Source of the DNA: Euzebya sp.
GTDB taxonomy: Bacteria; Actinomycetota; Nitriliruptoria; Euzebyales; Euzebyaceae
DNA: 64,000 nt
Direction of reading: 5' to 3'
NCBI RefSeq assembly: GCF_964222135.1
Contig: NZ_CAXQBR010000065.1
Location: 62,001-126,000 of the forward strand
Shown: one piece after another, positions 1-64,000 of the stretch
How positions within the stretch are numbered: the stretch's first letter is position 1
Layout of the letters: each line of letters starts with the position of its first letter
The notes under the pieces: model-generated
Told to the model about the DNA's origin: nothing
The model's database searches: none
The model's input: the letters and a program-made list of their open reading frames with translations, nothing else
Made by a program: the position numbers and the translations under genes

Positions 1-209
1 GGCCCCTCCTCGGCGAACCACAGGAGGGACGTGGCGGGCAGCCACACGAGGCCGGCGGCCCACACGAACCACGACGGCAGGTCGACGGCGTCGACCGACG
101 CCAGGGCGACGAGGCCGAAGGCCAGCACGACGCGCGCCAGCGCCGTGATCCGGCGGGCGGCGAGGTCTCCCACGGCGATCGTGCCGGAGAGGTCGAGGGT
201 CGTGGGCAT
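1..209 (-). CDS. Partial membrane protein, N-terminal 69 residues
   Basis: The gene runs off the left edge; only its first 69 codons are visible, from an ATG at 209-207. The start of the protein (MPTTLDLSGTIAVGD) is followed by a positively charged stretch and then two hydrophobic segments, roughly residues 25-40 and 48-63, so it is probably an integral membrane protein or the membrane-anchored N-terminus of a sensor. No family can be recognised from this much sequence. The next gene downstream on the window (309-2939) is on the same strand but lies upstream of it in transcription, so the two could be read together across a 99-bp gap. Confidence 0.55.
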   Translation of the reverse strand, partial: MPTTLDLSGTIAVGDLAARRITALARVVLAFGLVALASVDAVDLPSWFVWAAGLVWLPATSLLWFAEEG

Positions 210-308
210 CTACCCGATCCAATCGGCCGTCACCGACCGAGCGTAAGCCCGTCGGGGAGGCGGGCACGCACGATCTTGGGCCCCCGCGGCCCCCGGGTCC
301 ACCTCGCG

Positions 309-2939
309 CTACTCGAGCAGCGGATCCCGCGCCCGCCGACCGGGGGTGAGCCGGATCCGCGCATCGACGACGGAGACGCCGTGGCGGCGCACGAAGACGG
401 GGTTCAGGTCGAGCGACTCGAGCTCGGGGACGGCTTCGACGAGGGCGCCGACGCGCAGCAGCAGGGCCCGCAGGGAGCGGACGTCCACCGCCGGGTTGCC
501 CCTGTACCCCGTCAGGAGCGGGTAGCCCTTCAGCTGCAGCAGCATGTCGTCGACGTCGGTGTCGGTCAGCGGGTGGATCCGCATCGACACGTCGCCGAGC
601 AGCTCGACCAGCGCACCCCCGAACCCCGCGAGGACGATCGGTCCGAAGGTGGGGTCCTGGCGGACGCCGACGACCATCTCGACGCCGTCGGGGATCATCT
701 GCTGGACCAGCCAGCCCTGCTCGCACACGTCGTCCCCTCCCTCGGCCCGGAGGGTGCGGTCCAGCTCGGTGACCGCGTCGGCGACCGCGTCGGCGTCGGG
801 CAGGGCGAGGCGGACCAACCCGCGGTCGGCCTTCTCGATCGGGGCGGCCGGCTTCACCACGAACGGGCCGTCGAGTGCCCCGGCGTGGGCGCGCGCCTCC
901 TCGGCGTCGGCGGCGACGCGGCTCGGGGCCGTGGCGATCCCGACCGCGGTGAGCAGGTCGGTGGCGTCCGCGGCCGCGAGTGCGGTCGTCGCCGACGTGG
1001 CGGCGAGCACCCGGTCGGCCACGCGCCGGGCGGCGGTCTCGTCGATGTCGTCGAACGTGACCACGTGGCCGAGGTCCCGCTCCCTCCAGGCGGCGTAGCG
1101 GGTGGCGTGGGACAGCGCCTCGGCGGCGCTCTCGGGGAACACGTACAGCGGGATCCCGGTGCCGGCCAGCGAGTCCGGCGGGGTGTCCATCGACATGAAC
1201 ACGACCGCGACCGGCTTGTCCGCCCCGGTGGTCGCCGCGGCGATCGCGGAGCCCACGGCCTCGGGGTCGAGGGTCACCGGCGGGATGAAGATGGCGATGA
1301 CCGAGTCGACGGCGTCGTCGGCCACGAGAGCCCGGAGCACGTCGCCGTAGTCCTCGGGCGCGGTGGTGGGGTGGACGGTCACGGGGGCGAGGTCGTAGGC
1401 GGCGGCACCCTCCGCGGTGGTGCGGGTGTCCGAGCCGAGCTCGGCCAGGCGCATCCCGCCGGCGAGGCACGCGTCGGCGGCGAGCGCCCCGGGACCGCCG
1501 CCGTTGGACAGGACCGCCACCCGGTTCCCCCGGGGGAGGGGTTGCTTCGCGAGCAGCTTCGCGGTGTTGAACATCTGGTCGAGGGTCCCGACGCGCACCA
1601 CGCCGGCCTGCTCGAACAGCGCGCGCACCGGGCCTTCGTCTCTGCGGCCGGACTTGACCGCGACGATGGGCTTGGTCCGGCCGATGCGCCGGGCGAGCCG
1701 GGCGAACTTCCGCGGGTTCCCGAAGGACTCGAGGTACAGCAGGATGACGCCGGTCTCGTCGTCGGACTCCCAGTACTGCAGCAGGTCGTTCGAGGAGATG
1801 TCGGCCTTGTTCCCGATCGACGCGAACGACGAGAGCCCGACGTCGAGTCGCTCGGCGGCCGCCAGGATCGTGAGCCCCAGCGCCCCGGACTGGCTGGACA
1901 GCGACACCCGGCCGCTGGAGGGGAAGATCGGGCTCAGGCTGCCGTTCAACCGGACCACCCCGGCGGTGTTCATCACCCCCATGCAGTTGGGGCCGATCAG
2001 GCGCATGCCGTGGGAGCGGGCGTGGGCGAGGACCTGCTCCTCGAGCTCTCGACCCTCTGGACCGGACTCGCCGAAGCCGGCCGACAGGATCACCGCCGCG
2101 CGGACGCCCAGCCGACCGGCCTCGTCGATCACCGCCGGGGTGGCGGCGGCGGGCACGCACACGTAGATCGTCTCGGGCACCGAGGGACAGGACGCGAGGT
2201 CGGGGTAGGCGGGGACCGACTGCACGTGGTCGGTGCTCGCGTTGACCGGGAAGACCGGTCCGTCGAAGCCACCGGCGATCAGGTTGGCCAGCACCATCCC
2301 GCCGACGGAGTGGCGGTCGCGGCTCGCGCCCACGACCGCGACGCTGCGCGGGTGCAGGACGCTCGAGATCGCCGCCGTCGCCGCACGCCGGTCCTGCTCG
2401 CCGGCCGTCCGCAGCAGCGCCTCGGTCGGCGTCGTCGTGAAGGTCGCGGCGACCGTGTCCCCGTAGCCCGTCATCGACGGCTCGAACCCCGCCTCCCGCA
2501 TCACGCGGAGCATCGACCGGTTCTCGCTGAGGATGTCGCCGTGGAAGCGGGTGATCCCGAGGTCCCGGGCCGGCGCCATCAGCGCGCGCAGCAGCGTCGT
2601 GCCGAGCCCGCGACCGTGCTGCGCGTCCTCGACCAGCACGGCGAACTCGGCGGTCCCCGGCTCCTCCGGCAGCCGGTCGAAGCGCCCGACGCCGACGATC
2701 TCGTCGTGCTGCGTGGCGACCAGGGCGAAGCGGTTGGCGTTGTCCAGCTCGACGAAGTGCCGCATCTGCTCTGCGTCCATCTTCCGCGGGGCGAAGAACC
2801 GCATCCGGATGGTCTCGGGCGACAGGCGGGCCCACATCCGCATCATCGCGTCGAGGTCGTCCGGGCGGATCGGCCGCAGGTGGACGGTCTGCCCGTCCTT
2901 GACGACGGCGTCGCTCGTGTAGGCGTCGAGGTCGAGCAC
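309..2939 (-). CDS. GNAT acetyltransferase fused to NDP-forming acyl-CoA synthetase (Pat-like)
   Basis: An 876-residue protein. Residues about 15-175 form a GNAT acetyltransferase domain with the acetyl-CoA loop AQHGRGLGTTLL. Residues about 205-330 are the CoA-binding Rossmann domain (SVAVVGASRD near its start), followed by the succinyl-CoA-ligase-like domain (GPNCMGV) and a C-terminal ATP-grasp domain. This is the reversed order of E. coli PatZ, where GNAT is C-terminal. Family members acetylate lysines of acetyl-CoA synthetase and other enzymes, or act as acyl-CoA ligases; which one applies is not shown here. The GTG at 2939 was chosen because a GGAGG lies 7 nt before it and because it begins 2 nt after the stop of the flavin reductase, which points to a two-gene operon. 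Longer upstream starts would overlap that gene. Confidence 0.88.
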   Translation of the reverse strand: MLDLDAYTSDAVVKDGQTVHLRPIRPDDLDAMMRMWARLSPETIRMRFFAPRKMDAEQMRHFVELDNANRFALVATQHDEIVGVGRFDRLPEEPGTAEFAVLVEDAQHGRGLGTTLLRALMAPARDLGITRFHGDILSENRSMLRVMREAGFEPSMTGYGDTVAATFTTTPTEALLRTAGEQDRRAATAAISSVLHPRSVAVVGASRDRHSVGGMVLANLIAGGFDGPVFPVNASTDHVQSVPAYPDLASCPSVPETIYVCVPAAATPAVIDEAGRLGVRAAVILSAGFGESGPEGRELEEQVLAHARSHGMRLIGPNCMGVMNTAGVVRLNGSLSPIFPSSGRVSLSSQSGALGLTILAAAERLDVGLSSFASIGNKADISSNDLLQYWESDDETGVILLYLESFGNPRKFARLARRIGRTKPIVAVKSGRRDEGPVRALFEQAGVVRVGTLDQMFNTAKLLAKQPLPRGNRVAVLSNGGGPGALAADACLAGGMRLAELGSDTRTTAEGAAAYDLAPVTVHPTTAPEDYGDVLRALVADDAVDSVIAIFIPPVTLDPEAVGSAIAAATTGADKPVAVVFMSMDTPPDSLAGTGIPLYVFPESAAEALSHATRYAAWRERDLGHVVTFDDIDETAARRVADRVLAATSATTALAAADATDLLTAVGIATAPSRVAADAEEARAHAGALDGPFVVKPAAPIEKADRGLVRLALPDADAVADAVTELDRTLRAEGGDDVCEQGWLVQQMIPDGVEMVVGVRQDPTFGPIVLAGFGGALVELLGDVSMRIHPLTDTDVDDMLLQLKGYPLLTGYRGNPAVDVRSLRALLLRVGALVEAVPELESLDLNPVFVRRHGVSVVDARIRLTPGRRARDPLLE

Positions 2940-2941
2940 GG

Positions 2942-3544
2942 CTACGCCTCCGTCAGGTCCTGCCACGTCGGTCGCGGCCGCTTGATGATCGTCTCGCTCA
3001 TCGTGTACTGGCTCCCGCTGAGCCGGCCGACGGGGTCGAGTGCGGCGATGTCCACGCGACCGTCGACCCAGACGCGGTCGTCGACCCGCACGCGGGTGAC
3101 GTCGCCGAAGACCATGTGGCCGGTGCCCATCGACAGGATCGTCCGGAGCCGGCACTCGAACGTGGCGGGCGACTCGGCCACGTACGGCGCGTCGACGGTC
3201 TCGGCCCGCGCGGCGGTGACGTCGACGTGGTCGAACTCGCTCACCTCCGGCGGCACGTCGGCGGCGGTGGCGTTCATCGCCTCGAGCAGCGGGCGGGACA
3301 CCACCGAGATCGTGAACACCCCGGTCGCGCGCACGTTGACCAGCGTGTCCTTCTCGCCGGAGGACGTGAAGTGCACGATCGGCGGGTCCGAGGAGATCAT
3401 GTTGAAGTAGGAGTGCGGGGCCACGTTGTCCACGCCCGCTGCGCTGGTCGTGCCCACCCAGGCGATCGGCCGCGGGACGACCAGGCTGGTCATCAGGAAG
3501 TACGTCTCGCGCTCGGAGAGGTCGGCGGGGTCGAGGATCGGCAT
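2942..3544 (-). CDS. Flavin reductase family protein
   Basis: A 200-residue protein of the flavin reductase-like, FMN-binding split-barrel family. The N-terminal TSLVVPRPIAWVGT and the segment APHSYFNMISSDPP are typical of the FMN-binding region. Such proteins reduce FMN/FAD for partner monooxygenases or act as small flavoproteins; no partner monooxygenase is adjacent. The ATG at 3544 is preceded by TAGCAT ending 8 nt upstream (3558-3553 on this strand), which fits a leaderless transcript. The gene is followed after 2 nt by the GNAT/acyl-CoA synthetase gene. Confidence 0.85.
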   Translation of the reverse strand: MPILDPADLSERETYFLMTSLVVPRPIAWVGTTSAAGVDNVAPHSYFNMISSDPPIVHFTSSGEKDTLVNVRATGVFTISVVSRPLLEAMNATAADVPPEVSEFDHVDVTAARAETVDAPYVAESPATFECRLRTILSMGTGHMVFGDVTRVRVDDRVWVDGRVDIAALDPVGRLSGSQYTMSETIIKRPRPTWQDLTEA

Positions 3545-3616
3545 GCGGCCCGATGCTACGAGGTGCGCCGGCGCCGCTTTGGCGGGTCCGGGCGGCTGTC
3601 GCACAATCGGCTGAGG

Positions 3617-4021
3617 ATGATCTTCCGCCGCAAGCAGCTCCCCGAGGAGCTCCGCCCCGCCCACGACGCCTTCGCCGCCCAGGTGGACCGGCTGGAGCAG
3701 GCCCGGAGCGCGCTGATGTCCTGCCTGCCCGTCGGCCGCGTCGACCCGGCCCCGGTGCCGGTCGGCCTGGACCTCCTGGCCGACGAGCTCGACGCGATCG
3801 CCGCGGAGATGGACGCGTGGCAGGTGCCGGAGCTCGCCGAGGAGTGGCGGGACTGCGTCGACGCCATCGCCGAGGCGAAGTCGAAGATGCCGACGGCCCA
3901 CGAGGTGGCGGAGACGAGCACCGAGCTCGAGGAGCTCCTCGGGGCCGTCGAGGACGTCGACGAACCCCTCGGCCACGCCTTCGGCCGTGCCGAGCGGCGC
4001 TGGCGGGACCTGCGCCGCTGA
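3617..4021 (+). CDS. Hypothetical protein, helical, 134 residues
   Basis: A 134-residue protein without a family I recognise. It is rich in Glu, Asp, Ala and Leu and lacks cysteines in a motif, a signal peptide or membrane segments. The heptad-like spacing in residues 15-45 and 60-115 suggests a mostly alpha-helical, possibly coiled-coil cytosolic protein. The start ATG at 3617 is preceded by CTGAGG directly upstream, so the ribosome binding site is poor. It stands alone between divergent (flavin reductase) and convergent (enoyl-CoA hydratase) neighbours. Support for it being real is the codon bias (third-position GC) and the absence of a better ORF on the other strand. Confidence 0.6.
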   Translation: MIFRRKQLPEELRPAHDAFAAQVDRLEQARSALMSCLPVGRVDPAPVPVGLDLLADELDAIAAEMDAWQVPELAEEWRDCVDAIAEAKSKMPTAHEVAETSTELEELLGAVEDVDEPLGHAFGRAERRWRDLRR

Positions 4022-4047
4022 CCCCGGTCCCGTCGACCGCCGCCCGC

Positions 4048-4947
4048 TCAGGGCTCGATGACGTGGGAGGGGTCGGGTTGCTCGTCGGGTGGGGCCTGGC
4101 TGTAGTCGGCGAACGGTCCGTCGCGGTCCGCGACGACGGCGCCCACCCCCTCGGTCGCGGCCCGCTCGATGAACGCGAGGGCGTCGGGGGTGTTGCGCAT
4201 CAGCCCGTCGAGGATCGGGCCGAGGGTCTGGGTGCTCGCGAGCCCCATGTTCTCGTACGCCTGGTTCACGATCAGCTTCATGGCCGCCAGCTGCGACGAC
4301 GGGATGGACGCGAGCTGCGCGGCCCGCGCCGCCACGGTGTCCTCGAGCTGATCGAAGGGGACCGCCTCGTTGATCAGCCCGACGTCGGCGGCCTCGCGGC
4401 CCGAGAGGGGCTTGCCGGTCAGCGCGTACTCCTTCGCCCGGGTGAGCCCCAGCCGGTACAGCCACATCCCGGACAGGTACGCCCCCCACATCCGCGAGTA
4501 GGGCGTGCCGATCCGCGCGTCCTCCGACGCGATGACCAGGTCCCCGCACAGCGCGGTGTCGCTCCCGCCGCCGACGCACCAGCCGTGGACCTGGACGATC
4601 ACCGGCTTCGGCGTCCGCCACATGCTCATGAACTGCTGGGTCGGGCTGAGCTGCGGCGCGGTCGAGAACGCGAAGTCCTTGCCGGGGTCCCAACGCCCGT
4701 CCGTGGTCATGTGCGCGTCCCAGTGGCTGAACCCGCCGCCGAAGTCGTAGCCGGCGCAGAACGACCGGCCGGCGCCGCGGACGACGATGACCTTGACGTC
4801 CGCGTCGCGCGTGGCCGCGGTGATCGCCTGCGCGAACTCCTCCGGCATCGGCGGCACGATCGTGTTCAGCCGCTCGGGTCGGTTCAGCGTGATCGTGGCC
4901 ACCGCGTCGGCCACGTCGTACAGCAGCGTGGTCAGCTCCACCCGCAC
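4048..4947 (-). CDS. Enoyl-CoA hydratase/isomerase family protein (crotonase)
   Basis: A protein of about 299 residues in the crotonase superfamily. The first oxyanion-hole segment RSFCAGYDFGGG and the second, HGWCVGGGSDTALCGDLVIA, are both present, as is the helix-9-type C-terminus. Likely role is hydration or isomerisation of an enoyl-CoA in fatty acid or aromatic acid breakdown; the exact substrate cannot be told. The 5' end is GTG CGG GTG; the second GTG at 4941 has AGGAGG 5 nt upstream and may be the true start, shortening the protein by two residues. Confidence 0.9.
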   Translation of the reverse strand: MRVELTTLLYDVADAVATITLNRPERLNTIVPPMPEEFAQAITAATRDADVKVIVVRGAGRSFCAGYDFGGGFSHWDAHMTTDGRWDPGKDFAFSTAPQLSPTQQFMSMWRTPKPVIVQVHGWCVGGGSDTALCGDLVIASEDARIGTPYSRMWGAYLSGMWLYRLGLTRAKEYALTGKPLSGREAADVGLINEAVPFDQLEDTVAARAAQLASIPSSQLAAMKLIVNQAYENMGLASTQTLGPILDGLMRNTPDALAFIERAATEGVGAVVADRDGPFADYSQAPPDEQPDPSHVIEP

Positions 4948-4982
4948 CTCCTCGGAGGGGGCGAGCCTACGCCGGGACGGTG

Positions 4983-5501
4983 CTAGGCGGCGAGCGCGGC
5001 GCGCTGGCGGCTGATGATCGTCAGGCGGCCCTCGCCGTACTCCTCGATGGACACGACGTAGTCGCGCCGGCGGCAGCGGTCACCGCGCAGCAGGGCGCGG
5101 GCGGGGCCGGGGATCAGCTCGCCGACCCGGTAGGTCCGGTCGAGCTTCACGTGGGGGGTGTCGGCGGAGTTGAGGAGGCGGGCCAGCACGTTGGCGACCT
5201 CGTTGAAGCAGTCCTGCATGTCCCCGTCGAGCTCCTCGGACGCGATCGCCTCCTCGGCCACGTTCGACGGCATCATCACCAGGGCCGAGCCGGCGCGGCA
5301 CGCGAGGGGCAGGTCGGCCAGCACCACGCCGGCGATGACGCCGTCCTCGGTCCGGTAGGTGACGACCACGGCCGGCACCTCGGCGCTGAACGCGAGGGGC
5401 TCGGTGGCCTTGTCGACCGCGCACCCGCGGCTGAGCAGGTCGCCGAGCAGGTCGCGCACGGCCTCCTGCAGCGGGAGGGGGAAGTCGGCGTTCGAGTCCA
5501 C
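4983..5501 (-). CDS. CheC/CheX-like chemotaxis phosphatase-family protein
   Basis: A 172-residue protein at the distal end of the chemotaxis operon. The segment DMQDCFNEVANVLARLLN carries the E-x-x-N signature (NEVAN) of the CheC/CheX/FliY CheY-phosphate phosphatases, although flanking sequence is divergent. It would act in the cytosol to dephosphorylate CheY-P; that activity is inferred from the motif and from its place directly after a cheY. The GTG at 5501 lies 2 nt after the cheY stop, so translation is probably coupled. A second, more typical CheX is encoded two genes upstream (5976-6440). Confidence 0.75.
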   Translation of the reverse strand: MDSNADFPLPLQEAVRDLLGDLLSRGCAVDKATEPLAFSAEVPAVVVTYRTEDGVIAGVVLADLPLACRAGSALVMMPSNVAEEAIASEELDGDMQDCFNEVANVLARLLNSADTPHVKLDRTYRVGELIPGPARALLRGDRCRRRDYVVSIEEYGEGRLTIISRQRAALAA

Positions 5502-5503
5502 GG

Positions 5504-5866
5504 CTACAGGGGGGTCGTGGCCATGACGTCGGAGAACGTCTCGGCGGTGAACGGCTTGGCGATGGTGAAGGACGCGCCGGCCTTGATCGCGATCTCGCGC
5601 ATCTCGGCGGTGGACTCCGACGTCACGAACCCGAAGGTCACGCCGATGCCCTCGGCGCGGAGCGTGCGGAGGAAGTCGATGCCGCTCATGTTCGGCATGT
5701 TCCAGTCGCTGAGGACCAGCTCCGGCTCGTGCTCCTTGACCGCGGCGACGCCCTGCAGGCCGTCCTCGGCCTGGATGAACTCTGCGTCGGCGTACTCGGT
5801 CTGCTTCAGCATGCGCATGACGATCATGCGCATGGCCTTCGAGTCGTCGCACACGACGATCTTCAT
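5504..5866 (-). CDS. cheY: CheY-type single-domain response regulator (second copy)
   Basis: A 120-residue stand-alone receiver domain. The acidic pocket is D7-D8, the phospho-acceptor is D54 in LVLSDWNMP, the switch Thr is in FVTSES and the invariant Lys is in AKPF. There is no output domain, so it should act by binding partners such as the flagellar switch or by serving as a phosphate sink. AGGAG with 6-nt spacing precedes the ATG. It sits between the two CheX/CheC-like genes, which suggests a paired regulator and phosphatase. It differs clearly from the cheY at 8600-8995, so the two probably do not do the same job. Confidence 0.92.
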   Translation of the reverse strand: MKIVVCDDSKAMRMIVMRMLKQTEYADAEFIQAEDGLQGVAAVKEHEPELVLSDWNMPNMSGIDFLRTLRAEGIGVTFGFVTSESTAEMREIAIKAGASFTIAKPFTAETFSDVMATTPL

Positions 5867-5975
5867 CTACTGCTCCTGGGGGTCTCGTGGCGTGGCCGTC
5901 GCGGGACGGCCGGGTTCTGATCGGCAGCGGCGCGGCCGGGATGAGGCGTGAGGCGCCTCGGACCGGCCGGCCAGG

Positions 5976-6440
5976 TCACAGGGTGGCGGGGATCTCGGCG
6001 GAGGCCCGCTGCAGGATGGACACCACCATCGGCTGGTCGCCGGTGGTGAACCACACCTCGTTGAGGACCGTCGAGCCGGGGATCTGGACGACGTACTGGG
6101 CGCCGCCGATCACCGTCGGCAGCGACAGGCTGGCGGGGCCGTCGACCAGCGACTTCACGCTGCCGCCGAGCATGTTGACGATCTCGCCGACCGCGTCGCC
6201 GATCTCGTCGTCCGTCAGCTCGCCGGGGTCGACGGCGAACATCGCGCCGGCGATCTGCTCGGACAGCGCGCGGGTGCAGTGCAGGATGACCGTGCCCTCC
6301 CAGGACCCGTGGATGTGGATCAGGGCGCTCAGGCTCTGGCCCTCCGATCCGGGTGCGGGGGCGGGCACGACGTCCAGCATCAGGTACGAGGCCCAGATCT
6401 CCTCGACGAGGGCGTGGATGTCCGCTTCGGTGAGCTCCAT
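5976..6440 (-). CDS. cheX: CheX-family CheY-P phosphatase
   Basis: A 154-residue protein of the CheX/CheC phosphatase family. The core helix DEIGDAVGEIVNMLGG holds the catalytic E-x-x-N (EIVN). It should dephosphorylate CheY-P and so end the motor signal; this is established for the family and inferred here. The ATG at 6440 was chosen over an in-frame GTG at 6470 because AGGAG stands 10 nt before the ATG while nothing resembling a ribosome binding site precedes the GTG. It is the sixth gene of the chemotaxis operon, between cheR and the second cheY. Confidence 0.88.
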   Translation of the reverse strand: MELTEADIHALVEEIWASYLMLDVVPAPAPGSEGQSLSALIHIHGSWEGTVILHCTRALSEQIAGAMFAVDPGELTDDEIGDAVGEIVNMLGGSVKSLVDGPASLSLPTVIGGAQYVVQIPGSTVLNEVWFTTGDQPMVVSILQRASAEIPATL

Positions 6441-6485
6441 GGCGGGGTGTCTCCTAAGGTCGTTCTTCACAGGTCGGGCTGCGGG

Positions 6486-7370
6486 TCAGGCCGCTCGGTA
6501 CCAGACGGTCCGGCCGAGCAGCACGCGGCGGTAGTCGTTGTCCACCCCGACCGTGGTCTCCGCCCCGCCGAGGATCAGGAAGCCGTCGTCGGCGAGGTGG
6601 GTGCGGGTCTGGCGCAGGATGGAGGTCTTCGTCGGCACGTCGAAGTAGATGAGGACGTTCCGCATGAACACCGCGTCGAAGCGGCCGAGGGTCGCGGGGA
6701 AGCGCTGGGCCAGGTTCAGCGGCGCGTAGCGCACCATCTTCCTGATGTCGTCCCGGAGGACCCAGTGGGCGCCGTGGCGCTGCAGGTACTTGACCAGCAT
6801 CGGCGCGGGCATGCCGCGGTTGACCTCGAGCTGGGAGTACGACCCGGCCTGGGCCTTCGCGAGCATCGACGGGGAGATGTCGGTGCCGAGGATCTGGATG
6901 TCCCAGCTGGACAGCTCCGGGAAGTGCTCCTTGATCACCAGCGCGATCGTGTAGGGCTCCTGGCCCGATGACGCGGCGCCGCACCAGATGCGCAGCGAGC
7001 GGCGGGCGCCCCGGGCGCGGATCAGCTCCGGCAGCACGTCGGTCCGCAGGCTCTCGAAGGGGTGGATGTCGCGGAAGAACGACGTCTCGTTCGTCGTCAT
7101 CGCGTCCACCACCTCACGGCCGAGGGCCGAGGCGGGGTTCATGCGCAGACGGCCGATCAGCCCGGCGAGGTCGCCGGCGCCGTGCCGCTGCACGAGCGGG
7201 GTCAACCGCGAGGTGACCAGGTACTCCTTGCCGTCCTCGAGGGTGATCGCCGCCTCCCGCTTCACGAAGGTCCGGACGAAGTCGAAGTCGGCGGGGACGA
7301 GCGCGGCCGCGGGCGCCGCGCCAGGCAGTCCCACGATGGACGGGAGGGTCGGCGTGGTCAGGTTCGTCAT
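6486..7370 (-). CDS. cheR: CheR chemotaxis methyltransferase
   Basis: A 294-residue S-adenosylmethionine-dependent glutamate methyltransferase that modifies chemoreceptors for adaptation. The N-terminal helical domain contains DAMTTNETSFFRD, a hallmark of CheR, and the SAM site is RIWCGAASSGQEPYT, followed by the ILGTDIS motif II region and FMRNVLIYFD. A low-complexity N-terminal tail of about 25 residues precedes the domain. The ATG lies 3 nt after the cheB stop, so the pair is translationally linked. The target receptors (MCPs) are not encoded in this window. Confidence 0.96.
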   Translation of the reverse strand: MTNLTTPTLPSIVGLPGAAPAAALVPADFDFVRTFVKREAAITLEDGKEYLVTSRLTPLVQRHGAGDLAGLIGRLRMNPASALGREVVDAMTTNETSFFRDIHPFESLRTDVLPELIRARGARRSLRIWCGAASSGQEPYTIALVIKEHFPELSSWDIQILGTDISPSMLAKAQAGSYSQLEVNRGMPAPMLVKYLQRHGAHWVLRDDIRKMVRYAPLNLAQRFPATLGRFDAVFMRNVLIYFDVPTKTSILRQTRTHLADDGFLILGGAETTVGVDNDYRRVLLGRTVWYRAA

Positions 7371-7373
7371 GGC

Positions 7374-8603
7374 TCAACCCCTGGAGGTTCGTGTGAGGGG
7401 AGGAGCAGCCGACAGCCGACTCGAGCCTCCTGTGGCGGTGATGAGGGCACCCGCGATCTCGTCGAGCGCGAGGACCTGCTGGGCGAGGCCGCCCTCGGCG
7501 ACGATGCCCGGCATCCCCCACACCGTGCTGGTCTCCTCGTCCTGGACGACGACCTGCCCGCCGGCGGCGCCGATGGCTGCCGCCCCGTCGAACCCGTCGC
7601 GACCCATGCCGGTGAGCACGACACCCAGCACGCGTCCGCCGTAGGTCTGCACCGCGGAGGTGAACAGGGGGTCGACGGCCGGGCGGCAGGAGTGCAGGGG
7701 CGGTGACTCGTCGAGGCGGATGACCGCCCGGCCCGCGGTCTCGACGACGCGCATGTGCTTGCCGCCGGGTGCGAACCAGACCTGGCCCGCCTGGGGCACC
7801 GCGCCGTCGTGGGCCTCGGCGACCGACAGGGCGGACTGGCCGTCCAGCCGTTCAGCGAGGAGGCGGGTGAAGATGGGCGGCATGTGCTGGACGACGAGGA
7901 CCGGCACGCCGAAGGTTGCCGGCAGCTGGGGGATCACCGACGCCAGCGCGCTCGGACCGCCGGTCGACACGCCGATCACGACGACCTCGGGTCGTCCGAC
8001 GGGGCGGACGGCGCTGGGGCGCGGGGCGGTGGCGGGGGTGGTCGCCGCCCTGGCCTGGACGCGCGGGCGGACCGGGGTGAGGGGACGCCGGGTCGCGGGG
8101 TCGACGGGGCGCTCCGGCGGCGGTGCAGGTGCCGCGGGGGCCGCCGGGGTCGCAGGTGTCGCGAACCGCAGGCGGGGGCGGCCCCGGCGGCGGTCGACCA
8201 GCGCGTGGATCTTCGGGGCCAGGGTGGCCTTGATCTCGAGTGCGGTCCGGTCGAACGACCCGGTGTTGGACGGCTTCGTGACGTAGTCGTCGGCCCCGCG
8301 GCTGAGCGCCTCGAGGGTCGCCGCCGCCCCGCTCTCGGTCAGGGTGGAGAACATGATGACCGGTAGCGTCGGCCGACGCCGCCGCAGCCGGGTGACGGTC
8401 TCGAGGCCGTTCATCACCGGCATCTCGATGTCGAGGATGACGATGTCGGGATCGATCTCGTCGAGGCGCTCGAGGGCCATCACGCCGTTCTCGGCCTGGC
8501 CGGCGATGGTGATCTGGGGGTCGGTGTCGAGGACCCGGCCGAGCAGTCGCCGGATGATCGACGAGTCGTCGACCAGCATCACCTTGATCGGGCCGGCGCT
8601 CAT
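7374..8603 (-). CDS. cheB: CheB protein-glutamate methylesterase/glutaminase
   Basis: A 409-residue response regulator with an enzyme output. The receiver domain (about 1-125) has phospho-acceptor D58 in ILDIEMPVMNG and ends in YVTKPS. An Ala/Pro/Arg-rich linker of about 60 residues follows. The methylesterase domain has the catalytic triad segments GVSTGGPSAL (Ser), VVQHMPP (His) and LTGMGRDG (Asp). It removes methyl groups from receptors, opposing CheR. The start ATG at 8603 overlaps the stop of the preceding cheY by ATGA, so translation is coupled. Confidence 0.97.
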   Translation of the reverse strand: MSAGPIKVMLVDDSSIIRRLLGRVLDTDPQITIAGQAENGVMALERLDEIDPDIVILDIEMPVMNGLETVTRLRRRRPTLPVIMFSTLTESGAAATLEALSRGADDYVTKPSNTGSFDRTALEIKATLAPKIHALVDRRRGRPRLRFATPATPAAPAAPAPPPERPVDPATRRPLTPVRPRVQARAATTPATAPRPSAVRPVGRPEVVVIGVSTGGPSALASVIPQLPATFGVPVLVVQHMPPIFTRLLAERLDGQSALSVAEAHDGAVPQAGQVWFAPGGKHMRVVETAGRAVIRLDESPPLHSCRPAVDPLFTSAVQTYGGRVLGVVLTGMGRDGFDGAAAIGAAGGQVVVQDEETSTVWGMPGIVAEGGLAQQVLALDEIAGALITATGGSSRLSAAPPLTRTSRG

Positions 8604-8995
8604 GGCGCGTCGGCGAGGTCGCTCGGGGTGACGACGCCGAGGAGGTGGAGCTTGTCGGCCAGGATCTCCGTGGTCACCGGCTTCATGGCGTACTCGTCCG
8701 CGCCGGCCTTCATCGCCTCGTAGACGTTCCGGGGGCTGGCCTCGGACGTCACCATGACGATCCGCATGCGGTCGAGATCGCGCCGGCCGCGGGCGGTGCG
8801 GACGAACTCGAGGCCGTCCATGACGGGCATGTTCCAGTCCACCAGCGCGATCGCGCAGGGGCCGTTGGCGTCCAGCTGGTCGAGGGCCGCCTGGCCGTGC
8901 TCGGCCTCGAGGGGCTCGAAGCCCATCTGGGTCACCATGCGCTTGAGGAGGCTGCGCATGGCGCGTGAGTCGTCGATGACGAGGGCGTGTGCCAC
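8600..8995 (-). CDS. cheY: CheY-type response regulator (first copy)
   Basis: A 131-residue single receiver domain. The acidic pair is in LVIDDS, the phospho-acceptor in LVDWNMPVMDG, the switch Thr in MVTSEAS and the Lys in MKPVT. It is the best candidate for the main motor-binding CheY because it lies between cheW and cheB. The GTG at 8995 is the likely start: AGGAG precedes it with 6-nt spacing. The stop overlaps the cheB start. The receptor-to-motor pathway is complete here for CheA, CheW, CheY, CheB, CheR and CheX, but no cheD or MCP gene is present. Confidence 0.94.
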   Translation of the reverse strand: MAHALVIDDSRAMRSLLKRMVTQMGFEPLEAEHGQAALDQLDANGPCAIALVDWNMPVMDGLEFVRTARGRRDLDRMRIVMVTSEASPRNVYEAMKAGADEYAMKPVTTEILADKLHLLGVVTPSDLADAP

Positions 8996-9030
8996 TGGGT
9001 TCTCCTGGGAGGGTCTGCGCCGTTCCGTCG

Positions 9031-9537
9031 TCAGACGGAGGTCAGGGACGCGACGTCGACCGCCGCGGGGGTGTTCAGGACCAGCAGGAGCTGCCCGTCG
9101 AGCTTGTACACGCCGTCGATGAGTTCGGCGCCCGCGGCGGAGAGGGTCGGCGGGGTCGGCTCCAGCCGGTCCTCGCCCACCTCGATCACGTCGCTGATCT
9201 CGTCGACCAGCAGGCTGACCGCGCCGTCGGCCGTGCGGACCACCACGTTGAGCGGCATGTCCTCGGGGCCGTTGACGACCTTCGGCGGCAGGCCGAGGCG
9301 GTTGCGGAGGTCGATCGCCGTGACGATCTGGCCGCGCAGGTTGATCAGCCCGCTGACCGCCGCCGGTGCCAGGGGCACGCGGGTCATCTCGTGCTGGCGG
9401 ATGACCTCCTGGACGTCCAGGACGTCGACGCCGAGGAACAGCGAGTCGATGGAGAAGGTGCAGAGCTGCCGGGCGCCGGCGGGCGGGGCCGGACGGCCCT
9501 CCGCCGGGTGGAAGCTGTTCGTTGTCGTCGTGGTCAT
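9031..9537 (-). CDS. cheW: CheW coupling protein
   Basis: A 168-residue SH3-like scaffold that links chemoreceptors to CheA. Recognisable segments are LCTFSIDSLFLGVDVLDVQEV, the conserved VSGLINLRGQIV turn and VVVRTADGAVSLLVDEISDVIEV. A variable 22-residue N-terminal tail precedes the domain. The ATG at 9537 overlaps the cheA stop by ATGA, so CheA and CheW are made in coupled fashion. The following cheY starts 35 nt after its stop. Confidence 0.95.
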   Translation of the reverse strand: MTTTTTNSFHPAEGRPAPPAGARQLCTFSIDSLFLGVDVLDVQEVIRQHEMTRVPLAPAAVSGLINLRGQIVTAIDLRNRLGLPPKVVNGPEDMPLNVVVRTADGAVSLLVDEISDVIEVGEDRLEPTPPTLSAAGAELIDGVYKLDGQLLLVLNTPAAVDVASLTSV

Positions 9538-12065
9538 CAGAGGGCCTCTGCCAGTTCGGCGTGGGTGGTGGGCTGCGCGTCGTCGGCGAGCAGGTCCGGG
9601 GCCTCGACGGCGATGACGGCCTCGACGTCGAGGACGTCGGTGACCTTGCCGCCGATGATGGCCGAGCCCTTGACCCCGACGGTGGTCGACGGGCGGCGGA
9701 TGGTGACGGTGTCCTGGACGACGTCGGCGATGCGCTCGACGACGAAGCCGACCTGCCCGGCACCGCGCTCGTACACGATCACCTGCAGCTCGCGGCCGGG
9801 GTCGATGACCGGCATGCCCAGGCCGAGGGTCGACGACAGCCACACCAGCGGCAGGATGTCGTCGCGGTACTGGATGACGGCTTGCCCGCTCGCGTACTCG
9901 ATGCGGGACGGGTCGATCTCCTCGAGCCGCGCGACCTGCGTCAGCGGGATGGCCATGCGGGCGTCGTTGCCCATCGCGTCCGGCTCGCCGAGGCCGAAGA
10001 TCAGCAGGGACTCGGTGTCGCTGCCCTCGCCGGTCGCCGCGTCCTCGACGGTGGTCGACGTATGACGCGTCCCGGCGATCCCGGCCCCCTGGGCGATGCC
10101 CATCACGTCGAGGATGAGGGCGACGCGGCCGTCGCCCATGATCGTGGCGCCGGCGTAGGTCGGGATGTGCTTCAGCACCTGGCCGAGCGGCTTGACCACG
10201 ATCTCCGCGGTGTCGCTGACCCGCTCGACCACGAGGCCGAACTGCTGGTCGTCGGCCTGCAGCACCACGATGTTGGTGATCTCGGTGCGGCCCTCGTCGC
10301 CGGAGCGGACGTCGAGCTGCTCGTCGAGGTACACGAGCGGCAGGAGCCGACCGCGCAGCCGGTACACCGGTGCGCCGTGCACGTGCTCGACCCCGGCGTT
10401 CGCGTCGGAGGGGTCCAGCCGGACCAGCTCGAGCAGGCTGACCTGCGGGATCGCGAAGCGCTCGCCACCGGACTCCACGATCAGCGCGGGGATGATCGCG
10501 AGGGTCAGCGGGATCTTGATCTTGGTGGTCGTGCCGCGCCCCAGCTCGCTGACGACGTCGACGGAACCGCCGATGCGCTCGATCGAGGTGCGGACCACGT
10601 CCATGCCGACGCCGCGGCCGGAGATGTTCGACACCGAGTCCGCGGTGGACAGGCCGGGGGCGAAGATCAGGTTGACCAGCTCGCGGTCGCCCATGCGGGC
10701 GACCTGCTCGGCGGTGGCGACGCCCTTCTCGACGGCCTTCGCGGCGATCCGCTTCGGGTCGATCCCGGCGCCGTCGTCGGTGATCTCGATGTTGACCTGG
10801 CCGCCCTCGTGGTACGCGCGCAGCTGCAGCACGCCCTCGGCGGGCTTGCCGGCGGCCACGCGGACCTCGGGCGTCTCGATCCCGTGGTCCACCGAGTTGC
10901 GGACCATGTGGGTCAGCGGGTCCTTGATGGCCTCGATGATGGTCTTGTCGAGCTCGGTGCCCTTGCCCTCCATGACCACCTCGACCTGCTTGCCGAGGGA
11001 GAGGGAGATGTCGCGGACGACGCGCGGGAACTTGTTGAAGACGTTGCCGATCGGCTGCATGCGCGTCTTCATGACGCCTTCCTGCAGCTCGGTCGTGATC
11101 AGGTTCAGGCGCTGGGAGGTGTCGAGCAGGTTGGCCGATGCGCCGTCGGCGGTGAACTGCACGATCTGGTTGCGGGCCAGCACCAGCTCGCCGACCAGGT
11201 TCATGAGGTGGTCGAGGAGGTCGACGTCGACGCGGATGGTCGAGTCGGCCGCCGTCCGACCGCCGCCCCCGCCGGCCTGGGCCTGCTGGTGGCGGAGGGC
11301 GGCGACCAGCTGCTCGGAGCTGATGACGCCCTGCTCGATGAGGATCTCGCCGATGTGGCGGGGGTCGCCGTGGTCCTGGGCGGCGACGGCGGTGGCGAGG
11401 TCCTCCTCGGACACGCCGGCCTCGCGCTTCAGGAAGTCGCCGATCGAGCTGCCCATCGCGGTCAGCTGCGCGACGATGTCGCTGAAGCGCTCATCGACCT
11501 CCGGGTGGTCCACCGCGGGGGGCTCGACGACCTCGATGACCGCCGGTTCAGCGACCTGGGTCTCGACGACCTCCGGTGCGGGCCCGTCGGCCTGCGGCTC
11601 GTCGGCCTGCGGCTCGTCGACCGCGTGCTCGACGACCGGGGGCTCGACGACGGCGGGGGGCTCGACGGCGGGTGCCGCGGTGTCGCTGGCCACCCGCTCG
11701 AGCCGCGCGACGAGCGCGTCGTAGTCGCCGTCGCCCTCGACGCGGTCCGCCTCGATGCGGGCCAGGATCTGGCGGATCGCGTCGACCATCGCCAGCAGGG
11801 CGCTGGTCCGCTCGGCGTTGAGGCGGAGGTCGCCGTCGCGGAGCTTGCTCAGCAGGTTCTCGCCCACGTGGGCGACCGACTCGAGCTTGCCGTAGCCGAG
11901 GAAGCCCGACGTGCCCTTGATCGTGTGGATGTCGCGGAAGATCCCCGCGAGCACGTCGACGTCGTCGGGGTCGTCCTCGAGGCGAACGAACTCCGCATCA
12001 AGCCGGTCGAGGTTCTCGTGGCTCTCCACGAGGAACTCCTCGATGATCTCGTCCATCTCGTCCAC
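9537..12065 (-). CDS. cheA: CheA chemotaxis histidine kinase with two CheW-like domains
   Basis: An 842-residue kinase. The Hpt domain carries the phosphorylated His at 47 (FRDIHTIKG). An acidic Pro/Val/Glu linker (about 140-195) is followed by a short segment like the N-domain of GspE/MshE proteins (IGEILIEQGVISSEQLVAAL), then the dimerisation helices (LLDHLMNLVGELVLARNQI) and the kinase domain with HMVRNSVDHGIE, DDGAGID and GRGVGMD boxes. Two CheW-like regions follow, near 560-690 and 700-830; a tandem CheW tail is a minority CheA architecture. The GTG at 12065 has AGGAGG 8 nt upstream; an ATG three codons later is less well placed. A FliA-type promoter lies 43 bp upstream. Confidence 0.97.
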   Translation of the reverse strand: MDEMDEIIEEFLVESHENLDRLDAEFVRLEDDPDDVDVLAGIFRDIHTIKGTSGFLGYGKLESVAHVGENLLSKLRDGDLRLNAERTSALLAMVDAIRQILARIEADRVEGDGDYDALVARLERVASDTAAPAVEPPAVVEPPVVEHAVDEPQADEPQADGPAPEVVETQVAEPAVIEVVEPPAVDHPEVDERFSDIVAQLTAMGSSIGDFLKREAGVSEEDLATAVAAQDHGDPRHIGEILIEQGVISSEQLVAALRHQQAQAGGGGGRTAADSTIRVDVDLLDHLMNLVGELVLARNQIVQFTADGASANLLDTSQRLNLITTELQEGVMKTRMQPIGNVFNKFPRVVRDISLSLGKQVEVVMEGKGTELDKTIIEAIKDPLTHMVRNSVDHGIETPEVRVAAGKPAEGVLQLRAYHEGGQVNIEITDDGAGIDPKRIAAKAVEKGVATAEQVARMGDRELVNLIFAPGLSTADSVSNISGRGVGMDVVRTSIERIGGSVDVVSELGRGTTTKIKIPLTLAIIPALIVESGGERFAIPQVSLLELVRLDPSDANAGVEHVHGAPVYRLRGRLLPLVYLDEQLDVRSGDEGRTEITNIVVLQADDQQFGLVVERVSDTAEIVVKPLGQVLKHIPTYAGATIMGDGRVALILDVMGIAQGAGIAGTRHTSTTVEDAATGEGSDTESLLIFGLGEPDAMGNDARMAIPLTQVARLEEIDPSRIEYASGQAVIQYRDDILPLVWLSSTLGLGMPVIDPGRELQVIVYERGAGQVGFVVERIADVVQDTVTIRRPSTTVGVKGSAIIGGKVTDVLDVEAVIAVEAPDLLADDAQPTTHAELAEAL

Positions 12066-12107
12066 GCGGACGTCCTCCTGCGCTGCTCGTCGTCGGTCGA
12101 CGCGCTC

Positions 12108-12134
12108 TCATCGGCGCAGGGGGAGGGCACTTGA
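12108..12134 (-). promoter_or_regulatory. Sigma-28 (FliA/SigD)-type promoter of the chemotaxis operon
   Basis: On the minus strand a TCAAG box (12134-12130) is followed, 19 nt after its first base, by GCCGATGA (12115-12108). The flagellar sigma factor consensus is TAAA (or TCAAG) with GCCGATAA at exactly this spacing. Transcription would begin near 12100, about 35 nt upstream of the cheA GTG and its AGGAGG. Such boxes are rare by chance in DNA of this composition, and the placement directly ahead of a chemotaxis operon supports it. Confidence 0.75.
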
Positions 12135-12174
12135 GCCAACGCGGAGCCGTTCTCGCGGGGATCGTCCGGATGCG

Positions 12175-12606
12175 TCAGTCGGGCCAGTCCCGGCCCTGGC
12201 GCTGGGCCTTCAGCGCCCCCCGCCGGCGCTTGTCCTCGACCCGGCGGCGCTGCGACGCGCGGCTCGGCCGGGTGGGCGTCCGGCGCTTGGCGGGCGGTCG
12301 GATCCCCTCGTCGAGCAGCTCGGCCATGCGGCGCATCGCGTCGTCCCGGTTGCGTCGCTGCGAGCGGTGCTCGCTGGCCTGCACGACCAGCTCGCCGGCC
12401 CGCGTCATGCGGCTGCCCAGCCGCGCGCGGATGCGGTCCTTGAGCCGTGCCGGCAGGGCGTCGCACCCCTCGACGTCGAGGCGCAGCTCCACCGCGGTGT
12501 TGGCGGTGTTGGCGTGCTGGCCACCCGGTCCGCCGGCGCCGGTGAACCGCCACTCGAAGGCGCCCGCGGGCAGGTGCACGCCACGGACGGTCAGCCCTCT
12601 CTCCAC
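12175..12606 (-). CDS. arfB: ArfB-type ribosome rescue peptidyl-tRNA hydrolase (YaeJ family)
   Basis: A 143-residue release-factor-like protein. The catalytic loop GGPGGQHANT contains the universally conserved GGQ, followed as in ArfB by a tail of Arg/Lys-rich sequence (KRRTPTRPSRASQRRRVEDKRRRG) that in the family inserts in the mRNA channel of stalled ribosomes. It lacks the codon-recognition domain of RF1/RF2. The start GTG at 12606 has TACCCT ending 7 nt upstream (12619-12614), consistent with leaderless transcription from a promoter that overlaps that of the divergent crcB. Confidence 0.92.
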   Translation of the reverse strand: MERGLTVRGVHLPAGAFEWRFTGAGGPGGQHANTANTAVELRLDVEGCDALPARLKDRIRARLGSRMTRAGELVVQASEHRSQRRNRDDAMRRMAELLDEGIRPPAKRRTPTRPSRASQRRRVEDKRRRGALKAQRQGRDWPD

Positions 12607-12641
12607 CCGGACGAGGGTACGGGGTCGTCTAGCGTGTCGGC

Positions 12642-13016
12642 GTGCGACCCCCTCGGACCGACTGGCTGCTCGTGGGCGCCGGCGGGGCGTGCGGGGCGGT
12701 GCTGCGCCACGTCGTCAGCCACGCCGTCAGCCACGCCGTGCCGGACGAGCCGGTGTCCGTCGCCGTGGTGGTCGTCAACGTCGTGGGCGCCGTCGCCCTC
12801 GGGGTGCTCGTGGCGCGGCCGCAGACCGAGGCGGCCGGGCTGTTCTGGCGGACGGGCGTGCTCGGGGCCTTCACCACCTACGGGGCGATGGCCGTCGAGG
12901 CCGTCCACCTCGGCTCCGCCACCGGACCGCTCTACGCGATCGTCCTCACCGTCGTCGGCGTCGGTGCCGCCCGGCTCGGGCTGCGGCTGGGCGCACCCCG
13001 CCCCGACCCGTCGTGA
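12642..13016 (+). CDS. crcB: CrcB fluoride exporter subunit 1
   Basis: A 124-residue membrane protein of the Fluc/CrcB fluoride channel family. Four hydrophobic segments are visible and the family signature GVLGAFTTYGAMAVE is intact. These small proteins form dual-topology dimers; here a second CrcB gene overlaps it by GTGA, suggesting an antiparallel heterodimer of two subunits. The GTG at 12642 has TAGCGT at 12630-12635, so the message is probably leaderless. No fluoride riboswitch can fit in the 35-bp gap to the divergent arfB. Confidence 0.92.
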   Translation: MRPPRTDWLLVGAGGACGAVLRHVVSHAVSHAVPDEPVSVAVVVVNVVGAVALGVLVARPQTEAAGLFWRTGVLGAFTTYGAMAVEAVHLGSATGPLYAIVLTVVGVGAARLGLRLGAPRPDPS

Positions 13017-13345
13017 CCGTCGGCCTCATCGCCATCGGGGGCGCCCTCGGCGCCCTCCTCCGGTGGCGGCTGGCCGCGTGGAACGGCGACTGGCCGCGGG
13101 GCACCCTCGCCGCGAACGCCCTCGGCAGCACTGCGCTCGGCCTGCTGCTCGGGCTGTCCGGCGACACCCGGCTCCTCGCCCTCCTGGGCACCGGCGTGCT
13201 CGGCGGCCTCACCACCTTCTCCACCGTCGCGGTCGAGGGCGCCACCCTCCCCCCACGACGGGCCACCGCCTACCTCGCCCTCACCCTCGTCCTCGCCACC
13301 GCCGGTGCCGCAGCCGGCCTCGCCCTCGGTCCGGCCGGTCTCTGA
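13013..13345 (+). CDS. crcB: CrcB fluoride exporter subunit 2
   Basis: A 110-residue paralogue of the preceding CrcB, with the signature GVLGGLTTFSTVAVEGA and a conserved Asn in TLAANALGSTALG. Four hydrophobic segments fill almost the whole chain. The GTG start overlaps the upstream stop (GTGA), which couples translation and favours equal amounts of the two subunits. Together they should export fluoride passively across the inner membrane. Confidence 0.92.
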   Translation: MTVGLIAIGGALGALLRWRLAAWNGDWPRGTLAANALGSTALGLLLGLSGDTRLLALLGTGVLGGLTTFSTVAVEGATLPPRRATAYLALTLVLATAGAAAGLALGPAGL

Positions 13346-13415
13346 GGTCCCCCTCCGGCGAAGATCGGGCACCTGCCGGATGCGGGGGAGGGGACCTCAG
13401 GTGGACAGTCGCGAC

Positions 13416-13610
13416 ATGAGCGACATGAGCTACCTCCACCTCGTCCACCTCGAGCGCTCGGCCGCGGTCGACCCGCACCGCTGGGCGCCGATCTCCACGC
13501 TGGTCGCCGACCGGCGCAGCCCGTCGCGCCACGCCACGACCCGTCCGGTGCGGCGCACGCGCACCGCCCGCCGCCTGGTCCTGGCAGTGGCCCTCGCGAT
13601 CGCCGCATGA
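13416..13610 (+). CDS. Small ORF, 64 residues, overlapping the LuxR-type regulator
   Basis: A 64-residue ORF whose TGA stop overlaps the ATG of the next gene (ATGA), the arrangement used for translational coupling throughout this window. The N-terminal half is hydrophilic, the middle is Arg-rich, and the last 14 residues (LVLAVALAIAA region) are hydrophobic. No homologue is recognised. It might be a leader ORF for the regulator rather than a functional protein. An in-frame GTG at 13401 is an alternative start. Evidence for expression is only the overlap, so confidence is moderate. Confidence 0.45.
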   Translation: MSDMSYLHLVHLERSAAVDPHRWAPISTLVADRRSPSRHATTRPVRRTRTARRLVLAVALAIAA

Positions 13611-16507
13611 TGGAGCCCGTGCCCCCCTCCACCGCACCGCTCGCCGGCCGCGGCACCGAGCTGGCCGTCCTCGCGCGGCTGGCGGACGCGGCGCGGCGGG
13701 ACGGCGACCTGCGCGTCGCCGTCGTGTCCGGAGAGGCGGGCATGGGCAAGACGGCGCTGATCGAGGCGTTCTGCGCGACCGTGGCCGACCAGGCGACCGT
13801 GCTGCGCGGCGAGTGCCTCGACCTCGGGTCCGCCCGGCTCCCCTACGCGCCCGTGGTCCAGGCGCTCCGGCCGATCCTGCGGGCGCCCGCGGAGGCCGGC
13901 CTGCGCCTGGACGACCCGGCCCGGTCCACCCTCTCCCGGCTCGTGCCCGAGCTGGGCCGCCACGACGAGCCGGGCCGCGGGCCCGAGGTCCCTGCCGGGA
14001 TCCAGGACCTCGAGGTCGGCCACACCCAGCTGTACGAGCACCTCCTCGGCGTGGTCGAGGGCGTCGCGCGCGCCGCCGGCCTGGCGGTCTGGTGCGTCGA
14101 GGACATCCACTTCTCCGAGCCGGCGACGCGGGACCTGATCCAGTTCATGGTCGGCAACCTCGCCGCGGTGCCCGTCCTGCTCGTCCTGACCGTCCGCACC
14201 GACGAGGTCGGGCGCCGCCACCCGGTGCGGCCGCTACTGGCCGCGCTGGACCGCTCCCCCCGGGCGACCTCGGTGGCGCTCGGACCCCTGGGGCCGGTGC
14301 CGATGACCGAGCTGATCCGCCCGGCCCTGGCGGACTGCAGCCAGCGCCAGGTCGACGAGGTGCTGGACCGCGCTGCCGGGAACCCGCTGTTCGCCCTCGA
14401 GCTGGCGGCCGGCGGCACCCACCTGCCGAGCCAGCTCTCCGATCTCCTGCTCGACCGCGTGGAGCGCTGCGACCCCGCGACCCAGCAGGTCCTCAGGGTC
14501 ATGGCCGCTGCCGGCGAGCACGTGCCCCACGAGGTGCTGGCCGCCGTCACCGGCCTCGCGTCCGAGGCCCTCACCACGGCCCTGCGCGAGGCGGTCGACA
14601 GCCGGCTGGTCGTCGTCACCGCCGACGGGACCTACCGGTTCCGCCACGCCCTGATGCAGGAGGCGACCGAGGACGCCCTCCTCCCCGGCGAGGCCGTCGA
14701 GCTGCACGCCGCGCTCGCGGAGGTGCTCACGGCCGACGGCGGCCCCGGCGGCCCCCACGCGGCGAGGCTGGCCCGGCACTACCGCGCCGCGCACCGCCCC
14801 GAGCTCGAGATCCAGGCCGCCTACGTGGCCGGACGACGCGCTCTCGACGTGGTGGCCTACGCCGACGCCCAAGCCCACTTCGAGCGGGTCGCCGCGCTGT
14901 GGGCCGACGTGGCGGACGCCGCGGAGCGGACCGGCGACGACCTCGCCGGGGTGCTGAAGCACGCCGCCATCTGCGCGATCTCCGGGTACGACCTGCGGCG
15001 CGGCATCGCCCTCGCCAACCAGGCGCTCGCCCACCTCGACGCCGAGGCCGAACCTGAGCGGGCGGGTCTGATCCACATGTGGGTCGGCCACGGCTCGAAG
15101 GCCGACTGGACGGCCGCGGAGGCGGCGTACCGCCTCGCGGTGGAGACCGTCCCGGACGCCGATACGCCTGCGCGGGCTCGGGTCGAGGCGGCGTTCGCGA
15201 CCGCCCTCGAGCTCGAGGACCACGTCGAGGAGGCCGAGGCCCGCGCCCTGCGCGCCATCGAGGTGGCACGGCGTGCGGGATCCCCGCGCGACGAGGCGTA
15301 CGCGATGATCACCCTCGCGTCGATCCGCAGCCGCACCGGATCTCCCGAGGCCGACGAGCTGTTCGCCTCGGCCCGTGCGCTCGCGGAGGACATCGGGCGG
15401 ATCGACTACCTGTTGCGGTGCGACATCAACCTGAGCGACCACCACACCGTCCACGGGCGGTTCGCCGAGGCCGTGGCGGTCGCCGAGCGGGGCATCGCGC
15501 TGGCTCGCACCCACGGCCTCGAGCGGACCTACGGCAGCGTCCTGCGCTCCAACGCGCTGGAGGCCCTCGTCCCGCTCGGACGGCTGGCCGAGGCGCACGA
15601 GCTCGCCGCCGAGAACGCGGTCACCGCGCCCGACGGCATCACCGGGGCGCACGCGCTCATGACCCTCGGCGCCGTGGAGGTCCGCCTCGGCCTCGTGGAG
15701 GAGGCGGCCGACAGCGCGCTGGCGGCCGAGCGGCACCTCGGACGGACCTCCCAGCCGCAGTTCCGCAGCATGCTCGACCGCCTGTCCTGCGAGGTGGCGA
15801 TGGCGACCGGCGCGCACGACCGGGCACTGTCGCTGTCGCTCGCTGCGCTGGCCCACCTCTCGACGCGAACCGGCCTGGCGCGCCACGACGCCGGGATCGC
15901 GGTCCAGGGCGCCGAAGCCGTCCGGGCGGGCGCCGGGGGGCCGGATGAGCTGGCCGTGCTCGGCGACGCCGTGGCCGCAGCCGCCAGACGGGGTGAGAGC
16001 GCCCCGCACGCCGCCGACCGCCGTCAGCTCGCGGCGCTCCTCGCCGAGGTGGCCGGCGCGGCCGACGCCGTCGACCGCTGGGACGCCGCCGCGACCGGGT
16101 TCGCCGAGCTGTCGATGCCCGTCGAGCGGTCCCGCTGCCTGCTCGGCGCGGCTGAGCTGCGACTGCGCGACGGCGACCGGGCAGGGGCGCAGCGCGACTG
16201 GAAGCGCGCCCTGCGGTTGGCGACCGACGCCGAGGCCCGGCGCCTCGTGCACGCCGCCGAGGCCCTGGGCCGCCGGGGCGGCTTCCTGGCCGGCGACGAC
16301 GTCGCCGACGGGTACGGCCTCACCGCCCGCGAGCACGAGGTCCTGCGACTCGTCGCCGAGGGGCTCAGCAACGCCGAGATCGGCGAGCGGCTGTTCATCG
16401 CGGCGAAGACCGCCAGCGTCCACGTCTCGAACATCCTCGCCAAGATGGGGGTGCCGTCGCGCCAGCACGCCGCCGCGCTCGCCCACCGGTCCGGGATCCT
16501 CAGCTGA
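13607..16507 (+). CDS. LAL-type LuxR family transcriptional regulator with ATPase domain
   Basis: A 966-residue regulator. An AAA/STAND-type ATPase lies at the N-terminus with Walker A SGEAGMGKT (about 41-49) and a Walker B-like LAVWCVEDIHF. A long helical, TPR-like region follows (about 330-880). The C-terminus has a LuxR-type helix-turn-helix (LTAREHEVLRLVAEGLSNAEIGERLF). Proteins of this class (MalT/LAL) bind a ligand and nucleotide, oligomerise and activate transcription. The ligand and target genes cannot be deduced; nearby genes are crcB and the selenoprotein candidate. Translation is likely coupled to the 64-residue ORF upstream. Confidence 0.92.
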   Translation: MMEPVPPSTAPLAGRGTELAVLARLADAARRDGDLRVAVVSGEAGMGKTALIEAFCATVADQATVLRGECLDLGSARLPYAPVVQALRPILRAPAEAGLRLDDPARSTLSRLVPELGRHDEPGRGPEVPAGIQDLEVGHTQLYEHLLGVVEGVARAAGLAVWCVEDIHFSEPATRDLIQFMVGNLAAVPVLLVLTVRTDEVGRRHPVRPLLAALDRSPRATSVALGPLGPVPMTELIRPALADCSQRQVDEVLDRAAGNPLFALELAAGGTHLPSQLSDLLLDRVERCDPATQQVLRVMAAAGEHVPHEVLAAVTGLASEALTTALREAVDSRLVVVTADGTYRFRHALMQEATEDALLPGEAVELHAALAEVLTADGGPGGPHAARLARHYRAAHRPELEIQAAYVAGRRALDVVAYADAQAHFERVAALWADVADAAERTGDDLAGVLKHAAICAISGYDLRRGIALANQALAHLDAEAEPERAGLIHMWVGHGSKADWTAAEAAYRLAVETVPDADTPARARVEAAFATALELEDHVEEAEARALRAIEVARRAGSPRDEAYAMITLASIRSRTGSPEADELFASARALAEDIGRIDYLLRCDINLSDHHTVHGRFAEAVAVAERGIALARTHGLERTYGSVLRSNALEALVPLGRLAEAHELAAENAVTAPDGITGAHALMTLGAVEVRLGLVEEAADSALAAERHLGRTSQPQFRSMLDRLSCEVAMATGAHDRALSLSLAALAHLSTRTGLARHDAGIAVQGAEAVRAGAGGPDELAVLGDAVAAAARRGESAPHAADRRQLAALLAEVAGAADAVDRWDAAATGFAELSMPVERSRCLLGAAELRLRDGDRAGAQRDWKRALRLATDAEARRLVHAAEALGRRGGFLAGDDVADGYGLTAREHEVLRLVAEGLSNAEIGERLFIAAKTASVHVSNILAKMGVPSRQHAAALAHRSGILS

Positions 16508-16543
16508 CCCTCGCGCAGCGGGTCACGGCGGTACGCTCGCCGG

Positions 16544-17083
16544 ATGGGTCGCTCCCTCCTGGTCGCCTGCCTGGCCGCCTGCATGGCCGTCGTCCTGGCG
16601 GCCTGCGCGACGCCCGCGGATGCGCCCACCGGTGACGTCGGGTCGGCGTCGGCGTCGCCGACGACGGGGACGGGGACGGGGCTCCTCGCCCTGACCGCCC
16701 CGACGGTGGACGGCGGGACGTTCGACGGCGCGTCGGTGTCCGGCCAGGACGTGATGCTGTGGTTCTGGGCGCCCTGGTGACCGACGTGCAACCGGGAGGC
16801 TCCCGAGGTCGCACAGGTGGTGGGACTGCTCAGCGAGGACCAGGTGATCGTCGGCGTGGCCGGACGGGACGACGTCGAGGCCATGGCGGACTTCGTCGCC
16901 CGGCACGAGCTGGATGACGTGGTCCACATCGCCGACGTCGACGGGGACGTGTGGGCCGAGTTCGGCATCCCCAGCCAACCCGCCTGGGCGTTCGTCGGCG
17001 CCGGCGACGACGAGGCGACCGTCCGCTTCGGCGCGCTCGGCCGCGACGGGGTGCTCGACGCGTTCGAGTCCGGCGGGCTCTAG
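16544..17083 (+). CDS. Candidate selenoprotein: thioredoxin-like lipoprotein with in-frame TGA (Sec) at the redox motif
   Basis: Read with the TGA at 16778-16780 as selenocysteine, this is one 179-residue protein. Residues 1-21 are a lipoprotein signal with lipobox LAAC (C21). A low-complexity Ser/Thr/Ala linker follows, then a TlpA/ResA-type thioredoxin fold. The redox site reads FWAPW-U79-P-T-C82, where the family has W-C-x-x-C, and continues in the same frame (NREAPEVAQVVGLL) through to the cis-Pro segment GIPSQPAWAFVG. No other stop interrupts the frame up to TAG at 17083. A hairpin at 16786-16814 meets bacterial SECIS rules and tRNA-Sec is encoded at 57778-57870. The likely role is thiol-disulfide exchange outside the membrane. 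TACGCT at 16532-16537 suggests a leaderless start. Automatic annotation would stop at residue 78 or call a pseudogene. Confidence 0.82.
16786..16814 (+). promoter_or_regulatory. Putative bacterial SECIS hairpin
   Basis: Directly after the TGA, GTGC (16786-16789) pairs with GCAC (16811-16814), ACC (16791-16793) with GGT (16807-16809) and GGGA (16794-16797) with TCCC (16801-16804), leaving a three-base loop G-G-C and small bulges. The loop begins 18 nt after the TGA, within the 16-37 nt window known for SelB-dependent elements, and has the expected G in its first two positions. The hairpin is inside coding sequence, as in formate dehydrogenase genes. Confidence 0.68.
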
Positions 17084-17161
17084 CGACGCACCGGGCGGAG
17101 GACTGACGCCCATGGCGCAGTCCGCGGTTGACCCGTCGCCGCCGTGGCGAGGATGGCGGCG

Positions 17162-18610
17162 ATGACCGACCGCACCAGCCTCGGGGGTCGCGCCCGACGG
17201 GCCGCGTCGCTCGCCCGCCTCGGCGCCCGGGCGGGCAGGGGCCTGGTCGCGACCCGTCGGGCGGAGCGCCGCGGTGACGAGGCGGCTGCCGAGGCAGGGC
17301 ACGAGGCGATCGCCGAGGCGGTGTTCGAGACGCTCGGGTCGATGAAGGGCGCGGCCATGAAGCTCGGCCAGATGCTCGCCTTCGTGGACCTCGACGTCGA
17401 CCCGGCCACGACGGAGATCTACCGCTCCAGGCTGAACGCCCTGCTCGACCAGGCCCCCGCGACCGACACCGACGCCATCGAGGCCACGATCGCCGAGCAG
17501 TACGGCGCACCTGCCGAGCAGGTGTTCGCCCGGTGGGACCGCGAGCCGCTCGCCGTCGCCTCCATCGGCCAGGTCCACACCGCCGCGCTGCCCGACGGCA
17601 CCGAGGTGGCGCTGAAGGTGCAGCACCCCGGCATCGCCGAGGCCGTGCAGGCCGACGTGCAGAACCTGACCGCCCTCCGCGGGCTGTTCCGCGTCACCCA
17701 CCCGAACCTCGACGCCACGGCGCTGATCGCCGAGGTCCGCGAGCGCCTGCGCGACGAGCTCGACTACCAGAAGGAGGCCGCCTACACCCAGGCGTTCGCC
17801 GACCGGTTCGCGGGCCACCCGGCGATCCGCGTCCCCCGCGTGTTCCACGACTGGTGCCGGCCGCGGGTCCTCGTGACCGAGTACGTCCCCGGGCGCACCT
17901 TCGAGGAGGTCCTCGCCGACGACGACCAGGCGACCAGGGACCGCTTCGGCGAGATCATCTTCCGGTTCACCTTCTCCTCCCTGTACCGCTTCCGGATCTT
18001 CAACGCCGACCCGCACCCGGGGAACTTCATCTTCCCGCCCGCCGACGCGGCGCGGACCGGGCCGGTCACGTTCATCGACTTCGGGTCGGCCCGCACGTTC
18101 TCGTCCGAGACCCGCACCCGGCTGCGCGCCCTGCACCGCGCCGTGGCGGCCGACGCCGCCGGCGACCCGAGCGGCGAGTCCGCGGTCGAGCGCGCCATGG
18201 CGGATGCCGGACTGCTGCCCGAGGACCGCAGGGGCATCGACCTCGAGCGGGTCCGGCGGTGGTTCGCCATCGCGTACGAGCCGCTCGCCGGGGATCGGGA
18301 GTGGACCTACTCGAGGGACTACGCCCGCCGACTGATCAGCGCCAGCACCGACCCCTCCCAGGGCATGGAGCCGACCCTGCGCCGACTGACGATGCCGGCC
18401 GAGTACATCCTCCTCAACCGCATCCAGTTCGGGGTCAACTCGCTGCTCGCACGCCTCCAGCCGACCGCCAACTGGCAGGCGATCATGGAGGAGATCGCCA
18501 CCGGCGGCCCGGCCACCACCCCCCTCGGCGAGGCCGAGCGGGACTGGCTCGAGGCGGTGGGAGACCTGGCGGAGCACCCCGATGCCGCCGCCCCGACCGC
18601 GACCGGCTGA
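17162..18610 (+). CDS. AarF/ABC1/UbiB-family atypical kinase
   Basis: A 482-residue protein of the ABC1/ADCK/UbiB family. The hallmark KxGQ segment is present (GAAMKLGQMLAFVD), as are the Ala-rich nucleotide loop (EPLAVASIGQVHTA), LKVQHPGI, the NADPHPGN catalytic loop and the FIDFGSA metal-binding DFG-type motif. In Gram-negatives such proteins support quinone biosynthesis; in actinobacteria the role is less clear and may concern lipid handling. The ATG at 17162 was preferred to GTG 17144 and ATG 17153 because GAGG lies 9 nt before it. It starts 78 bp after the selenoprotein candidate on the same strand. Confidence 0.9.
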   Translation: MTDRTSLGGRARRAASLARLGARAGRGLVATRRAERRGDEAAAEAGHEAIAEAVFETLGSMKGAAMKLGQMLAFVDLDVDPATTEIYRSRLNALLDQAPATDTDAIEATIAEQYGAPAEQVFARWDREPLAVASIGQVHTAALPDGTEVALKVQHPGIAEAVQADVQNLTALRGLFRVTHPNLDATALIAEVRERLRDELDYQKEAAYTQAFADRFAGHPAIRVPRVFHDWCRPRVLVTEYVPGRTFEEVLADDDQATRDRFGEIIFRFTFSSLYRFRIFNADPHPGNFIFPPADAARTGPVTFIDFGSARTFSSETRTRLRALHRAVAADAAGDPSGESAVERAMADAGLLPEDRRGIDLERVRRWFAIAYEPLAGDREWTYSRDYARRLISASTDPSQGMEPTLRRLTMPAEYILLNRIQFGVNSLLARLQPTANWQAIMEEIATGGPATTPLGEAERDWLEAVGDLAEHPDAAAPTATG

Positions 18611-18668
18611 GCGCTTGCACCCGCCGGCGGGAGCGGTAGAAAGGGCCACCCCGGCGAAAGGCTCCGAG

Positions 18669-20030
18669 GTGACGAAGCTGGTGGACGACGCACGTGCGTG
18701 GGCGTTCAACGTCCTCGGGACGCCGTTGCGGACGGTCCGGGTCCGCCCCGTCGACCGTGCGGGAGCTGCCTCGGTCGTGCGCCGCATCCACGAGCTGACC
18801 GGGGGCGCGGACGGCCTGCCGCTCCGCCTGTGGGATCAGACGACCCTCGGACCGGCCGACGCGCCGTTCCGCCTGGTGCTCACCGGCCCCGACGCGGTGC
18901 GGGCGCTCCTGCCCCCGTCGGACCTCCGCGCTGGGGAGGCCTACGTCGACGGCCACATCGACATCGAGGGCGATGCCGTCGCAGCCATGGCCGCCGCGAC
19001 GGCGCTCGGCGAGTCCCTCGGGGCAGCCGCCCTGGCGCGTGTGGTCCCCGAGGTCCTCCGGCTGCCCGCGGCCGGGGCGGACGCCGAGGGGGAGGAGCGG
19101 GCGCGCCTCCGCGGCCGGCCGCACTCCCCGGCACGCGACCGCCAGGCGGTGCAGTTCCACTACGACGTCGGCAACGACTTCTTCGGGCTGTTCCTCGACG
19201 AGGCGATGGTGTACTCCTGCGCGTACGTCCTGGACGCCGACGAGGACCTCGAGACCGCGCAGCGCCGCAAGCTCGACGTCGTCTGCCGCAAGCTCCGGCT
19301 CCAGCCTGGCGACCGGCTCCTCGACGTGGGCTGCGGCTGGGGGTCCCTCGTCATCCACGCCGCTCGCGAGTACGGGGTCTCGGCGGTCGGGATCACGCTG
19401 TCCGGACGCCAGCTCGAGCTCGGCCGCGCGCTCGTGGCCGATGCCGGGCTGTCGGATCTGGTCGAGCTGCGCCTGCAGGACTACCGCGACGTCACCGGGC
19501 GCTTCGACGCGATCGCCTCGATCGGGATGTTCGAGCACGTCGGGCCGTCCAACCTGTCGAGCTACTTCACGACCCTCCGCGCGCTGCTGGCCGACGGCGG
19601 GCGGATCCTCAACCACGGCATCACCACCGGGAGGCGCATGAGCGACACCGACTACACCGCGGGCCCGCCGAGCTTCGTCAGCACCTACGTGTTCCCCGAC
19701 GGGGGCCTCAGCCCCGCCTGGCGCGCCGTGCAGGAGGTCGAGGCCGCCGGCTTCGAGGTGCGCGACGTCGAGCAGCTGCGCCCGGCCTACGCGATCACCC
19801 TCCGGGCGTGGCTGCGCCGGCTCGAGGCCCGCTGGGACGAGGCCGTGGCGCTCGTCGGCGAGCGGCGCGCGCGGGTCTGGCGGATCTACCTGGCCGGGTC
19901 GGCCGCGCTGTTCGAGCGCGGCGACCTCGGCGTCGTGCAGGTGCTCGGCACGACCGGTGACGCCTACGGCCCGCTGGGGCGCGACTGGATGCTGCCCGGG
20001 GACGTGCGTCCGGGGGACACCGCCCGATGA
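18669..20030 (+). CDS. cfa: Cyclopropane-fatty-acyl-phospholipid synthase family methyltransferase
   Basis: A 453-residue SAM-dependent enzyme that adds a methylene bridge (or methyl group) to unsaturated acyl chains of membrane lipids. The N-terminal sterol-carrier-like lipid-binding part spans about 25-150. The methyltransferase part starts with QFHYDVGNDFFGLFLDE and the YSCAY segment; the SAM site is RLLDVGCGWGSLVIH, and SIGMFEHVG is also typical. The GTG at 18669 has a GGCTCCGAGG stretch immediately upstream. Its stop overlaps the start of the DUF480 gene. The neighbouring AarF-like gene would be compatible with a lipid-related cluster, which is inference only. Confidence 0.9.
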   Translation: MTKLVDDARAWAFNVLGTPLRTVRVRPVDRAGAASVVRRIHELTGGADGLPLRLWDQTTLGPADAPFRLVLTGPDAVRALLPPSDLRAGEAYVDGHIDIEGDAVAAMAAATALGESLGAAALARVVPEVLRLPAAGADAEGEERARLRGRPHSPARDRQAVQFHYDVGNDFFGLFLDEAMVYSCAYVLDADEDLETAQRRKLDVVCRKLRLQPGDRLLDVGCGWGSLVIHAAREYGVSAVGITLSGRQLELGRALVADAGLSDLVELRLQDYRDVTGRFDAIASIGMFEHVGPSNLSSYFTTLRALLADGGRILNHGITTGRRMSDTDYTAGPPSFVSTYVFPDGGLSPAWRAVQEVEAAGFEVRDVEQLRPAYAITLRAWLRRLEARWDEAVALVGERRARVWRIYLAGSAALFERGDLGVVQVLGTTGDAYGPLGRDWMLPGDVRPGDTAR

Positions 20031-20722
20031 CGGTCCAGCTGAGCGACCTCGGCCTCCGGATCATCGGGGCGCTCATCGAGAAGCAGCTCGCGACCCCGCA
20101 GGCCTACCCCCTGTCGGTCAACGCCCTGACCGCCGCGGCCAACCAGACGACCAACCGCGAGCCGGTCACCAGCTACAGCGAGGCGGAGATCAGCACCGGC
20201 CTCCGCGAGCTCAGCGCGCAGTCCCTCGTCACCGCCGTCTACGCCCGGCGCTCGTCGACGCCCCGGTACGCCCACCAGCTCGACGACCACCTCGAGGTCG
20301 ACACGCCGGGCACCGCCGTGCTGGCGGTGCTCGCCCTGCGCGGCCCCCAGACCCTCGGCGAGCTCCGGCAGCGCACCGAGCGCCTGCACCCCTTCGGCTC
20401 CACCGCCGAGGTGGCCGATGTCCTCGCCGGGCTCGCGGCCCACCACTACGGCCAGCTGGTCGAGGAGCTGCCGCGCCAACCGGGCCAGAAGGAGGCGCGG
20501 TGGCGCCACCTCCTCGGCGGTGGCGACCAGCCGACCGGGTCAGCCGCCACCCCGGAGCCGCCACCCCCCGCGCGGGAGGACGTCGCGGTGGAGGCCGAGG
20601 CGGAGGGTGGTGCGGTCGCCGAGCTGCGGACCGAGGTCGCCGAGCTGCGCGAGGAGGTCACCGACCTGCGCCGGACCGTCGACGACCTCCGCGACCGCCT
20701 GGACCGTGCCCTCGGGAGCTGA
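20027..20722 (+). CDS. YceH family (DUF480) winged-helix protein with C-terminal coiled coil
   Basis: A 231-residue protein. Residues about 5-165 match the YceH/DUF480 family of paired winged-helix domains (LIEKQLATPQAYPLSVNAL and QTTNREPV are typical). A Pro-rich linker leads to a C-terminal helix with heptads (AELRTEVAELREEVTDLRR), predicted coiled coil; this tail is common in the family. Function is unknown, though the fold suggests nucleic acid or protein binding. The ATG overlaps the cyclopropane synthase stop by ATGA. Confidence 0.9.
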   Translation: MTVQLSDLGLRIIGALIEKQLATPQAYPLSVNALTAAANQTTNREPVTSYSEAEISTGLRELSAQSLVTAVYARRSSTPRYAHQLDDHLEVDTPGTAVLAVLALRGPQTLGELRQRTERLHPFGSTAEVADVLAGLAAHHYGQLVEELPRQPGQKEARWRHLLGGGDQPTGSAATPEPPPPAREDVAVEAEAEGGAVAELRTEVAELREEVTDLRRTVDDLRDRLDRALGS

Positions 20723-20726
20723 CCCC

Positions 20727-21197
20727 CTACCCCTCCACGTTCCGCATGAACGGCGCGGCGCGGGCGAAGTAGTCCCACAGCTCGGCGGTGATCCCCGGCG
20801 GCGGGTCGACCTCCTCGATCGCCCCGCGCATGTTCGTGAGCCACGCCTCGATCTGGACCGTGCCCACGGGGAACGGCGCGTGGCGCATCCGCAGCCGGGG
20901 GTGACCCCGCTGCTCGCTGTAGGTCGACGGCCCACCCCAGAACTGGATCAGGAACAGCCGCAGCCGCACCTCGGCGGCGGTCAGGTCCGCCTCGGGGTAG
21001 AGCGGCCGCAGCACCTCGTCGTCGGCGACGCGGCGGTAGAACGCCGCGACCAGCTCGGTGAAGAACGCCTCCCCGCCCGCGCGGACGTACAGGCTGTCGG
21101 GGTCCGGCGCGACCCGCTGGACGGGACCGCCCGCCCGCGGCAGGGACCGGGCTGCCTCTGCGGTGTGGTCCGGCTGGGGCAGGTGCGCGTCGCTCAT
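20727..21197 (-). CDS. glbO: Group II truncated haemoglobin (GlbO-like)
   Basis: A 156-residue protein ending in a 2/2 globin fold of about 125 residues. The run FLIQFWGGPSTYSEQRG followed by LRMRHAPFPVG is the hallmark of group II (GlbO) globins, with the proximal His in RMRHAPF. The N-terminal 30 residues are an extra, probably disordered tail. Such proteins bind O2 or NO and are linked with oxidative or nitrosative stress tolerance. It converges with the DUF480 gene with only 4 bp between stops, so no room exists for a classical terminator. Confidence 0.92.
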   Translation of the reverse strand: MSDAHLPQPDHTAEAARSLPRAGGPVQRVAPDPDSLYVRAGGEAFFTELVAAFYRRVADDEVLRPLYPEADLTAAEVRLRLFLIQFWGGPSTYSEQRGHPRLRMRHAPFPVGTVQIEAWLTNMRGAIEEVDPPPGITAELWDYFARAAPFMRNVEG

Positions 21198-21236
21198 GGT
21201 CCCCAGCCTGCCACCGCCCGTGTGAGACTGGCACGG

Positions 21237-21446
21237 ATGGACCTGATCGCCCGCGTGCTGCTCGACGGACCGGTGCTGCTGCTCGCCGGGGTCGTCCTGC
21301 TCATCTTCGGCGGTGCCGGCCTGCTGTCGCCGGGCAGCGCCAGCTACTCGCGGCACCGGACCGCCCGGCCGATCACGTTCATCGTGATGCTCCTGGCGGG
21401 GGTCGTCCTGGTCGCCGGGGGCGCCGGCCTGCTGCTGGGGGGCTGA
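21237..21446 (+). CDS. Small membrane protein, 69 residues, two transmembrane segments
   Basis: A 69-residue protein with two hydrophobic segments (about 8-29 and 47-67) joined by a short basic loop (SRHRTARP), so both termini probably face the same side. No family is recognised. It is transcribed divergently from the truncated haemoglobin gene with 39 bp between starts. It ends 22 bp before the stop of the convergent B12-binding regulator. Confidence 0.6.
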   Translation: MDLIARVLLDGPVLLLAGVVLLIFGGAGLLSPGSASYSRHRTARPITFIVMLLAGVVLVAGGAGLLLGG

Positions 21447-21468
21447 GGGAGGGTGTCGCCCCGGTCCC

Positions 21469-22293
21469 TCAGGCGGTCTCCTCGAGGTGCTCGACCAGGG
21501 CGATCGGGTCCTCGAGGACGGTGATCCCGAGGGGCTCGGCGATCGACAGGTCCGTGCCCCGCCCCCCCATGATCAGCTGCCGGCCGGCGCACGCGGCGGC
21601 GAGGTCCTCGTAGACCTGGGGCCGCAGCTGCTGTCCGGCGCTGACGCACACCACGTGGGCCGGGATGATGTCGAGGAACAGCCGCAGGTCGTCGATCGGC
21701 ACGTTCGTGCCCAGGTGGTGCACCTCCCAGCCGGAGGCGCGCAGGAAGTCGGCGATCATCGCGCTCGCGACGCCGTGGTCCTCCCCGGGGGCGGTCAGGG
21801 TGACGGCGACGCCGCGGCGGGGGCCGCGCCGCCGGAAGTGCTCGGACAGCCGGTTCATGATGCCCGTGCAGATCTCGGTCGCCCGGTGCTCGATGGCCAC
21901 GTTGACCTCGCCGCGCTCCCACAGCTCGCCGATGTGGTGCAGGCACGGGGTCAGCAGGCGCGTGTACACCTCGCCGGCCGTGGCGCCGTCGCTGATGATC
22001 TTCCGGACGACCGCGTTCGCCTCCTGCGCCTCCCCCCGGACCAGCAGGTCGCACAGCCGGTCCACGTGGTGGGGCCAGTCCCGACGGCTGCCGTGCTCTG
22101 ACGCGCCGACGCCGGTGGCGACCTGACGAGCGGTGATGTAGGCCTCGAGCGCCTCGCGGCGCACGCGCAGCCGCCCGCCGGCCTTGAAGGCCTCCAGGTC
22201 CCCCTTGCGCACCCACCGGTACGCGGTCATGTAGTGGACCTTCAGCTCGTCGGCGGCCTCCTGCAGGGTCAGGAGCTCGTCGGTCTCGGTCAC
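21469..22293 (-). CDS. B12-binding regulator with excisionase-type HTH and CarH-like Wx9EH motif
   Basis: A 274-residue protein. Residues about 7-55 are an HTH of the excisionase/MerR-like type (LTLQEAADELKVHYMTAYRWVRKGDLEAF). Residues about 75-160 match the helical cap of B12-dependent enzymes and photoreceptors, with W-(9 residues)-E-H (WERGEVNVAIEH), the signature that in CarH places Trp over the adenosyl group. Residues about 160-270 are the cobalamin-binding Rossmann domain with PGEDHGV (candidate axial His) and LGTNVP. By analogy with CarH/LitR it may be a light- or B12-sensing repressor; that is inference. The start is GTG with GAGGAG about 8 nt upstream. It lies 68 bp after dacB on the same strand. 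Confidence 0.82.
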   Translation of the reverse strand: MTETDELLTLQEAADELKVHYMTAYRWVRKGDLEAFKAGGRLRVRREALEAYITARQVATGVGASEHGSRRDWPHHVDRLCDLLVRGEAQEANAVVRKIISDGATAGEVYTRLLTPCLHHIGELWERGEVNVAIEHRATEICTGIMNRLSEHFRRRGPRRGVAVTLTAPGEDHGVASAMIADFLRASGWEVHHLGTNVPIDDLRLFLDIIPAHVVCVSAGQQLRPQVYEDLAAACAGRQLIMGGRGTDLSIAEPLGITVLEDPIALVEHLEETA

Positions 22294-22361
22294 CGTCGAC
22301 GCTCCTCGTACATCCGACTGCTGGGGCTAAGCACCGCCAACGATAGCGGAGCCGGCCCGGG

Positions 22362-23933
22362 TCAGGAGCACGTGTGGGTCGGCAGCGGCGGCAGCTCGTC
22401 CGGCTCCAGCGGGTCGTCGGGGGCTGGGGGAGGGGGAGGGATCTCGGTGCACCCGTACAGCTCGGCGGCCAGGCCGAGGACGACCAGGTCCTGCAGCCGG
22501 CGGGCGTCGTCGAGCTGGGGCTCGGCCAGCGCGTTGCTCGTGACCGTGACGTACAGCGGTCGGCCGTCCGGGCCGACGACCGCGCCGCTGATCGACCGGA
22601 CGTCGCCCAGCGAGCCGGTCTTGCCGCGGAGCCGCAGCTCGGCGATCGTCCCGACGAGACGCCGCTCCAACGTGCCGGAGACCCCGGACACGGCCATCAG
22701 GTCCTGCCACTCCTCCCCGAGGGTCGAGTTGGTCATCCGGTAGTTCAGCGCGGTGAGCAGCGCGGGTGGGATCGCCGACTCCCGCGACAGGCCCGACCCG
22801 TCGCGGAGCCGCGTCGTGGACCAGTCGAGCTCGAGGGCCGCGAGGACCTCGGACGCGACGTCCTCGGCGTCGTCGAAGCTGCCGGCGCCCGCGGCGTGGC
22901 GGCCGACGGCCCGGAAGACGGTGTCGGCGATGTGGTTGTCGCTCTCCTGGACCATGCGGACGAGCAGCGTCATCAGCGTCGGGGAGGACAGCTCGCCCAG
23001 GTGCGCCGGCGCGTCGGAGACGCCGCCCGGCGCCGACCGCGACCCGCCGACGACCTCCACGCCGCGCTCGGCGAGCGCCGCGACCAGGGCGGCCGCAGCC
23101 ACCGCCGCGGGGTCCGCGGCGGCGCGGGCGCGGAGCCCGCTCCCCTCGTCCACGAACTCGAAGCCCTGGTCGATGGTCAGCCCGCTGATCGCCGTCGCGT
23201 CGAGGTCGTCGAGGTAGCGCGGCGGCCACCCGTCGGCCAACGGCCCGCCGGCGAGGAACCCCGGATCGCCGATCACCGCACCCTCCACCCGGGTGACGCC
23301 CGCCGCGACGATCTGGTCAGCGAGGTCGGCGATCGGCGTCTGCGGCCGCTCGGGGTCGATCTGGGTCTCGACGTAGGTCCGCGAGACGAGCGTCGGGTCG
23401 CCTCCGCCGGTCAGCACCACGTCGCCGGCCACGACACCGCCCTGACCCGGTGCGGCGGTCGCGGCGGCCGTCGTGGTGAACACGTGGTCGGGGCCGAAGG
23501 TCGCCAGGGCCATCGCGGCGGTCACGAGCTTCGCGGTCGATGCCGGGATCAGCGGGGTGGTGGCGCCGACGTCGACCAGCACCCGGCCGTCGGCGTCGAG
23601 GACCGACACCGCCGAGGCACCCGGGTTGCCCGATGCGATCAGGGCCTCGGACACGACGAGCGCGAGGGACAGCGCGAGGGGGTCGTCCTGGGGGGCGACG
23701 GTGATGGGGGCCGGGACCTCGCCGAGGTCCACGCGGGCGGGCTTGGTCAGCGCCGCGGCGGCGGCCCGCAGCTTCGGCGGATCGGGCTTCGCCGCGTAGC
23801 GGACGGTCGCCCGGCGAGAGAGCGGCTCACCGACGACGACCTGCGGCTGGGCGTAGGCGATCACCCCGGCGGAGACCGCCAGGGTGACCACGAGCGCCAG
23901 CAGGGTCTGGCCGATCCCGCCCAGGCGTCGCAC
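22362..23933 (-). CDS. dacB: D-alanyl-D-alanine carboxypeptidase/endopeptidase (PBP4, S13 family)
   Basis: A 523-residue penicillin-binding protein of class C type 4. A membrane anchor or signal segment occupies about residues 7-28. The active-site motifs are S132-x-x-K135 (PASTAKLVTA), SDN (ESDNHIADT) and KTG (LRGKTGSLGD). It trims or cleaves peptidoglycan peptides outside the membrane. The C-terminus carries an unusual Pro-rich tail with two Cys (GCTEIPPPPP to THTCS). The GTG at 23933 is 2 nt after the stop of the RNA methyltransferase, so the two are co-transcribed. Confidence 0.93.
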   Translation of the reverse strand: MRRLGGIGQTLLALVVTLAVSAGVIAYAQPQVVVGEPLSRRATVRYAAKPDPPKLRAAAAALTKPARVDLGEVPAPITVAPQDDPLALSLALVVSEALIASGNPGASAVSVLDADGRVLVDVGATTPLIPASTAKLVTAAMALATFGPDHVFTTTAAATAAPGQGGVVAGDVVLTGGGDPTLVSRTYVETQIDPERPQTPIADLADQIVAAGVTRVEGAVIGDPGFLAGGPLADGWPPRYLDDLDATAISGLTIDQGFEFVDEGSGLRARAAADPAAVAAAALVAALAERGVEVVGGSRSAPGGVSDAPAHLGELSSPTLMTLLVRMVQESDNHIADTVFRAVGRHAAGAGSFDDAEDVASEVLAALELDWSTTRLRDGSGLSRESAIPPALLTALNYRMTNSTLGEEWQDLMAVSGVSGTLERRLVGTIAELRLRGKTGSLGDVRSISGAVVGPDGRPLYVTVTSNALAEPQLDDARRLQDLVVLGLAAELYGCTEIPPPPPAPDDPLEPDELPPLPTHTCS

Positions 23934-23935
23934 GC

Positions 23936-25189
23936 TCAGGCCGCCCGTCGGAAGCTCGCGACCGCCTCGACGTGGGCGGTGTGGCCGAACAGGTCCAGCC
24001 CGTCGACGGACTCGAGCTCGTACCCGCACCCCACGAGGACCCGGGTGTCCCTCGCGAGCGCGGCCGGGTCGCAGGCGACGTAGACGATCTGGCGCGCGCC
24101 GAGCGAGGCGATCCGCCGGCACACGTCCGGGCGCGCCCCGCGTCGTGGCGGGTCGAGGACCACGACGTCGGCCTCCCCGATGTCGCCGAGCGCGGCCTCG
24201 ACGGTGGCCTGGCGGACCTCGGCGTCGACCCCTGCGAGGTTGACCTCGGCGTCCGCGGCCGCGGCGGCGTCGGCCTCGACCGCCACGACCGCGCCACCTG
24301 CGGCGGCCAGGGCGGCGCTGAGGAGACCCACCCCGGCGTAGAGGTCGAGCACCCAGTCGCCCGGCCGCACGTCGGCGACGGCCTTGACCGCGTCGACGAG
24401 CGCCGCGGCGGTGCCCGGTCCGGACTGGAAGAACGCGCCGGCCGAGGCCTGCAGGGTCCGGCCGCCGACCCACACCCGGACCGTCGCGGGCGGGCGGACG
24501 ACGGTCGCGGGTGCGCGCGGCGAGGGTCGGACCGCCAGGCCGTGGGGCCCGTCCGGAGCTGGCTCCGCCGGGCCGGCCGGCGCGTCGGGATCGGCGGTGA
24601 CGGTGACGACGTCGGCGTCGTCGCCGGCGGTCAGCTGCACCTCCGCCGCGCCGGACCACCCGTCGCCGAGGGCGTCCCGCAGGCCCTGGGCCCGGTCGGT
24701 CAGCAGCAGGCAGCGGTCGATCGGCTCGACCTCGTGGGAGTGCCAGCGGCGGAACCCCAGCCGCCCCTCGGGGTCGACTGCCATCCGCGCCCACGTCCGG
24801 TAGCCGTCGGGCCACGCCCCGTCGGGCGCGATGACCCCGCGGACGGGCGGGGACGGCTGGCGCCCGATCCGCTGCAGCTGCTCGACGAGCACGCGCGCCT
24901 TCAGCTCGAGCTGGTGGGCGGGGGCGGCGTGCTGGAGCTGGCAGCCCCCGCAGTGGTCGTAGTGCGGGCACGGCGGGTCGACCCGGTGGGGGCTCGGGGT
25001 GACGACCCTCACCAGCTGGGCGGTTGCGTGGCGCTTGTGGACCGCGGTGACGCGGACCTCGACGGTCTCGCCCGGCAGCGCGCGGGCGACGAAGCACGCC
25101 CGGCCATCGGGGAGGCGCCCCACCGCCTCACCGCCGTGCGCCCACCCGTGCAGGTCGATCGTGACGGTCTCGGCTGCGGGGTCGGTCAC
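23936..25189 (-). CDS. TrmA/RlmD-family RNA uracil methyltransferase
   Basis: A 417-residue SAM-dependent RNA (uracil-5-)methyltransferase. An N-terminal TRAM domain (about 1-65) is followed by the iron-sulfur cysteines C74-x5-C80-x2-C83, with C159 as likely fourth ligand. The SAM motif is WVLDLYAGVGLLS, the catalytic Asp is in VVLDPPRRG and the nucleophilic Cys is in VYVACDPAALARD. The rRNA or tRNA target cannot be assigned. The GTG at 25189 is the most likely start as it precedes the TRAM domain by a few residues and lies just outside the divergent lipoprotein promoter. Confidence 0.92.
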   Translation of the reverse strand: MTDPAAETVTIDLHGWAHGGEAVGRLPDGRACFVARALPGETVEVRVTAVHKRHATAQLVRVVTPSPHRVDPPCPHYDHCGGCQLQHAAPAHQLELKARVLVEQLQRIGRQPSPPVRGVIAPDGAWPDGYRTWARMAVDPEGRLGFRRWHSHEVEPIDRCLLLTDRAQGLRDALGDGWSGAAEVQLTAGDDADVVTVTADPDAPAGPAEPAPDGPHGLAVRPSPRAPATVVRPPATVRVWVGGRTLQASAGAFFQSGPGTAAALVDAVKAVADVRPGDWVLDLYAGVGLLSAALAAAGGAVVAVEADAAAAADAEVNLAGVDAEVRQATVEAALGDIGEADVVVLDPPRRGARPDVCRRIASLGARQIVYVACDPAALARDTRVLVGCGYELESVDGLDLFGHTAHVEAVASFRRAA

Positions 25190-25213
25190 CGCGCCGATGC
25201 TAGCGTCGGCGCG

Positions 25214-26080
25214 GTGTGGAACCGGGGTGCCGCGGCGCGTGCGCGCCAGGCGGTCGTACGAGCGGTCCTCGGGGTGTCCCTCGTCGCCGTCGTCGCGGGC
25301 TGCGGGACGTCCGCCCCCGACGGCGGGGTCCTCGCCCGTGCCGTCGCGGCGGTGCCCGCCGACGTCGCCGCCGACGGGTTGCTGGTCCAGCGGGGAGCGG
25401 CGGGCGACGCCCTGCTCGTCGACCAGCTCGGCCTCGCAGTCGATGACGTCGACGTCACCGCGCGCACCCCCGCCCCGTCCCTCCGGGTGGTGCTCGGTGA
25501 CGTGGCGGGGGTCGCCGATCGGCTCGCAGACGTCGGCTTCGCACCCGTGGCGTCTCCCGACGGCTGGCAGGTGCTTCACCGGACCGGTGGGGTGACGGGG
25601 TTCGCGGGCGTCCCCGTGGTGGCGGTCGGCGGGGACCGGGTCGTGGTCGGCGGGGACGCGCAGGTCCGCCGCGTGATCGGGGGCGGCGAGGGTCTTGGGG
25701 TCCCGCCGGAGGTGCTGGCAGCGGTCGACATCGCCCTCCTCCACCCGGCCCTCGGCTCCCCTCCCGCTCCCGTGGTCGAGGCCGCGGACCTGCCACCGGT
25801 CGACGTCGCCGCGCTGACGGCCGTCGAGGAGGAGGGGACCGGCCAGGTCGTGCTCGTGACCGGCGAGGAGGTGACCCAGGCCGAGGCGGTGGCCGCCGCG
25901 GTCCGGGTCCGGACGGCGGGGCCGCTGGGCGAGGACGGGGCACCGCTCCTCGAGGCCGGTGGCTCCCTGGCGCGCGGCGAGGTCATCACGGTCGACGTCA
26001 CCTGGCGGGGCGACCCCCGCGAGCTGCTCGGGGCAGCCCTCGGCGGTGGGCTGCTCGACTTCCTCGACCGGCCCGGCTGA
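25214..26080 (+). CDS. Putative lipoprotein, 288 residues, unknown function
   Basis: A 288-residue secreted protein. Residues about 1-30 form a signal peptide with the lipobox VAGC (VAVVAGCGTS), so it should be lipid-anchored outside the membrane. The mature part is rich in Val, Ala, Gly and Asp and has a repetitive alternation of short beta-like segments; no domain is recognised. The GTG at 25214 has TAGCGT at 25201-25206, ending 7 nt before it, consistent with a leaderless message divergent from the RNA methyltransferase. A very strong terminator hairpin lies 156 bp after its stop. Confidence 0.7.
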   Translation: MWNRGAAARARQAVVRAVLGVSLVAVVAGCGTSAPDGGVLARAVAAVPADVAADGLLVQRGAAGDALLVDQLGLAVDDVDVTARTPAPSLRVVLGDVAGVADRLADVGFAPVASPDGWQVLHRTGGVTGFAGVPVVAVGGDRVVVGGDAQVRRVIGGGEGLGVPPEVLAAVDIALLHPALGSPPAPVVEAADLPPVDVAALTAVEEEGTGQVVLVTGEEVTQAEAVAAAVRVRTAGPLGEDGAPLLEAGGSLARGEVITVDVTWRGDPRELLGAALGGGLLDFLDRPG

Positions 26081-26235
26081 GGGAGATCTCGTGCGGTTCG
26101 CGAAGTCGGGGAGGAGATCGCCGGTCGCACGGCGAACGTAGAGGGGGCGCGAGACCCATCCCGACGCCGACGGGACGGACGCGGCGGTTCGTCCCCACCG
26201 GCGGCCGTGTCGGGCGCGGCGGCCCGACACGACCT

Positions 26236-26267
26236 CCAAGGCCCCAGGAGCGATCCTGGGGCCTTGG
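26236..26267. terminator. Perfect 14-bp hairpin terminator with GCGA tetraloop
   Basis: CCAAGGCCCCAGGA (26236-26249) pairs without mismatch to TCCTGGGGCCTTGG (26254-26267) around a GCGA loop, a GNRA tetraloop. It lies between the convergent lipoprotein and prmA genes and should stop transcription from both sides. No U-tract follows on either strand, as is common in high-GC actinobacteria. Confidence 0.8.
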
Positions 26268-26313
26268 CAGTTCCCGGGCCCCGCTGCTCGTCGCCGCCTA
26301 CGGCACCGGTGGG

Positions 26314-27129
26314 CTACGCCGAGCGCTGCCCGACCAGGACCGCCCACTCCCGCCCGACCCGCGGGGTGGTCTCGACACCGGCGGCGGCGACGGTCGCCCG
26401 GACCTCCTCGACGCGGTCCGCGGCGATGCCCGACGCGACGAGGACCCCCCCCGGTGCGACCAGCGCCACCAGGTCGGGCACGAGCGCCAGCAGCAGGTCG
26501 GTGATGATGTTGGCCACGACGACGTCGCCGGGACGGTCCACCGCCTCGGTCGACCCCTCCCGCAGGTCGATCCCCTCGAGCCCGTGGGCGGCCAGGTTCG
26601 CCCGGGCGACCGCGATCGCCTCGGGGTCGGTGTCCACGGCCGTGACCGACGCCGCACCGAGCGCACGGGCCGCCAGGGCCAGCACCCCCGTCCCCGTCCC
26701 GACGTCGACCACGTGCCCGTCGACGAGGCGCCGGCCGACGAGGTCGCGGTCCTGCAGGGCGGCCAGGCACGCCGCGGTGGTCTCGTGGTGCCCGGTGCCG
26801 AAGGCCATGCCCGGCTCGATGACCAGCACGACGTGGTCCGGCTGGGAGAGGACCGGTCCCTCCGGCGCCAGCCACGGCACCGTCACCGTCACCCGGCCGA
26901 CCGTGACCGGTTCGAGCCCGTCCTTCCAGCGCTCGGACCAGTCCTCGTCGGCGACGGCCTCCCAGCGGCCGTCGAGGGGCAGGTCGCCGGCCAGCCGCTC
27001 GGGGAACCAGGCGGTGGTGACGCCGGCCTCCTCGCTGATCCCCGCCGGCTCGATCCCGGCCACGTCCAGCGCGTCGGACACCTCGTCGAGCCCGACACCG
27101 GCGATCCGGTAGGCCCAGCTCAGGCCCAC
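26314..27129 (-). CDS. prmA: PrmA-like 50S ribosomal protein L11 methyltransferase
   Basis: A 271-residue protein. The N-terminal ferredoxin-like part (about 1-90) is followed by the linker and a SAM-dependent methyltransferase domain with GTGHHETTAACL, HVVDVGTGTGVLALAA and NIITDLL, the last being the PrmA version of motif IV. It trimethylates ribosomal protein L11. The GTG at 27129 has GAGGGG 3 nt upstream. It follows the nitroreductase gene by 7 nt on the same strand. Confidence 0.9.
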   Translation of the reverse strand: MGLSWAYRIAGVGLDEVSDALDVAGIEPAGISEEAGVTTAWFPERLAGDLPLDGRWEAVADEDWSERWKDGLEPVTVGRVTVTVPWLAPEGPVLSQPDHVVLVIEPGMAFGTGHHETTAACLAALQDRDLVGRRLVDGHVVDVGTGTGVLALAARALGAASVTAVDTDPEAIAVARANLAAHGLEGIDLREGSTEAVDRPGDVVVANIITDLLLALVPDLVALVAPGGVLVASGIAADRVEEVRATVAAAGVETTPRVGREWAVLVGQRSA

Positions 27130-27136
27130 CGACCCC

Positions 27137-27718
27137 TCACCCCCACGTGGTGATCCGGTCGTCGAGCTCCGTGGGCCGACGGGGCGGCAGGGTCGCGGAC
27201 TGCGGGACGCTGCCGAGGTACACCCACGCGACGACCTGGTCGGTCGGGGCGAGCCCCAGCGCCGTCCGGACCTCGGGTGCGTCGCCGAACCAGCCCGTGC
27301 GCCACATCGCGCCGAAGCCCATGGCGTGGGCGGCCAGGCACAGGTTCTGGGTGGCGGCGGCCACGGCGGCGGTCTGCTCCCACGTCGGGATGGCCTTCGC
27401 GTTCCACGCCTCGTCGACCGGGACCGGCGTGCAGACCACCGCGACGACCAGCGGCGCGCGCAACGGCTTGGCGGCGGTCTTCTCGATCGCCCCGGCGTCG
27501 GCGTCGGGCTCGCGTGCGGCGTGCGCCTGGGCGAAGACGGCGCCGAGGTCGGCCAACCCCTCGTCACGGAACACCACGAAGCGCCACGGCCGCAGCTGGC
27601 CGTGGTCGGGCGCCGCCACGGCGGCCTCGAGCATCCGGCGGAGCTCGGCGTCGTCGGGCGCCGGGGAGACGAGCCGCGGGATCGACCGCCGCTCGAGCAG
27701 GCAGGTCAGCGCATCCAT
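27137..27718 (-). CDS. Nitroreductase family protein
   Basis: A 193-residue FMN-dependent oxidoreductase. The N-terminal ERRSIPRL region, the substrate-side HGQLRPWRFVV and the C-terminal MGFGAMWRTGWF segment match the YdjA-like nitroreductase group. It would use NAD(P)H to reduce nitro compounds, quinones or a related acceptor. The ATG overlaps the acyl-CoA ligase stop by ATGA, so the ligase, nitroreductase and prmA form one transcription unit. Confidence 0.9.
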   Translation of the reverse strand: MDALTCLLERRSIPRLVSPAPDDAELRRMLEAAVAAPDHGQLRPWRFVVFRDEGLADLGAVFAQAHAAREPDADAGAIEKTAAKPLRAPLVVAVVCTPVPVDEAWNAKAIPTWEQTAAVAAATQNLCLAAHAMGFGAMWRTGWFGDAPEVRTALGLAPTDQVVAWVYLGSVPQSATLPPRRPTELDDRITTWG

Positions 27719-29355
27719 CAGCTGGGCAGCTGGTGGTCGGCGAAGCGGGACCGCAGGACCTTCTTGTCGAACTTGCCGACGCTGGTCTTCGGCACCTCGT
27801 CGATGAAGATGATCTCGTCGGGCAGCTGCCACTTGGCGAAGCGCTCCGCGGCGTGGTCGAGCAGCTCCTCGGCGGTCAGGCTCTCGTCGGCCTTCACGAC
27901 GCAGGCGACGGGGCGCTCGTCCCACCGCGGGTGCGGCACCGCGATGACCGCCGCCTCGGCGACCTTCGGGTGGCCGATCAGGTGGTTCTCGAGGTCGACG
28001 GTGGAGATCCACTCGCCGCCGGACTTCACCAGGTCCTTCATCCGATCGGTGAGGCGCACGTACCCCTCGGCGTCGATGACCGCGACGTCGCCGGTCCGCA
28101 GCCACCGGGTCCCGTCGGGGTCGGTCGCGAAGGACTCCTGCCCGCCGCGCCCGTCCGGCTGCTCCGGGTCGTAGTAGGCGTCGGCGATCCAGGGGCCGCT
28201 GATCTCGAGCTCGCCCATCGTCTCGCCGTCCCAGTCCGCGACCGAGCCGTCCTCGGTGACCACGCGGACCCGCAGCGGCGGCATGACGATCCCCTGGGTC
28301 AGCCGCGTGCGCATCTCGTCGTCCGCCGGGATCGTCGACTTGACCGTGGCGACGGTCCCGAGCGGTGACGTCTCGGTCATCCCCCACGCGTGGACGATGC
28401 GGATGCCGAGCTCGTCGAAGCCGCGCATCAGCCCCTCGGGCACCGCCGAGCCCCCGCAGGCGATCCGCTCCAGGGTCGACAGCCGCGCGGGGTCGATCTG
28501 TCCGCTCCGCACGGCCTCGAGCACGCCGAACCAGACCGTCGGCACGGCGGCGGACATCGTCACGCCCGCCTCCTCCACCAGCCGGGTGATCGACTCGGGA
28601 TCCATGTGGAGCGACGGCATGGCGAGGGACGCGCCGGCCATCAGCGCGGCGTAGATCGTCCCCCACGCGTTCGCGTGGAACTGCGGGACGATCGGCATGA
28701 CCACGTCCCGCTCGCTGATGGCGAGGGTGTCGGCGAACAGCGACCCGAGGGAGTGCAACGTCGCCGACCGGTGGCTGTACACCACGCCCTTCGGGTTCCC
28801 CGTGGTGCCGGACGTGTAGCACATCGCAGCGGCCTGGCGTTCGTCGAGGCGCGGCCACTCCGCGGGCAGCGGGGTCGCCTCGGCCAGCAGGTCCTCGTAG
28901 TCGAGACCGTCGGCGATGCCGGTGCCCTGGTCGTCCATCCAGATGACGTCGTCGACCGGTTCGAGCCCCTCCACCGCGGTCCAGGCGCCGCGGAGGCTCT
29001 CGTCGGCGAACACGATCCGGTCCGCCGCGTGGTTCGCGATGTAGCTGATCTGCCCGGGCGCCAGCCGGGGGTTCAGGGTGTGCAGCACCGCGCCCATCAC
29101 CGGCACGGCGACGTACAGCTCGACGTGCCGGGCGGTGTTCATCGCGAACGTCGCGACCCGGTCGCCGTCGCCGATCCCGCGGGCGGACAGCGCACCGGCC
29201 AGTCGTCGCGCCCGCTGGACGGTCTCGCCGAAGGTCTGGGTCACGAACCCGTCGCCCTGGCGCGTGGTGATGGTCTTGGTGGCGAACAACGAGCTCGCGC
29301 GGTCGACGACGGTCCGCAGCGTCAGCGGCTCGTCCTGCATCAGTCCCGGGAACAT
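27718..29355 (-). CDS. Long-chain/medium-chain fatty acid--CoA ligase
   Basis: A 545-residue AMP-forming acyl-CoA synthetase of the FadD3/AlkK-like group. The phosphate-binding loop is CYTSGTTGNPKGVVYSH, the A5-type motif is VHAWGMTETSP, and the A7/A8 region is LRTGDVAVIDAEGYVRLTDR. The catalytic Lys lies in TSVGKFDKK. It activates a carboxylic acid to acyl-AMP and then acyl-CoA. The start is strongly supported: GGAGGTGATC sits just before the ATG at 29355. The monooxygenase-like gene directly upstream on the strand has a 14-bp gap and may be co-transcribed. Confidence 0.93.
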   Translation of the reverse strand: MFPGLMQDEPLTLRTVVDRASSLFATKTITTRQGDGFVTQTFGETVQRARRLAGALSARGIGDGDRVATFAMNTARHVELYVAVPVMGAVLHTLNPRLAPGQISYIANHAADRIVFADESLRGAWTAVEGLEPVDDVIWMDDQGTGIADGLDYEDLLAEATPLPAEWPRLDERQAAAMCYTSGTTGNPKGVVYSHRSATLHSLGSLFADTLAISERDVVMPIVPQFHANAWGTIYAALMAGASLAMPSLHMDPESITRLVEEAGVTMSAAVPTVWFGVLEAVRSGQIDPARLSTLERIACGGSAVPEGLMRGFDELGIRIVHAWGMTETSPLGTVATVKSTIPADDEMRTRLTQGIVMPPLRVRVVTEDGSVADWDGETMGELEISGPWIADAYYDPEQPDGRGGQESFATDPDGTRWLRTGDVAVIDAEGYVRLTDRMKDLVKSGGEWISTVDLENHLIGHPKVAEAAVIAVPHPRWDERPVACVVKADESLTAEELLDHAAERFAKWQLPDEIIFIDEVPKTSVGKFDKKVLRSRFADHQLPS

Positions 29356-29369
29356 GGGATCACCTCCGA

Positions 29370-29690
29370 TCAGCCGACATCCTTCATCTGGATCGCCTCG
29401 AAGGTCCAGACCTCCGAACCGCTGGCCGCCGGCGGCTTGCCGTCCCCCTGGGCGTGACCCTGCTGGAAGGCCATCGACTCGACCCACGCGTCGAAGTGCG
29501 CCTTCGAGTCCCACCGCGTGTACACGAGGTAGCTGTCGGTCCCGCTGACGGGTCGCAGCAGCTCGAAGTGCCGGAACCCCTCCATCTTCTCGACCTCGCC
29601 GGCCCGGTTGGCGAACCGCTCCTCGAGGGTGGCGCGCGCCTGCTCGGGGACGGTCAGGACGTTGAACGCGACGAACTGGGGCTCTGACAT
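29370..29690 (-). CDS. Antibiotic biosynthesis monooxygenase-fold protein (IsdG/MhuD-like)
   Basis: A 106-residue dimeric ferredoxin-like barrel protein. Asn in FVAFNVLTV, Trp in YTRWDSKAHFDAWV and a His near FQQGHAQG fit the heme-degrading IsdG/HmoA/MhuD pattern of N-W-H, though spacing was judged by eye only. It could release iron from heme or serve as a small monooxygenase. The ATG is preceded by GGAGGCACGC. It is the first gene of the probable operon with the acyl-CoA ligase and diverges from the flavin-split-barrel gene. Confidence 0.8.
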   Translation of the reverse strand: MSEPQFVAFNVLTVPEQARATLEERFANRAGEVEKMEGFRHFELLRPVSGTDSYLVYTRWDSKAHFDAWVESMAFQQGHAQGDGKPPAASGSEVWTFEAIQMKDVG

Positions 29691-29725
29691 GCGTGCCTCC
29701 GTGGGATGTCGGGGAGAGTCGGGTG

Positions 29726-30538
29726 ATGGACCGCTTGTTGGATGACGCCAAGCGGCTGCTGCTCGCGTGGCCCGGCCGCACCGTACCCCTGATGACCCCG
29801 ATGGCCTTCTGGTGGGACGGACAGCACGTCTGGTTCACGACGTCCGGCAGCTCGCTGAAGGCGCGGCGGCTGATGGAGGACGGGACGTGCGCGATGTACG
29901 TCCCCGCCCCCGAGGGGGAGGACGGACGGCTGCTGCGCGGGCACGCCCGGGTGTTCCACCTCGGCGACCCCCTCGGGCTGACGGTCCACGCCGGCTTCCT
30001 CGCGACCGCGCAGACGGCGCTGATGCTGAAGAACGCCCAGTCGATCCTCGGCTACGTCGTCGACGCGCCCAAGGTCCCGACCCGCTTCCGGCCCGCGAAC
30101 CGCGTCCTGATCCGCGTGACCGTCACCTCCGACGAGCACGTCACCCCGCCCCCGGTCGCGCGCGGCATCGCACCGGCGCTGCCGACGGCGGTGCCGCCGG
30201 AGATCCGCCGGGTCCTCTCGGGCATGCGGCGCGTCGCGGTCGCCACCCAGGTCGACGGCGGCATCGGGCTGGTGCCCGCGGTGTGGGGGGCGGGGTTCAG
30301 CCTCGAGCTGCCCGAGGGCGCCGGCGTCGGGGACGGGACAGTCGCGACGGTCGTCGTCGACTGCGACCCGGGGTTCCGGCCCACCCAGGTGTCCGGCGTC
30401 TCGATGAGCGGCACGATCGCCACCGGCGGCACCGCACCCCGGCTCGAGCCCACCAAGGTCCGCTGGTGGGAGGGGTTCGAGGTGCACTCCGCCGAGATCT
30501 CCGGTCGCCCGACGGACACCGTCGTCATCCCCGACTGA
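29726..30538 (+). CDS. Pyridoxamine 5'-phosphate oxidase-fold protein
   Basis: A 270-residue protein whose N-terminal part (about 1-130) has the split-barrel flavin-binding fold of the PNPOx-like group (LMTPMAFWWDGQHVWFTTSG and KARRLMEDGTCAMYV). The C-terminal part (about 150-270) is less similar to known proteins and may be a second, degenerate barrel. Its cofactor could be FMN or F420. The ATG at 29726 follows GGGGAG with about 9-nt spacing; a GTG one codon earlier is possible. Its start is 35 bp from that of the divergent MhuD-like gene. Confidence 0.75.
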   Translation: MDRLLDDAKRLLLAWPGRTVPLMTPMAFWWDGQHVWFTTSGSSLKARRLMEDGTCAMYVPAPEGEDGRLLRGHARVFHLGDPLGLTVHAGFLATAQTALMLKNAQSILGYVVDAPKVPTRFRPANRVLIRVTVTSDEHVTPPPVARGIAPALPTAVPPEIRRVLSGMRRVAVATQVDGGIGLVPAVWGAGFSLELPEGAGVGDGTVATVVVDCDPGFRPTQVSGVSMSGTIATGGTAPRLEPTKVRWWEGFEVHSAEISGRPTDTVVIPD

Positions 30539-30587
30539 CCCGACCAGATCTCCCAGACCAGGCTCCCAGAACAGGAAGGCACACCAC

Positions 30588-31529
30588 GTGCGCGCCCTCG
30601 CCCTGACCGAGTTCGGTGACCCCGACGTGCTCGAGCTCGTCGACGTCGACGACCCGACCCCCGCCCCCGACACCGTCGTCGTGGACGTCGCCGCCGCGGG
30701 GGTGAACCCGGTCGACCACAAGATCGTCGCCGGCCACCTGCGCGGCGCGTTCCCCTTCGACCTGCCGCTGATCCCCGGCTGGGACGTGGCCGGCACGGTC
30801 GTCGCCGTCGGTCCGGCCGTGCCCGAGATCGCCGAGGGCGACCGCGTCGTCGGCTACGTCCGCAAGGACCACCTCGGCGCGGTCGGCACGTTCGCCGAGC
30901 AGGTCGCCGCCCACCCGCGCCACCTGGCCCCGGCACCGCGGACCGTCGACCTCGAGACCGCTGCCGCGCTGCCCCTCGCCGGGCTGACGGCGCTGCAGTC
31001 CCTCCGCCGCGCCCACGTCGGACCCGGTGACGTGGTGCTGATCCACAACGCCGGGGGAGGGGTGGGGTCGTTCGCCGTCCAGCTGGCCGTGCACGCCGGC
31101 GCCACCGTGATCGGGACCGGGTCGGAGTCCGGTCACGACCGCCTGCGCGACCTCGGGGCGATCCCGGTCGCCTACGGCGACGGCCTGGCCGACCGGGTCC
31201 GCGACGCGCTGTCGGGAGGCGGTGTCGGCACGCCGACCGCGGCCATGGACTACGTCGGGACCGACGAGGCCACGGAGGTGTCCCTCGCGCTGCTCGACGA
31301 CCCGTCCCGAGCGGTGTCGATCACGAACCCCGCCATCGCCGAGCGGGGTGGCACCTACTGGTTCGTCCGCCCCCAGCCCGAGGACCTCGCGCTGCTGTCG
31401 CGACTGGTGGACACCGGCGCGCTGCGCATCGACGTGACCGGCCGCTGGCCGCTGGCCGAGGGCGCCGCGGCCCTGACGGCGAGCGCCGAGGGCCACGCCC
31501 GGGGCAAGCTCGTCATCACCGCCGGCTGA
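30588..31529 (+). CDS. Zinc-independent NADP-dependent alcohol dehydrogenase/quinone oxidoreductase (MDR family)
   Basis: A 313-residue medium-chain reductase. The catalytic-domain GroES fold has GVNPVDHKIVAG and IPGWDVAGTVVAVG; the Rossmann segment is VLIHNAGGGVGSFAVQLA, typical of quinone oxidoreductase-like members. The Cys/His set of a structural zinc lobe is absent, so it is a zeta-crystallin-like enzyme reducing quinones or enals with NADPH. GAACAGGAAGGCACACC precedes the GTG start, giving AGGAAGG with good spacing. Its 3' end overlaps the convergent diguanylate cyclase gene by 14 bp. Confidence 0.9.
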   Translation: MRALALTEFGDPDVLELVDVDDPTPAPDTVVVDVAAAGVNPVDHKIVAGHLRGAFPFDLPLIPGWDVAGTVVAVGPAVPEIAEGDRVVGYVRKDHLGAVGTFAEQVAAHPRHLAPAPRTVDLETAAALPLAGLTALQSLRRAHVGPGDVVLIHNAGGGVGSFAVQLAVHAGATVIGTGSESGHDRLRDLGAIPVAYGDGLADRVRDALSGGGVGTPTAAMDYVGTDEATEVSLALLDDPSRAVSITNPAIAERGGTYWFVRPQPEDLALLSRLVDTGALRIDVTGRWPLAEGAAALTASAEGHARGKLVITAG

Positions 31530-33417
31530 GGCCAGCTCGGCGGGTGCTCGCGACCGGGCGGCGCGCGATCCGCGCCCGGCCCTTCCCGGCCGCCTTGGCC
31601 TCGTACATGGCGCGGTCGGCGTGGTGGATCAGGTCCTCGACGGCGTCGCCCGGCGCCGCGACGGCACCGCCCAGGCTGATGCGCTGGCGGATCGCGGTGC
31701 CGTCCCCGAGCGGGATCGGCTCGTCGACCGCCGCCAGGAGCCGGTCGGCCAGCGCGACGAGCCGAGCCTGATCCGCGACGGCCGGCACGAGGATCGCGAA
31801 CTCGTCGCCGCCGAGGCGTGCGACCACCGGCGCCGACGGTCCGGAGTCGTGCCCGCCGTCGCCGGCGCCCGCCTCCCGCCGCAACCGGTCGGCGACGGCC
31901 ACGAGCACCCGGTCGCCGGCGGCGTGACCCGACCGGTCGTTCACGTCCTTGAAGTCGTCGAGGTCGCAGAACAGCACCGCGGGCCCGCCCGGCCCGGCGC
32001 CCTGGCCGTCCGTCGCGTCGAGCAGCGCGGCGAGCGCCGCGGTGAACCGCCGGCGGTTGGCCAGACCGGTCAGCGGATCGGTGAACGCCGCGCGGGTCAG
32101 CTGCTCCTCGGCCGCCCGCCGGTCGGTGACCTCCCGCATCGTCAGGATGTGCCCGTCGACGCCGGGCAGCCCCCGGCAGTCCGCGACCCGCACCTCGACC
32201 CAGCGGACCGCGTCGCGGGCATCGCGCACGCGGATGTCGCCGGCGTGCACGCCAGCGCCGTCGTCGTCCAGCAGGGCGGCCAGCGCCGCCCGGTCCTCAG
32301 GCACCGCGAGGTCGGCGACCGGGTGCCCCACCAGGCCCTGCGCGGTGTGCCCGAGCACCGCCGCCGCCGCGGGGCTGACGGAGGTCAGGGTGCCGTCGGA
32401 GGCGGTGATCGCGATCACGTCGGCGGCGTGCTGGAACACCAGGTGGAGTCGTGCCTCGCTGGCCTCGACCGCCGCCCGGCTGCGCTCGCGCTCGATGATC
32501 AGCTGCCAGACCCGCCAGAGCCCGAGGCCCGACAGCGCGAGGACGCAGAGGCCGAGCGCCAGCGGGTCGAGCCTGGCCGTCCCGGCGTCGTGCTGGATGG
32601 CCCACAGCCACACCATGATCGGGTTGGCGACCAGCGTGACCGCGAGGCTGACCCACCGCCGCGAGGCGAGGGATGCGGTGTGCGACGCGGTCGGGGTGGC
32701 GACCTCGACCATCGACGGGTGCAGCGCCGCCAGGACCGCCAGCCAGGCGGCGGCGACGGGGACGGCGTCGATCGCCGTCGATCCGGCCGCGGTGGGCCAC
32801 CACAGGACCGCGCCGAGCTCGGCCATCTCGACGCCGACCGCCAGCACCAGCAGCTGCAGGCTGCGGTTCCCGTGCCCGGTGAAGAGCGCCTGGGCGACCA
32901 CGACGAGGAGCGCGACGTTCATCAGCATCAACCCGAGCTGGTCCGCGCCGAACCCCATCTGGTCCGACACCCCGCTCGCGGTGGCCCACTGGGCGCCCAG
33001 CGCGACCAGCGCCACCCCGGCGACGGCGAGGTCGGTGCGGACCTCCCGGTCGCCCTCGGCCCGCCGCGTCACGAGGACCCCGACGGCGGCCACCGCGGCG
33101 CAGAGGTAGCCGCCGATGTCGAGGGCCGACTCGGCGATCGCGGCACCCGCGACGCCCAGCTCGCTCAGCCCCCAGGCCCCGCTGCTCAACCCGAAGCAGA
33201 CCAGCGCCGCCGTGAGCGCGTGCCACATGAGCGGTCGCGTCGGGCGGTGCGCCCGCACCCCGAGGGCGATGCCGGCGGCGGAGGCGAGGAACAGCACCAC
33301 CTCGACCGCGGCGCGCCGCGGGCCGGACGGCACCGCGACGACCACGGCGCTGATCGCGACCACGGCCGGGATGGCGCCGTGCGACGCCGCCGCGCGGACG
33401 AGCCGGTCCGTGGTCAT
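31516..33417 (-). CDS. Membrane PAS-GGDEF protein (putative diguanylate cyclase)
   Basis: A 633-residue protein. Residues 1 to about 310 contain roughly eight to nine hydrophobic segments (MASE-like membrane sensor). A PAS domain follows ([21 protein letters not shown]), then a GGDEF domain with the intact [10 protein letters not shown] signature, so cyclic di-GMP synthesis is likely. An inhibitory RxxD site was not identified with certainty. The ATG at 33417 overlaps the stop of the GGDEF-EAL gene upstream, so the two cyclic di-GMP genes are co-expressed. Confidence 0.88.
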
Positions 33418-36043
33418 CGGCTCGCCGTCGGGGCGGGGACCCCGTCGTCGTCGCGGACCGCCGCCTGGTGGCGCGTCCACCAGCCGGCGGTGTCGGCTGC
33501 CGGCATGGGACGTCCGAAGAGGTAGCCCTGCACGTCGTCGCAGCCGATCTCCCGCAGGATCGCGTACTGCTCGGCGGTCTCGATCCCCTCGGCGACCGTG
33601 GGCACGCCGACGTGGCGGGCGAGCTCGTTGACGGTGCGCACCAGGTCGCGGTTCTGCGGCTGGCCGAGGTCGCTGAGGAACGACCGGTCGATCTTCAGCT
33701 CGTCCATCGGCAGACGGCGCAGGTGGGCGAGGGACGTGTAGCCGGTGCCGAAGTCGTCGACGGCCACGCGGATGCCCATCGCCCGGACCTCCTCGAGGTT
33801 CTCGACGGCGACGATGAGGTCGTCCAGCAGGACCGTCTCGGTCACCTCGATGATCAGGCGTTCCGGAGAGACGTCGACGGACGCCAGGGCGTCGCGGACG
33901 TGCGGGGCGAAGTCCCGGCTGAGGACGTGGCGCCCCGACACGTTGACGGACAGGTCGACGTGGGCGAGCGCGGGATGGCGGTGCCACGCCGCCAGCTGCG
34001 CCAGCGCCGTCGTGAGCACCCAGCGGTCGAGCTGGACGACCAGCGGCGAGGCCTCGGCGACGCCGATGAACTCCGCCGGGGGGATGAGGGCCCCGTCCGG
34101 GCCAGACCACCGGATCAGCGCCTCGAAGCCGCGGAGCGACTGGTCCGCCGCCCGGATGATGGGCTGGTAGTGCAGCTCGAGGTTCGGGCCCCCCGCCGCC
34201 AGCTCGTCGCGCAGCGCCGCCTCGATGGCCGTGCGCCGTCGGAGCGCCTCCTGCTGGGCCTCGTCGAAGAGGGCGACCGGCTCGTCGGCAAGACGTGCCC
34301 GGTGCACGGCGATCTCGGCCTTCGCGAGCAGCTCGAGGGGTTCGTCGGCGCCGTCCTGGGCGAACGCCAGGCCGATGCTGGCCCCCACCCGCAGGGTGCG
34401 GCCCCCGTGGCGGATCGGCTCGGCGACCCGCTCGGCGATGCGGCGCGCGGCGGTGAGCGCGGCGTGCACGTCGCTGACCTCCTCGAAGACGACGAGGTAC
34501 TCGTCCCCACCGAGGCGGGCGACCACGTCGACGTCGCGCGAGGCCTCGCCGAGGCGGTCGGCCACGCAGCGGAGGACCGCGTCGCCGGCGTCGTGGCCGT
34601 ACGTGTCGTTGATCCGCGTGAAGCCGTCGAGGTCGATGAACGCCACGGCGACGAGGTGTCCGCGCCGCCTGCCCCTCGCGATCCGGTTGGCGAGCGACTC
34701 GATCGCGGCGACCCGGTTGGGGAGCCCGGTCAGGCCGTCGTGGGTGGCCTGGTGGGCCAGCCGGTCCTGCAGCTCGCTGCGGTCGTGGATGGACCCGGAG
34801 AGGACCCGCACCGATCGGGCCAGCTCCTCGCCGAGGGGACCGGGGAGCTGCTGGTCGAGGACGGGGTCGTCGAAGGCGCAGCTCGCCAGCGCCCGGACCT
34901 TGCCCTCGAGCAGCCGGAGGTTCCCCACGACGTCGTCGAAGGCGGCGGCGGCCGCCGCGATCTCGCTCGAGCCGCGGCTGGGGTGCTCGGGGAGGTCGTC
35001 GAGCTGCCCGGCACCGACGAGGCGCGTGCGCCGGATCAGGGCGGACAGCGGGCGCTCGACGGCGCGGGCGAGGAGGTAGGTGCCCACCGCCATGGCGGTC
35101 AGGACCGCGGCCAGCAGGCCACCCCGATCGCGCTGCGCCGCGCCCCCGCCGCGAGGTCGTCCGCGGCGGCCCGGAGCACCTGGGAGGCGTCGACGACGCC
35201 GTCGTTGAAGCGCCGGTGCTCGGTGATGCCGTCGAGGAAGATCCGGGCGACGCCCATCACGTCGGACTCGGCGAACGCCCGGGGGATCGCGCCGTCCAGG
35301 ACCTCGGCGACGGCGTCGTCGATCGGGGCGGACGTCCGGCGGGCGACGTCGACCCCGAGACCGGTCAGGCGCGCGACGGCGCGGTCGAAGTCCGCGTCGC
35401 GGACCGCGAGGTCGGTCAGCGCCCGGGTGGTGAGCGGCTCGCCCTCTGCGGCGGCGATCGCGATGTCGGCGAGCGCCTCGACCCGCGGGCCGGCGGTGCC
35501 GTACGCCCGCGCCCACTGGACCAGCTCGTCGAGCGGATCGGTGACCTCCGGGACCCCGAGCTCGAGCACGTGGTCCTGGAGCCGGCTCAGCTGCGCCTCG
35601 ACCCCGGCGGTCAGGGCCACGGAGATCGCATCGAGCTCGTCGGCGACGGCGGTCGGTCCGAACGCGCCCAGCTCGAGCCGGCGGAGATCCCCCCCGGAGA
35701 GGGGACGGGCGGCGGGTGGGAGGCGGTCGAGGGCGGGTGCGGCCCGGTCGATCCACTCCGCGGGGGTCGGCGCAGCCCCCACCACGTCCGCCATCACCGC
35801 CGGGGGGACGGCCGCCAGGAAGCCGGTGTCAGCGAGCCGGGACTCCACCTCGTAGGGGATCCTCGCCGCGGTGAGCGAGGAGTCGACCGCCACCAACCGC
35901 ACGACGACGTCGACCTCGTCGGCGACCCGCGTCGCGGCGTCGGCCGCGGCCAGCCGATCCAGCACGGTGGCAGCCGCGAACCCGCCGGCGACCACCGCGG
36001 GGGCCAGGGCGAGGCTCATGAGCCGCGTACGGAGGGAGAGCAT
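33414..36043 (-). pseudogene. GGDEF-EAL cyclic di-GMP protein interrupted by a frameshift near 35122
   Basis: Two frames together encode one protein of about 876 residues. The first frame (start at 36043, or GTG 36070; stop at 35099) gives a membrane segment and an all-helical sensor region of about 280 residues ending in [13 protein letters not shown]. The second frame continues with [17 protein letters not shown] (second membrane segment), a HAMP-like stretch, a GGDEF domain with intact [11 protein letters not shown] and an EAL domain with [18 protein letters not shown] and AEGIET, all catalytic-looking. One extra G in the four-base run at 35122-35125 (C on the plus strand) would join them as [11 protein letters not shown]. 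It may be a sequencing error, a true null mutation or phase variation at a G-run. Confidence 0.85.
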
Positions 36044-36130
36044 CCTCAGGTCTTCGTCGGGGACGTGCACATCTCCGATCGACGGGGCGGGGCCCCGCCT
36101 GAGGGGTTCCCGGGACCGCTGCCCCGGCCG

Positions 36131-37314
<1,184 letters not shown>

Positions 37315-37318
<4 letters not shown>

Positions 37319-39414
37319 GCCGCCCCCTCGCGACGGCCGGCCATCTGCGCCTGGATGGCGGTGATCGCGACCGTGTTGACCACGTCGGCGACCAGGGCGC
37401 CGCGGGACAGGTCGTTCACCGGCTTGTTGAGGCCCTGCAGCACCGGGCCGATCGCCACCGCCCCGGCGGAGCGCTGCACGGCCTTGTAGGTGTTGTTCCC
37501 GGTGTTGAGGTCCGGGAAGACGAAGACCGTGGCGCGGCCCGCGACCTCTGACTCCGGCAGCTTCTTCTGCCCGACGCCGACGTCGACGGCCGCGTCGTAC
37601 TGGATCGGCCCCTCCACCGCCAGGTCGGGGGCACGCTCGTGGACCAGCTCGGTGGCGGCCCGGACGCGCTCGACGTCCTCACCCGAGCCGGACCCGCCGG
37701 TGGAGTAGCTCAGCATCGCGACGACCGGGTCGATGCCGAACGTGCGGGCGGTCTCGGCGGAGGAGATGGCGATGTCGGCGAGCTGCTCGGTCGTCGGGTT
37801 CGGGATGACCGCGCAGTCGCCGTACACGAGCACCCGGTCCGCGAGGCACATCAGGAACACGCTCGAGACGCTCGAGACCCCGGGACGGGTGCGGATGAAC
37901 TCGAAGGCCGGGCGCAGGGTGTGCGCGGTGGTGTGGGCGGCGCCGCTCACCATGCCGTCGGCCTCGCCGAGGTGGACCATCATCGTCCCGAAGTAGCTGA
38001 CGTCGCACATCACCTCGTCGGCGCGGTCGAAGACCATCCCCTTGTGCGACCGCGCCTCGACGTAGGCCTTCGCGTAGCGCTCGCGGTCCGGGCTCGTGGC
38101 CGGGTCGACGACGGCGATGTCGGCGAGGTCGACGCCGGCCGCCGACGCGCGGCGGCGCACCTCGTCCTCGGGGCCGAGCAGGGTCAGGTCGACGACCTGG
38201 CGGCGGTGGAGCAGGGACGCGGCGGTCAGGATCCGGTCGTCCGTGCCCTCGGGCAGCACGATGTGCTTGCGGTCCACACGGGCCCGCTCGATCAGGTCGT
38301 ACTCGAACATGAGGGGCGTGACCCGGCCGGACCGGGTCACCTCGAAGGTGTCGATCAGCGCCTCGGTGTCGATGTGCTCCTCGAACAGGCCGAGGGCGGT
38401 CGCGATCTTGTGCACCGATCCCGGGGCGATGATCGGGGCGACCTCGCTGACCGCGCGGGCGGTCGCGTAGGTGTCGGTGTCGGTGGTGTAGATCGGCGTC
38501 GGGATGCCGCCGAGCCCCTCGAGGAGGCGGAGGATCTGGGGGGCCGGGCTGAGACCGCCGGTCAGGATGACCCCGGCGATGTCCGGGTAGGTGTCGGCGA
38601 TCCGGCTCGCGAGCGCCCCGACCAGCACGTCGGGCCGGTCCCCGGGCGCGATCACCAACTCGCCGTCGGCCATCCGCTCGAGCATGTTCGGCAGGCTCAT
38701 CGCGGCGACGGCGAACGTGCTGACCGCCACGTCGAGGTCCCCCCGCCCGCGGTGCAGCTCCTCCGCGCCGATCGCCTGGACCACCTCCGACAGCGTCGGC
38801 ATCGACAGCCGCTGGTCCTCGGGGATGACCGCCGTCAGGACGTCGAGGTCGGCGATCTGCGCGCTGACCGCGTCCACGTGGGCCGGCGCCACCCGGTTGA
38901 CCACGATGGCCGCGGTGGTCACCCCCTCCCCGCCGAGGGCGCGCTCGGCAACGTGGACCGATTCGGCGACCTCCTCCGGGCTCGGGCCCTGCCCGTTGAC
39001 CAGCGCGACGACCGATGCCCCCAGGTGGTTCGCGACCCGCGCGTTGAAGTCGAACTCGAGGGCGGAGCGGGTCCCCGTCTGGTCCGTCCCCTCGATCAGC
39101 ACGAACCGGCAGCCCTCCGCCATCTCCCGGTACGCGGCGATGACGCCCTTGAACACCTCGTCCTGGCGTCCCTGGGCCAGCAGCGCGTCCACCTGGTCGT
39201 CGGTGTAGGCGTACGCGGCGCGGTCGCCCAGGCGGTAGCGGTCGCGCATCAGCGCCAGTCGGTGGTCGTCCTCGGACGCGACCACGGGGCGGAAGTAGCC
39301 GATCTCGTCCACCCGCCGGCTGACCAGCTCGAGGATCCCGAGGGCGACCAGGGACTTGCCGGAGCGCGGCTGGACGGCGGCGAGGTAGACGGCGGTGGGG
39401 GCATCAGAGGGCAT
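37315..39414 (-). CDS. pta: Phosphate acetyltransferase (long form with DRTGG-type N-domain)
   Basis: A 699-residue enzyme. The N-terminal P-loop-like domain (QPRSGKSLVALGILE) and the DRTGG-like middle domain precede the catalytic PTA domain (about 370-699; HIVLPEGTDDRILTA, FPDLNTGNNTYK, GPVLQGLNKPVNDLSRG). This is the long architecture of E. coli Pta rather than the short clostridial form. It interconverts acetyl-CoA and acetyl phosphate. Regulation through the N-terminal domains (NADH, pyruvate in E. coli) is possible but not shown. Confidence 0.96.
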
Positions 39415-39470
39415 CGCAGGGGTCCTTCCCGGCGTCGGCTGGACGATGCGGAGGTGGGCAGGATCGTCGC

Positions 39471-40094
39471 ATGGATCTCTTCGAGGGCGTCATCACCGGG
39501 CTCGGCTTCGCCAGCGGCGACGCGGTCGTCGTCGGCACCTGGGCCCGCTCGCCGTTCGGCCGCGTGGTCGACGTGATGTGGCGCCGTGCCGACGGCCGAC
39601 GGGTGCTGCTCGCGCCCGACGACGCCGTCGCCTCCTACGTCGCCGACCTGTACGACTTCGACGAGGTCGCCGTCGTGGCGATCAGCGGCGGCCTGTGCGG
39701 CGCGCAGCTGTCCGTCCGGGCGGAGCCCCTCGCGATCCGCGCGGAGGTGGCACCAGCGGACTGGCGGTCGTGGGTCTTCGCCCTCCGCCCGCGGGCGCTG
39801 CGCCGGTCGCCCGCGTGGATCCGCATCGAGGACGTGCTGGCCCGCCCGGTCGTCGGTCGGCTGCTCGGGGGAGGGGAGGGGGTGCGCGCCGCCGGCGTCG
39901 CCCCCGGGGGGCAGGCCGAGGTGTACGGCGCCGACGACTGGCGCCGGATCCGACGGGCGTCCCTGCGGGTCGATGGGCGTGACGCGGGCCCCCTCTCCGA
40001 CCTGCCGGCGGACTTCGGCGTCGGGCTCAGCGCGTTCCCCACGGTCCCGGCGTCGGTGTGGGTCGGCACCCAGATCGACCAGCGGCGGCGGTGA
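39471..40094 (+). CDS. Conserved hypothetical protein, 207 residues
   Basis: A 207-residue soluble protein with many short hydrophobic stretches and no signal peptide. Segments such as SGDAVVVGTWARSPFGRVVDVMW suggest a beta-rich fold. No family name can be given with confidence. It is transcribed divergently from pta (56 bp apart). Its stop is followed after 84 bp by the DUF2510 gene on the same strand. Confidence 0.65.
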   Translation: MDLFEGVITGLGFASGDAVVVGTWARSPFGRVVDVMWRRADGRRVLLAPDDAVASYVADLYDFDEVAVVAISGGLCGAQLSVRAEPLAIRAEVAPADWRSWVFALRPRALRRSPAWIRIEDVLARPVVGRLLGGGEGVRAAGVAPGGQAEVYGADDWRRIRRASLRVDGRDAGPLSDLPADFGVGLSAFPTVPASVWVGTQIDQRRR

Positions 40095-40178
40095 GGGCGC
40101 GGCAGGTCGCCGCGGCGCGTTAGCCTGCACCTCGACGCAGTCCGCGAATCCCCGATGAGCACAAGCCGAGGAGTCCCC

Positions 40179-41084
40179 GTGAGCCAGGCCGACGCACCCG
40201 CTGCTGATTGGTACCCCGACCCCTCCGGGCGGTTCCAGTTCCGGTACTGGGACGGCGAGTCCTGGACCGGCCACGTCTCGACGGACGGCAAGACCGACTG
40301 GGACCCGCCCGCCGACGGCGCGCAGGGGCAGGCCGAGGCCGGGGACCAGGCCCAGGGGGCCGCCGAGCCCACCGAAGGGGCCGAGGGCGGGGTCACCGCC
40401 CAGGCACAGGCCGCCGAGGAGGCGGGGTCGGCTGGGGTGGAGTCGGCTGAGGCGGGGTCGGCTGGGGCGGGGTCGGCTGGGGCGGAGTCGGCTGAGGAAC
40501 CCACGTCCGGTGGTGCGGCACCGGTGGAGGAGCCCCCGGCAGACGCGTCCGCGGACGAGCCGGCCCCTGCGGCGGACCAGCCCGCCCAGCAGCCGGTCGA
40601 CGACAGCGCCTGGGCGCCCCAGCCCGATCCCGAGCCGGCGGGGGAGCCGGCCAGCCCGCCGGCGCAGGAGGACGCGGCGCAGGGGGGCACGATCGAGGAG
40701 GGGGAGCCGTCCGACGCGAACCTCGTCGCCAACCGCCGGGCCTCGCTCGAGGCGGACGTCGAGGCCTGGGTCGACGAGGTCGCCAACCAGGTCGAGCCGC
40801 GGCTCAGCCGGATCAACGCCGAGTGGACCAGCCAGCCCCAGGCCGAGGCCGCCCGCGCCTGCGCCTACGGCCTGCTGATCGGGCACCTCGCCCACCTGCA
40901 CCCCCACATGCGCGGCGAGCTCTCCCAGGTCGCCGAGGCCCACCCGTCGTTCACCACCCTCGAGGCCGGCGCCCGACTCGACACCCTCGAGCAGATCGCC
41001 CGCGACCACCAGCGCAGCGCCGCGTGGCTCGGCCCGCTGATCGGCACGGAGGACGCCGAGCGCATCGCCATGCTGTTCGACTGA
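40179..41084 (+). CDS. DUF2510 protein with acidic low-complexity linker and helical C-domain
   Basis: A 301-residue protein. The N-terminus has the WYPDPSGRFQFRYWDGESW motif of DUF2510, an actinobacterial domain of unknown function. The middle (about 40-185) is rich in Glu, Ala, Gly and Pro and includes a five-copy 15-bp DNA repeat. The C-terminal 115 residues (from about 185) are helical. The GTG at 40179 was chosen because GAGGAG sits 5 nt upstream; an ATG eight codons earlier has no ribosome binding site. TAGCCT at 40121-40126 may be the -10 box, giving a leader of about 45 nt. Confidence 0.75.
   Translation: MSQADAPAADWYPDPSGRFQFRYWDGESWTGHVSTDGKTDWDPPADGAQGQAEAGDQAQGAAEPTEGAEGGVTAQAQAAEEAGSAGVESAEAGSAGAGSAGAESAEEPTSGGAAPVEEPPADASADEPAPAADQPAQQPVDDSAWAPQPDPEPAGEPASPPAQEDAAQGGTIEEGEPSDANLVANRRASLEADVEAWVDEVANQVEPRLSRINAEWTSQPQAEAARACAYGLLIGHLAHLHPHMRGELSQVAEAHPSFTTLEAGARLDTLEQIARDHQRSAAWLGPLIGTEDAERIAMLFD
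40424..40497 (+). repeat. 15-bp tandem repeat inside the DUF2510 gene
   Basis: TCGGCTG recurs every 15 bp at 40428, 40443, 40458, 40473 and 40488, with units close to GGGGTCGGCTGGGGC. It encodes a five-residue repeat of the type (G/E)SAGA/(G/E)SAEA. The in-frame period means copy number can vary without breaking the protein. Confidence 0.85.
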
Positions 41085-41138
41085 TGGGGCTCTTCGACTG
41101 ACGGGGCTCTTCGATTGACGGGGCTCTTCGACTGACGG
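41076..41138 (+). repeat. 17-bp tandem repeat spanning the stop codon of the DUF2510 gene
   Basis: Units TTCGACTGATGGGGCTC (41076-41092), TTCGACTGACGGGGCTC (41093-41109), TTCGATTGACGGGGCTC (41110-41126) and a partial fourth copy (41127-41138). The first copy contains the real stop TGA at 41082-41084, so the 3' end of the gene seems to have been duplicated in tandem. It leads directly to the 50-bp repeats. Confidence 0.85.
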
Positions 41139-41168
41139 CCGTCGGTGAGGACGGCTGAGGGGCCCGTC

Positions 41169-41515
41169 GTGCGCCCGTGGGGCGATGGCGGGAGCGGGGT
41201 GTGGGCTGCGGGGCCTGTCGTGGGCCCGTGGGGCGATGGCGATGGCGGGTGTGGGCTGCGGGGCCCGTTGTGGGCCCGTGGGGCGATGGCGGGAGCGGGG
41301 TGTGGGCTGCGGGGCCCGTTGTGGGCCTGGGGCGATGGCGGGAGCGGGGCGTGGGCTGAGGGCCCGTTGTGGGCCCGTGGGGCGATGGCGATGGCGGGTG
41401 TGGGGCTGCGGGGCCCGTTGTGGGCCCGTGGGGCGATGGCGGGAGCGGGGTGTGGGCTGAGGGCCCGTTGTGGGCCCGTGGGGCGATGGCGGGAGCGGGG
41501 TGCGGGCACCCCTGA
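41169..41515. repeat. Seven-copy ~50-bp tandem repeat in a convergent intergenic region
   Basis: GGGGCGATGGCG recurs at 41179, 41230, 41280, 41329, 41379, 41430 and 41480, so the period is 49-51 bp. Unit core: GGGGCGATGGCGGGAGCGGG followed by GTGTGGGCTGCGGGGCCCGTTGTGGGCCCGT in pieces. Most units contain GGGCCC-GTTGT-GGGCCC, a 6-bp-stem hairpin. Two units have an extra GATGGC. The 437 bp between the DUF2510 stop and the AI-2E transporter stop hold no convincing gene; the ORFs across it are a by-product of the repeats. Confidence 0.85.
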
Positions 41516-41521
41516 CCTGGG

Positions 41522-42748
41522 TCAGCCGGGGATCCGCTGGCGGAGGTAGCCGATGGTCTGCGCGGTCGCGGCAGCCACCGGGACGGCCAGGAACGCGCCG
41601 AGGATCCCGAGCAGGAACCCGCCCACCGCGAGGGACACGATGATGGCGAGGGGGTGCAGCTCGAGCGCACGGCCGAGGATGATCGGCTGCAGGAGCTGCC
41701 CCTCGAGGTTCTGCACCGCGAGCACCAGCACCACCACGATCGCGGCCGTGCCGACCCCGTTCGAGGCGAGCGCCACGATCGCGGCGAGGAACCCCGAGAT
41801 CGTCGCCCCGACGATCGGGAACAGGCCGCCGAAGAACACCAGCACGCCGAGGGGCAGGGCCAGGTCGACCTGCAGGATCCACAGCCCGACGCCGATGAAG
41901 ACCGCGTCGACGAGGGCCACGAGCAGCTGGCCCTGGATGTACCCGCCGATCGTCATCCACATCCGCTGGCCGATGACGTCCACGTCGGCGTGCATCGCGG
42001 TCGGGAACACCGAGCGCACCCACCCGGCGATCGCCCGGCCGTCCTTCAGGTAGAAGAACAGGGCGATGAGCATCAGGAGGGTCGCCGTGGCCGTCTGGAA
42101 GAACGCCTGGGCGTAGCCGAGCACGTTCGTCGCGAGCTCGCCGCCGTTCGGCACGGCCGACTGCAGCTGATCGCTGAGCTGGTCGATCAGGTCGTCGAGC
42201 CGTATGGGCTGCAGGCCGAAGGGCCCGTTGGCGAGGAACTCCTCGAACTGCTGGTAGCCGTCCCGGATCGCCTCGCCTAGGACGTCGACCTGATCGGCGA
42301 ACTGCGGCGCGATCAGCGCGATGATGCCGCCGACGATGCCGAAGGTGCCCAGCAGCACGACCAGCGCCGCGGCCCAGTCCGGGAACCCGCGGGCGCGCAG
42401 CCAGTCGGTGGGGGGCTGCAGCACCGCAGCGGGGAACAGGGCGATCACCAGCGGCACGACGACCGTCGACAGCCGGGCGATCACGATGCCGAGCCCGATC
42501 ACGATGATCAGGACGCCGATCATCGCCCATGCGTAGGCGCCGAAGCGGACCGTGGGGCGCTCCCACAGCGGCTTGGCGAGCAGGGCGCCGACGTCCGGAC
42601 GGGCGTCGGGCGGGTCGAGGAGGTGGTCGCTCGGCGCCTCCGCGGTGGCCGGCGACGCGAGGTCCTCCGGCCCGGGCTCGGCGGACGGATCCGGTTCAGG
42701 CGACTCCGGTTCAGGCGACTCCGGTTCAGGCAGCTCCGGTTCAGGCAT
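41522..42748 (-). CDS. AI-2E family transporter (PF01594-type membrane protein)
   Basis: A 408-residue polytopic protein. The first 30 residues are acidic repeats of PEPES type, followed by about eight hydrophobic segments. Segments such as FFYLKDGRAIAGWVRSVFPT, GGYIQGQLLVALVDAVFIGVG and FFGGLFPIVGATISGFLA are characteristic of the AI-2E transporter (TqsA/YdiK/PerM) family. The substrate is unknown; some members move peptides, sodium or quorum signals. The start overlaps the M18 aminopeptidase stop by 8 bp, so translation is probably coupled. Confidence 0.9.
   Translation of the reverse strand: MPEPELPEPESPEPESPEPDPSAEPGPEDLASPATAEAPSDHLLDPPDARPDVGALLAKPLWERPTVRFGAYAWAMIGVLIIVIGLGIVIARLSTVVVPLVIALFPAAVLQPPTDWLRARGFPDWAAALVVLLGTFGIVGGIIALIAPQFADQVDVLGEAIRDGYQQFEEFLANGPFGLQPIRLDDLIDQLSDQLQSAVPNGGELATNVLGYAQAFFQTATATLLMLIALFFYLKDGRAIAGWVRSVFPTAMHADVDVIGQRMWMTIGGYIQGQLLVALVDAVFIGVGLWILQVDLALPLGVLVFFGGLFPIVGATISGFLAAIVALASNGVGTAAIVVVLVLAVQNLEGQLLQPIILGRALELHPLAIIVSLAVGGFLLGILGAFLAVPVAAATAQTIGYLRQRIPG
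42691..42745 (-). repeat. 15-bp repeat encoding the PEPES N-terminal repeats of the AI-2E transporter
   Basis: CCGGTTCAGG occurs on the plus strand every 15 bp at 42691, 42706, 42721 and 42736. On the coding strand this gives four tandem Pro-Glu-Pro-Glu-x repeats. The repeat overlaps the start codon and the end of the upstream aminopeptidase gene. Confidence 0.8.
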
Positions 42749-44039
42749 GGACCAGATGCTGCCGCAGCGCGCCGACGAGGTGCAGGAGGTCGACCGCGGC
42801 GGACTGCTCGCGGATCGAGTGCATGCTGAGGAGCGGGTTGCCGACGTCGACGGTCGGCAGGCCCAGCCGGGTGGCCGTCAGCGGCCCGATCGTCGACCCG
42901 CTCTGGCTGTCCGCCCGGTTGGTGAAGTGCTGCACCGGCACGCCGGCGTCGGCGCAGCGGGCGGTGAACCAGGCGAGGGTCCGCGCGTCGGTGGCGTACG
43001 CCTGGCTGGCGTGGGTCTTGATCACCGGACCACCGCCCAGGCGGGGGCGGTGCTCGGCGTCGTGGGAGTCCGCGTGGTTCGGGTGGACCGCGTGGGCGGC
43101 GTCCGCGCTGACCAGCACCGAGCCCGCCACGGCGCGCGGCAGCGACTGCGGGTCCGCGTCGCCGGCCGCGGCGATCAGCCGGCGCAGCACGTCCTCGAGG
43201 AAGGGGCCGGCGGCACCCTCCGCGGAGCGCGACCCCACCTCCTCGTGGTCGTTGCACACCACGACCTGCGTCGCGGGTCCGGGCTCGGTGTCGAGCAGGG
43301 CCTCGACGCCGGCGTAGCAGCTGACGAGGTTGTCCTGACGGGGTGCGAGGACGAACTGGCGGTCCATCCCGCCCAGCGCCGACGGCTGGGTGTCGACCAG
43401 CACCAGGTCCCAGCCGGTCACGTCGGCGTCCACGACCCCCTCCAGCAGGTCGGCCAGCCCCGCCCCCTCCGCCCGTGCGGACAGCACCGGCACCAGGTGC
43501 AGCTGGGGGTTGAGCTTGAGCCCCTTCTCGTACAGGTCGCGGTTCAGGTGGATCGCCAGGGTCGGGATGCGCAGCGGCGCCCCGGGCAGGTGGACCAGCT
43601 CGACGCGGCCGTCGGCCAGCGCGACGCGGCCCGCGAGGGTCAGGTCCCGATCCAGCCAGGTGTAGTGCAGCGGCCCGCCGTACACCTCCACGGTGAGCTG
43701 GCCGTACCCGGCCTTCGACACCTCCGCCCTCGGTCGCACGCGGAACGTGGGGGAGTCGGTGTGCGCCCCGACGACGCGGAAGCCCGCCTCCGCCGCGGGT
43801 GCCGTGCCGACCCGGAACGCGGCGATCGACCCGCCGTCGCGGATGACGTACCCGGCATCACCGGGCTCGAGGGCCCACCGGTCGCGCTCGTCGAGGCGGC
43901 GGAACCCATCGGCCTCGAGCCGCCGGGCCATCTCGGCGACGGCGTGGAAGGGCGAGGGCGACGCGTCGATGAACGCGCACAGGTCCTCACCCGCGGTCAG
44001 GTCGTCGGCGCTCGGTCGCGCGTCGGGGAGCTCGGCCAT
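42741..44039 (-). CDS. apeB: M18 family aminopeptidase
   Basis: A 432-residue zinc aminopeptidase of the M18 (aspartyl aminopeptidase) family. The metal ligands are visible in VVGAHTDSPTFRV (His, Asp), VCNDHEEVGS (general base Glu and ligand) and VSADAAHAVHPN, with the final His in LSMHSIREQ. It removes N-terminal residues from peptides in the cytosol. It lies 10 bp after the kgd stop on the same strand. Confidence 0.94.
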   Translation of the reverse strand: MAELPDARPSADDLTAGEDLCAFIDASPSPFHAVAEMARRLEADGFRRLDERDRWALEPGDAGYVIRDGGSIAAFRVGTAPAAEAGFRVVGAHTDSPTFRVRPRAEVSKAGYGQLTVEVYGGPLHYTWLDRDLTLAGRVALADGRVELVHLPGAPLRIPTLAIHLNRDLYEKGLKLNPQLHLVPVLSARAEGAGLADLLEGVVDADVTGWDLVLVDTQPSALGGMDRQFVLAPRQDNLVSCYAGVEALLDTEPGPATQVVVCNDHEEVGSRSAEGAAGPFLEDVLRRLIAAAGDADPQSLPRAVAGSVLVSADAAHAVHPNHADSHDAEHRPRLGGGPVIKTHASQAYATDARTLAWFTARCADAGVPVQHFTNRADSQSGSTIGPLTATRLGLPTVDVGNPLLSMHSIREQSAAVDLLHLVGALRQHLVHA

Positions 44040-44049
44040 CCCGCGGTGC

Positions 44050-47000
44050 CTACAGCCCGGCCAGGGCGTCGTCCATCAGCTTGTCCTGCTCGAGGTCGTG
44101 GACGGTGTGGGACCCGGTCGCCGGGCTGGCGCTCTCGAAGCGCGTGGCCCGCTTGAGGACCACGTCCTCGCCGACGGCCTCGCAGGCGTTGTACAGGCGG
44201 CTGCCGACGAACGGCCACGGCCCCATGTTCTCCGGCTCGTCCTGGACCCACATGACGTCCTCGAGCTGCTCGAACCGCCCGAGCGCCTCCTCGAGCTGGC
44301 GCTGGGGGAAGGGGTACAGCTGCTCGAGGGAGATCACCTTCGCCGGCGCCTCGCGCTCGTCCCGCGCGGCGATCAGGTCGTGGCGGACCTTCCCGGAGCA
44401 CACCACGACGCGGCGGACCTCGTCGTCGGACGGTCCGCCGGCGTCGACCAGGACCTCGGCGAACGACCCGTCGGTGAAGTCGGCGGCGGCGGACTGCACG
44501 TGCTTGGCCCTCAGCATCGACTTCGGGCTGAAGACGACCAGCGGCTTGACCACGTCGCGGTGCATCTGGCGGCGCAGCAGGTGGAAGTGCTGGGCTGCGG
44601 TGGTGGGCTGGGCGACCTGGATGTTGTCCTGGGCGCACAGGGTCAGCCACCGCTCGATGCGGGCCGAGGAGTGCTCCGGTCCCTGCCCCTCGTAGCCGTG
44701 GGGGAGGAGGATGACCAGGCGGGACCGCTCACCCCACTTGTCCTCGGCCGCGGTGATGAACTGGTCGATGATGACCTGCGCGCCGTTCGAGAAGTCGCCG
44801 ACCTGCGCCTCCCACACCGTCAGCGCCTCGGGGCGGGCGACGGCGTAGCCGTACTCGAAGCCGAGGGCGCCGAACTCGTGCAGGGGGCTGTCGTAGATCA
44901 TGAACGCGCCCAGCTCGGTGCCGTCGAGCGGCTCGAGGTGGCGCAGCGGCAGGTGCTCCGACGCGTCGGTGTGGTCGACCAGCACCGAGTGGCGCTGGCT
45001 GAACGTCCCGCGACGGGAGTCCTGGCCGGCGAAGCGGACGGGCACGCCCTCCTGGAGCAGGGTGCCGAGGGCGAGCATCTCGGCCATCGGCCAGTCGACG
45101 GCGTCCTGTCCGAGCAGGTCGGCGCGCTTGGCCAGCATCTTGGCCAGCTTCGGGTGGGGCTGGAAGTCCTCGGGCCAGCTGGTCAGCGCCTTGGTGATGT
45201 GCTGCAGCCGGTCGAGGGACACGCCGGTGTCGACGTGGTCGAGGACGCCCTTCACCGTCGGAGGCGGGGGCAGCTCGTTCTCGGTCGGCTTGGACTCCCG
45301 CGTCTCGGTCAGCGCGCTCTCGAGCGTCTCGCGGAACTCCTCGAGGGCGGACTCGGCCTCCTCGAGGGTCAGGTCGCCGCGGTTGACGAGCTCCTCGGTG
45401 TAGACCTTCCGCACCGACCGGCGCTGCTCGATCGCCTCGTACATGATCGGCTGGGTGAACGCGGGCTCGTCGCCCTCGTTGTGGCCGTGCCGGCGGTAGC
45501 AGATCATGTCGACGACCACGTCGCGGCCGAAGCGCTGGCGGTACTCCATCGCCAGGCGGACCACCCGGACGCAGGCCTCGGGGTCGTCGCCGTTCACGTG
45601 GATGATCGGCGCGGACACCATCTTCGCGATGTCGGTGGCGTACTCGCTCGACCGGGAGTGGTGCGGCGCCGTGGTGAAGCCCAGCTGGTTGTTGACGATC
45701 AGGTGGATCGTCCCACCGGTCGCGTAGCCCTTCAGCTGGGACATGCCGAGGGTCTCCGCCACCACGCCCTGCCCGGCGAACGCCGCGTCGCCGTGGATGA
45801 GGATCGGCAGGACCGCGCCGAACCCCTCCTCGCCCAGCTGGTCCTGCTTCGCGCGGGCCATGCCCTCGACGACGGGGTCGACCGCCTCGAGGTGGCTGGG
45901 GTTGGCGGCCAGGGTGATCGGCAGCTCCCGCCCGCCGTCTGGGTGGTGGTGCACGCCGCGGGCGCCCAGGTGGTACTTGACGTCACCGGAGCCCTGCACG
46001 GTGTCGGGGCTGATGTCGCCCTCGAACTCGCTGAAGATCTTGTCGTAGGACTTGCCGAGGATGTTGGCGAGGACGTTCAGGCGGCCGCGGTGGGCCATGC
46101 CGATGACGGCCTCGGACAGCTCCTGCTCGACGGCGGTGGTCAGCAGCGCGTCGAGCATCGGGATCAGCGACTCCGAGCCCTCCAGGCTGAAGCGCTTCTG
46201 CCCCAGGTACTTGGTGCCGAGGAACCGCTCGAACGCCTCGGCCTCGTTGAGCATCGTCAGGATGCGCTTCTGGTCCTCCGACGACAGCTCGATCGACTTG
46301 CCCTCGAGCCGCTCCTGGAACCAGGTCTTCTGCTCGGGGTCGGAGATGTGCATGTACTCGATGCCCACCGTCCGGCAGTAGGCGTCGCGGAGGACCCCGA
46401 GGAGCCCGCCGAGCGCCATCCGGTCGCGGCCCGCGATGCCGTCGATGTGGAACTCGCGGTCGAGGTCCCAGATCGTCAGCCCGTACGTCGCGGGGTCGAG
46501 CTCGGGGTGCACCTTGCGGAAGGTGTGCTGCAGCGGGTTCAGGTTCGCGATCAGGTGCCCGCGGACGCGGTACATGTTCGTCAGCTTCTGCACCGCGATC
46601 TGCTTGGCCGCCCGCGCGGAGTCGTCGCGGATGACGCGGGAGGAGTTGTCGGTGCGCCACCGCACCGGCTCGTAGGGGATCTTCAGGGAGTCGAAGATCT
46701 CGTCGTAGAAGCCGTCCTCGCCGAGGAGGTTCGCCTCCATCGACCCGAGGAACATCCCCGACTCCGCGCCCTGGATCACGCGGTGGTCGTAGGTCGAGGT
46801 CATCGTGATGACCTTGCCGATCCCGAGGTCGGCCAGGGTCCGCGGGTCCGAGCCCTTGAACTGCGACGGGTAGTCGATCGCGCCGACGCCGATGATGGCC
46901 GACTGGCCCTTCATGAGCCGCGGGACGCTGCCGACGGTCCCGAGGCCCCCGGGGTTGGTGAGGGTCGCGGTCGTGCCCTCGAACATGTCGGGGGAGAGGT

Positions 47001-47697
47001 TGCCGCCGTGGACGCGCCGGATCATCTCCTCGTACGCCCGCCAGTACTCGGCGAAGCTCATCGCGTCGACGTCCTTGATGTTGGGCACGAGCAGGACGCG
47101 CCCGCCCTTCCGCTCGACGTCGACGGCCAGGCCCAGGTTGAGGTGCTCGGGTCGGTGGGCGTACGGCGTGCCGTCCGCGTCGACGTGGTAGCTGGTCTTC
47201 ATCGCCGGGTTGGCGACGATGGCCTTGACCATCGCCCAGCCGATGAGGTGGGTGAAGCTGACCTTGCCGCCCCGCGTCCGCCCGAGCTGGTTGTTGAGGA
47301 TCCGGCGGTTGACTTCGAGGAGCTTGGCCGGCACCTCCCGCAGCGACGTCGCCGTCGGCACGGTCAGCGACGTCTCCATGTTCTCGGCGATCGCGGCCGC
47401 GACGCCGCGGAGCTTCACCGCCCCGTCCGGGATCTCCACCTCCGGGGCCGGCTCAGGGGCCTCGGAGGGCGCCTCGGCGACCGCGGTCGCGCCACCGGAC
47501 CCGTTGCCGGACGCGCCGTTGGCGCGGCTGGCCGGGTGCGGGGAGGTGGCGGTCGGCGTCCGGCCGTGCGGCGGCACGTAGTCGGAGAAGAAGTCGTGCC
47601 ACGACTCGGGCACGCTCGACGGGTCGGTGAGGAAGTCCCGGTAGAGCTCCTCGACGATCCAGGCGTTGGCGCCGAAGGTGGTTGGTGACTCGGCCAT
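44050..47697 (-). CDS. kgd: Multifunctional 2-oxoglutarate dehydrogenase E1/E2 (Kgd/OdhA)
   Basis: A 1215-residue actinobacterial fusion. Residues 1-35 form the N-terminal helix segment seen in Kgd (FGANAWIVEELYRDFL), followed by a Ser/Ala/Pro linker. The succinyl-transferase E2-like domain lies at about 100-330 with the catalytic TYDHRVIQGAESG. The ThDP-dependent E1 domain fills the remainder (IGMAHRGRLNVL, GDAAFAGQGVV, RRHGHNEGDEPAFTQP). There is no lipoyl domain, so it depends on a separate acetyl/succinyl carrier, as in mycobacteria and corynebacteria. It runs the TCA step 2-oxoglutarate to succinyl-CoA. Those relatives are controlled by the FHA protein GarA/OdhI, not seen here. Confidence 0.97.
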   Translation of the reverse strand: MAESPTTFGANAWIVEELYRDFLTDPSSVPESWHDFFSDYVPPHGRTPTATSPHPASRANGASGNGSGGATAVAEAPSEAPEPAPEVEIPDGAVKLRGVAAAIAENMETSLTVPTATSLREVPAKLLEVNRRILNNQLGRTRGGKVSFTHLIGWAMVKAIVANPAMKTSYHVDADGTPYAHRPEHLNLGLAVDVERKGGRVLLVPNIKDVDAMSFAEYWRAYEEMIRRVHGGNLSPDMFEGTTATLTNPGGLGTVGSVPRLMKGQSAIIGVGAIDYPSQFKGSDPRTLADLGIGKVITMTSTYDHRVIQGAESGMFLGSMEANLLGEDGFYDEIFDSLKIPYEPVRWRTDNSSRVIRDDSARAAKQIAVQKLTNMYRVRGHLIANLNPLQHTFRKVHPELDPATYGLTIWDLDREFHIDGIAGRDRMALGGLLGVLRDAYCRTVGIEYMHISDPEQKTWFQERLEGKSIELSSEDQKRILTMLNEAEAFERFLGTKYLGQKRFSLEGSESLIPMLDALLTTAVEQELSEAVIGMAHRGRLNVLANILGKSYDKIFSEFEGDISPDTVQGSGDVKYHLGARGVHHHPDGGRELPITLAANPSHLEAVDPVVEGMARAKQDQLGEEGFGAVLPILIHGDAAFAGQGVVAETLGMSQLKGYATGGTIHLIVNNQLGFTTAPHHSRSSEYATDIAKMVSAPIIHVNGDDPEACVRVVRLAMEYRQRFGRDVVVDMICYRRHGHNEGDEPAFTQPIMYEAIEQRRSVRKVYTEELVNRGDLTLEEAESALEEFRETLESALTETRESKPTENELPPPPTVKGVLDHVDTGVSLDRLQHITKALTSWPEDFQPHPKLAKMLAKRADLLGQDAVDWPMAEMLALGTLLQEGVPVRFAGQDSRRGTFSQRHSVLVDHTDASEHLPLRHLEPLDGTELGAFMIYDSPLHEFGALGFEYGYAVARPEALTVWEAQVGDFSNGAQVIIDQFITAAEDKWGERSRLVILLPHGYEGQGPEHSSARIERWLTLCAQDNIQVAQPTTAAQHFHLLRRQMHRDVVKPLVVFSPKSMLRAKHVQSAAADFTDGSFAEVLVDAGGPSDDEVRRVVVCSGKVRHDLIAARDEREAPAKVISLEQLYPFPQRQLEEALGRFEQLEDVMWVQDEPENMGPWPFVGSRLYNACEAVGEDVVLKRATRFESASPATGSHTVHDLEQDKLMDDALAGL

Positions 47698-47852
47698 GGG
47701 GGTGGCTCACCCTTGCAGATGGGGTTGGCGGACGACGCCGCATGGTATCGGTCCTGTCCCGCGCAGCGCCGGGCCCGCAGGGGCCCACGCACCCCCTACC
47801 CGGTGCGGCGGAGCGGTAGCCTCCGCTGGTCCGCACGGCCCGAGGAGCTGCT

Positions 47853-48488
47853 GTGACCGCCACACCGCCGGGGTACGACCCCTCCGCCGGGTTCCCGAGC
47901 CCGGCGCCACCCGCTCCCGGTCGCCCACCGGGGTCGACGGCGATCCGCGTCGGCGTCGTCCTCATGGTGCTCGCCGTGGTCGGCGGCGTGGCCCTCGTGG
48001 TGGTGTCGCTCACCTCGTTGGTCGGCCAGCAGGCGCCGCAGGAGGTCGACGGGTCCGCCGTGGTGGACGGGGAGGAGGGGGACCAGTTCGTCCTCTACCG
48101 CGTCGACGGCGCCGAGACCCCGGTCGACTGCCGCGTGACCGGCCCCGACGAGCAGCCGGTCGGGCTGAGCCCGCCGTTCGGGTCGAGCACCCTCACGCTG
48201 TCCGACACCACCTACTCCGCGGTGCGGACCTTCGAGCTCGTCGCCGACGGCCGCCACACCGTCTCGTGCAGCGATGCCGCCGGACGCCTCGCGGTGGGCC
48301 CGGAGTTCCCCCTCTTCCGCAGCCTCGGCCTGGTCTTCCTCGGCGTCTTCGGCGGCGGCGGCACCTTCGTCGTCGGCCTCGTCGTGCTGATCATCGGCAT
48401 CGTCCGGCGCTCGAGCGCGCGGCGGACGCCGCCGGCGTGGCAGGGCGGGCCGCCGGCCGGGCCGTACGGGGGATCCTGGCCGACCTGA
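47853..48488 (+). CDS. Membrane protein with two transmembrane segments, 211 residues
   Basis: A 211-residue protein. A Pro-rich cytosolic N-terminus (about 1-28) is followed by a membrane segment (about 32-53), an extracytoplasmic domain of about 95 residues with two Cys (DCRVTG and VSCSDA) that could form a disulfide, a second membrane segment (about 158-184) and a basic Pro/Gly tail. No function is recognised. TAGCCT at 47817-47822 may be its -10 box, and GAGGAG lies about 7 nt before the GTG. It is divergent from kgd with 155 bp between starts. Confidence 0.75.
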   Translation: MTATPPGYDPSAGFPSPAPPAPGRPPGSTAIRVGVVLMVLAVVGGVALVVVSLTSLVGQQAPQEVDGSAVVDGEEGDQFVLYRVDGAETPVDCRVTGPDEQPVGLSPPFGSSTLTLSDTTYSAVRTFELVADGRHTVSCSDAAGRLAVGPEFPLFRSLGLVFLGVFGGGGTFVVGLVVLIIGIVRRSSARRTPPAWQGGPPAGPYGGSWPT

Positions 48489-48494
48489 CCGGCG

Positions 48495-49733
48495 TCATCC
48501 GGTGCGGTGCGCCCGCACCCAGGCCGCCATCGCGATGCCGCTCGCCACGCCGGCGTTGATCGAGCGGGTGGACCCGAACTGGGGGATGTGGAGGATCACG
48601 TCGACCGCGGCCTTCGCGGCCGGCGTCAGGCCCGGTCCCTCCTGGCCCATCACCAGCACCGCGCGCTCCGGCGGCGGGTGGTCGAAGATCGACACCGACC
48701 CCGGCAGGTTGTCGATGCCGATCAGCGGCAACCCCTCGCCGGCGGCCCACGCCACCAGGGCGTCGGTGTCGTCGTGGTGGCGGATGTCGAGGTAGCGGTC
48801 GGTGACCATCGCCCCCCGGCGGTTCCAGCTGCGCCGGCCGACGATGTGGACGCCGGCGGCGCCGAAGGCGTTCGCGGTGCGCACGACGGTCCCGATGTTG
48901 CCGTCCTGGCGCCAGTTCTCGATCGCGACGTGGAACGGGTTCGCCGTGGCGGCCAGGTCGGCGACGATCGCCTCGTGGCGCCACCACCGGTACCGGTCCG
49001 CCACGTTGCGGCGGTCGCCCTCGGCCAGCAGCACCGGGTCGTAGCGGTCGTCGTCCGGCCACGGACGGGGGTGCGGGCCGACGCCGACGTCGGCGTCGCG
49101 CTCGTCCCGTCGCATCCGCATCGCGTCGACGTCCCACTCGTCGGCCACGACCCCCCACCCGTAGACGTCGTCGACGCCCACGCCGTCGACCCAGCGGTGC
49201 TGGCGCTGGCGGACCTCCCGCCGCAGGCCGAGGGCGCGGGCGACCGCGCGGGTGTCGGCGTCGGCGCCGACGGTCTCCACGTGGACCTTCCGCAAGCCCC
49301 ACCCGCCGTCCGCCGCCGGGCGGAGGGCGGTGGACAGCAGGTGGGTGACGGCCTCGTCGGCCAGTCCGCGCCGGGCGTGGTCGCGGGCGACCCACCAGCG
49401 CGCACCGGCGCTCGCCGTCGGGGGATCGAGGTCCTGGACGCCGATCACGCCGACCAGCTCGCCGGTCGCCCGCTCGACCACGCCGAGGACGGGACGGGCC
49501 GTGGCCCCCGTCACCCCGATCGCCCCGGTCTCCTCGGTCACCCACGTCGTCCACGGCAGCAGGTGGTCGCGATCGGCGTCGACCAGCGCGGCGTGGTCGG
49601 CGGCGTCGTCGGACCCCAGCACGCGGAGGACCAGCCGCGGGGTCTCGATGGGCCCGAGCCACGTCGCCGGCGGGGTCCACGGTCGCGGCCGCGCTCGCGC
49701 GCGTCGTCGTCGTGGCAGGTCCATCGCGGCCAT
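48495..49733 (-). CDS. GNAT acetyltransferase fused to SpoU/TrmH-family RNA methyltransferase
   Basis: A 412-residue fusion. Residues about 25-205 resemble a RimJ/RimL-type GNAT domain (ETPRLVLRVLGSDDAADHAALV, ARWWVARDHARRGLADEAVTHLL). Residues about 250-412 are a SpoU methyltransferase with the deep-knot motifs NWRQDGNIGTVVRTANAFGA, LVMGQEGPGL and IPQFGSTRSINAGVASGIAM. The second part should 2'-O-methylate a tRNA or rRNA nucleotide; the first would acetylate a protein terminus or small molecule. The joining is unusual (see findings). The first ATG at 49733 or the one three codons later could be used; a basic N-terminal stretch (PRRRRARARPRP) follows either way. Confidence 0.87.
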   Translation of the reverse strand: MAAMDLPRRRRARARPRPWTPPATWLGPIETPRLVLRVLGSDDAADHAALVDADRDHLLPWTTWVTEETGAIGVTGATARPVLGVVERATGELVGVIGVQDLDPPTASAGARWWVARDHARRGLADEAVTHLLSTALRPAADGGWGLRKVHVETVGADADTRAVARALGLRREVRQRQHRWVDGVGVDDVYGWGVVADEWDVDAMRMRRDERDADVGVGPHPRPWPDDDRYDPVLLAEGDRRNVADRYRWWRHEAIVADLAATANPFHVAIENWRQDGNIGTVVRTANAFGAAGVHIVGRRSWNRRGAMVTDRYLDIRHHDDTDALVAWAAGEGLPLIGIDNLPGSVSIFDHPPPERAVLVMGQEGPGLTPAAKAAVDVILHIPQFGSTRSINAGVASGIAMAAWVRAHRTG

Positions 49734-49775
49734 CCTGGCCGACCGGGCCGTCGTGGCAACCCACCCCTCCCCCTT

Positions 49776-49980
49776 GATGGATTCGACAACGTCGGGTGCG
49801 GCTCACGCGGATGGATTCGACATCCTCCGGATCGGGAGGGTGGGGCTGGTGGGGCGTGAGAGGGCACAGGCGGTCAGCGTGCGCTGGTGGGGCTGGACCG
49901 AGACGCCGTCGGGTGTCGATTCCATCCCCGGTGCATGACCCGGACCGGTCCGGAGGGGCATGGAGATGTCGATTCCATCC
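49776..49980. promoter_or_regulatory. Four operator-like copies of GATGGATTCGACA in a divergent promoter region
   Basis: GATGGATTCGACA occurs at 49776-49788 and, extended to GGATGGATTCGACATCC, at 49809-49825. Its near-exact reverse complement TGTCGATTCCATCC occurs at 49914-49927 and, as ATGTCGATTCCATCC, at 49966-49980. Between these the flanking GATGACCCGG-type sequence is also repeated. The region (49734-50017) separates divergent genes and is otherwise non-coding. Regularly repeated, palindromic copies suggest binding sites for a regulator, which is not identifiable here. Confidence 0.55.
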
Positions 49981-50017
49981 GCTGGGGATGACCCGGCGTG
50001 GCACTACGGTGGTGGGG

Positions 50018-51469
50018 ATGCAGTCCGCCCGCTCAGGATCGTGGTTCGCCCGCTGGCGGCCGGAGATCGTGCTGGTCGCGCTCGTGCTGGTGGTGGCGGG
50101 GCCGATCGTGCAGATCCTGATGGCCCACCAGGCCTCGCGGCTGGCGTTCACGTCGGCGGTGTGGGACCGCGCGACCGTGCAGATCGACGCCTACGAGGCC
50201 ATCCTCAGCGTCGACTACGCCGAGCGGGCCGGACACCTCTACTCCGACAAGGCGCCCGGGCAGCCCTTCCTGGCCGCCCCGTTCTACGGGCTGGCGCGGG
50301 CCGTCGGCGCCGAGCCGGGCGAGGTCGACCGGCCCTTCGACAACTACACCCTCTGGTGGACCTCCCTGTGGTCCGCGACCATCCCCGCGGCGGCGCTGGC
50401 GGTGATGATGCGCCGGTTCGCCCTGCGGGTGACCCGGGATCCGCGGGCGGCGACCGCGGCGGCGGCGACCGTCGCCCTCGGCACGCTGCTGCTGCCCTTC
50501 GCGACCGTCCTGTTCAGCCACGTCCTCGCCGCGGCGCTCGGCTTCGGCGCCTACCTGGCCGCCCGCGACCCCGACGCGCCACCCCTCCGCCTGGCCGCGG
50601 CGGGCCTGCTCGGCGGGTTGGCCGTCGTCACCGAGTACACCACCGGCATCGTCGTGGTGGTCGTCGGCGTGCTCGTCCTGGTGCGCCACCGCGGCGGGGT
50701 GCTCGCCTACGTCGCCGGCGGCCTGCCGGCGGTGGCGGTGCTCGCGGTCTACAACGCCGTCGCGTGGGGGTCGCCGACGGAGTTCAGCTACGACAACTCC
50801 GGCTCGTTCGGGGAGTTCCACGCCCAGGGGCTCTTCGGGATCTCCCCGCCGGACCCCCAGCTGACCGCACAGGTGCTGTTCGGCGAGCGCGGGCTGCTCA
50901 CCCTCACCCCCATCGTGCTGGTCGGCGTGTTCGGGCTCGTGCGGCTGGCCAGCGAGCGGCGCACCCGGGAGGTCGGTGTGGTCGGGCTGGTGGTCCTCGC
51001 CGCCTTCACCGCCATCCAGGGCGGCTGGTTCAGCGTGACCGCCGGGGCGTCGCCCGGGCCCCGCTACGTCGTCCCGGCCATCCCCTTCGTCGCCGTCGGC
51101 GTGGCCAGGGCGTGGCGGTGGAGCCGCGCGACGGTCGTCATCGCCGGCGTCCTCGGGGCGATCCCGATGCTGATGGCGATCGCCACCAACCCGCTGGCCC
51201 AGCCGACGGAGACCTTCACCGCCGGGCACTGGGCCTGGCGGATGCTCGAGGGCCGCTGGGGCGACACGCTGCTCACGCCGTACCTGCCGGCCCCGTGGGC
51301 GCACCTGGTCCAGCTGGGTGTCGCGCTCGCGCTGCTCGCGGCGCTGTGCTGGGTGACGGTGCGCCAGCTCCCCCGCGCGGTGACCGCACCGGCCACGCTG
51401 CCGGCCGAGGACGACGACGGGGCCGCCGTGGACGTCCGCGTCGACGCGGGCGAGCCCGACCGCCGCTGA
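50018..51469 (+). CDS. Polytopic membrane protein, possible glycosyltransferase of the GT-C type
   Basis: A 483-residue protein with about ten to eleven hydrophobic segments. Its layout, a first membrane helix followed by a large polar loop (FTSAVWDRATVQIDAYEAI, HLYSDKAPGQPFLAAPF), resembles GT-C glycosyltransferases that use polyprenyl-phosphate sugars, but a catalytic Asp motif cannot be assigned with confidence. Family is therefore tentative. TACGGT at 50005-50010 ends 7 nt before the ATG, fitting a leaderless start, and it lies beside the four operator-like repeats. The C-terminus is an acidic tail. Confidence 0.65.
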   Translation: MQSARSGSWFARWRPEIVLVALVLVVAGPIVQILMAHQASRLAFTSAVWDRATVQIDAYEAILSVDYAERAGHLYSDKAPGQPFLAAPFYGLARAVGAEPGEVDRPFDNYTLWWTSLWSATIPAAALAVMMRRFALRVTRDPRAATAAAATVALGTLLLPFATVLFSHVLAAALGFGAYLAARDPDAPPLRLAAAGLLGGLAVVTEYTTGIVVVVVGVLVLVRHRGGVLAYVAGGLPAVAVLAVYNAVAWGSPTEFSYDNSGSFGEFHAQGLFGISPPDPQLTAQVLFGERGLLTLTPIVLVGVFGLVRLASERRTREVGVVGLVVLAAFTAIQGGWFSVTAGASPGPRYVVPAIPFVAVGVARAWRWSRATVVIAGVLGAIPMLMAIATNPLAQPTETFTAGHWAWRMLEGRWGDTLLTPYLPAPWAHLVQLGVALALLAALCWVTVRQLPRAVTAPATLPAEDDDGAAVDVRVDAGEPDRR

Positions 51470-51485
51470 CCGGCCAGCGGAGGGC

Positions 51486-52367
51486 TCAGCCCTCGGCGTC
51501 GAGCCGGGCGAGGAGCGCGTCGGCCAGCCGCGCGGGTGCGGCGCCGCCATGGGCGAGGAAGAGGCTGGGCTCGGTGAGCTCGAGCTCGAGCAGCACAGGT
51601 CCCCGGTCGGTGTGCAGCAGGTCGACGCGGGCGTACAGCGGCTCGCCCAGGGACGTCGGCATGGCTGCGAGGACCGCGTCGGCGACGTCTCGCTCGGCCT
51701 CGGAGGGGATCAGCGGCTCGATCGTCTCCGGCGCGAACAGCCCGGTCGTCGGCGCCGCGCCCAGCTCGAGGAGGGGGCCCTTCCGCACCGCGTGGGAGAA
51801 CGTCCCGCCGACGATCACCATCGCGGTCTCGCCCCGCTCGTCGACTGAGTCCACGTAGGGCTGGATCATCACCGTCCGGCCGCTCTCGAGCAGCCGCTGG
51901 GCGTGTCCCACGGCCTGCATGCCGTGGGTGCGCGCGTCATAGCGGGCCGTCTCGCGCGATCCCGCCGAGATCGTCGGCTTCACGACGAACTGGCCCTCGG
52001 TGGGCAGGCGCAGGTAGCCGCCGGGCTGGACGAAGCGGGTCGGCACCGTCGGCACGCCGCCGGACGCGAGGACCCCCAGGTACCCCTTGTCGAGGTTCCA
52101 GCGCACCAGCCGCGGCGGGTTCAGCACCGTCGTCTGCGGCTCCACCTCCTCGAGCCACGCCTCGAAGTCCGCGTGCCGCTCGGCGTAGTCCCACGTCTCG
52201 CGGATCACGACCGCGTCGAAGGACCCCCAGCGGACCGACGGGTCGTCCCACACCGTGGGGACGCCGACGATGCCCCGCTCACCGAGCGCGGGGAGGAGCA
52301 GGCGGTCGTCGTCGTCGAGGTCGGGGAACTCCGCGCAGGTCGCGAGGGCGATGCGGCGGTCGGCCAT
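51486..52367 (-). CDS. ATP-grasp family protein
   Basis: A 293-residue protein with the ATP-grasp layout: an N-terminal part with FDAVVIRETWDYAERHADFEAWL, a central ATP-binding segment (GQFVVKPTISAGSRET), MIQPYVDSVDERGETAMVIV and the metal-binding LLELELTEPSLFL near the C-terminus. It resembles the RimK/glutathione-synthetase-like or DUF-type hypotheticals seen widely in actinobacteria. The ligated substrates are unknown. Its start overlaps the stop of the DoxX-like gene by ATGA, so it is part of a three-gene operon. Confidence 0.85.
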   Translation of the reverse strand: MADRRIALATCAEFPDLDDDDRLLLPALGERGIVGVPTVWDDPSVRWGSFDAVVIRETWDYAERHADFEAWLEEVEPQTTVLNPPRLVRWNLDKGYLGVLASGGVPTVPTRFVQPGGYLRLPTEGQFVVKPTISAGSRETARYDARTHGMQAVGHAQRLLESGRTVMIQPYVDSVDERGETAMVIVGGTFSHAVRKGPLLELGAAPTTGLFAPETIEPLIPSEAERDVADAVLAAMPTSLGEPLYARVDLLHTDRGPVLLELELTEPSLFLAHGGAAPARLADALLARLDAEG

Positions 52368-52807
52368 CAGCTGTCCCCCCGGCCGGGCCCGTCCAGCCGC
52401 GACACGGACAGCGCCCAGCCGATCAGGGGGATCTGGAGGGGCACCCGGAGCCAGGCCGCCGTCGACGACCCCGCCCAGCCCTGCAGGCCGGGGTAGCCGC
52501 CGCGGAGCGCGGCGTCGACGTTGGCGGGCAGCACCAGGACCAGCAGCGCGGCGGTGAACCGACCGCCGACGCGTCGAGTCGCCGGGACCGCGACCAACGC
52601 GCCCGCGACGATCTCGGCCACCCCGCTCGCGTAGGTCAGCGGCCGTCGCCATCCGGCCGGCAGCACCCGCGGGATGATCCGGTCGAAGGGCTGGGGTGCC
52701 ACGAGGTGCAGGACGCCGACCGACAGCATCACCGCAGCCAGCAGTGGGGCGCTCCAGGACCCCTCCGCCGGTGTGTGCGGCGCCAGCCGCACGTGGACGG
52801 GTGTCAC
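52367..52807 (-). CDS. DoxX-like membrane protein
   Basis: A 146-residue protein with about four hydrophobic segments. The stretch IIPRVLPAGWRRPLTYASGVAEIVAGALV is characteristic of the DoxX/DoxX-like family. These small quinone-linked or redox-associated membrane proteins are often annotated but poorly understood. Its GTG overlaps the stop of the M20 gene (GTGA), and its stop overlaps the start of the ATP-grasp gene (ATGA), so it is central to a tightly coupled operon. Confidence 0.82.
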   Translation of the reverse strand: MTPVHVRLAPHTPAEGSWSAPLLAAVMLSVGVLHLVAPQPFDRIIPRVLPAGWRRPLTYASGVAEIVAGALVAVPATRRVGGRFTAALLVLVLPANVDAALRGGYPGLQGWAGSSTAAWLRVPLQIPLIGWALSVSRLDGPGRGDS

Positions 52808-54114
52808 GGGTAGACCGCCTCGACGTCCATCCGGCCGCCGGCCGCGTCGAAGTCGTCGGCGACCGCGCGCCGGAGTCCCTCGTCTGCCAGGTAGTCGAGC
52901 GCGGTCAGCCCCAGCGCCACCGCGCCGTCGACGACCGCCGCGTCGGCGGCCGGCGAGGCGGCGTGCCCCTCGAACTCCGGGGTGTGCAGCGACACGCCGA
53001 ACGGGGCGACGCCGATCATCGGGTGGATCGCGGGGACCCGGACGCTGACGTTCCCGAGGTCCGTCGACCCGGTCATCGCCGCCGGCACCACGTCGGGCGG
53101 GAGCAGCTGGCGACCGCGCCGGGCCGCGTTGACCGCGTAGCGGTTCGTCAGCGGGCCGTTCAGGCGCGTCGGCAGGTACACCGGCGTGACGTCCCACGTG
53201 ACCTCGACCCCGCACCCCGCCTGGGCGGCCGCGCCCTCGAAGATCGCGTCGACCCGGCGGCACAGCTCGGCGAGGGTCGAGGGCTCGGCGGAGCGGACGT
53301 AGAACTCGACCGCGGCCCGCTCGGGGACGATGTTCGGCTTCTGCCCGCCGTCGGTGAAGATGCCGTGGACCCTGTCGGTCGGGAGCATGTGCTGGCGCAG
53401 CTGGGCGATGCCCGTGTAGGCCTGCACCGCCGCGTCGAGGGCGTTGCGGCCGAGGAACGGCATGGCCGAGGCGTGGGTGCTCATGCCGGTGAACACCGCT
53501 TCGACGGTCCGCACGCCGATGAAGGGGTGGCTCGCGATGTCGGCGAAGAAGGGGTGCAGCATCACCGCGGCGTCGACCTCGTCGAACCCGCCGGCGCGGG
53601 CGATGACCTCCTTGCCGCCGCCGCCCTCCTCCGCGGGGGTGCCGATCAGCTCGACGGACCCGCCGACCTGGGAGACCACGGCGGCCGCGGCGAGGAAGCC
53701 GCCCACGGCCGTGGTGCAGATCACGTTGTGGCCGCAGGCGTGCCCGATGCCCGGCAGCGCGTCGTACTCGGCGAGGAACGCCACGCGGGGCCGTCCCTCC
53801 CCCGCGCGGGCGTGCACGGCGGTGTCGAGGCCGTAGGCCGGCGCGGTCACCTCGTGCCCGCGGTCGCGCAGGAACGCGGCCACCGCGGCCGCGGCGTGGT
53901 GCTCGGCGTACCCGAGCTCGGGATGGGCGTGGATGTCGTGGGACAGCGCGACGAGGTCGTCGCCCGCGTCGACCACCGCGGCCTCGAGCGCGTCGGCCAC
54001 CGCGGCGGGGGCGCCGTCGTAGGGCGACTGGACCGCGGCGCCGCCGGCAGAGGTGATGCGCGCGACGAGGCGCTGGAGGAACTCGGTGTAGTCCGGGGGC
54101 GTGGGCGTGCTCAC
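52804..54114 (-). CDS. M20 family amidohydrolase/aminoacylase
   Basis: A 436-residue metallohydrolase of the M20D (AbgB/aminobenzoyl-glutamate, hippurate) group. Metal-binding and catalytic segments are LSHDIHAHPELGYAEH, EYDALPGIGHACGHNV and GTPAEEGGGGKEV. The dimerisation domain in between is intact. It hydrolyses an N-acyl or aminobenzoyl amino acid in the cytosol; the substrate is not known. The GTG at 54114 has TACGGT 6 nt upstream on this strand (54126-54121), suggesting a leaderless start beside the large inverted repeat. It is the first gene of the operon. Confidence 0.9.
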   Translation of the reverse strand: MSTPTPPDYTEFLQRLVARITSAGGAAVQSPYDGAPAAVADALEAAVVDAGDDLVALSHDIHAHPELGYAEHHAAAAVAAFLRDRGHEVTAPAYGLDTAVHARAGEGRPRVAFLAEYDALPGIGHACGHNVICTTAVGGFLAAAAVVSQVGGSVELIGTPAEEGGGGKEVIARAGGFDEVDAAVMLHPFFADIASHPFIGVRTVEAVFTGMSTHASAMPFLGRNALDAAVQAYTGIAQLRQHMLPTDRVHGIFTDGGQKPNIVPERAAVEFYVRSAEPSTLAELCRRVDAIFEGAAAQAGCGVEVTWDVTPVYLPTRLNGPLTNRYAVNAARRGRQLLPPDVVPAAMTGSTDLGNVSVRVPAIHPMIGVAPFGVSLHTPEFEGHAASPAADAAVVDGAVALGLTALDYLADEGLRRAVADDFDAAGGRMDVEAVYP

Positions 54115-54163
54115 GTGCGCACCGTAGCCGGTCCGTCGCGGTCCCCGTCGTGCCGCGTGCCCC

Positions 54164-54231
54164 CACGCCCCTGTCTGTGTCGGTGGGCCCGCCACGGTGG
54201 CGGGTCCACCGACACACCGCGGTGGGGCGTG
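54164..54231. promoter_or_regulatory. 68-bp nested inverted repeat between the M20 gene and hmgA
   Basis: The inner arms TGTGTCGGTGGGCCCGCCA (54176-54194) and TGGCGGGTCCACCGACACA (54198-54216) are complementary over 19 positions but for one wobble-like mismatch, around a CGG loop. The outer arms CACGCCCC (54164-54171) and GGGGCGTG (54224-54231) are perfect. It sits in the 203-bp divergent region, between the promoter boxes of M20 and hmgA. It might be an operator, cruciform or RNA-based attenuator; none can be chosen. Confidence 0.8.
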
Positions 54232-54250
54232 CGCACAGCGCGCACCGGTG

Positions 54251-54279
54251 TTCACCTGGCGTCCGGGCTGTCGTAGGGT
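54251..54279 (+). promoter_or_regulatory. Probable hmgA promoter
   Basis: TTCACC (54251-54256) and TAGGGT (54274-54279) are separated by 17 bp, the ideal spacing for the housekeeping sigma factor. Transcription would start around 54286, leaving a short leader of about 32 nt before the hmgA GTG at 54318. Confidence 0.45.
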
Positions 54280-54317
54280 CACCCCGCGCCGCCGTCGACC
54301 GACCCAGGAGCCCCGCC

Positions 54318-55631
54318 GTGCAGGACGAGCCGCCGTTCGGATCCCTCACCTACCAGACCGGCTTCGGCAACGAGTTCACCTCCGAAGCCGAGCCCGGTGC
54401 GCTGCCCGAGGGGCAGAACAACCCGCAGCGGCCCCCGCTCGGGCTCTACACCGAGCAGCTCAGCGGCACCGCGTTCACGGTCCCGAACGCGCGCAACCGG
54501 CGGACGTGGCTGTACCGCATCCGCCCGTCGGTCCGCCACGCGTGGCGCTTCACCGAGATCGACAGCCCGTGGATCGCGAGCGGCCCGGACCGCGATGGCG
54601 ACCCGCCGATCGGCCAGCTCCGCTGGGACCCGCCGCCGTTCCCGGACGAGGCGACGACGTTCCTCTCCGGGCTGCGCACGGTCGCGACCAACGGCGACGT
54701 CCGCACCCAGGTCGGCATGGCCGCCCACGTGTACATGGCGACGACGTCGATGGAGACGACCTACTGCTACGACGCCGACGGCGAGCTCGCGATCCTCCCC
54801 CAGGAGGGGCGGCTGCGCCTCCACACCGAGTGCGGGCGCCTCGACGTGTCGCCCGGCGAGCTGGCGGTCATCCCCCGCGGGATGAAGTTCCGCGTCGTCC
54901 TGGTCGACGAGCGCGCCCGCGGCTACGTCTGCGAGAACTACGGCACGGCCCTCGAGCTGCCCGAGCGCGGCCCGATCGGCGCCAACGGCCTGGCCAACCC
55001 CCGGGACTTCCGCCACCCCGTGGCCGCCTACGAGGACCGCGACCTCGACGGCGAGCTGGTCGTCAAGTTCGACGGGCGGCTGTTCTCCTGCCCCCTCGAC
55101 CACTCACCCCTCGACGTCGTCGGGTGGCACGGCAACCACGTCCCCTACGTCTACGACCTCTCGACGTTCAACGTGATCGGGTCGATCAGCTTCGACCACC
55201 CCGACCCGTCGATCTTCACGGTGCTCACGTCGCCGTCCCCCGATCCCGGCGTGGCCAACGTCGACGTCGTCGTGTTCACCGACCGGTGGCTGGTGGGGGA
55301 GCACACCTTCCGGCCCCCCTGGTACCACTCGAACACCATGAGCGAGTTCATGGGGATCGTCCACGGCGTCTACGACGCGAAGGAGGAGGGGTTCAGCCCC
55401 GGCGGGATGAGCCTGCACAACCAGCTGTTCCCCCACGGCCCGGACCACGACGCGTGGCTGAAGGCGACGTCGTCGGACCTCGAGCCGCAGAAGCTCTCGG
55501 ACACCCTCAGCTTCATGTTCGAGACCCGCTACCCCCTGGTCCCGACCGCCTACGCGAGCTCGATCCCCCAGCTGCAGGACGACTACCCCACGGTCTGGCA
55601 CGGCCTCGAGCGCCACTTCGAGCGTCGGTGA
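54318..55631 (+). CDS. hmgA: Homogentisate 1,2-dioxygenase
   Basis: A 437-residue Fe(II) dioxygenase that opens the homogentisate ring to maleylacetoacetate in tyrosine/phenylalanine breakdown. Typical segments are YQTGFGNEFTSEA, RGYVCENYGTALELPERGPIGANGLANPRDF and the iron-ligand region WYHSNTMSEFMG with GGMSLHNQLFPHGPDHDA. The GTG at 54318 has CCAGGAG 7 nt upstream. The rest of the pathway (hpd, maiA, fahA) is not adjacent, so regulation or the pathway completion must lie elsewhere. Confidence 0.97.
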   Translation: MQDEPPFGSLTYQTGFGNEFTSEAEPGALPEGQNNPQRPPLGLYTEQLSGTAFTVPNARNRRTWLYRIRPSVRHAWRFTEIDSPWIASGPDRDGDPPIGQLRWDPPPFPDEATTFLSGLRTVATNGDVRTQVGMAAHVYMATTSMETTYCYDADGELAILPQEGRLRLHTECGRLDVSPGELAVIPRGMKFRVVLVDERARGYVCENYGTALELPERGPIGANGLANPRDFRHPVAAYEDRDLDGELVVKFDGRLFSCPLDHSPLDVVGWHGNHVPYVYDLSTFNVIGSISFDHPDPSIFTVLTSPSPDPGVANVDVVVFTDRWLVGEHTFRPPWYHSNTMSEFMGIVHGVYDAKEEGFSPGGMSLHNQLFPHGPDHDAWLKATSSDLEPQKLSDTLSFMFETRYPLVPTAYASSIPQLQDDYPTVWHGLERHFERR

Positions 55632-55822
55632 CCGACCCTCGCCCGCCCACCCCTCCTGCTCCCCCTCCTGCGCACGGATCGACCACGATCGCTCACGGGA
55701 GGGAGCCCGCCGGTGGGCGATGTGTGCGGCCGGGTCAGTCGGGACGCGGGGTCTGGGCACCCAGGCGAGCGCTGGCCACGACCCGGGTGGTCGATCCGTG
55801 CGGGGGAGGGGAGGGTGAGGGC

Positions 55823-56101
55823 ATGGCCGAGCTGATCCGCCGCCGACTCCGCGTGACCGGGCACGTCCAGGGGGTGTTCTTCCGCGCCTCCACCCGGGAC
55901 GTCGCGGAGGAGGTGGGGGTCACCGGGTGGGTCCGCAACGACCCCGACGGGGCGGTGACCGCCGAGCTGCAGGGATCCGCCGACGCGGTCGAGGCCGTCG
56001 CGCGGTTCTGCCACGACGGCCCACCGCACGCCCGGGTCGACGGCCTCGCCGCAGACGACATCCCGGTGGTCGAGGGGGAGACGGGGTTCAGGACGCGCTA
56101 G
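55823..56101 (+). CDS. acyP: Acylphosphatase
   Basis: A 92-residue enzyme of the alpha/beta sandwich type. RRLRVTGHVQGVFFRAST carries the catalytic Arg, and VTGWVRNDPDGAVTAELQG carries the catalytic Asn. It hydrolyses acyl phosphates such as acetyl phosphate. The upstream 191 bp after hmgA contain no other gene; GGGAGGGGAGGGTGAGG stands directly before the ATG. It converges with the CoA ligase gene; a small GC-rich hairpin sits between them. Confidence 0.93.
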   Translation: MAELIRRRLRVTGHVQGVFFRASTRDVAEEVGVTGWVRNDPDGAVTAELQGSADAVEAVARFCHDGPPHARVDGLAADDIPVVEGETGFRTR

Positions 56102-56107
56102 ACCCTC

Positions 56108-56124
56108 CGCGCCAGACCGGCGCG
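56108..56124. terminator. Short hairpin between acyP and the CoA ligase
   Basis: CGCGCC (56108-56113) pairs with GGCGCG (56119-56124) around a five-base loop, in the 30 bp between two convergent stops. Short, and without a T-run, so only a weak candidate bidirectional terminator. Confidence 0.35.
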
Positions 56125-56131
56125 TCCTCCC

Positions 56132-57697
56132 CTACCCCTCCGTCGCCTGGTCCTTCAGCACCCGGCGCAGGATCTTGCCGGAGGCCGACTTGGGGATCTC
56201 GTCGACGACGTGGATCTGGCGGATCTGCTTGTAGTGGGCGACCTGCTCGGCGACGAAGGCCATGACGTCCGCCGGCTCGAGGGACGCACCGGCCTTGGCG
56301 ACGACGTACCCGACGGGGATCTCCCCGGCCTCGTCGTCGGCCAGCCCGATGACCGCCGCGTCCGCCACGTCCGGGTGGGTCAGCAGCAGGGCCTCGAGCT
56401 CGGCCGGCGGGACCTGGAAGCCCTTGTACTTGATGAGCTCCTTCAGCCGGTCGACGATGTAGACGTGCCCGTCGGCGTCGATCCGGGCGATGTCGCCGGT
56501 GTGCAGCCAGCCGTCGTCGTCGATCGTCGCGGCGGTCGCCTCGGGGTTGTTCAGGTACCCCTTCATCACCTGCGGCCCGCGGACCCACAGCTCGCCGTCG
56601 GCGTCGGTCCCGAGCGACTCCCCCGACACCGGGTCGACGATCGCGCACTCGGTGTTCGGGGCGGTCACGCCGACCGAGCCGGGCTTGTAGCCGCCCGGCG
56701 GCGTCATGTGGCTGACGGGGGACAGCTCGGTCATGCCGTAGCCCTGCACGACCTCACAGCCCAGCCGGCGGGCGGCCTCCTCGCCGACCTCCGCCGACAG
56801 GGGCGCGGCGCCCGAGACGATCTGGTCGAGGGCCGACAGGTCGTAGTCGTCCACCAGCGGGTGCTTGGCCAGCGCGACCACGATCGGCGGCGCCACGTAC
56901 GCCCGGGTGCAGCCGTGGCGGTCGTTCAGCTGCAGGAACTGCTCGAGGTCGAAGCGCGGCATCGTGATGATGGTCGCGCCGACCCGCAGGCCGGCGTTCA
57001 TCAGCACCTGCATCCCGTAGATGTGGAAGAACGGCAGCACCGCGACGAGGGACTCGTCCTCGGTGAGGTCCGCCGCCGACACGGTCTGGGCGATGTTGGC
57101 GATCAGGTTGCGGTGGGTCAGGACCACGCCCTTCGACAACCCGGTCGTCCCCGAGGAGTAGGGCAGCACGACGACGTCGTCGTCAGCGACCTCCACCTGC
57201 TCGGCCAGCGGCGAGCCGAACAGCTCTGACACGTGGCGGGCCCCCTCCACCTCGTCGAGGGTGTACACCTCGGTGACCGAGGTGCCCTCCACGGCGGTCT
57301 GGGCGGTGCCGAGGAACATGCCGATCGTCACCAGGATCGTGGCGCCGGAGTCGGTCAACTGGTGGTGGACCTCGCTCGCGGTGTAGGTCGGGTTGATCGT
57401 CGTGACCGCCCCGCCGGCCCGCGCGACGCCGTGGAAGACGATCGCGTACTCCGGGAGGTTGGGTGCCATGACCGCGAGCACGTCGCCCGGCCCGAACCCC
57501 CTCGCCCGCAGGCCGCCGGCCAGCGCGGCGATCCCGCCGGCGAGCTGGGCGTAGGTGAGGGTCCGCCCGGACGGCCCGTCGATCAGGGCGGGCTTGTCGC
57601 CGAGCCCCGCGGCCCGCTCCAACACGTACGGGGTCAGCGCCCCGCCGGGGATCTCGGCGTCGGGGAGGGGGCTCGCGTGCACGATCAGCTCTGGCAT
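56132..57697 (-). CDS. 4-coumarate--CoA ligase-like AMP-dependent synthetase
   Basis: A 521-residue acyl/aryl-CoA synthetase. Core motifs are LPYSSGTTGLSKGVVLTH (P-loop), VVQGYGMTELSP (A5), LHTGDIARIDADGHVYIVDRLKELIKYKGFQVPPAEL (A8/box II) and the C-terminal Lys in PKSASGKILRR. The box-II LKELIKYKG is typical of 4-coumarate:CoA ligase-like enzymes, so aromatic or medium-chain acids are likely substrates. The start ATG at 57697 is the first Met of the conserved frame. tRNA-Sec lies 81 bp upstream of it, in the same orientation. Confidence 0.93.
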   Translation of the reverse strand: MPELIVHASPLPDAEIPGGALTPYVLERAAGLGDKPALIDGPSGRTLTYAQLAGGIAALAGGLRARGFGPGDVLAVMAPNLPEYAIVFHGVARAGGAVTTINPTYTASEVHHQLTDSGATILVTIGMFLGTAQTAVEGTSVTEVYTLDEVEGARHVSELFGSPLAEQVEVADDDVVVLPYSSGTTGLSKGVVLTHRNLIANIAQTVSAADLTEDESLVAVLPFFHIYGMQVLMNAGLRVGATIITMPRFDLEQFLQLNDRHGCTRAYVAPPIVVALAKHPLVDDYDLSALDQIVSGAAPLSAEVGEEAARRLGCEVVQGYGMTELSPVSHMTPPGGYKPGSVGVTAPNTECAIVDPVSGESLGTDADGELWVRGPQVMKGYLNNPEATAATIDDDGWLHTGDIARIDADGHVYIVDRLKELIKYKGFQVPPAELEALLLTHPDVADAAVIGLADDEAGEIPVGYVVAKAGASLEPADVMAFVAEQVAHYKQIRQIHVVDEIPKSASGKILRRVLKDQATEG

Positions 57698-57777
57698 GGG
57701 GTGTGGGTCCTCGCTCGTCGGTGCCTCGGGCGTGGCATCGTGCCCGATCTCGGAGCGCCGGTCACGCCGCTGTCCAG

Positions 57778-57870
57778 CGGAGGCGGACGGGAATCGAACC
57801 CGCCAGGACGACCGAGTCGCCCTCGTCGGTTTTGAAGACCGCGGGGCCCACCAGGAACCCAGACGCCTCC
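57778..57870 (-). tRNA. selC: tRNA-Sec (anticodon TCA)
   Basis: 93 nt. The 5' end GGAGGCG pairs with CGCCTCC at the 3' end (57779-57785 on the plus strand), with an eighth T-C position. The D-side segment CTGGGTTCCTGGTGGGC is typical of selenocysteine tRNAs. The anticodon loop CTTCAAA has TCA at 57835-57833. A long variable arm (GACGA with TCGTC) and the T-loop GCGGG-TTCGATT-CCCGT follow; discriminator G, no encoded CCA. The 8+5 acceptor/T-arm pattern and long variable arm distinguish it from suppressor tRNAs. It implies a working UGA-to-Sec system in the genome. Confidence 0.95.
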
Positions 57871-57920
57871 CAGGCGGCCGAGCGTAGCCCGCGGGGCGGC
57901 GGCCACTACGCTGGAGGGCC

Positions 57921-58790
57921 ATGGCTGACCCTCTCATCCGCTGGACCGCCGAGGTCCCCGCGCTCAGGCGGCCCGTCCTGGTCGTGTCGATGGACGGGTT
58001 CATCGACGCCGGCGAAGCCGCGTCCAACGCCGCCATGTTCCTGCGCCACCGGTGGGCGGCCGACCCCGTCGCCACGTTCGACCGGGACACGTTCATCGAC
58101 TTCCGCGCCCGCCGGCCGACGTCGGTCATCGACAACGGCGTGCTGCGGCGCATCGAGTTCGGCGACCTCGCCGTGCTGGTCGCGAAGGTCCCCGACGCCC
58201 CCCACGACGCGGTGTTCCTGCTCGGTCCCGAGCCGGACATGCGCTGGGAGCGGTTCTGCGACTGCGTCGTCGACCTGTGCCGCGGCCTCGGGGTGGAGGC
58301 CGCGCTCGGGCTCGGGGCCTACCCCGCGGCGGCACCGCACACCCGGCCCACCCAGATCGTGTCCGCCGTCAACGTCGCCGCCGGCGACCTGGTGCCGACG
58401 GCCGCGCGGGTCCCGGGCTACACCGGACCGGTCGGAGCCCAGATCGTGCTGCAGCACCGCCTCGGCGAGGCCGGCATCCCCGCCGTGGGCCTGTGGGCGG
58501 AGGTGCCGCACTACATCTCGGCGAACGCCCACCCCTCCTCCGCCCTGGCGTTGGTCCAGGTGGTGGCCGAGACCTTCGGGGTCGCGGTCGACACCGGTGA
58601 GCTCGAGCTGGCCGCCGCCGCCCACGACGCGCAGGTCGACGAGGCCGTCGCCGACCACCCCGACGCGGCGGAGATGGTCCCGCGCCTCGCGGCGCACGTC
58701 GACGCGGGCGGGGCGACCCAGCAGGTGCCGTCCGGCGACGACCTGGCCGCCGAGATCGAGCGGTTCCTGTCCGAGCGCAACGACCAGTAG
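57921..58790 (+). CDS. PAC2 family protein (proteasome assembly chaperone-like)
   Basis: A 289-residue protein of the PAC2 family, whose eukaryotic relatives help assemble the proteasome and whose actinobacterial members are often encoded near Pup-proteasome genes. Recognisable segments are PVLVVSMDGFIDAGEAASNAAMFL, DNGVLRRIEFGDLAVLVAKVPD and GLWAEVPHYISANAHPSSALALV. Its neighbours include Bpa further downstream (60166). TACGCT (57907-57912) lies 8 nt before the ATG, so the start is probably leaderless. It is divergent from tRNA-Sec. Confidence 0.88.
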   Translation: MADPLIRWTAEVPALRRPVLVVSMDGFIDAGEAASNAAMFLRHRWAADPVATFDRDTFIDFRARRPTSVIDNGVLRRIEFGDLAVLVAKVPDAPHDAVFLLGPEPDMRWERFCDCVVDLCRGLGVEAALGLGAYPAAAPHTRPTQIVSAVNVAAGDLVPTAARVPGYTGPVGAQIVLQHRLGEAGIPAVGLWAEVPHYISANAHPSSALALVQVVAETFGVAVDTGELELAAAAHDAQVDEAVADHPDAAEMVPRLAAHVDAGGATQQVPSGDDLAAEIERFLSERNDQ

Positions 58791-58803
58791 GGCGGAGGCG
58801 CTC

Positions 58804-59235
58804 CTACCTGGTCACGCGCTCGACCCCGACGTTGAACATGCGCACCCGCGACTCGGCCACCAGCCGGTGATCCTCGTCGGTGATCCCGATGCGCCACAGC
58901 TGCACCGAGCGGCCGACGTGCACCGGGGTGGCGGTGGCGGTCAGCACGCCGCCGCGGGCGGAGGACAGGAAGTCGGTGTGGTTGGACTGCCCGACCGATC
59001 CGGCGTCGTCGGAGCCGGTCATCTCCCGGATGGCCAAGACCGCCCCGAAGCTCGCGACGGTCTCGGCCATCGCGCAGTAGACCCCGCCGTGGACGAGGCC
59101 GTAGGGCTGGGTGTGCCGCTCGGTCACGACGAGGCGGGCGACCACGCGCTCGGCGGTGATCTCCACCATCTCGAGGCCGAGGTGGTCGTCGAAGGCGCCG
59201 CGCACGGCGGTGAGGTCCTCGGGGGTCTGGTCCAT
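58804..59235 (-). CDS. PaaI-like hotdog-fold thioesterase
   Basis: A 143-residue hotdog-fold protein. The central helix with the catalytic-type residues is QPYGLVHGGVYCAMAETVAS, and the family signature SVGQSNHTDFLS follows. It would hydrolyse an acyl-CoA thioester in the cytosol. It converges with the PAC2 gene, 13 bp between stops. TAGGAT (59250-59245 on this strand) lies 9 nt before the ATG. Confidence 0.88.
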   Translation of the reverse strand: MDQTPEDLTAVRGAFDDHLGLEMVEITAERVVARLVVTERHTQPYGLVHGGVYCAMAETVASFGAVLAIREMTGSDDAGSVGQSNHTDFLSSARGGVLTATATPVHVGRSVQLWRIGITDEDHRLVAESRVRMFNVGVERVTR

Positions 59236-59315
59236 GGGGGCGCGATCCTAGGGCCCGCCGCCGAGGTGGCCCAACCGGGGCTGAGCCGGTTGCCGCGCTG
59301 TCTAGCCTGGGGGCC

Positions 59316-60125
59316 ATGGACGTGCTGGTGAGAGACGTCGGTGAGGCCGACTTCGCAGAGATCGTCGTCGAGGGGTCGAAGACCCGACCGGTCGTGGTGG
59401 ACTTCTGGGCGGAGTGGTGCGGCCCGTGCCGCCAGCTGTCCCCCGCGCTCGAGGAGGCGGCTCAGCGCCACGTCGGCGAGGTCGACGTGGTCAAGGTCGA
59501 CGTCGACGCCAACCCCCGCCTGGCCCAGACCTTCCGCGTCCAGGGCATCCCCGCCGTCAAGGCGTTCGCCGGCGGCCGTGTGGTGAACGAGTTCACGGGG
59601 CTGCAGCCGCCGCAGGTCATCGAGCAGTTCTTCGCCGCGCTCGCCCCGTCGGAGGCCGACCGCCTCGTCGCCGAGGCCGGCACCGACCCGGCCCGCGCCG
59701 AGGACCTGTACCGCTCGGCCATGGCGGCCGAGGTCGACCACCCGGGAGCCGCCGTCGGGCTGGCGTCGCTGCTGGCCGACCGCGGCGACGTCGACGAGGC
59801 CCGCGAGGTGCTCGCGAAGGCCCGTCCGACCGACGAGGTGCAGCGCCTCGGCGCGAGGCTCGACCTGGAGGGCGTCGGGTCGGACCTCGACGCCCTGGCC
59901 GTGGCGGTGGAGGGCGGTGACGTCGAGTCCCGTCCCGAGCTGGGACGCGCCCTCGCCGCCGCCGGACGCCACGACGAGGCCATCGAGGTGCTGCTCGACG
60001 CCGTGCGGCTCCCCGCGACGCGCGAGGACGGCCGCGAGGCGCTGCTCGCGGTGTTCACCGCCCTGGGGCCCGACGACCCCCGCGTCCGGGCCGCGCGACC
60101 GAAGCTGGCCTCCGCCCTCTTCTGA
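59316..60125 (+). CDS. Thioredoxin-TPR protein (YbbN/CnoX-like)
   Basis: A 269-residue protein. Residues about 1-110 form a thioredoxin fold with the standard redox site FWAEWCGPCRQ (C-G-P-C) and the cis-Pro segment GIPAVKAFAGG. The remainder is four or five TPR-like helical repeats (EDLYRSAMAAEVDHPGAAVGLASLLADRGDVDEAREVL). Proteins of this kind (YbbN/CnoX) are chaperones that hold substrates and protect them during oxidative stress. TAGCCT (59303-59308) ends 7 nt before the ATG, so translation is probably leaderless. Confidence 0.92.
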   Translation: MDVLVRDVGEADFAEIVVEGSKTRPVVVDFWAEWCGPCRQLSPALEEAAQRHVGEVDVVKVDVDANPRLAQTFRVQGIPAVKAFAGGRVVNEFTGLQPPQVIEQFFAALAPSEADRLVAEAGTDPARAEDLYRSAMAAEVDHPGAAVGLASLLADRGDVDEAREVLAKARPTDEVQRLGARLDLEGVGSDLDALAVAVEGGDVESRPELGRALAAAGRHDEAIEVLLDAVRLPATREDGREALLAVFTALGPDDPRVRAARPKLASALF

Positions 60126-60130
60126 GCCGG

Positions 60131-60157
60131 TTGCCCGGCGGCGCGTCCGGTTAGGCT
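60131..60157 (+). promoter_or_regulatory. Probable bpa promoter for a leaderless transcript
   Basis: TTGCCC (60131-60136) and TAGGCT (60152-60157) are 15 bp apart. The next base pair 8 nt on is the A of the ATG at 60166, so the mRNA likely starts at or within two bases of the start codon. No ribosome binding site is visible. Confidence 0.45.
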
Positions 60158-60165
60158 CGGACCCT

Positions 60166-60669
60166 ATGGTCGAACACGTTGAGGTCGTCGAGGACGACGA
60201 GCCCGTCGAGGGCGAGGTCGAGGGTGTGGCCGAGGAGCCCGAGCCCGAGCCGATGATCACCGAGCCGGGCAAGCTCATGCGCATCGCGGTGATGCTGCGG
60301 GAGGTGCAGGAGGAGGCCCGGCGAGCCGAGGCCGACGAATCCGGTCGGGTCCGGTTGCGCAAGGTCCACGAGCGCGCCCTCGGCGAGCTGTGCGAGGTCC
60401 TGAGCGCCGACCTGCAGTCCGAGCTCGGGCAGTTCACGTTCGACTTCGACACCGAGACGCCCTCCCAGAGCGAGATCCTGATCGCCCAGGCCCAGCTGAT
60501 CGGGTGGTTGGAGGGCCTCTTCCAGGGCATCCAGGCCGCGATCTTCAACCAGCAGGCGGCCGCGCGGAAGCAGCTCGAGGCCATGCGCCAGCGCGGGTTG
60601 CCCGCGGGGCCGCTGCAGGGCGGCGACGGCGAGCAGCAGCGCGAGCGCGCGCCCGGCAACTACCTCTGA
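60166..60669 (+). CDS. bpa: Bpa/PafE-type bacterial proteasome activator
   Basis: A 167-residue protein of the Bpa (DUF2587, Rv3780-like) family. An acidic N-terminal tail of about 30 residues is followed by a helical core (RLRKVHERALGELCEVLSADLQSELG, SEILIAQAQLIGWLEGLFQGIQ). The C-terminus is PGNYL; family members end in a hydrophobic-Tyr-Leu tail, GQYL in mycobacteria, that docks in the 20S proteasome and opens its gate. Here Gln is replaced by Asn. Bpa gives ATP-independent degradation of certain proteins. The proteasome genes are not in this window. Confidence 0.9.
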   Translation: MVEHVEVVEDDEPVEGEVEGVAEEPEPEPMITEPGKLMRIAVMLREVQEEARRAEADESGRVRLRKVHERALGELCEVLSADLQSELGQFTFDFDTETPSQSEILIAQAQLIGWLEGLFQGIQAAIFNQQAAARKQLEAMRQRGLPAGPLQGGDGEQQRERAPGNYL

Positions 60670-60757
60670 CGGCGGTGCCGGTTGCGCGCCGGCCGGCGCG
60701 CTCCGATAGCCTCTGGCCCTCGCCGAGCCGCGAGGGACGACAAGGAGTCTGAGGAGC

Positions 60758-61105
60758 ATGGGTCGCGCACGAGAGCACTGGGAGCAGCTCAGGGCGGCGT
60801 TGGAGTCCGTCGACGTGGAGGCCATCGGCACGCTCTACGCGCCCGACGCGGTGTGGCTCGAGCCCCAGAACCCGCCCCACGAGACCGCCAAGCTGATCCA
60901 GGCCTACCTCAGCTCGTGGATGCAGGCGCGTGACGGCATCGACGTCTCCACCAAGCGCCTGCTCGAGTCCGAGGACGGCAGCTTCGTCGCCGTCGAGTGG
61001 GCCGTGTCGTACACCGCGGCGGGTCGTCGCTGGAACTCACTGCCCCGGTCCTCATGGATCGAGGTCGGCGACGACGGCATCACCTACCAGCGGGACTACT
61101 ACTAG
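60758..61105 (+). CDS. SnoaL/NTF2-like protein
   Basis: A 115-residue protein with an NTF2-like cone fold: a long N-terminal helix (REHWEQLRAALESVDVEAIGTLYAPDAVWLEP) leading to a curved beta-sheet (SFVAVEWAVSYTAAGRRWN). These act as small isomerases, hydrolases or ligand-binding proteins; no catalytic residue is certain. AAGGAG is about 10 nt before the ATG. TTGCGC (60682-60687) and TAGCCT (60707-60712) are loosely spaced promoter candidates. It converges with a hotdog-fold gene. Confidence 0.82.
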   Translation: MGRAREHWEQLRAALESVDVEAIGTLYAPDAVWLEPQNPPHETAKLIQAYLSSWMQARDGIDVSTKRLLESEDGSFVAVEWAVSYTAAGRRWNSLPRSSWIEVGDDGITYQRDYY

Positions 61106-61107
61106 GT

Positions 61108-61122
61108 CAGCGCTGCGCGCTG
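61108..61122. terminator. Short hairpin between the SnoaL-like and thioesterase genes
   Basis: CAGCGC (61108-61113) pairs with GCGCTG (61117-61122) around a three-base loop, directly after the SnoaL-like stop and between two convergent genes. There is no T-run. Confidence 0.4.
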
Positions 61123-61147
61123 GGAGGTGCTCTGCCGCCTCGCCGAC

Positions 61148-61798
61148 CTAGCGGTCCGGGTCGGTGAACCGCTCGGGCGGGATGGCGATGAAGAGGGCGT
61201 CGCCCTCGGCGAGGACGTCGCCGTCAGGGGTGGCAAGGGTCGCGCGCAGCTGCAGCTTGCGACCGTCCCTCGACTCGAGCCAGGAGCGGGCGACGAGGGG
61301 GGCCTCGACCGGCGTCGGGGCGGTGTAGCGGACCTGCAACCTGCCGGTGTACGCCGGCGTGGCCTGGACCAGCAGCTGGTAGCCCATGATGTCGTCGAGG
61401 ATCGCGGCGACGATGCCGCCGTGCGCCCGCCGTGGCGCGCCCTCGAAGGCGGCGCCGAGGGTGATGTCGCCCACCACCTCGTCGCCGTCGCGGGTCACCT
61501 CCATCATGATCCCCATCGGGTTGGCCCGTCCGCTGACGACGCACTCCTCGAAGTGGGCCATCCGGCCGCCGGTCGGCGGGGCCTCCTCCCACAGCTCGCG
61601 CTTCACCGCGACGACGTCGCGGGTCCGGCGGACGCCGGCCTCGACCACTTCGGCGGTCGCCGTCGCCTGCTCGGCGACCCGCAGGAGCAGGTCGGGATCG
61701 GCCTCGTGGGCGACGACGGCGTGCCCCAGCCGGCGCAGCGCAGCCGCCGCCGCGTGCCGCGGGTCCTCAGCCGTGCTGGTCATGTCGGGGCTGGTCAT
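61148..61798 (-). CDS. PaaI-like/4HBT hotdog-fold thioesterase
   Basis: A 216-residue protein. An extra helical N-terminus of about 95 residues precedes a hotdog domain with GAPRRAHGGIVAAILDDIMGYQLL (helix with the catalytic Asp) and GRLQVRYTAPTPVEAPLVARSWLE. It would cleave an acyl-CoA. The ATG at 61798 was chosen because GAGGAGG lies 8 nt upstream; the next Met, five codons on, is also possible. The 156-bp region up to the divergent CpaE-like gene has no other gene. Confidence 0.86.
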   Translation of the reverse strand: MTSPDMTSTAEDPRHAAAAALRRLGHAVVAHEADPDLLLRVAEQATATAEVVEAGVRRTRDVVAVKRELWEEAPPTGGRMAHFEECVVSGRANPMGIMMEVTRDGDEVVGDITLGAAFEGAPRRAHGGIVAAILDDIMGYQLLVQATPAYTGRLQVRYTAPTPVEAPLVARSWLESRDGRKLQLRATLATPDGDVLAEGDALFIAIPPERFTDPDR

Positions 61799-61954
61799 GT
61801 CGGGGGCCTCCTCGTCCACCTCGCACGCGCCCACCGGGCCGCGGGCTCGGCGGCACCCTAGTCCCACACCGCGGTCCCCACCCACCGGCGGGTTATCCCC
61901 AGCATCTGGAGATCGGTCCGCGCCGGCGTCGACGACCTCCGTAGCGTCACGGTC

Positions 61955-62770
61955 GTGCTCGATGACGCCCTGCCCGTGGCCGTGGACCTCGCCGACGCCG
62001 ACCTGGCGGCGGACGTGGTCGCCCACGTCGAATCCGTCCTCGGCTGGCAGGTGGTCGACCCGACCCCGCACCTGCCGGCCAGGCTCGCGCTGGCCGACCG
62101 CGTGGACCCCGCCCTCCCCACCGTGGTCGTGGCGGCCCGCGGGACCGAGCCACCGCCCGCGCCGGGTGCCCTCGCCGTCCTCACCTGGCCGGACCAGGCG
62201 GATCGGCTTGCGGGCCTGGTGCCCCCGGCCGTGGTCCGCCGCCCCGCGCGCCTGGTGACCGCCGGCGCGGGCACCGCGCCCCGGGTCGGCACGTCCACCG
62301 TCGCCCTGGCGATCGGCGCCCACCACGCCTGGGCCGGCCGGACCGCCGTCGTGGTGACCGACGCGGCCGGCCGCCGCCTGGCCGGCGTGCCCGGTCCCGG
62401 GCGGCACCCGGTGGCGGGTGTCGAGGGGCTGTCGATCGCCGACGACGTCATCCACGCGGCGGTGGGTGAGGCGGCGGACGTCGTGGTGGTCGACCGCGGC
62501 GCCGGGGGACGCGCCCGGGTGGTCGTCGGCCGCCCGGATGCCGACCTCGTCCGGGCGGCGGCGGACCTGGACCGCACGACGACGGTCATCACGACCGGCA
62601 CGGGCGGCCTGCACCGGGGCGAGCTCGCTCGGCTGCTCGACGGGCGCCACCACATCCCGCTGCCGGACTCCTTCCGCGTCGCCCGGGCTGGCCTCCGAGG
62701 ACGCGTCCCGGTCGGGCTGCCCGGCCGCTACCTGGCGGCGCTGGCCCCCCTCGTGGGGGGTGGGTCGTGA
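61955..62770 (+). CDS. Septum-site/CpaE-like protein of the Tad locus (divergent)
   Basis: A 271-residue protein preceding cpaF. It resembles the Ssd/CpaE-like first gene of actinobacterial Tad loci, but with no clear Walker A or B: segments such as VRRPARLVTAGAGTAPRVGTSTVALAIGAHHAWAGRTAVVVTDAA occupy the expected position. So it is probably a degenerate P-loop protein localising the pilus machinery. TAGCGT (61942-61947) ends 7 nt before the GTG. The stop overlaps the cpaF start by GTGA. Confidence 0.65.
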   Translation: MLDDALPVAVDLADADLAADVVAHVESVLGWQVVDPTPHLPARLALADRVDPALPTVVVAARGTEPPPAPGALAVLTWPDQADRLAGLVPPAVVRRPARLVTAGAGTAPRVGTSTVALAIGAHHAWAGRTAVVVTDAAGRRLAGVPGPGRHPVAGVEGLSIADDVIHAAVGEAADVVVVDRGAGGRARVVVGRPDADLVRAAADLDRTTTVITTGTGGLHRGELARLLDGRHHIPLPDSFRVARAGLRGRVPVGLPGRYLAALAPLVGGGS

Positions 62771-63888
62771 CCGCCGCGGTGCCCGCCGACCTGGTCCACC
62801 GCGTCCGGCGCCGGCTCGCCTCCGGTGCGGGCGTCGGCGGCGACGTCGCAGAGGTCCGGGCGGGTGTCGCCGCGGCGCTCGTGGCGGAGGGGGTGGTGCT
62901 GCCGCCAGCCGAGATGGCCCCGCTGGTCCGGACCGTCGCCGACCACGTCGCCGGGCTGGGTCCGCTGGAGGTGCTGCTGCGCCAACCCGGCGTCACCGAC
63001 GTGCTCGTCAACGGACCCGGGGAGGTGTGGGTGGAGCGACACGGCACCCTCCAGCGCACCGACGTGACCTTCGCGGACGCCGACGCGGTGCTCGAGGCGG
63101 TGCGCCGCGTCGTCGGGCCCCGCGGCGGCCGGATCGACCGAAGCCGCCCGTTCGTCGACGCGAAGCTGCCCGACGGCAGCCGCCTGCACGCGGTCGCCGA
63201 GCCGATCGTCGCCGACGGGCCGGTCGTCACGCTCCGCCGCTTCGACGCGCGGACCATCGGGTGGGACGAGCTGTGCGCGAGCGGCACCACCCCGCCGGCG
63301 GCCGCGGCGCTGGTGCGGGCCGCGGTGGCCGACCGCGCTGCCATCGTCGTGTGCGGGCGGACCGGGACCGGCAAGACCACCCTGCTCCAACGGCTGGTGT
63401 CCGACGTCGACCCGGCCGACCGGGTCGTCCTGATCGAGGACGCCCCCGAGCTCCGGCCCCGCACCGCCCACCTGGTGAGGATGGAGACCAGGCCGCCGTC
63501 GGCGGAGGGGGTCGGGGCGGTCGACATCGCCACCCTCGTCCGCCAGGCGCTGCGGATGCGGCCCGACCGGATCGTCGTGGGCGAGGTCCGCGGGGTCGAG
63601 GTCGCCGACGTGCTGCAGGCGCTGATCACCGGCCACGAGGGGTGCATGACCACCGTCCACGCGAGCACGGCGGACGAGGCGCTGATCCGGCTCGAGGGCA
63701 TGGCGCTGCTGGCCGGGCTGCCGCTCGCCGCGGCGCAGGCGCAGCTGGCGAGCGCAGTGGACGTCGTCATCGCCCTCGGACGGGGGCCTGGCGGCCAGCG
63801 CGGCGTCGTCGAGGTCGCCGACGTGTGCGCCGACGGCCGCACCCCGGTCGCTCGCACCGCCTGGCGGCGCGAGGGGTGGGACGCATGA
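62767..63888 (+). CDS. cpaF: CpaF/TadA-type secretion ATPase
   Basis: A 373-residue ATPase of the type II/IV secretion superfamily that powers Flp/Tad pilus assembly. The N-terminal part holds PGVTDVLVNGPGEVWVERHG; the core has Walker A CGRTGTGKTTLLQ, the Asp box LIEDAPELR, the Walker B-like RIVVGEVRGVEV and the His box GHEGCMTTVHAST. It is complete. Translation is coupled to the gene before it (GTGA) and to the next (ATGA). Confidence 0.95.
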   Translation: MTAAVPADLVHRVRRRLASGAGVGGDVAEVRAGVAAALVAEGVVLPPAEMAPLVRTVADHVAGLGPLEVLLRQPGVTDVLVNGPGEVWVERHGTLQRTDVTFADADAVLEAVRRVVGPRGGRIDRSRPFVDAKLPDGSRLHAVAEPIVADGPVVTLRRFDARTIGWDELCASGTTPPAAAALVRAAVADRAAIVVCGRTGTGKTTLLQRLVSDVDPADRVVLIEDAPELRPRTAHLVRMETRPPSAEGVGAVDIATLVRQALRMRPDRIVVGEVRGVEVADVLQALITGHEGCMTTVHASTADEALIRLEGMALLAGLPLAAAQAQLASAVDVVIALGRGPGGQRGVVEVADVCADGRTPVARTAWRREGWDA

Positions 63889-64000
63889 CACCCCCCGCCG
63901 CGCTGGTCCGTCGCCGCGCCGCTCGCCCGGGACCCCTGACCCCGGCGCAGCTGCTGGCGGTCCGCGCCGCGCTGGCGGCGGGCGCGTCGCCGTCCGCGGC
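63885..64000 (+). CDS. Partial TadB/TadC-like secretion F protein
   Basis: Only 38 codons are visible before the right edge. The ATG overlaps the cpaF stop by ATGA. The N-terminus is basic and then reads LTPAQLLAVRAALAAGASPSA, similar to the cytosolic start of TadB/TadC-like membrane platform proteins of Flp pilus machines. The assignment depends mainly on position after cpaF. Confidence 0.6.
   Translation, partial: MTPPAALVRRRAARPGPLTPAQLLAVRAALAAGASPSA

Follow-up and report, generated by a model that had tools for sequence, protein, structure and literature searches.

The gene at 16544-17083 of the analysed window, a DNA stretch of 64,000 nucleotides (C65:62001-126000), very probably encodes a lipid-anchored, extracytoplasmic Sec-x-x-Cys oxidoreductase of the DsbF/DsbE(MPT53) type, in which SelB would decode an in-frame UGA by way of a hairpin at 16808-16826. 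The features on which this reading is built are as follows, with the three sel genes given by contig and by profile score.

13607-16507 (+): LuxR-family AAA regulator gene (Pfam GerE and AAA_16), upstream neighbour, possibly co-transcribed
16544-17083 (+): gene for a DsbF-like UxxC thiol-disulfide oxidoreductase selenoprotein, predicted to be lipid-anchored; 179 aa, Sec79 (read-through translation, Pfam, phmmer, AlphaFold2 model)
16544-16606 (+): signal peptide and lipobox, ending at Cys21 (VLAAC)
16778-16780 (+): TGA codon, predicted to encode selenocysteine at the first redox residue of UxxC; TGA in 40 homologues, TGC/TGT in 12
16808-16826 (+): SECIS hairpin, type 2, conserved in 23 genes with covariation
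17144-18610 (+): ABC1 atypical kinase gene (Pfam PF03109), downstream neighbour
57777-57870 (-): tRNA-Sec gene (ARAGORN; Rfam RF01852, 70.7 bits)
C65:43057-44892, on the window's contig: selB (303 bits, cut-off 242)
C65:46294-47583, on the window's contig: selA (424 bits, cut-off 268)
C3:152979-153902: selD (386 bits, cut-off 125)

Reading frame, fold and family

The ATG at 16544 is in frame with the TGA at 16778-16780, which is followed by 100 sense codons and a TAG at 17081-17083. Back to the preceding stop there is no other in-frame start codon, and ATG 16544 was therefore taken as the start; it lies 36 nt beyond the end of the LuxR-family gene, on the same strand. Without selenocysteine decoding the frame would comprise 78 residues, and read through it yields 179, with U79 within WFWAPWUPTC. 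Because the DNA is very GC-rich, long chance frames are common (the ORF listing of the window abounds in frames of at least 100 codons), so the length of the open frame was set aside as evidence for a selenoprotein gene. Three observations do go beyond chance: the similarity to DsbF/MPT53 continues across the TGA, 39 other genes share this TGA, and the pattern of codon and SECIS around it has a single occurrence in the window and none in 100 shuffles.

The first-pass annotation had placed the TGA at the first redox Cys of a thioredoxin-fold frame that stays open beyond it, and comparison with solved structures bore this out. By phmmer the nearest are DsbF of Mycobacterium tuberculosis (3ios, E 3.5e-31) and its secreted DsbE/MPT53 (1lu4, E 5.3e-28); in both cases the alignment spans the TGA uninterrupted and places it opposite the first Cys of the active site (WFWAPW[U/C]xxC). 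An AlphaFold2 model built from 12 family members has a domain pLDDT of about 95, and among PDB entries it again matches 3ios best (TM 0.90 by target length, 42% identity), followed by 1lu4 and then by ResA at about 20% identity. Since Cys21 of the lipobox (VLAAC21) is unchanged in an alignment of 12 sequences, the window protein is predicted to be a lipoprotein. The earlier proposal of a TlpA/ResA-type lipoprotein thus stands as far as the thioredoxin fold and the lipid anchor are concerned, but the nearest relatives are DsbF and DsbE(MPT53).

In sequence and fold the window protein is closest to 3ios and 1lu4, and it differs from that family in having UxxC where the active site is CxxC; we read it as a Sec variant of the DsbF/DsbE(MPT53) family. 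It shares with M. tuberculosis DsbF (Rv1677) and DsbE/MPT53 (Rv2878c) a single-domain fold, the WFWAPWxPTC site and export, whereas the mycobacterial proteins have Cys at the first position and the window protein and its 39 relatives have a predicted Sec, together with a SECIS. Bacillus ResA and the CcmG-type TlpA proteins resemble it in fold and in their membrane-anchored extracytoplasmic position, but are Cys-only and about 20% identical. No NCBIfam model matched the window protein above its cut-off. The ResA-like WAxxUGC profile NF041054, which also describes a ResA-like Sec protein, gave a weak match of 24.2 bits against a curated cut-off of 300; its members are longer and have the motif UGC rather than UxxC.

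Matches to three Pfam families, AhpC-TSA, Redoxin and Thioredoxin, were found in the read-through product. That the first two score highest would suit a protein acting mainly as a thiol peroxidase or a cytochrome c maturation reductase, as would the setting of a second Sec DsbF copy in one relative (G023), just downstream of ccm genes and a cupredoxin-like gene (identified from ORF translations, not by a gene-by-gene profile search) and near a ferric-reductase-like protein and a Sec CcdA-like gene. We regard such a role as possible, though considerably less probable than general disulfide exchange: ccm neighbours are absent at most family loci, and the closest relatives with known biochemistry, DsbE and DsbF of M. 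tuberculosis, act as disulfide oxidants in vitro, both folding hirudin oxidatively (PMC3853704).

Conservation of the TGA codon, the SECIS hairpins and the selenocysteine machinery

An order-level search recovered 13 well-matching loci in 12 genomes, each with exactly one internal TGA. In a phylum sample of 397 genomes the TGA form was present in 32 and a Cys form of the close family in 11; two more hits without TGA (G018 and G046) were more remote. Adding the remaining genomes of the class and two MAGs from GenBank (JAHDFR010000044.1 and JAAEMS010000319.1) brought the set to 40 TGA genes, of which two come from these MAGs and 38 from 37 numbered whole genomes (G023 has a pair), and to 12 Cys genes whose site could be resolved. 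In all of them the TGA or Cys codon falls at one alignment position, and the TGA genes have no other stop. Homologues with Cys aligned to the TGA were found in Jiangella and Nocardiopsis, in M. tuberculosis (DsbF/MPT53) and in 10 further sampled genomes. The in-frame UGA is thus aligned with the redox Cys of homologues, as expected of a bacterial selenoprotein, and the homologues extend past it. Cys homologues across the TGA, along with selB in the genome, had been named beforehand as the support to look for, and both were found; no refuting condition named alongside them came true.

In most related pairs dN falls well short of dS both before and after the TGA (for G022/G023a, dN/dS is 0.042/0.414 upstream and 0.052/0.354 downstream), so the sequence beyond the TGA is translated and under selection as a protein. 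Purifying selection is alike on the two sides. On the gene tree, two Sec/Cys changes suffice to explain the distribution of 40 Sec and 12 Cys genes, where shuffled labels need 11 on average; the tree has no outgroup, and the count gives no direction of change. The genes collected place the TGA form in many actinobacterial lineages.

Downstream of the TGA the family has hairpins of two types. Type 1 has the loop GGUC, lies at +26 from the TGA and was found in 17 genes; type 2 has a five-base loop, mostly AG[G/U]UN, lies at +34 and was found in 23 genes including that of the window. In the window the stem pairs 16808-16814 with 16820-16826 (6 of its 7 positions are paired, the other being an internal G.G mismatch) around the loop AGGUG at 16815-16819, 34 nt after the TGA. 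One or the other type is present in all 40 TGA genes and neither in any of the 12 Cys genes. Compensatory changes are far above those of slid controls for both types, with a covariation score of 0.355 in each against 0.204 (type 2) and 0.133 (type 1) after shuffling, values reached in 0 of 500 shuffles. When synonymous codons were redrawn with the protein held fixed, pairing in the type 2 stem exceeded the redraws (combined p about 1e-15), while the excess for type 1 was modest (combined p 0.004); relatedness was ignored in both, and the types had been recognised on the same sequences that entered the test. For type 1 the redraw test errs on the conservative side, since the amino acids, too, appear to be chosen to fit the stem.

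Both types satisfy the published constraints on bacterial SECIS elements, namely a loop of 3-9 nt, a G in the first two loop positions and a distance of 16-37 nt from the UGA (PMC13188914). With a stem of 4-16 bp and an MFE of at most -7.5 also applied, the window hairpin conforms, having its AGGUG loop at +34 and an energy of -10 kcal/mol, and the family stems have 6-7 pairs. The first-pass claim of a SECIS-like hairpin at the right distance therefore holds for the hairpin at 16808-16826, which is backed by comparison, but not for the most obvious GC-rich one: the prominent GGGAGGCUCCC hairpin directly after the TGA is strong in the window's own order but is not conserved across the family, in which the downstream hairpins are kept. 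Single-sequence folding energy was dropped as evidence, being ordinary for the composition (z about 0). RNAalifold returned no common structure for the 40 TGA genes taken together, because the two hairpin types are mixed in that set. These orthologous genes thus carry a SECIS at one of two fixed positions, +26 or +34, largely tracking the gene tree.

The genome searched (5.06 Mb in 111 contigs, 97% complete) has selA, selB and selD, for which a search had been advised, all above curated cut-offs, and the tRNA-Sec gene reported earlier in the window was recovered by both Rfam and ARAGORN. It thus holds the four genes expected of a genome with a bacterial selenoprotein. Across the phylum sample selA was found in 30 of the 32 genomes with the TGA form, compared with 205 of the 365 without it (p = 8e-6, relatedness ignored), and in 5 of 11 carriers of the Cys form. 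A tRNA-Sec of at least 56 bits was detected in 32 of the 37 TGA-carrying genomes, again with relatedness ignored; the five TGA carriers without a clear tRNA-Sec and the two without selA are all draft genomes.

These observations bear on two other explanations of the TGA. It is very improbable that UGA is read here as Trp or Cys, through suppression or a changed code: any read-through would keep the frame and Cys would be chemically favoured at position 79, but TGA serves as a terminator in other family members and in neighbour genes, and the TGA genes track selA and tRNA-Sec and carry a SECIS. An ordinary premature stop, with the downstream similarity a decaying pseudogene remnant or the TGA a sequencing error for TGC/TGT, would fit the 78-residue frame and the TGC/TGT of the Cys homologues at the aligned codon, yet is the least probable reading and in practice refuted by conservation, given that 39 other genes, drawn from many families and assemblies, have the identical TGA, that purifying selection acts on downstream codons and that the matched hairpin is restricted to TGA genes. 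Because the TGA is conserved, the downstream codons are under selection, the hairpins occur only with TGA and selA co-occurs, we infer selenocysteine insertion rather than sequencing error or pseudogene.

Proposed mechanism, redox partner and further candidates

SelB with Sec-tRNA would decode the UGA at 16778-16780 under the guidance of the hairpin at 16808-16826. Once the protein is exported, lipidation of Cys21 would anchor the enzyme at the outer face of the membrane, where Sec79, ionised at neutral pH and both a fast nucleophile and a good leaving group, may exchange disulfides with exported proteins or small thiols. In UxxC thioredoxin-fold enzymes the first-position Sec attacks and the second-position Cys resolves, and for this reason Sec79 is assigned the attack here and Cys82 the resolution of the mixed selenosulfide. 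The function would thus be extracytoplasmic thiol-disulfide exchange, with the redox state most likely set by a membrane protein of the CcdA/DsbD type.

For the mycobacterial enzymes, DsbD or the CcdA-like Rv2877c has been proposed as partner of Mt-DsbE and Mt-DsbF, with VKOR serving DsbA (PMC3853704). No VKOR was found in the search of the window's genome, so it was set aside as a partner, and there are at least four DsbD_TM/CcdA-family matches; a CcdA/DsbD-type partner is therefore the better guess. Such partners usually supply electrons, whereas DsbE and DsbF of M. tuberculosis are oxidants in vitro, so electrons may flow in either direction. Gene neighbourhoods of the Sec DsbF family gave no common arrangement across lineages: a conserved neighbourhood was rejected, the first clusters being mostly wrong-frame ORFs. 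Because neighbours vary by lineage, they lend little weight to any particular partner or substrate.

A membrane protein of the CcdA/DsbD_TM family with an N-terminal HMA domain was observed in the window's genome (G000:C46:12690-13484; L125, L131; relatives L132-L138 and L141). In its gene a TGA replaces the second conserved Cys (...GFGUTGPILAGLAG...); this TGA is shared by 8 of the 397 genomes and is followed by a conserved hairpin resembling CUGGCC-GGUCU-GGCCGG, so the gene looks like another undescribed selenoprotein. A second copy, G000:C27:1467-2265, lies in two pieces and different frames near a contig end and is perhaps frameshifted or misassembled. Sec CcdA-like and Sec DsbF genes co-occur in four of the eight genomes, which is more than expected (p = 0.002, or 0.006 among selA-positive genomes, relatedness uncorrected), and in one relative, G023, the two are close together. 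There the second Sec DsbF copy (G023:C4:364000-377000, L097) follows the ccm cluster and the cupredoxin-like gene, stands beside a ferric-reductase-like membrane protein (Pfam) and is convergent with the Sec CcdA-like gene. An extracytoplasmic selenium relay in Actinomycetota, with the Sec CcdA-like protein (HMA plus DsbD_TM) passing electrons to the Sec DsbF lipoprotein, is conceivable on this pattern but doubtful.

A further Sec candidate is found at G010:C37:190697-190990 (-) (L129), in which a thioredoxin domain with an in-frame TGA at its first redox Cys (VVLDFWTYAUVNCLHTLP) precedes a propeller-like region, apparently of NHL repeats. Two weak TGA hits were rejected: in L128 the TGA precedes an ordinary thioredoxin whose CGPC site is intact, and L130 had no convincing match.

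Place among known selenoproteins

The UxxC TlpA-like/redoxin superfamily already has Sec members, known at the domain level. A published table lists a Sec 'thiol-disulfide isomerase-like protein' (cd02966, UxxC), a 'Redoxin family protein' (PF08534, UxxC) and a 'Prx-like thiol:disulfide oxidoreductase' (PF00578) (Table 1 of PMC13188914). These share with the window protein the thioredoxin-fold superfamily and UxxC, but are entered by domain only, and no DsbF-type actinobacterial lipoprotein subfamily is named there. Our literature search, for which most subscription papers were out of scope so that an earlier mention is possible, returned nothing on DsbF together with selenoproteins, on selenoproteins of Acidimicrobiia or on a DsbF-type Sec lipoprotein subfamily in Actinomycetota. 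Within the reach of these searches, the Sec DsbF lipoproteins thus appear to be a real, conserved selenoprotein family that has not yet been described. The curated family library that was searched does not recognise the gene as a selenoprotein, so in databases the gene is likely to be cut short or overlooked.

The family would add a widespread Sec subfamily to a phylum in which few selenoproteins are described, and would place selenium chemistry in actinobacterial extracytoplasmic disulfide exchange. With two SECIS positions in orthologous genes, how these elements move or get replaced becomes directly testable, and the well-studied mycobacterial Cys counterpart can serve for a direct comparison of Cys and Sec.
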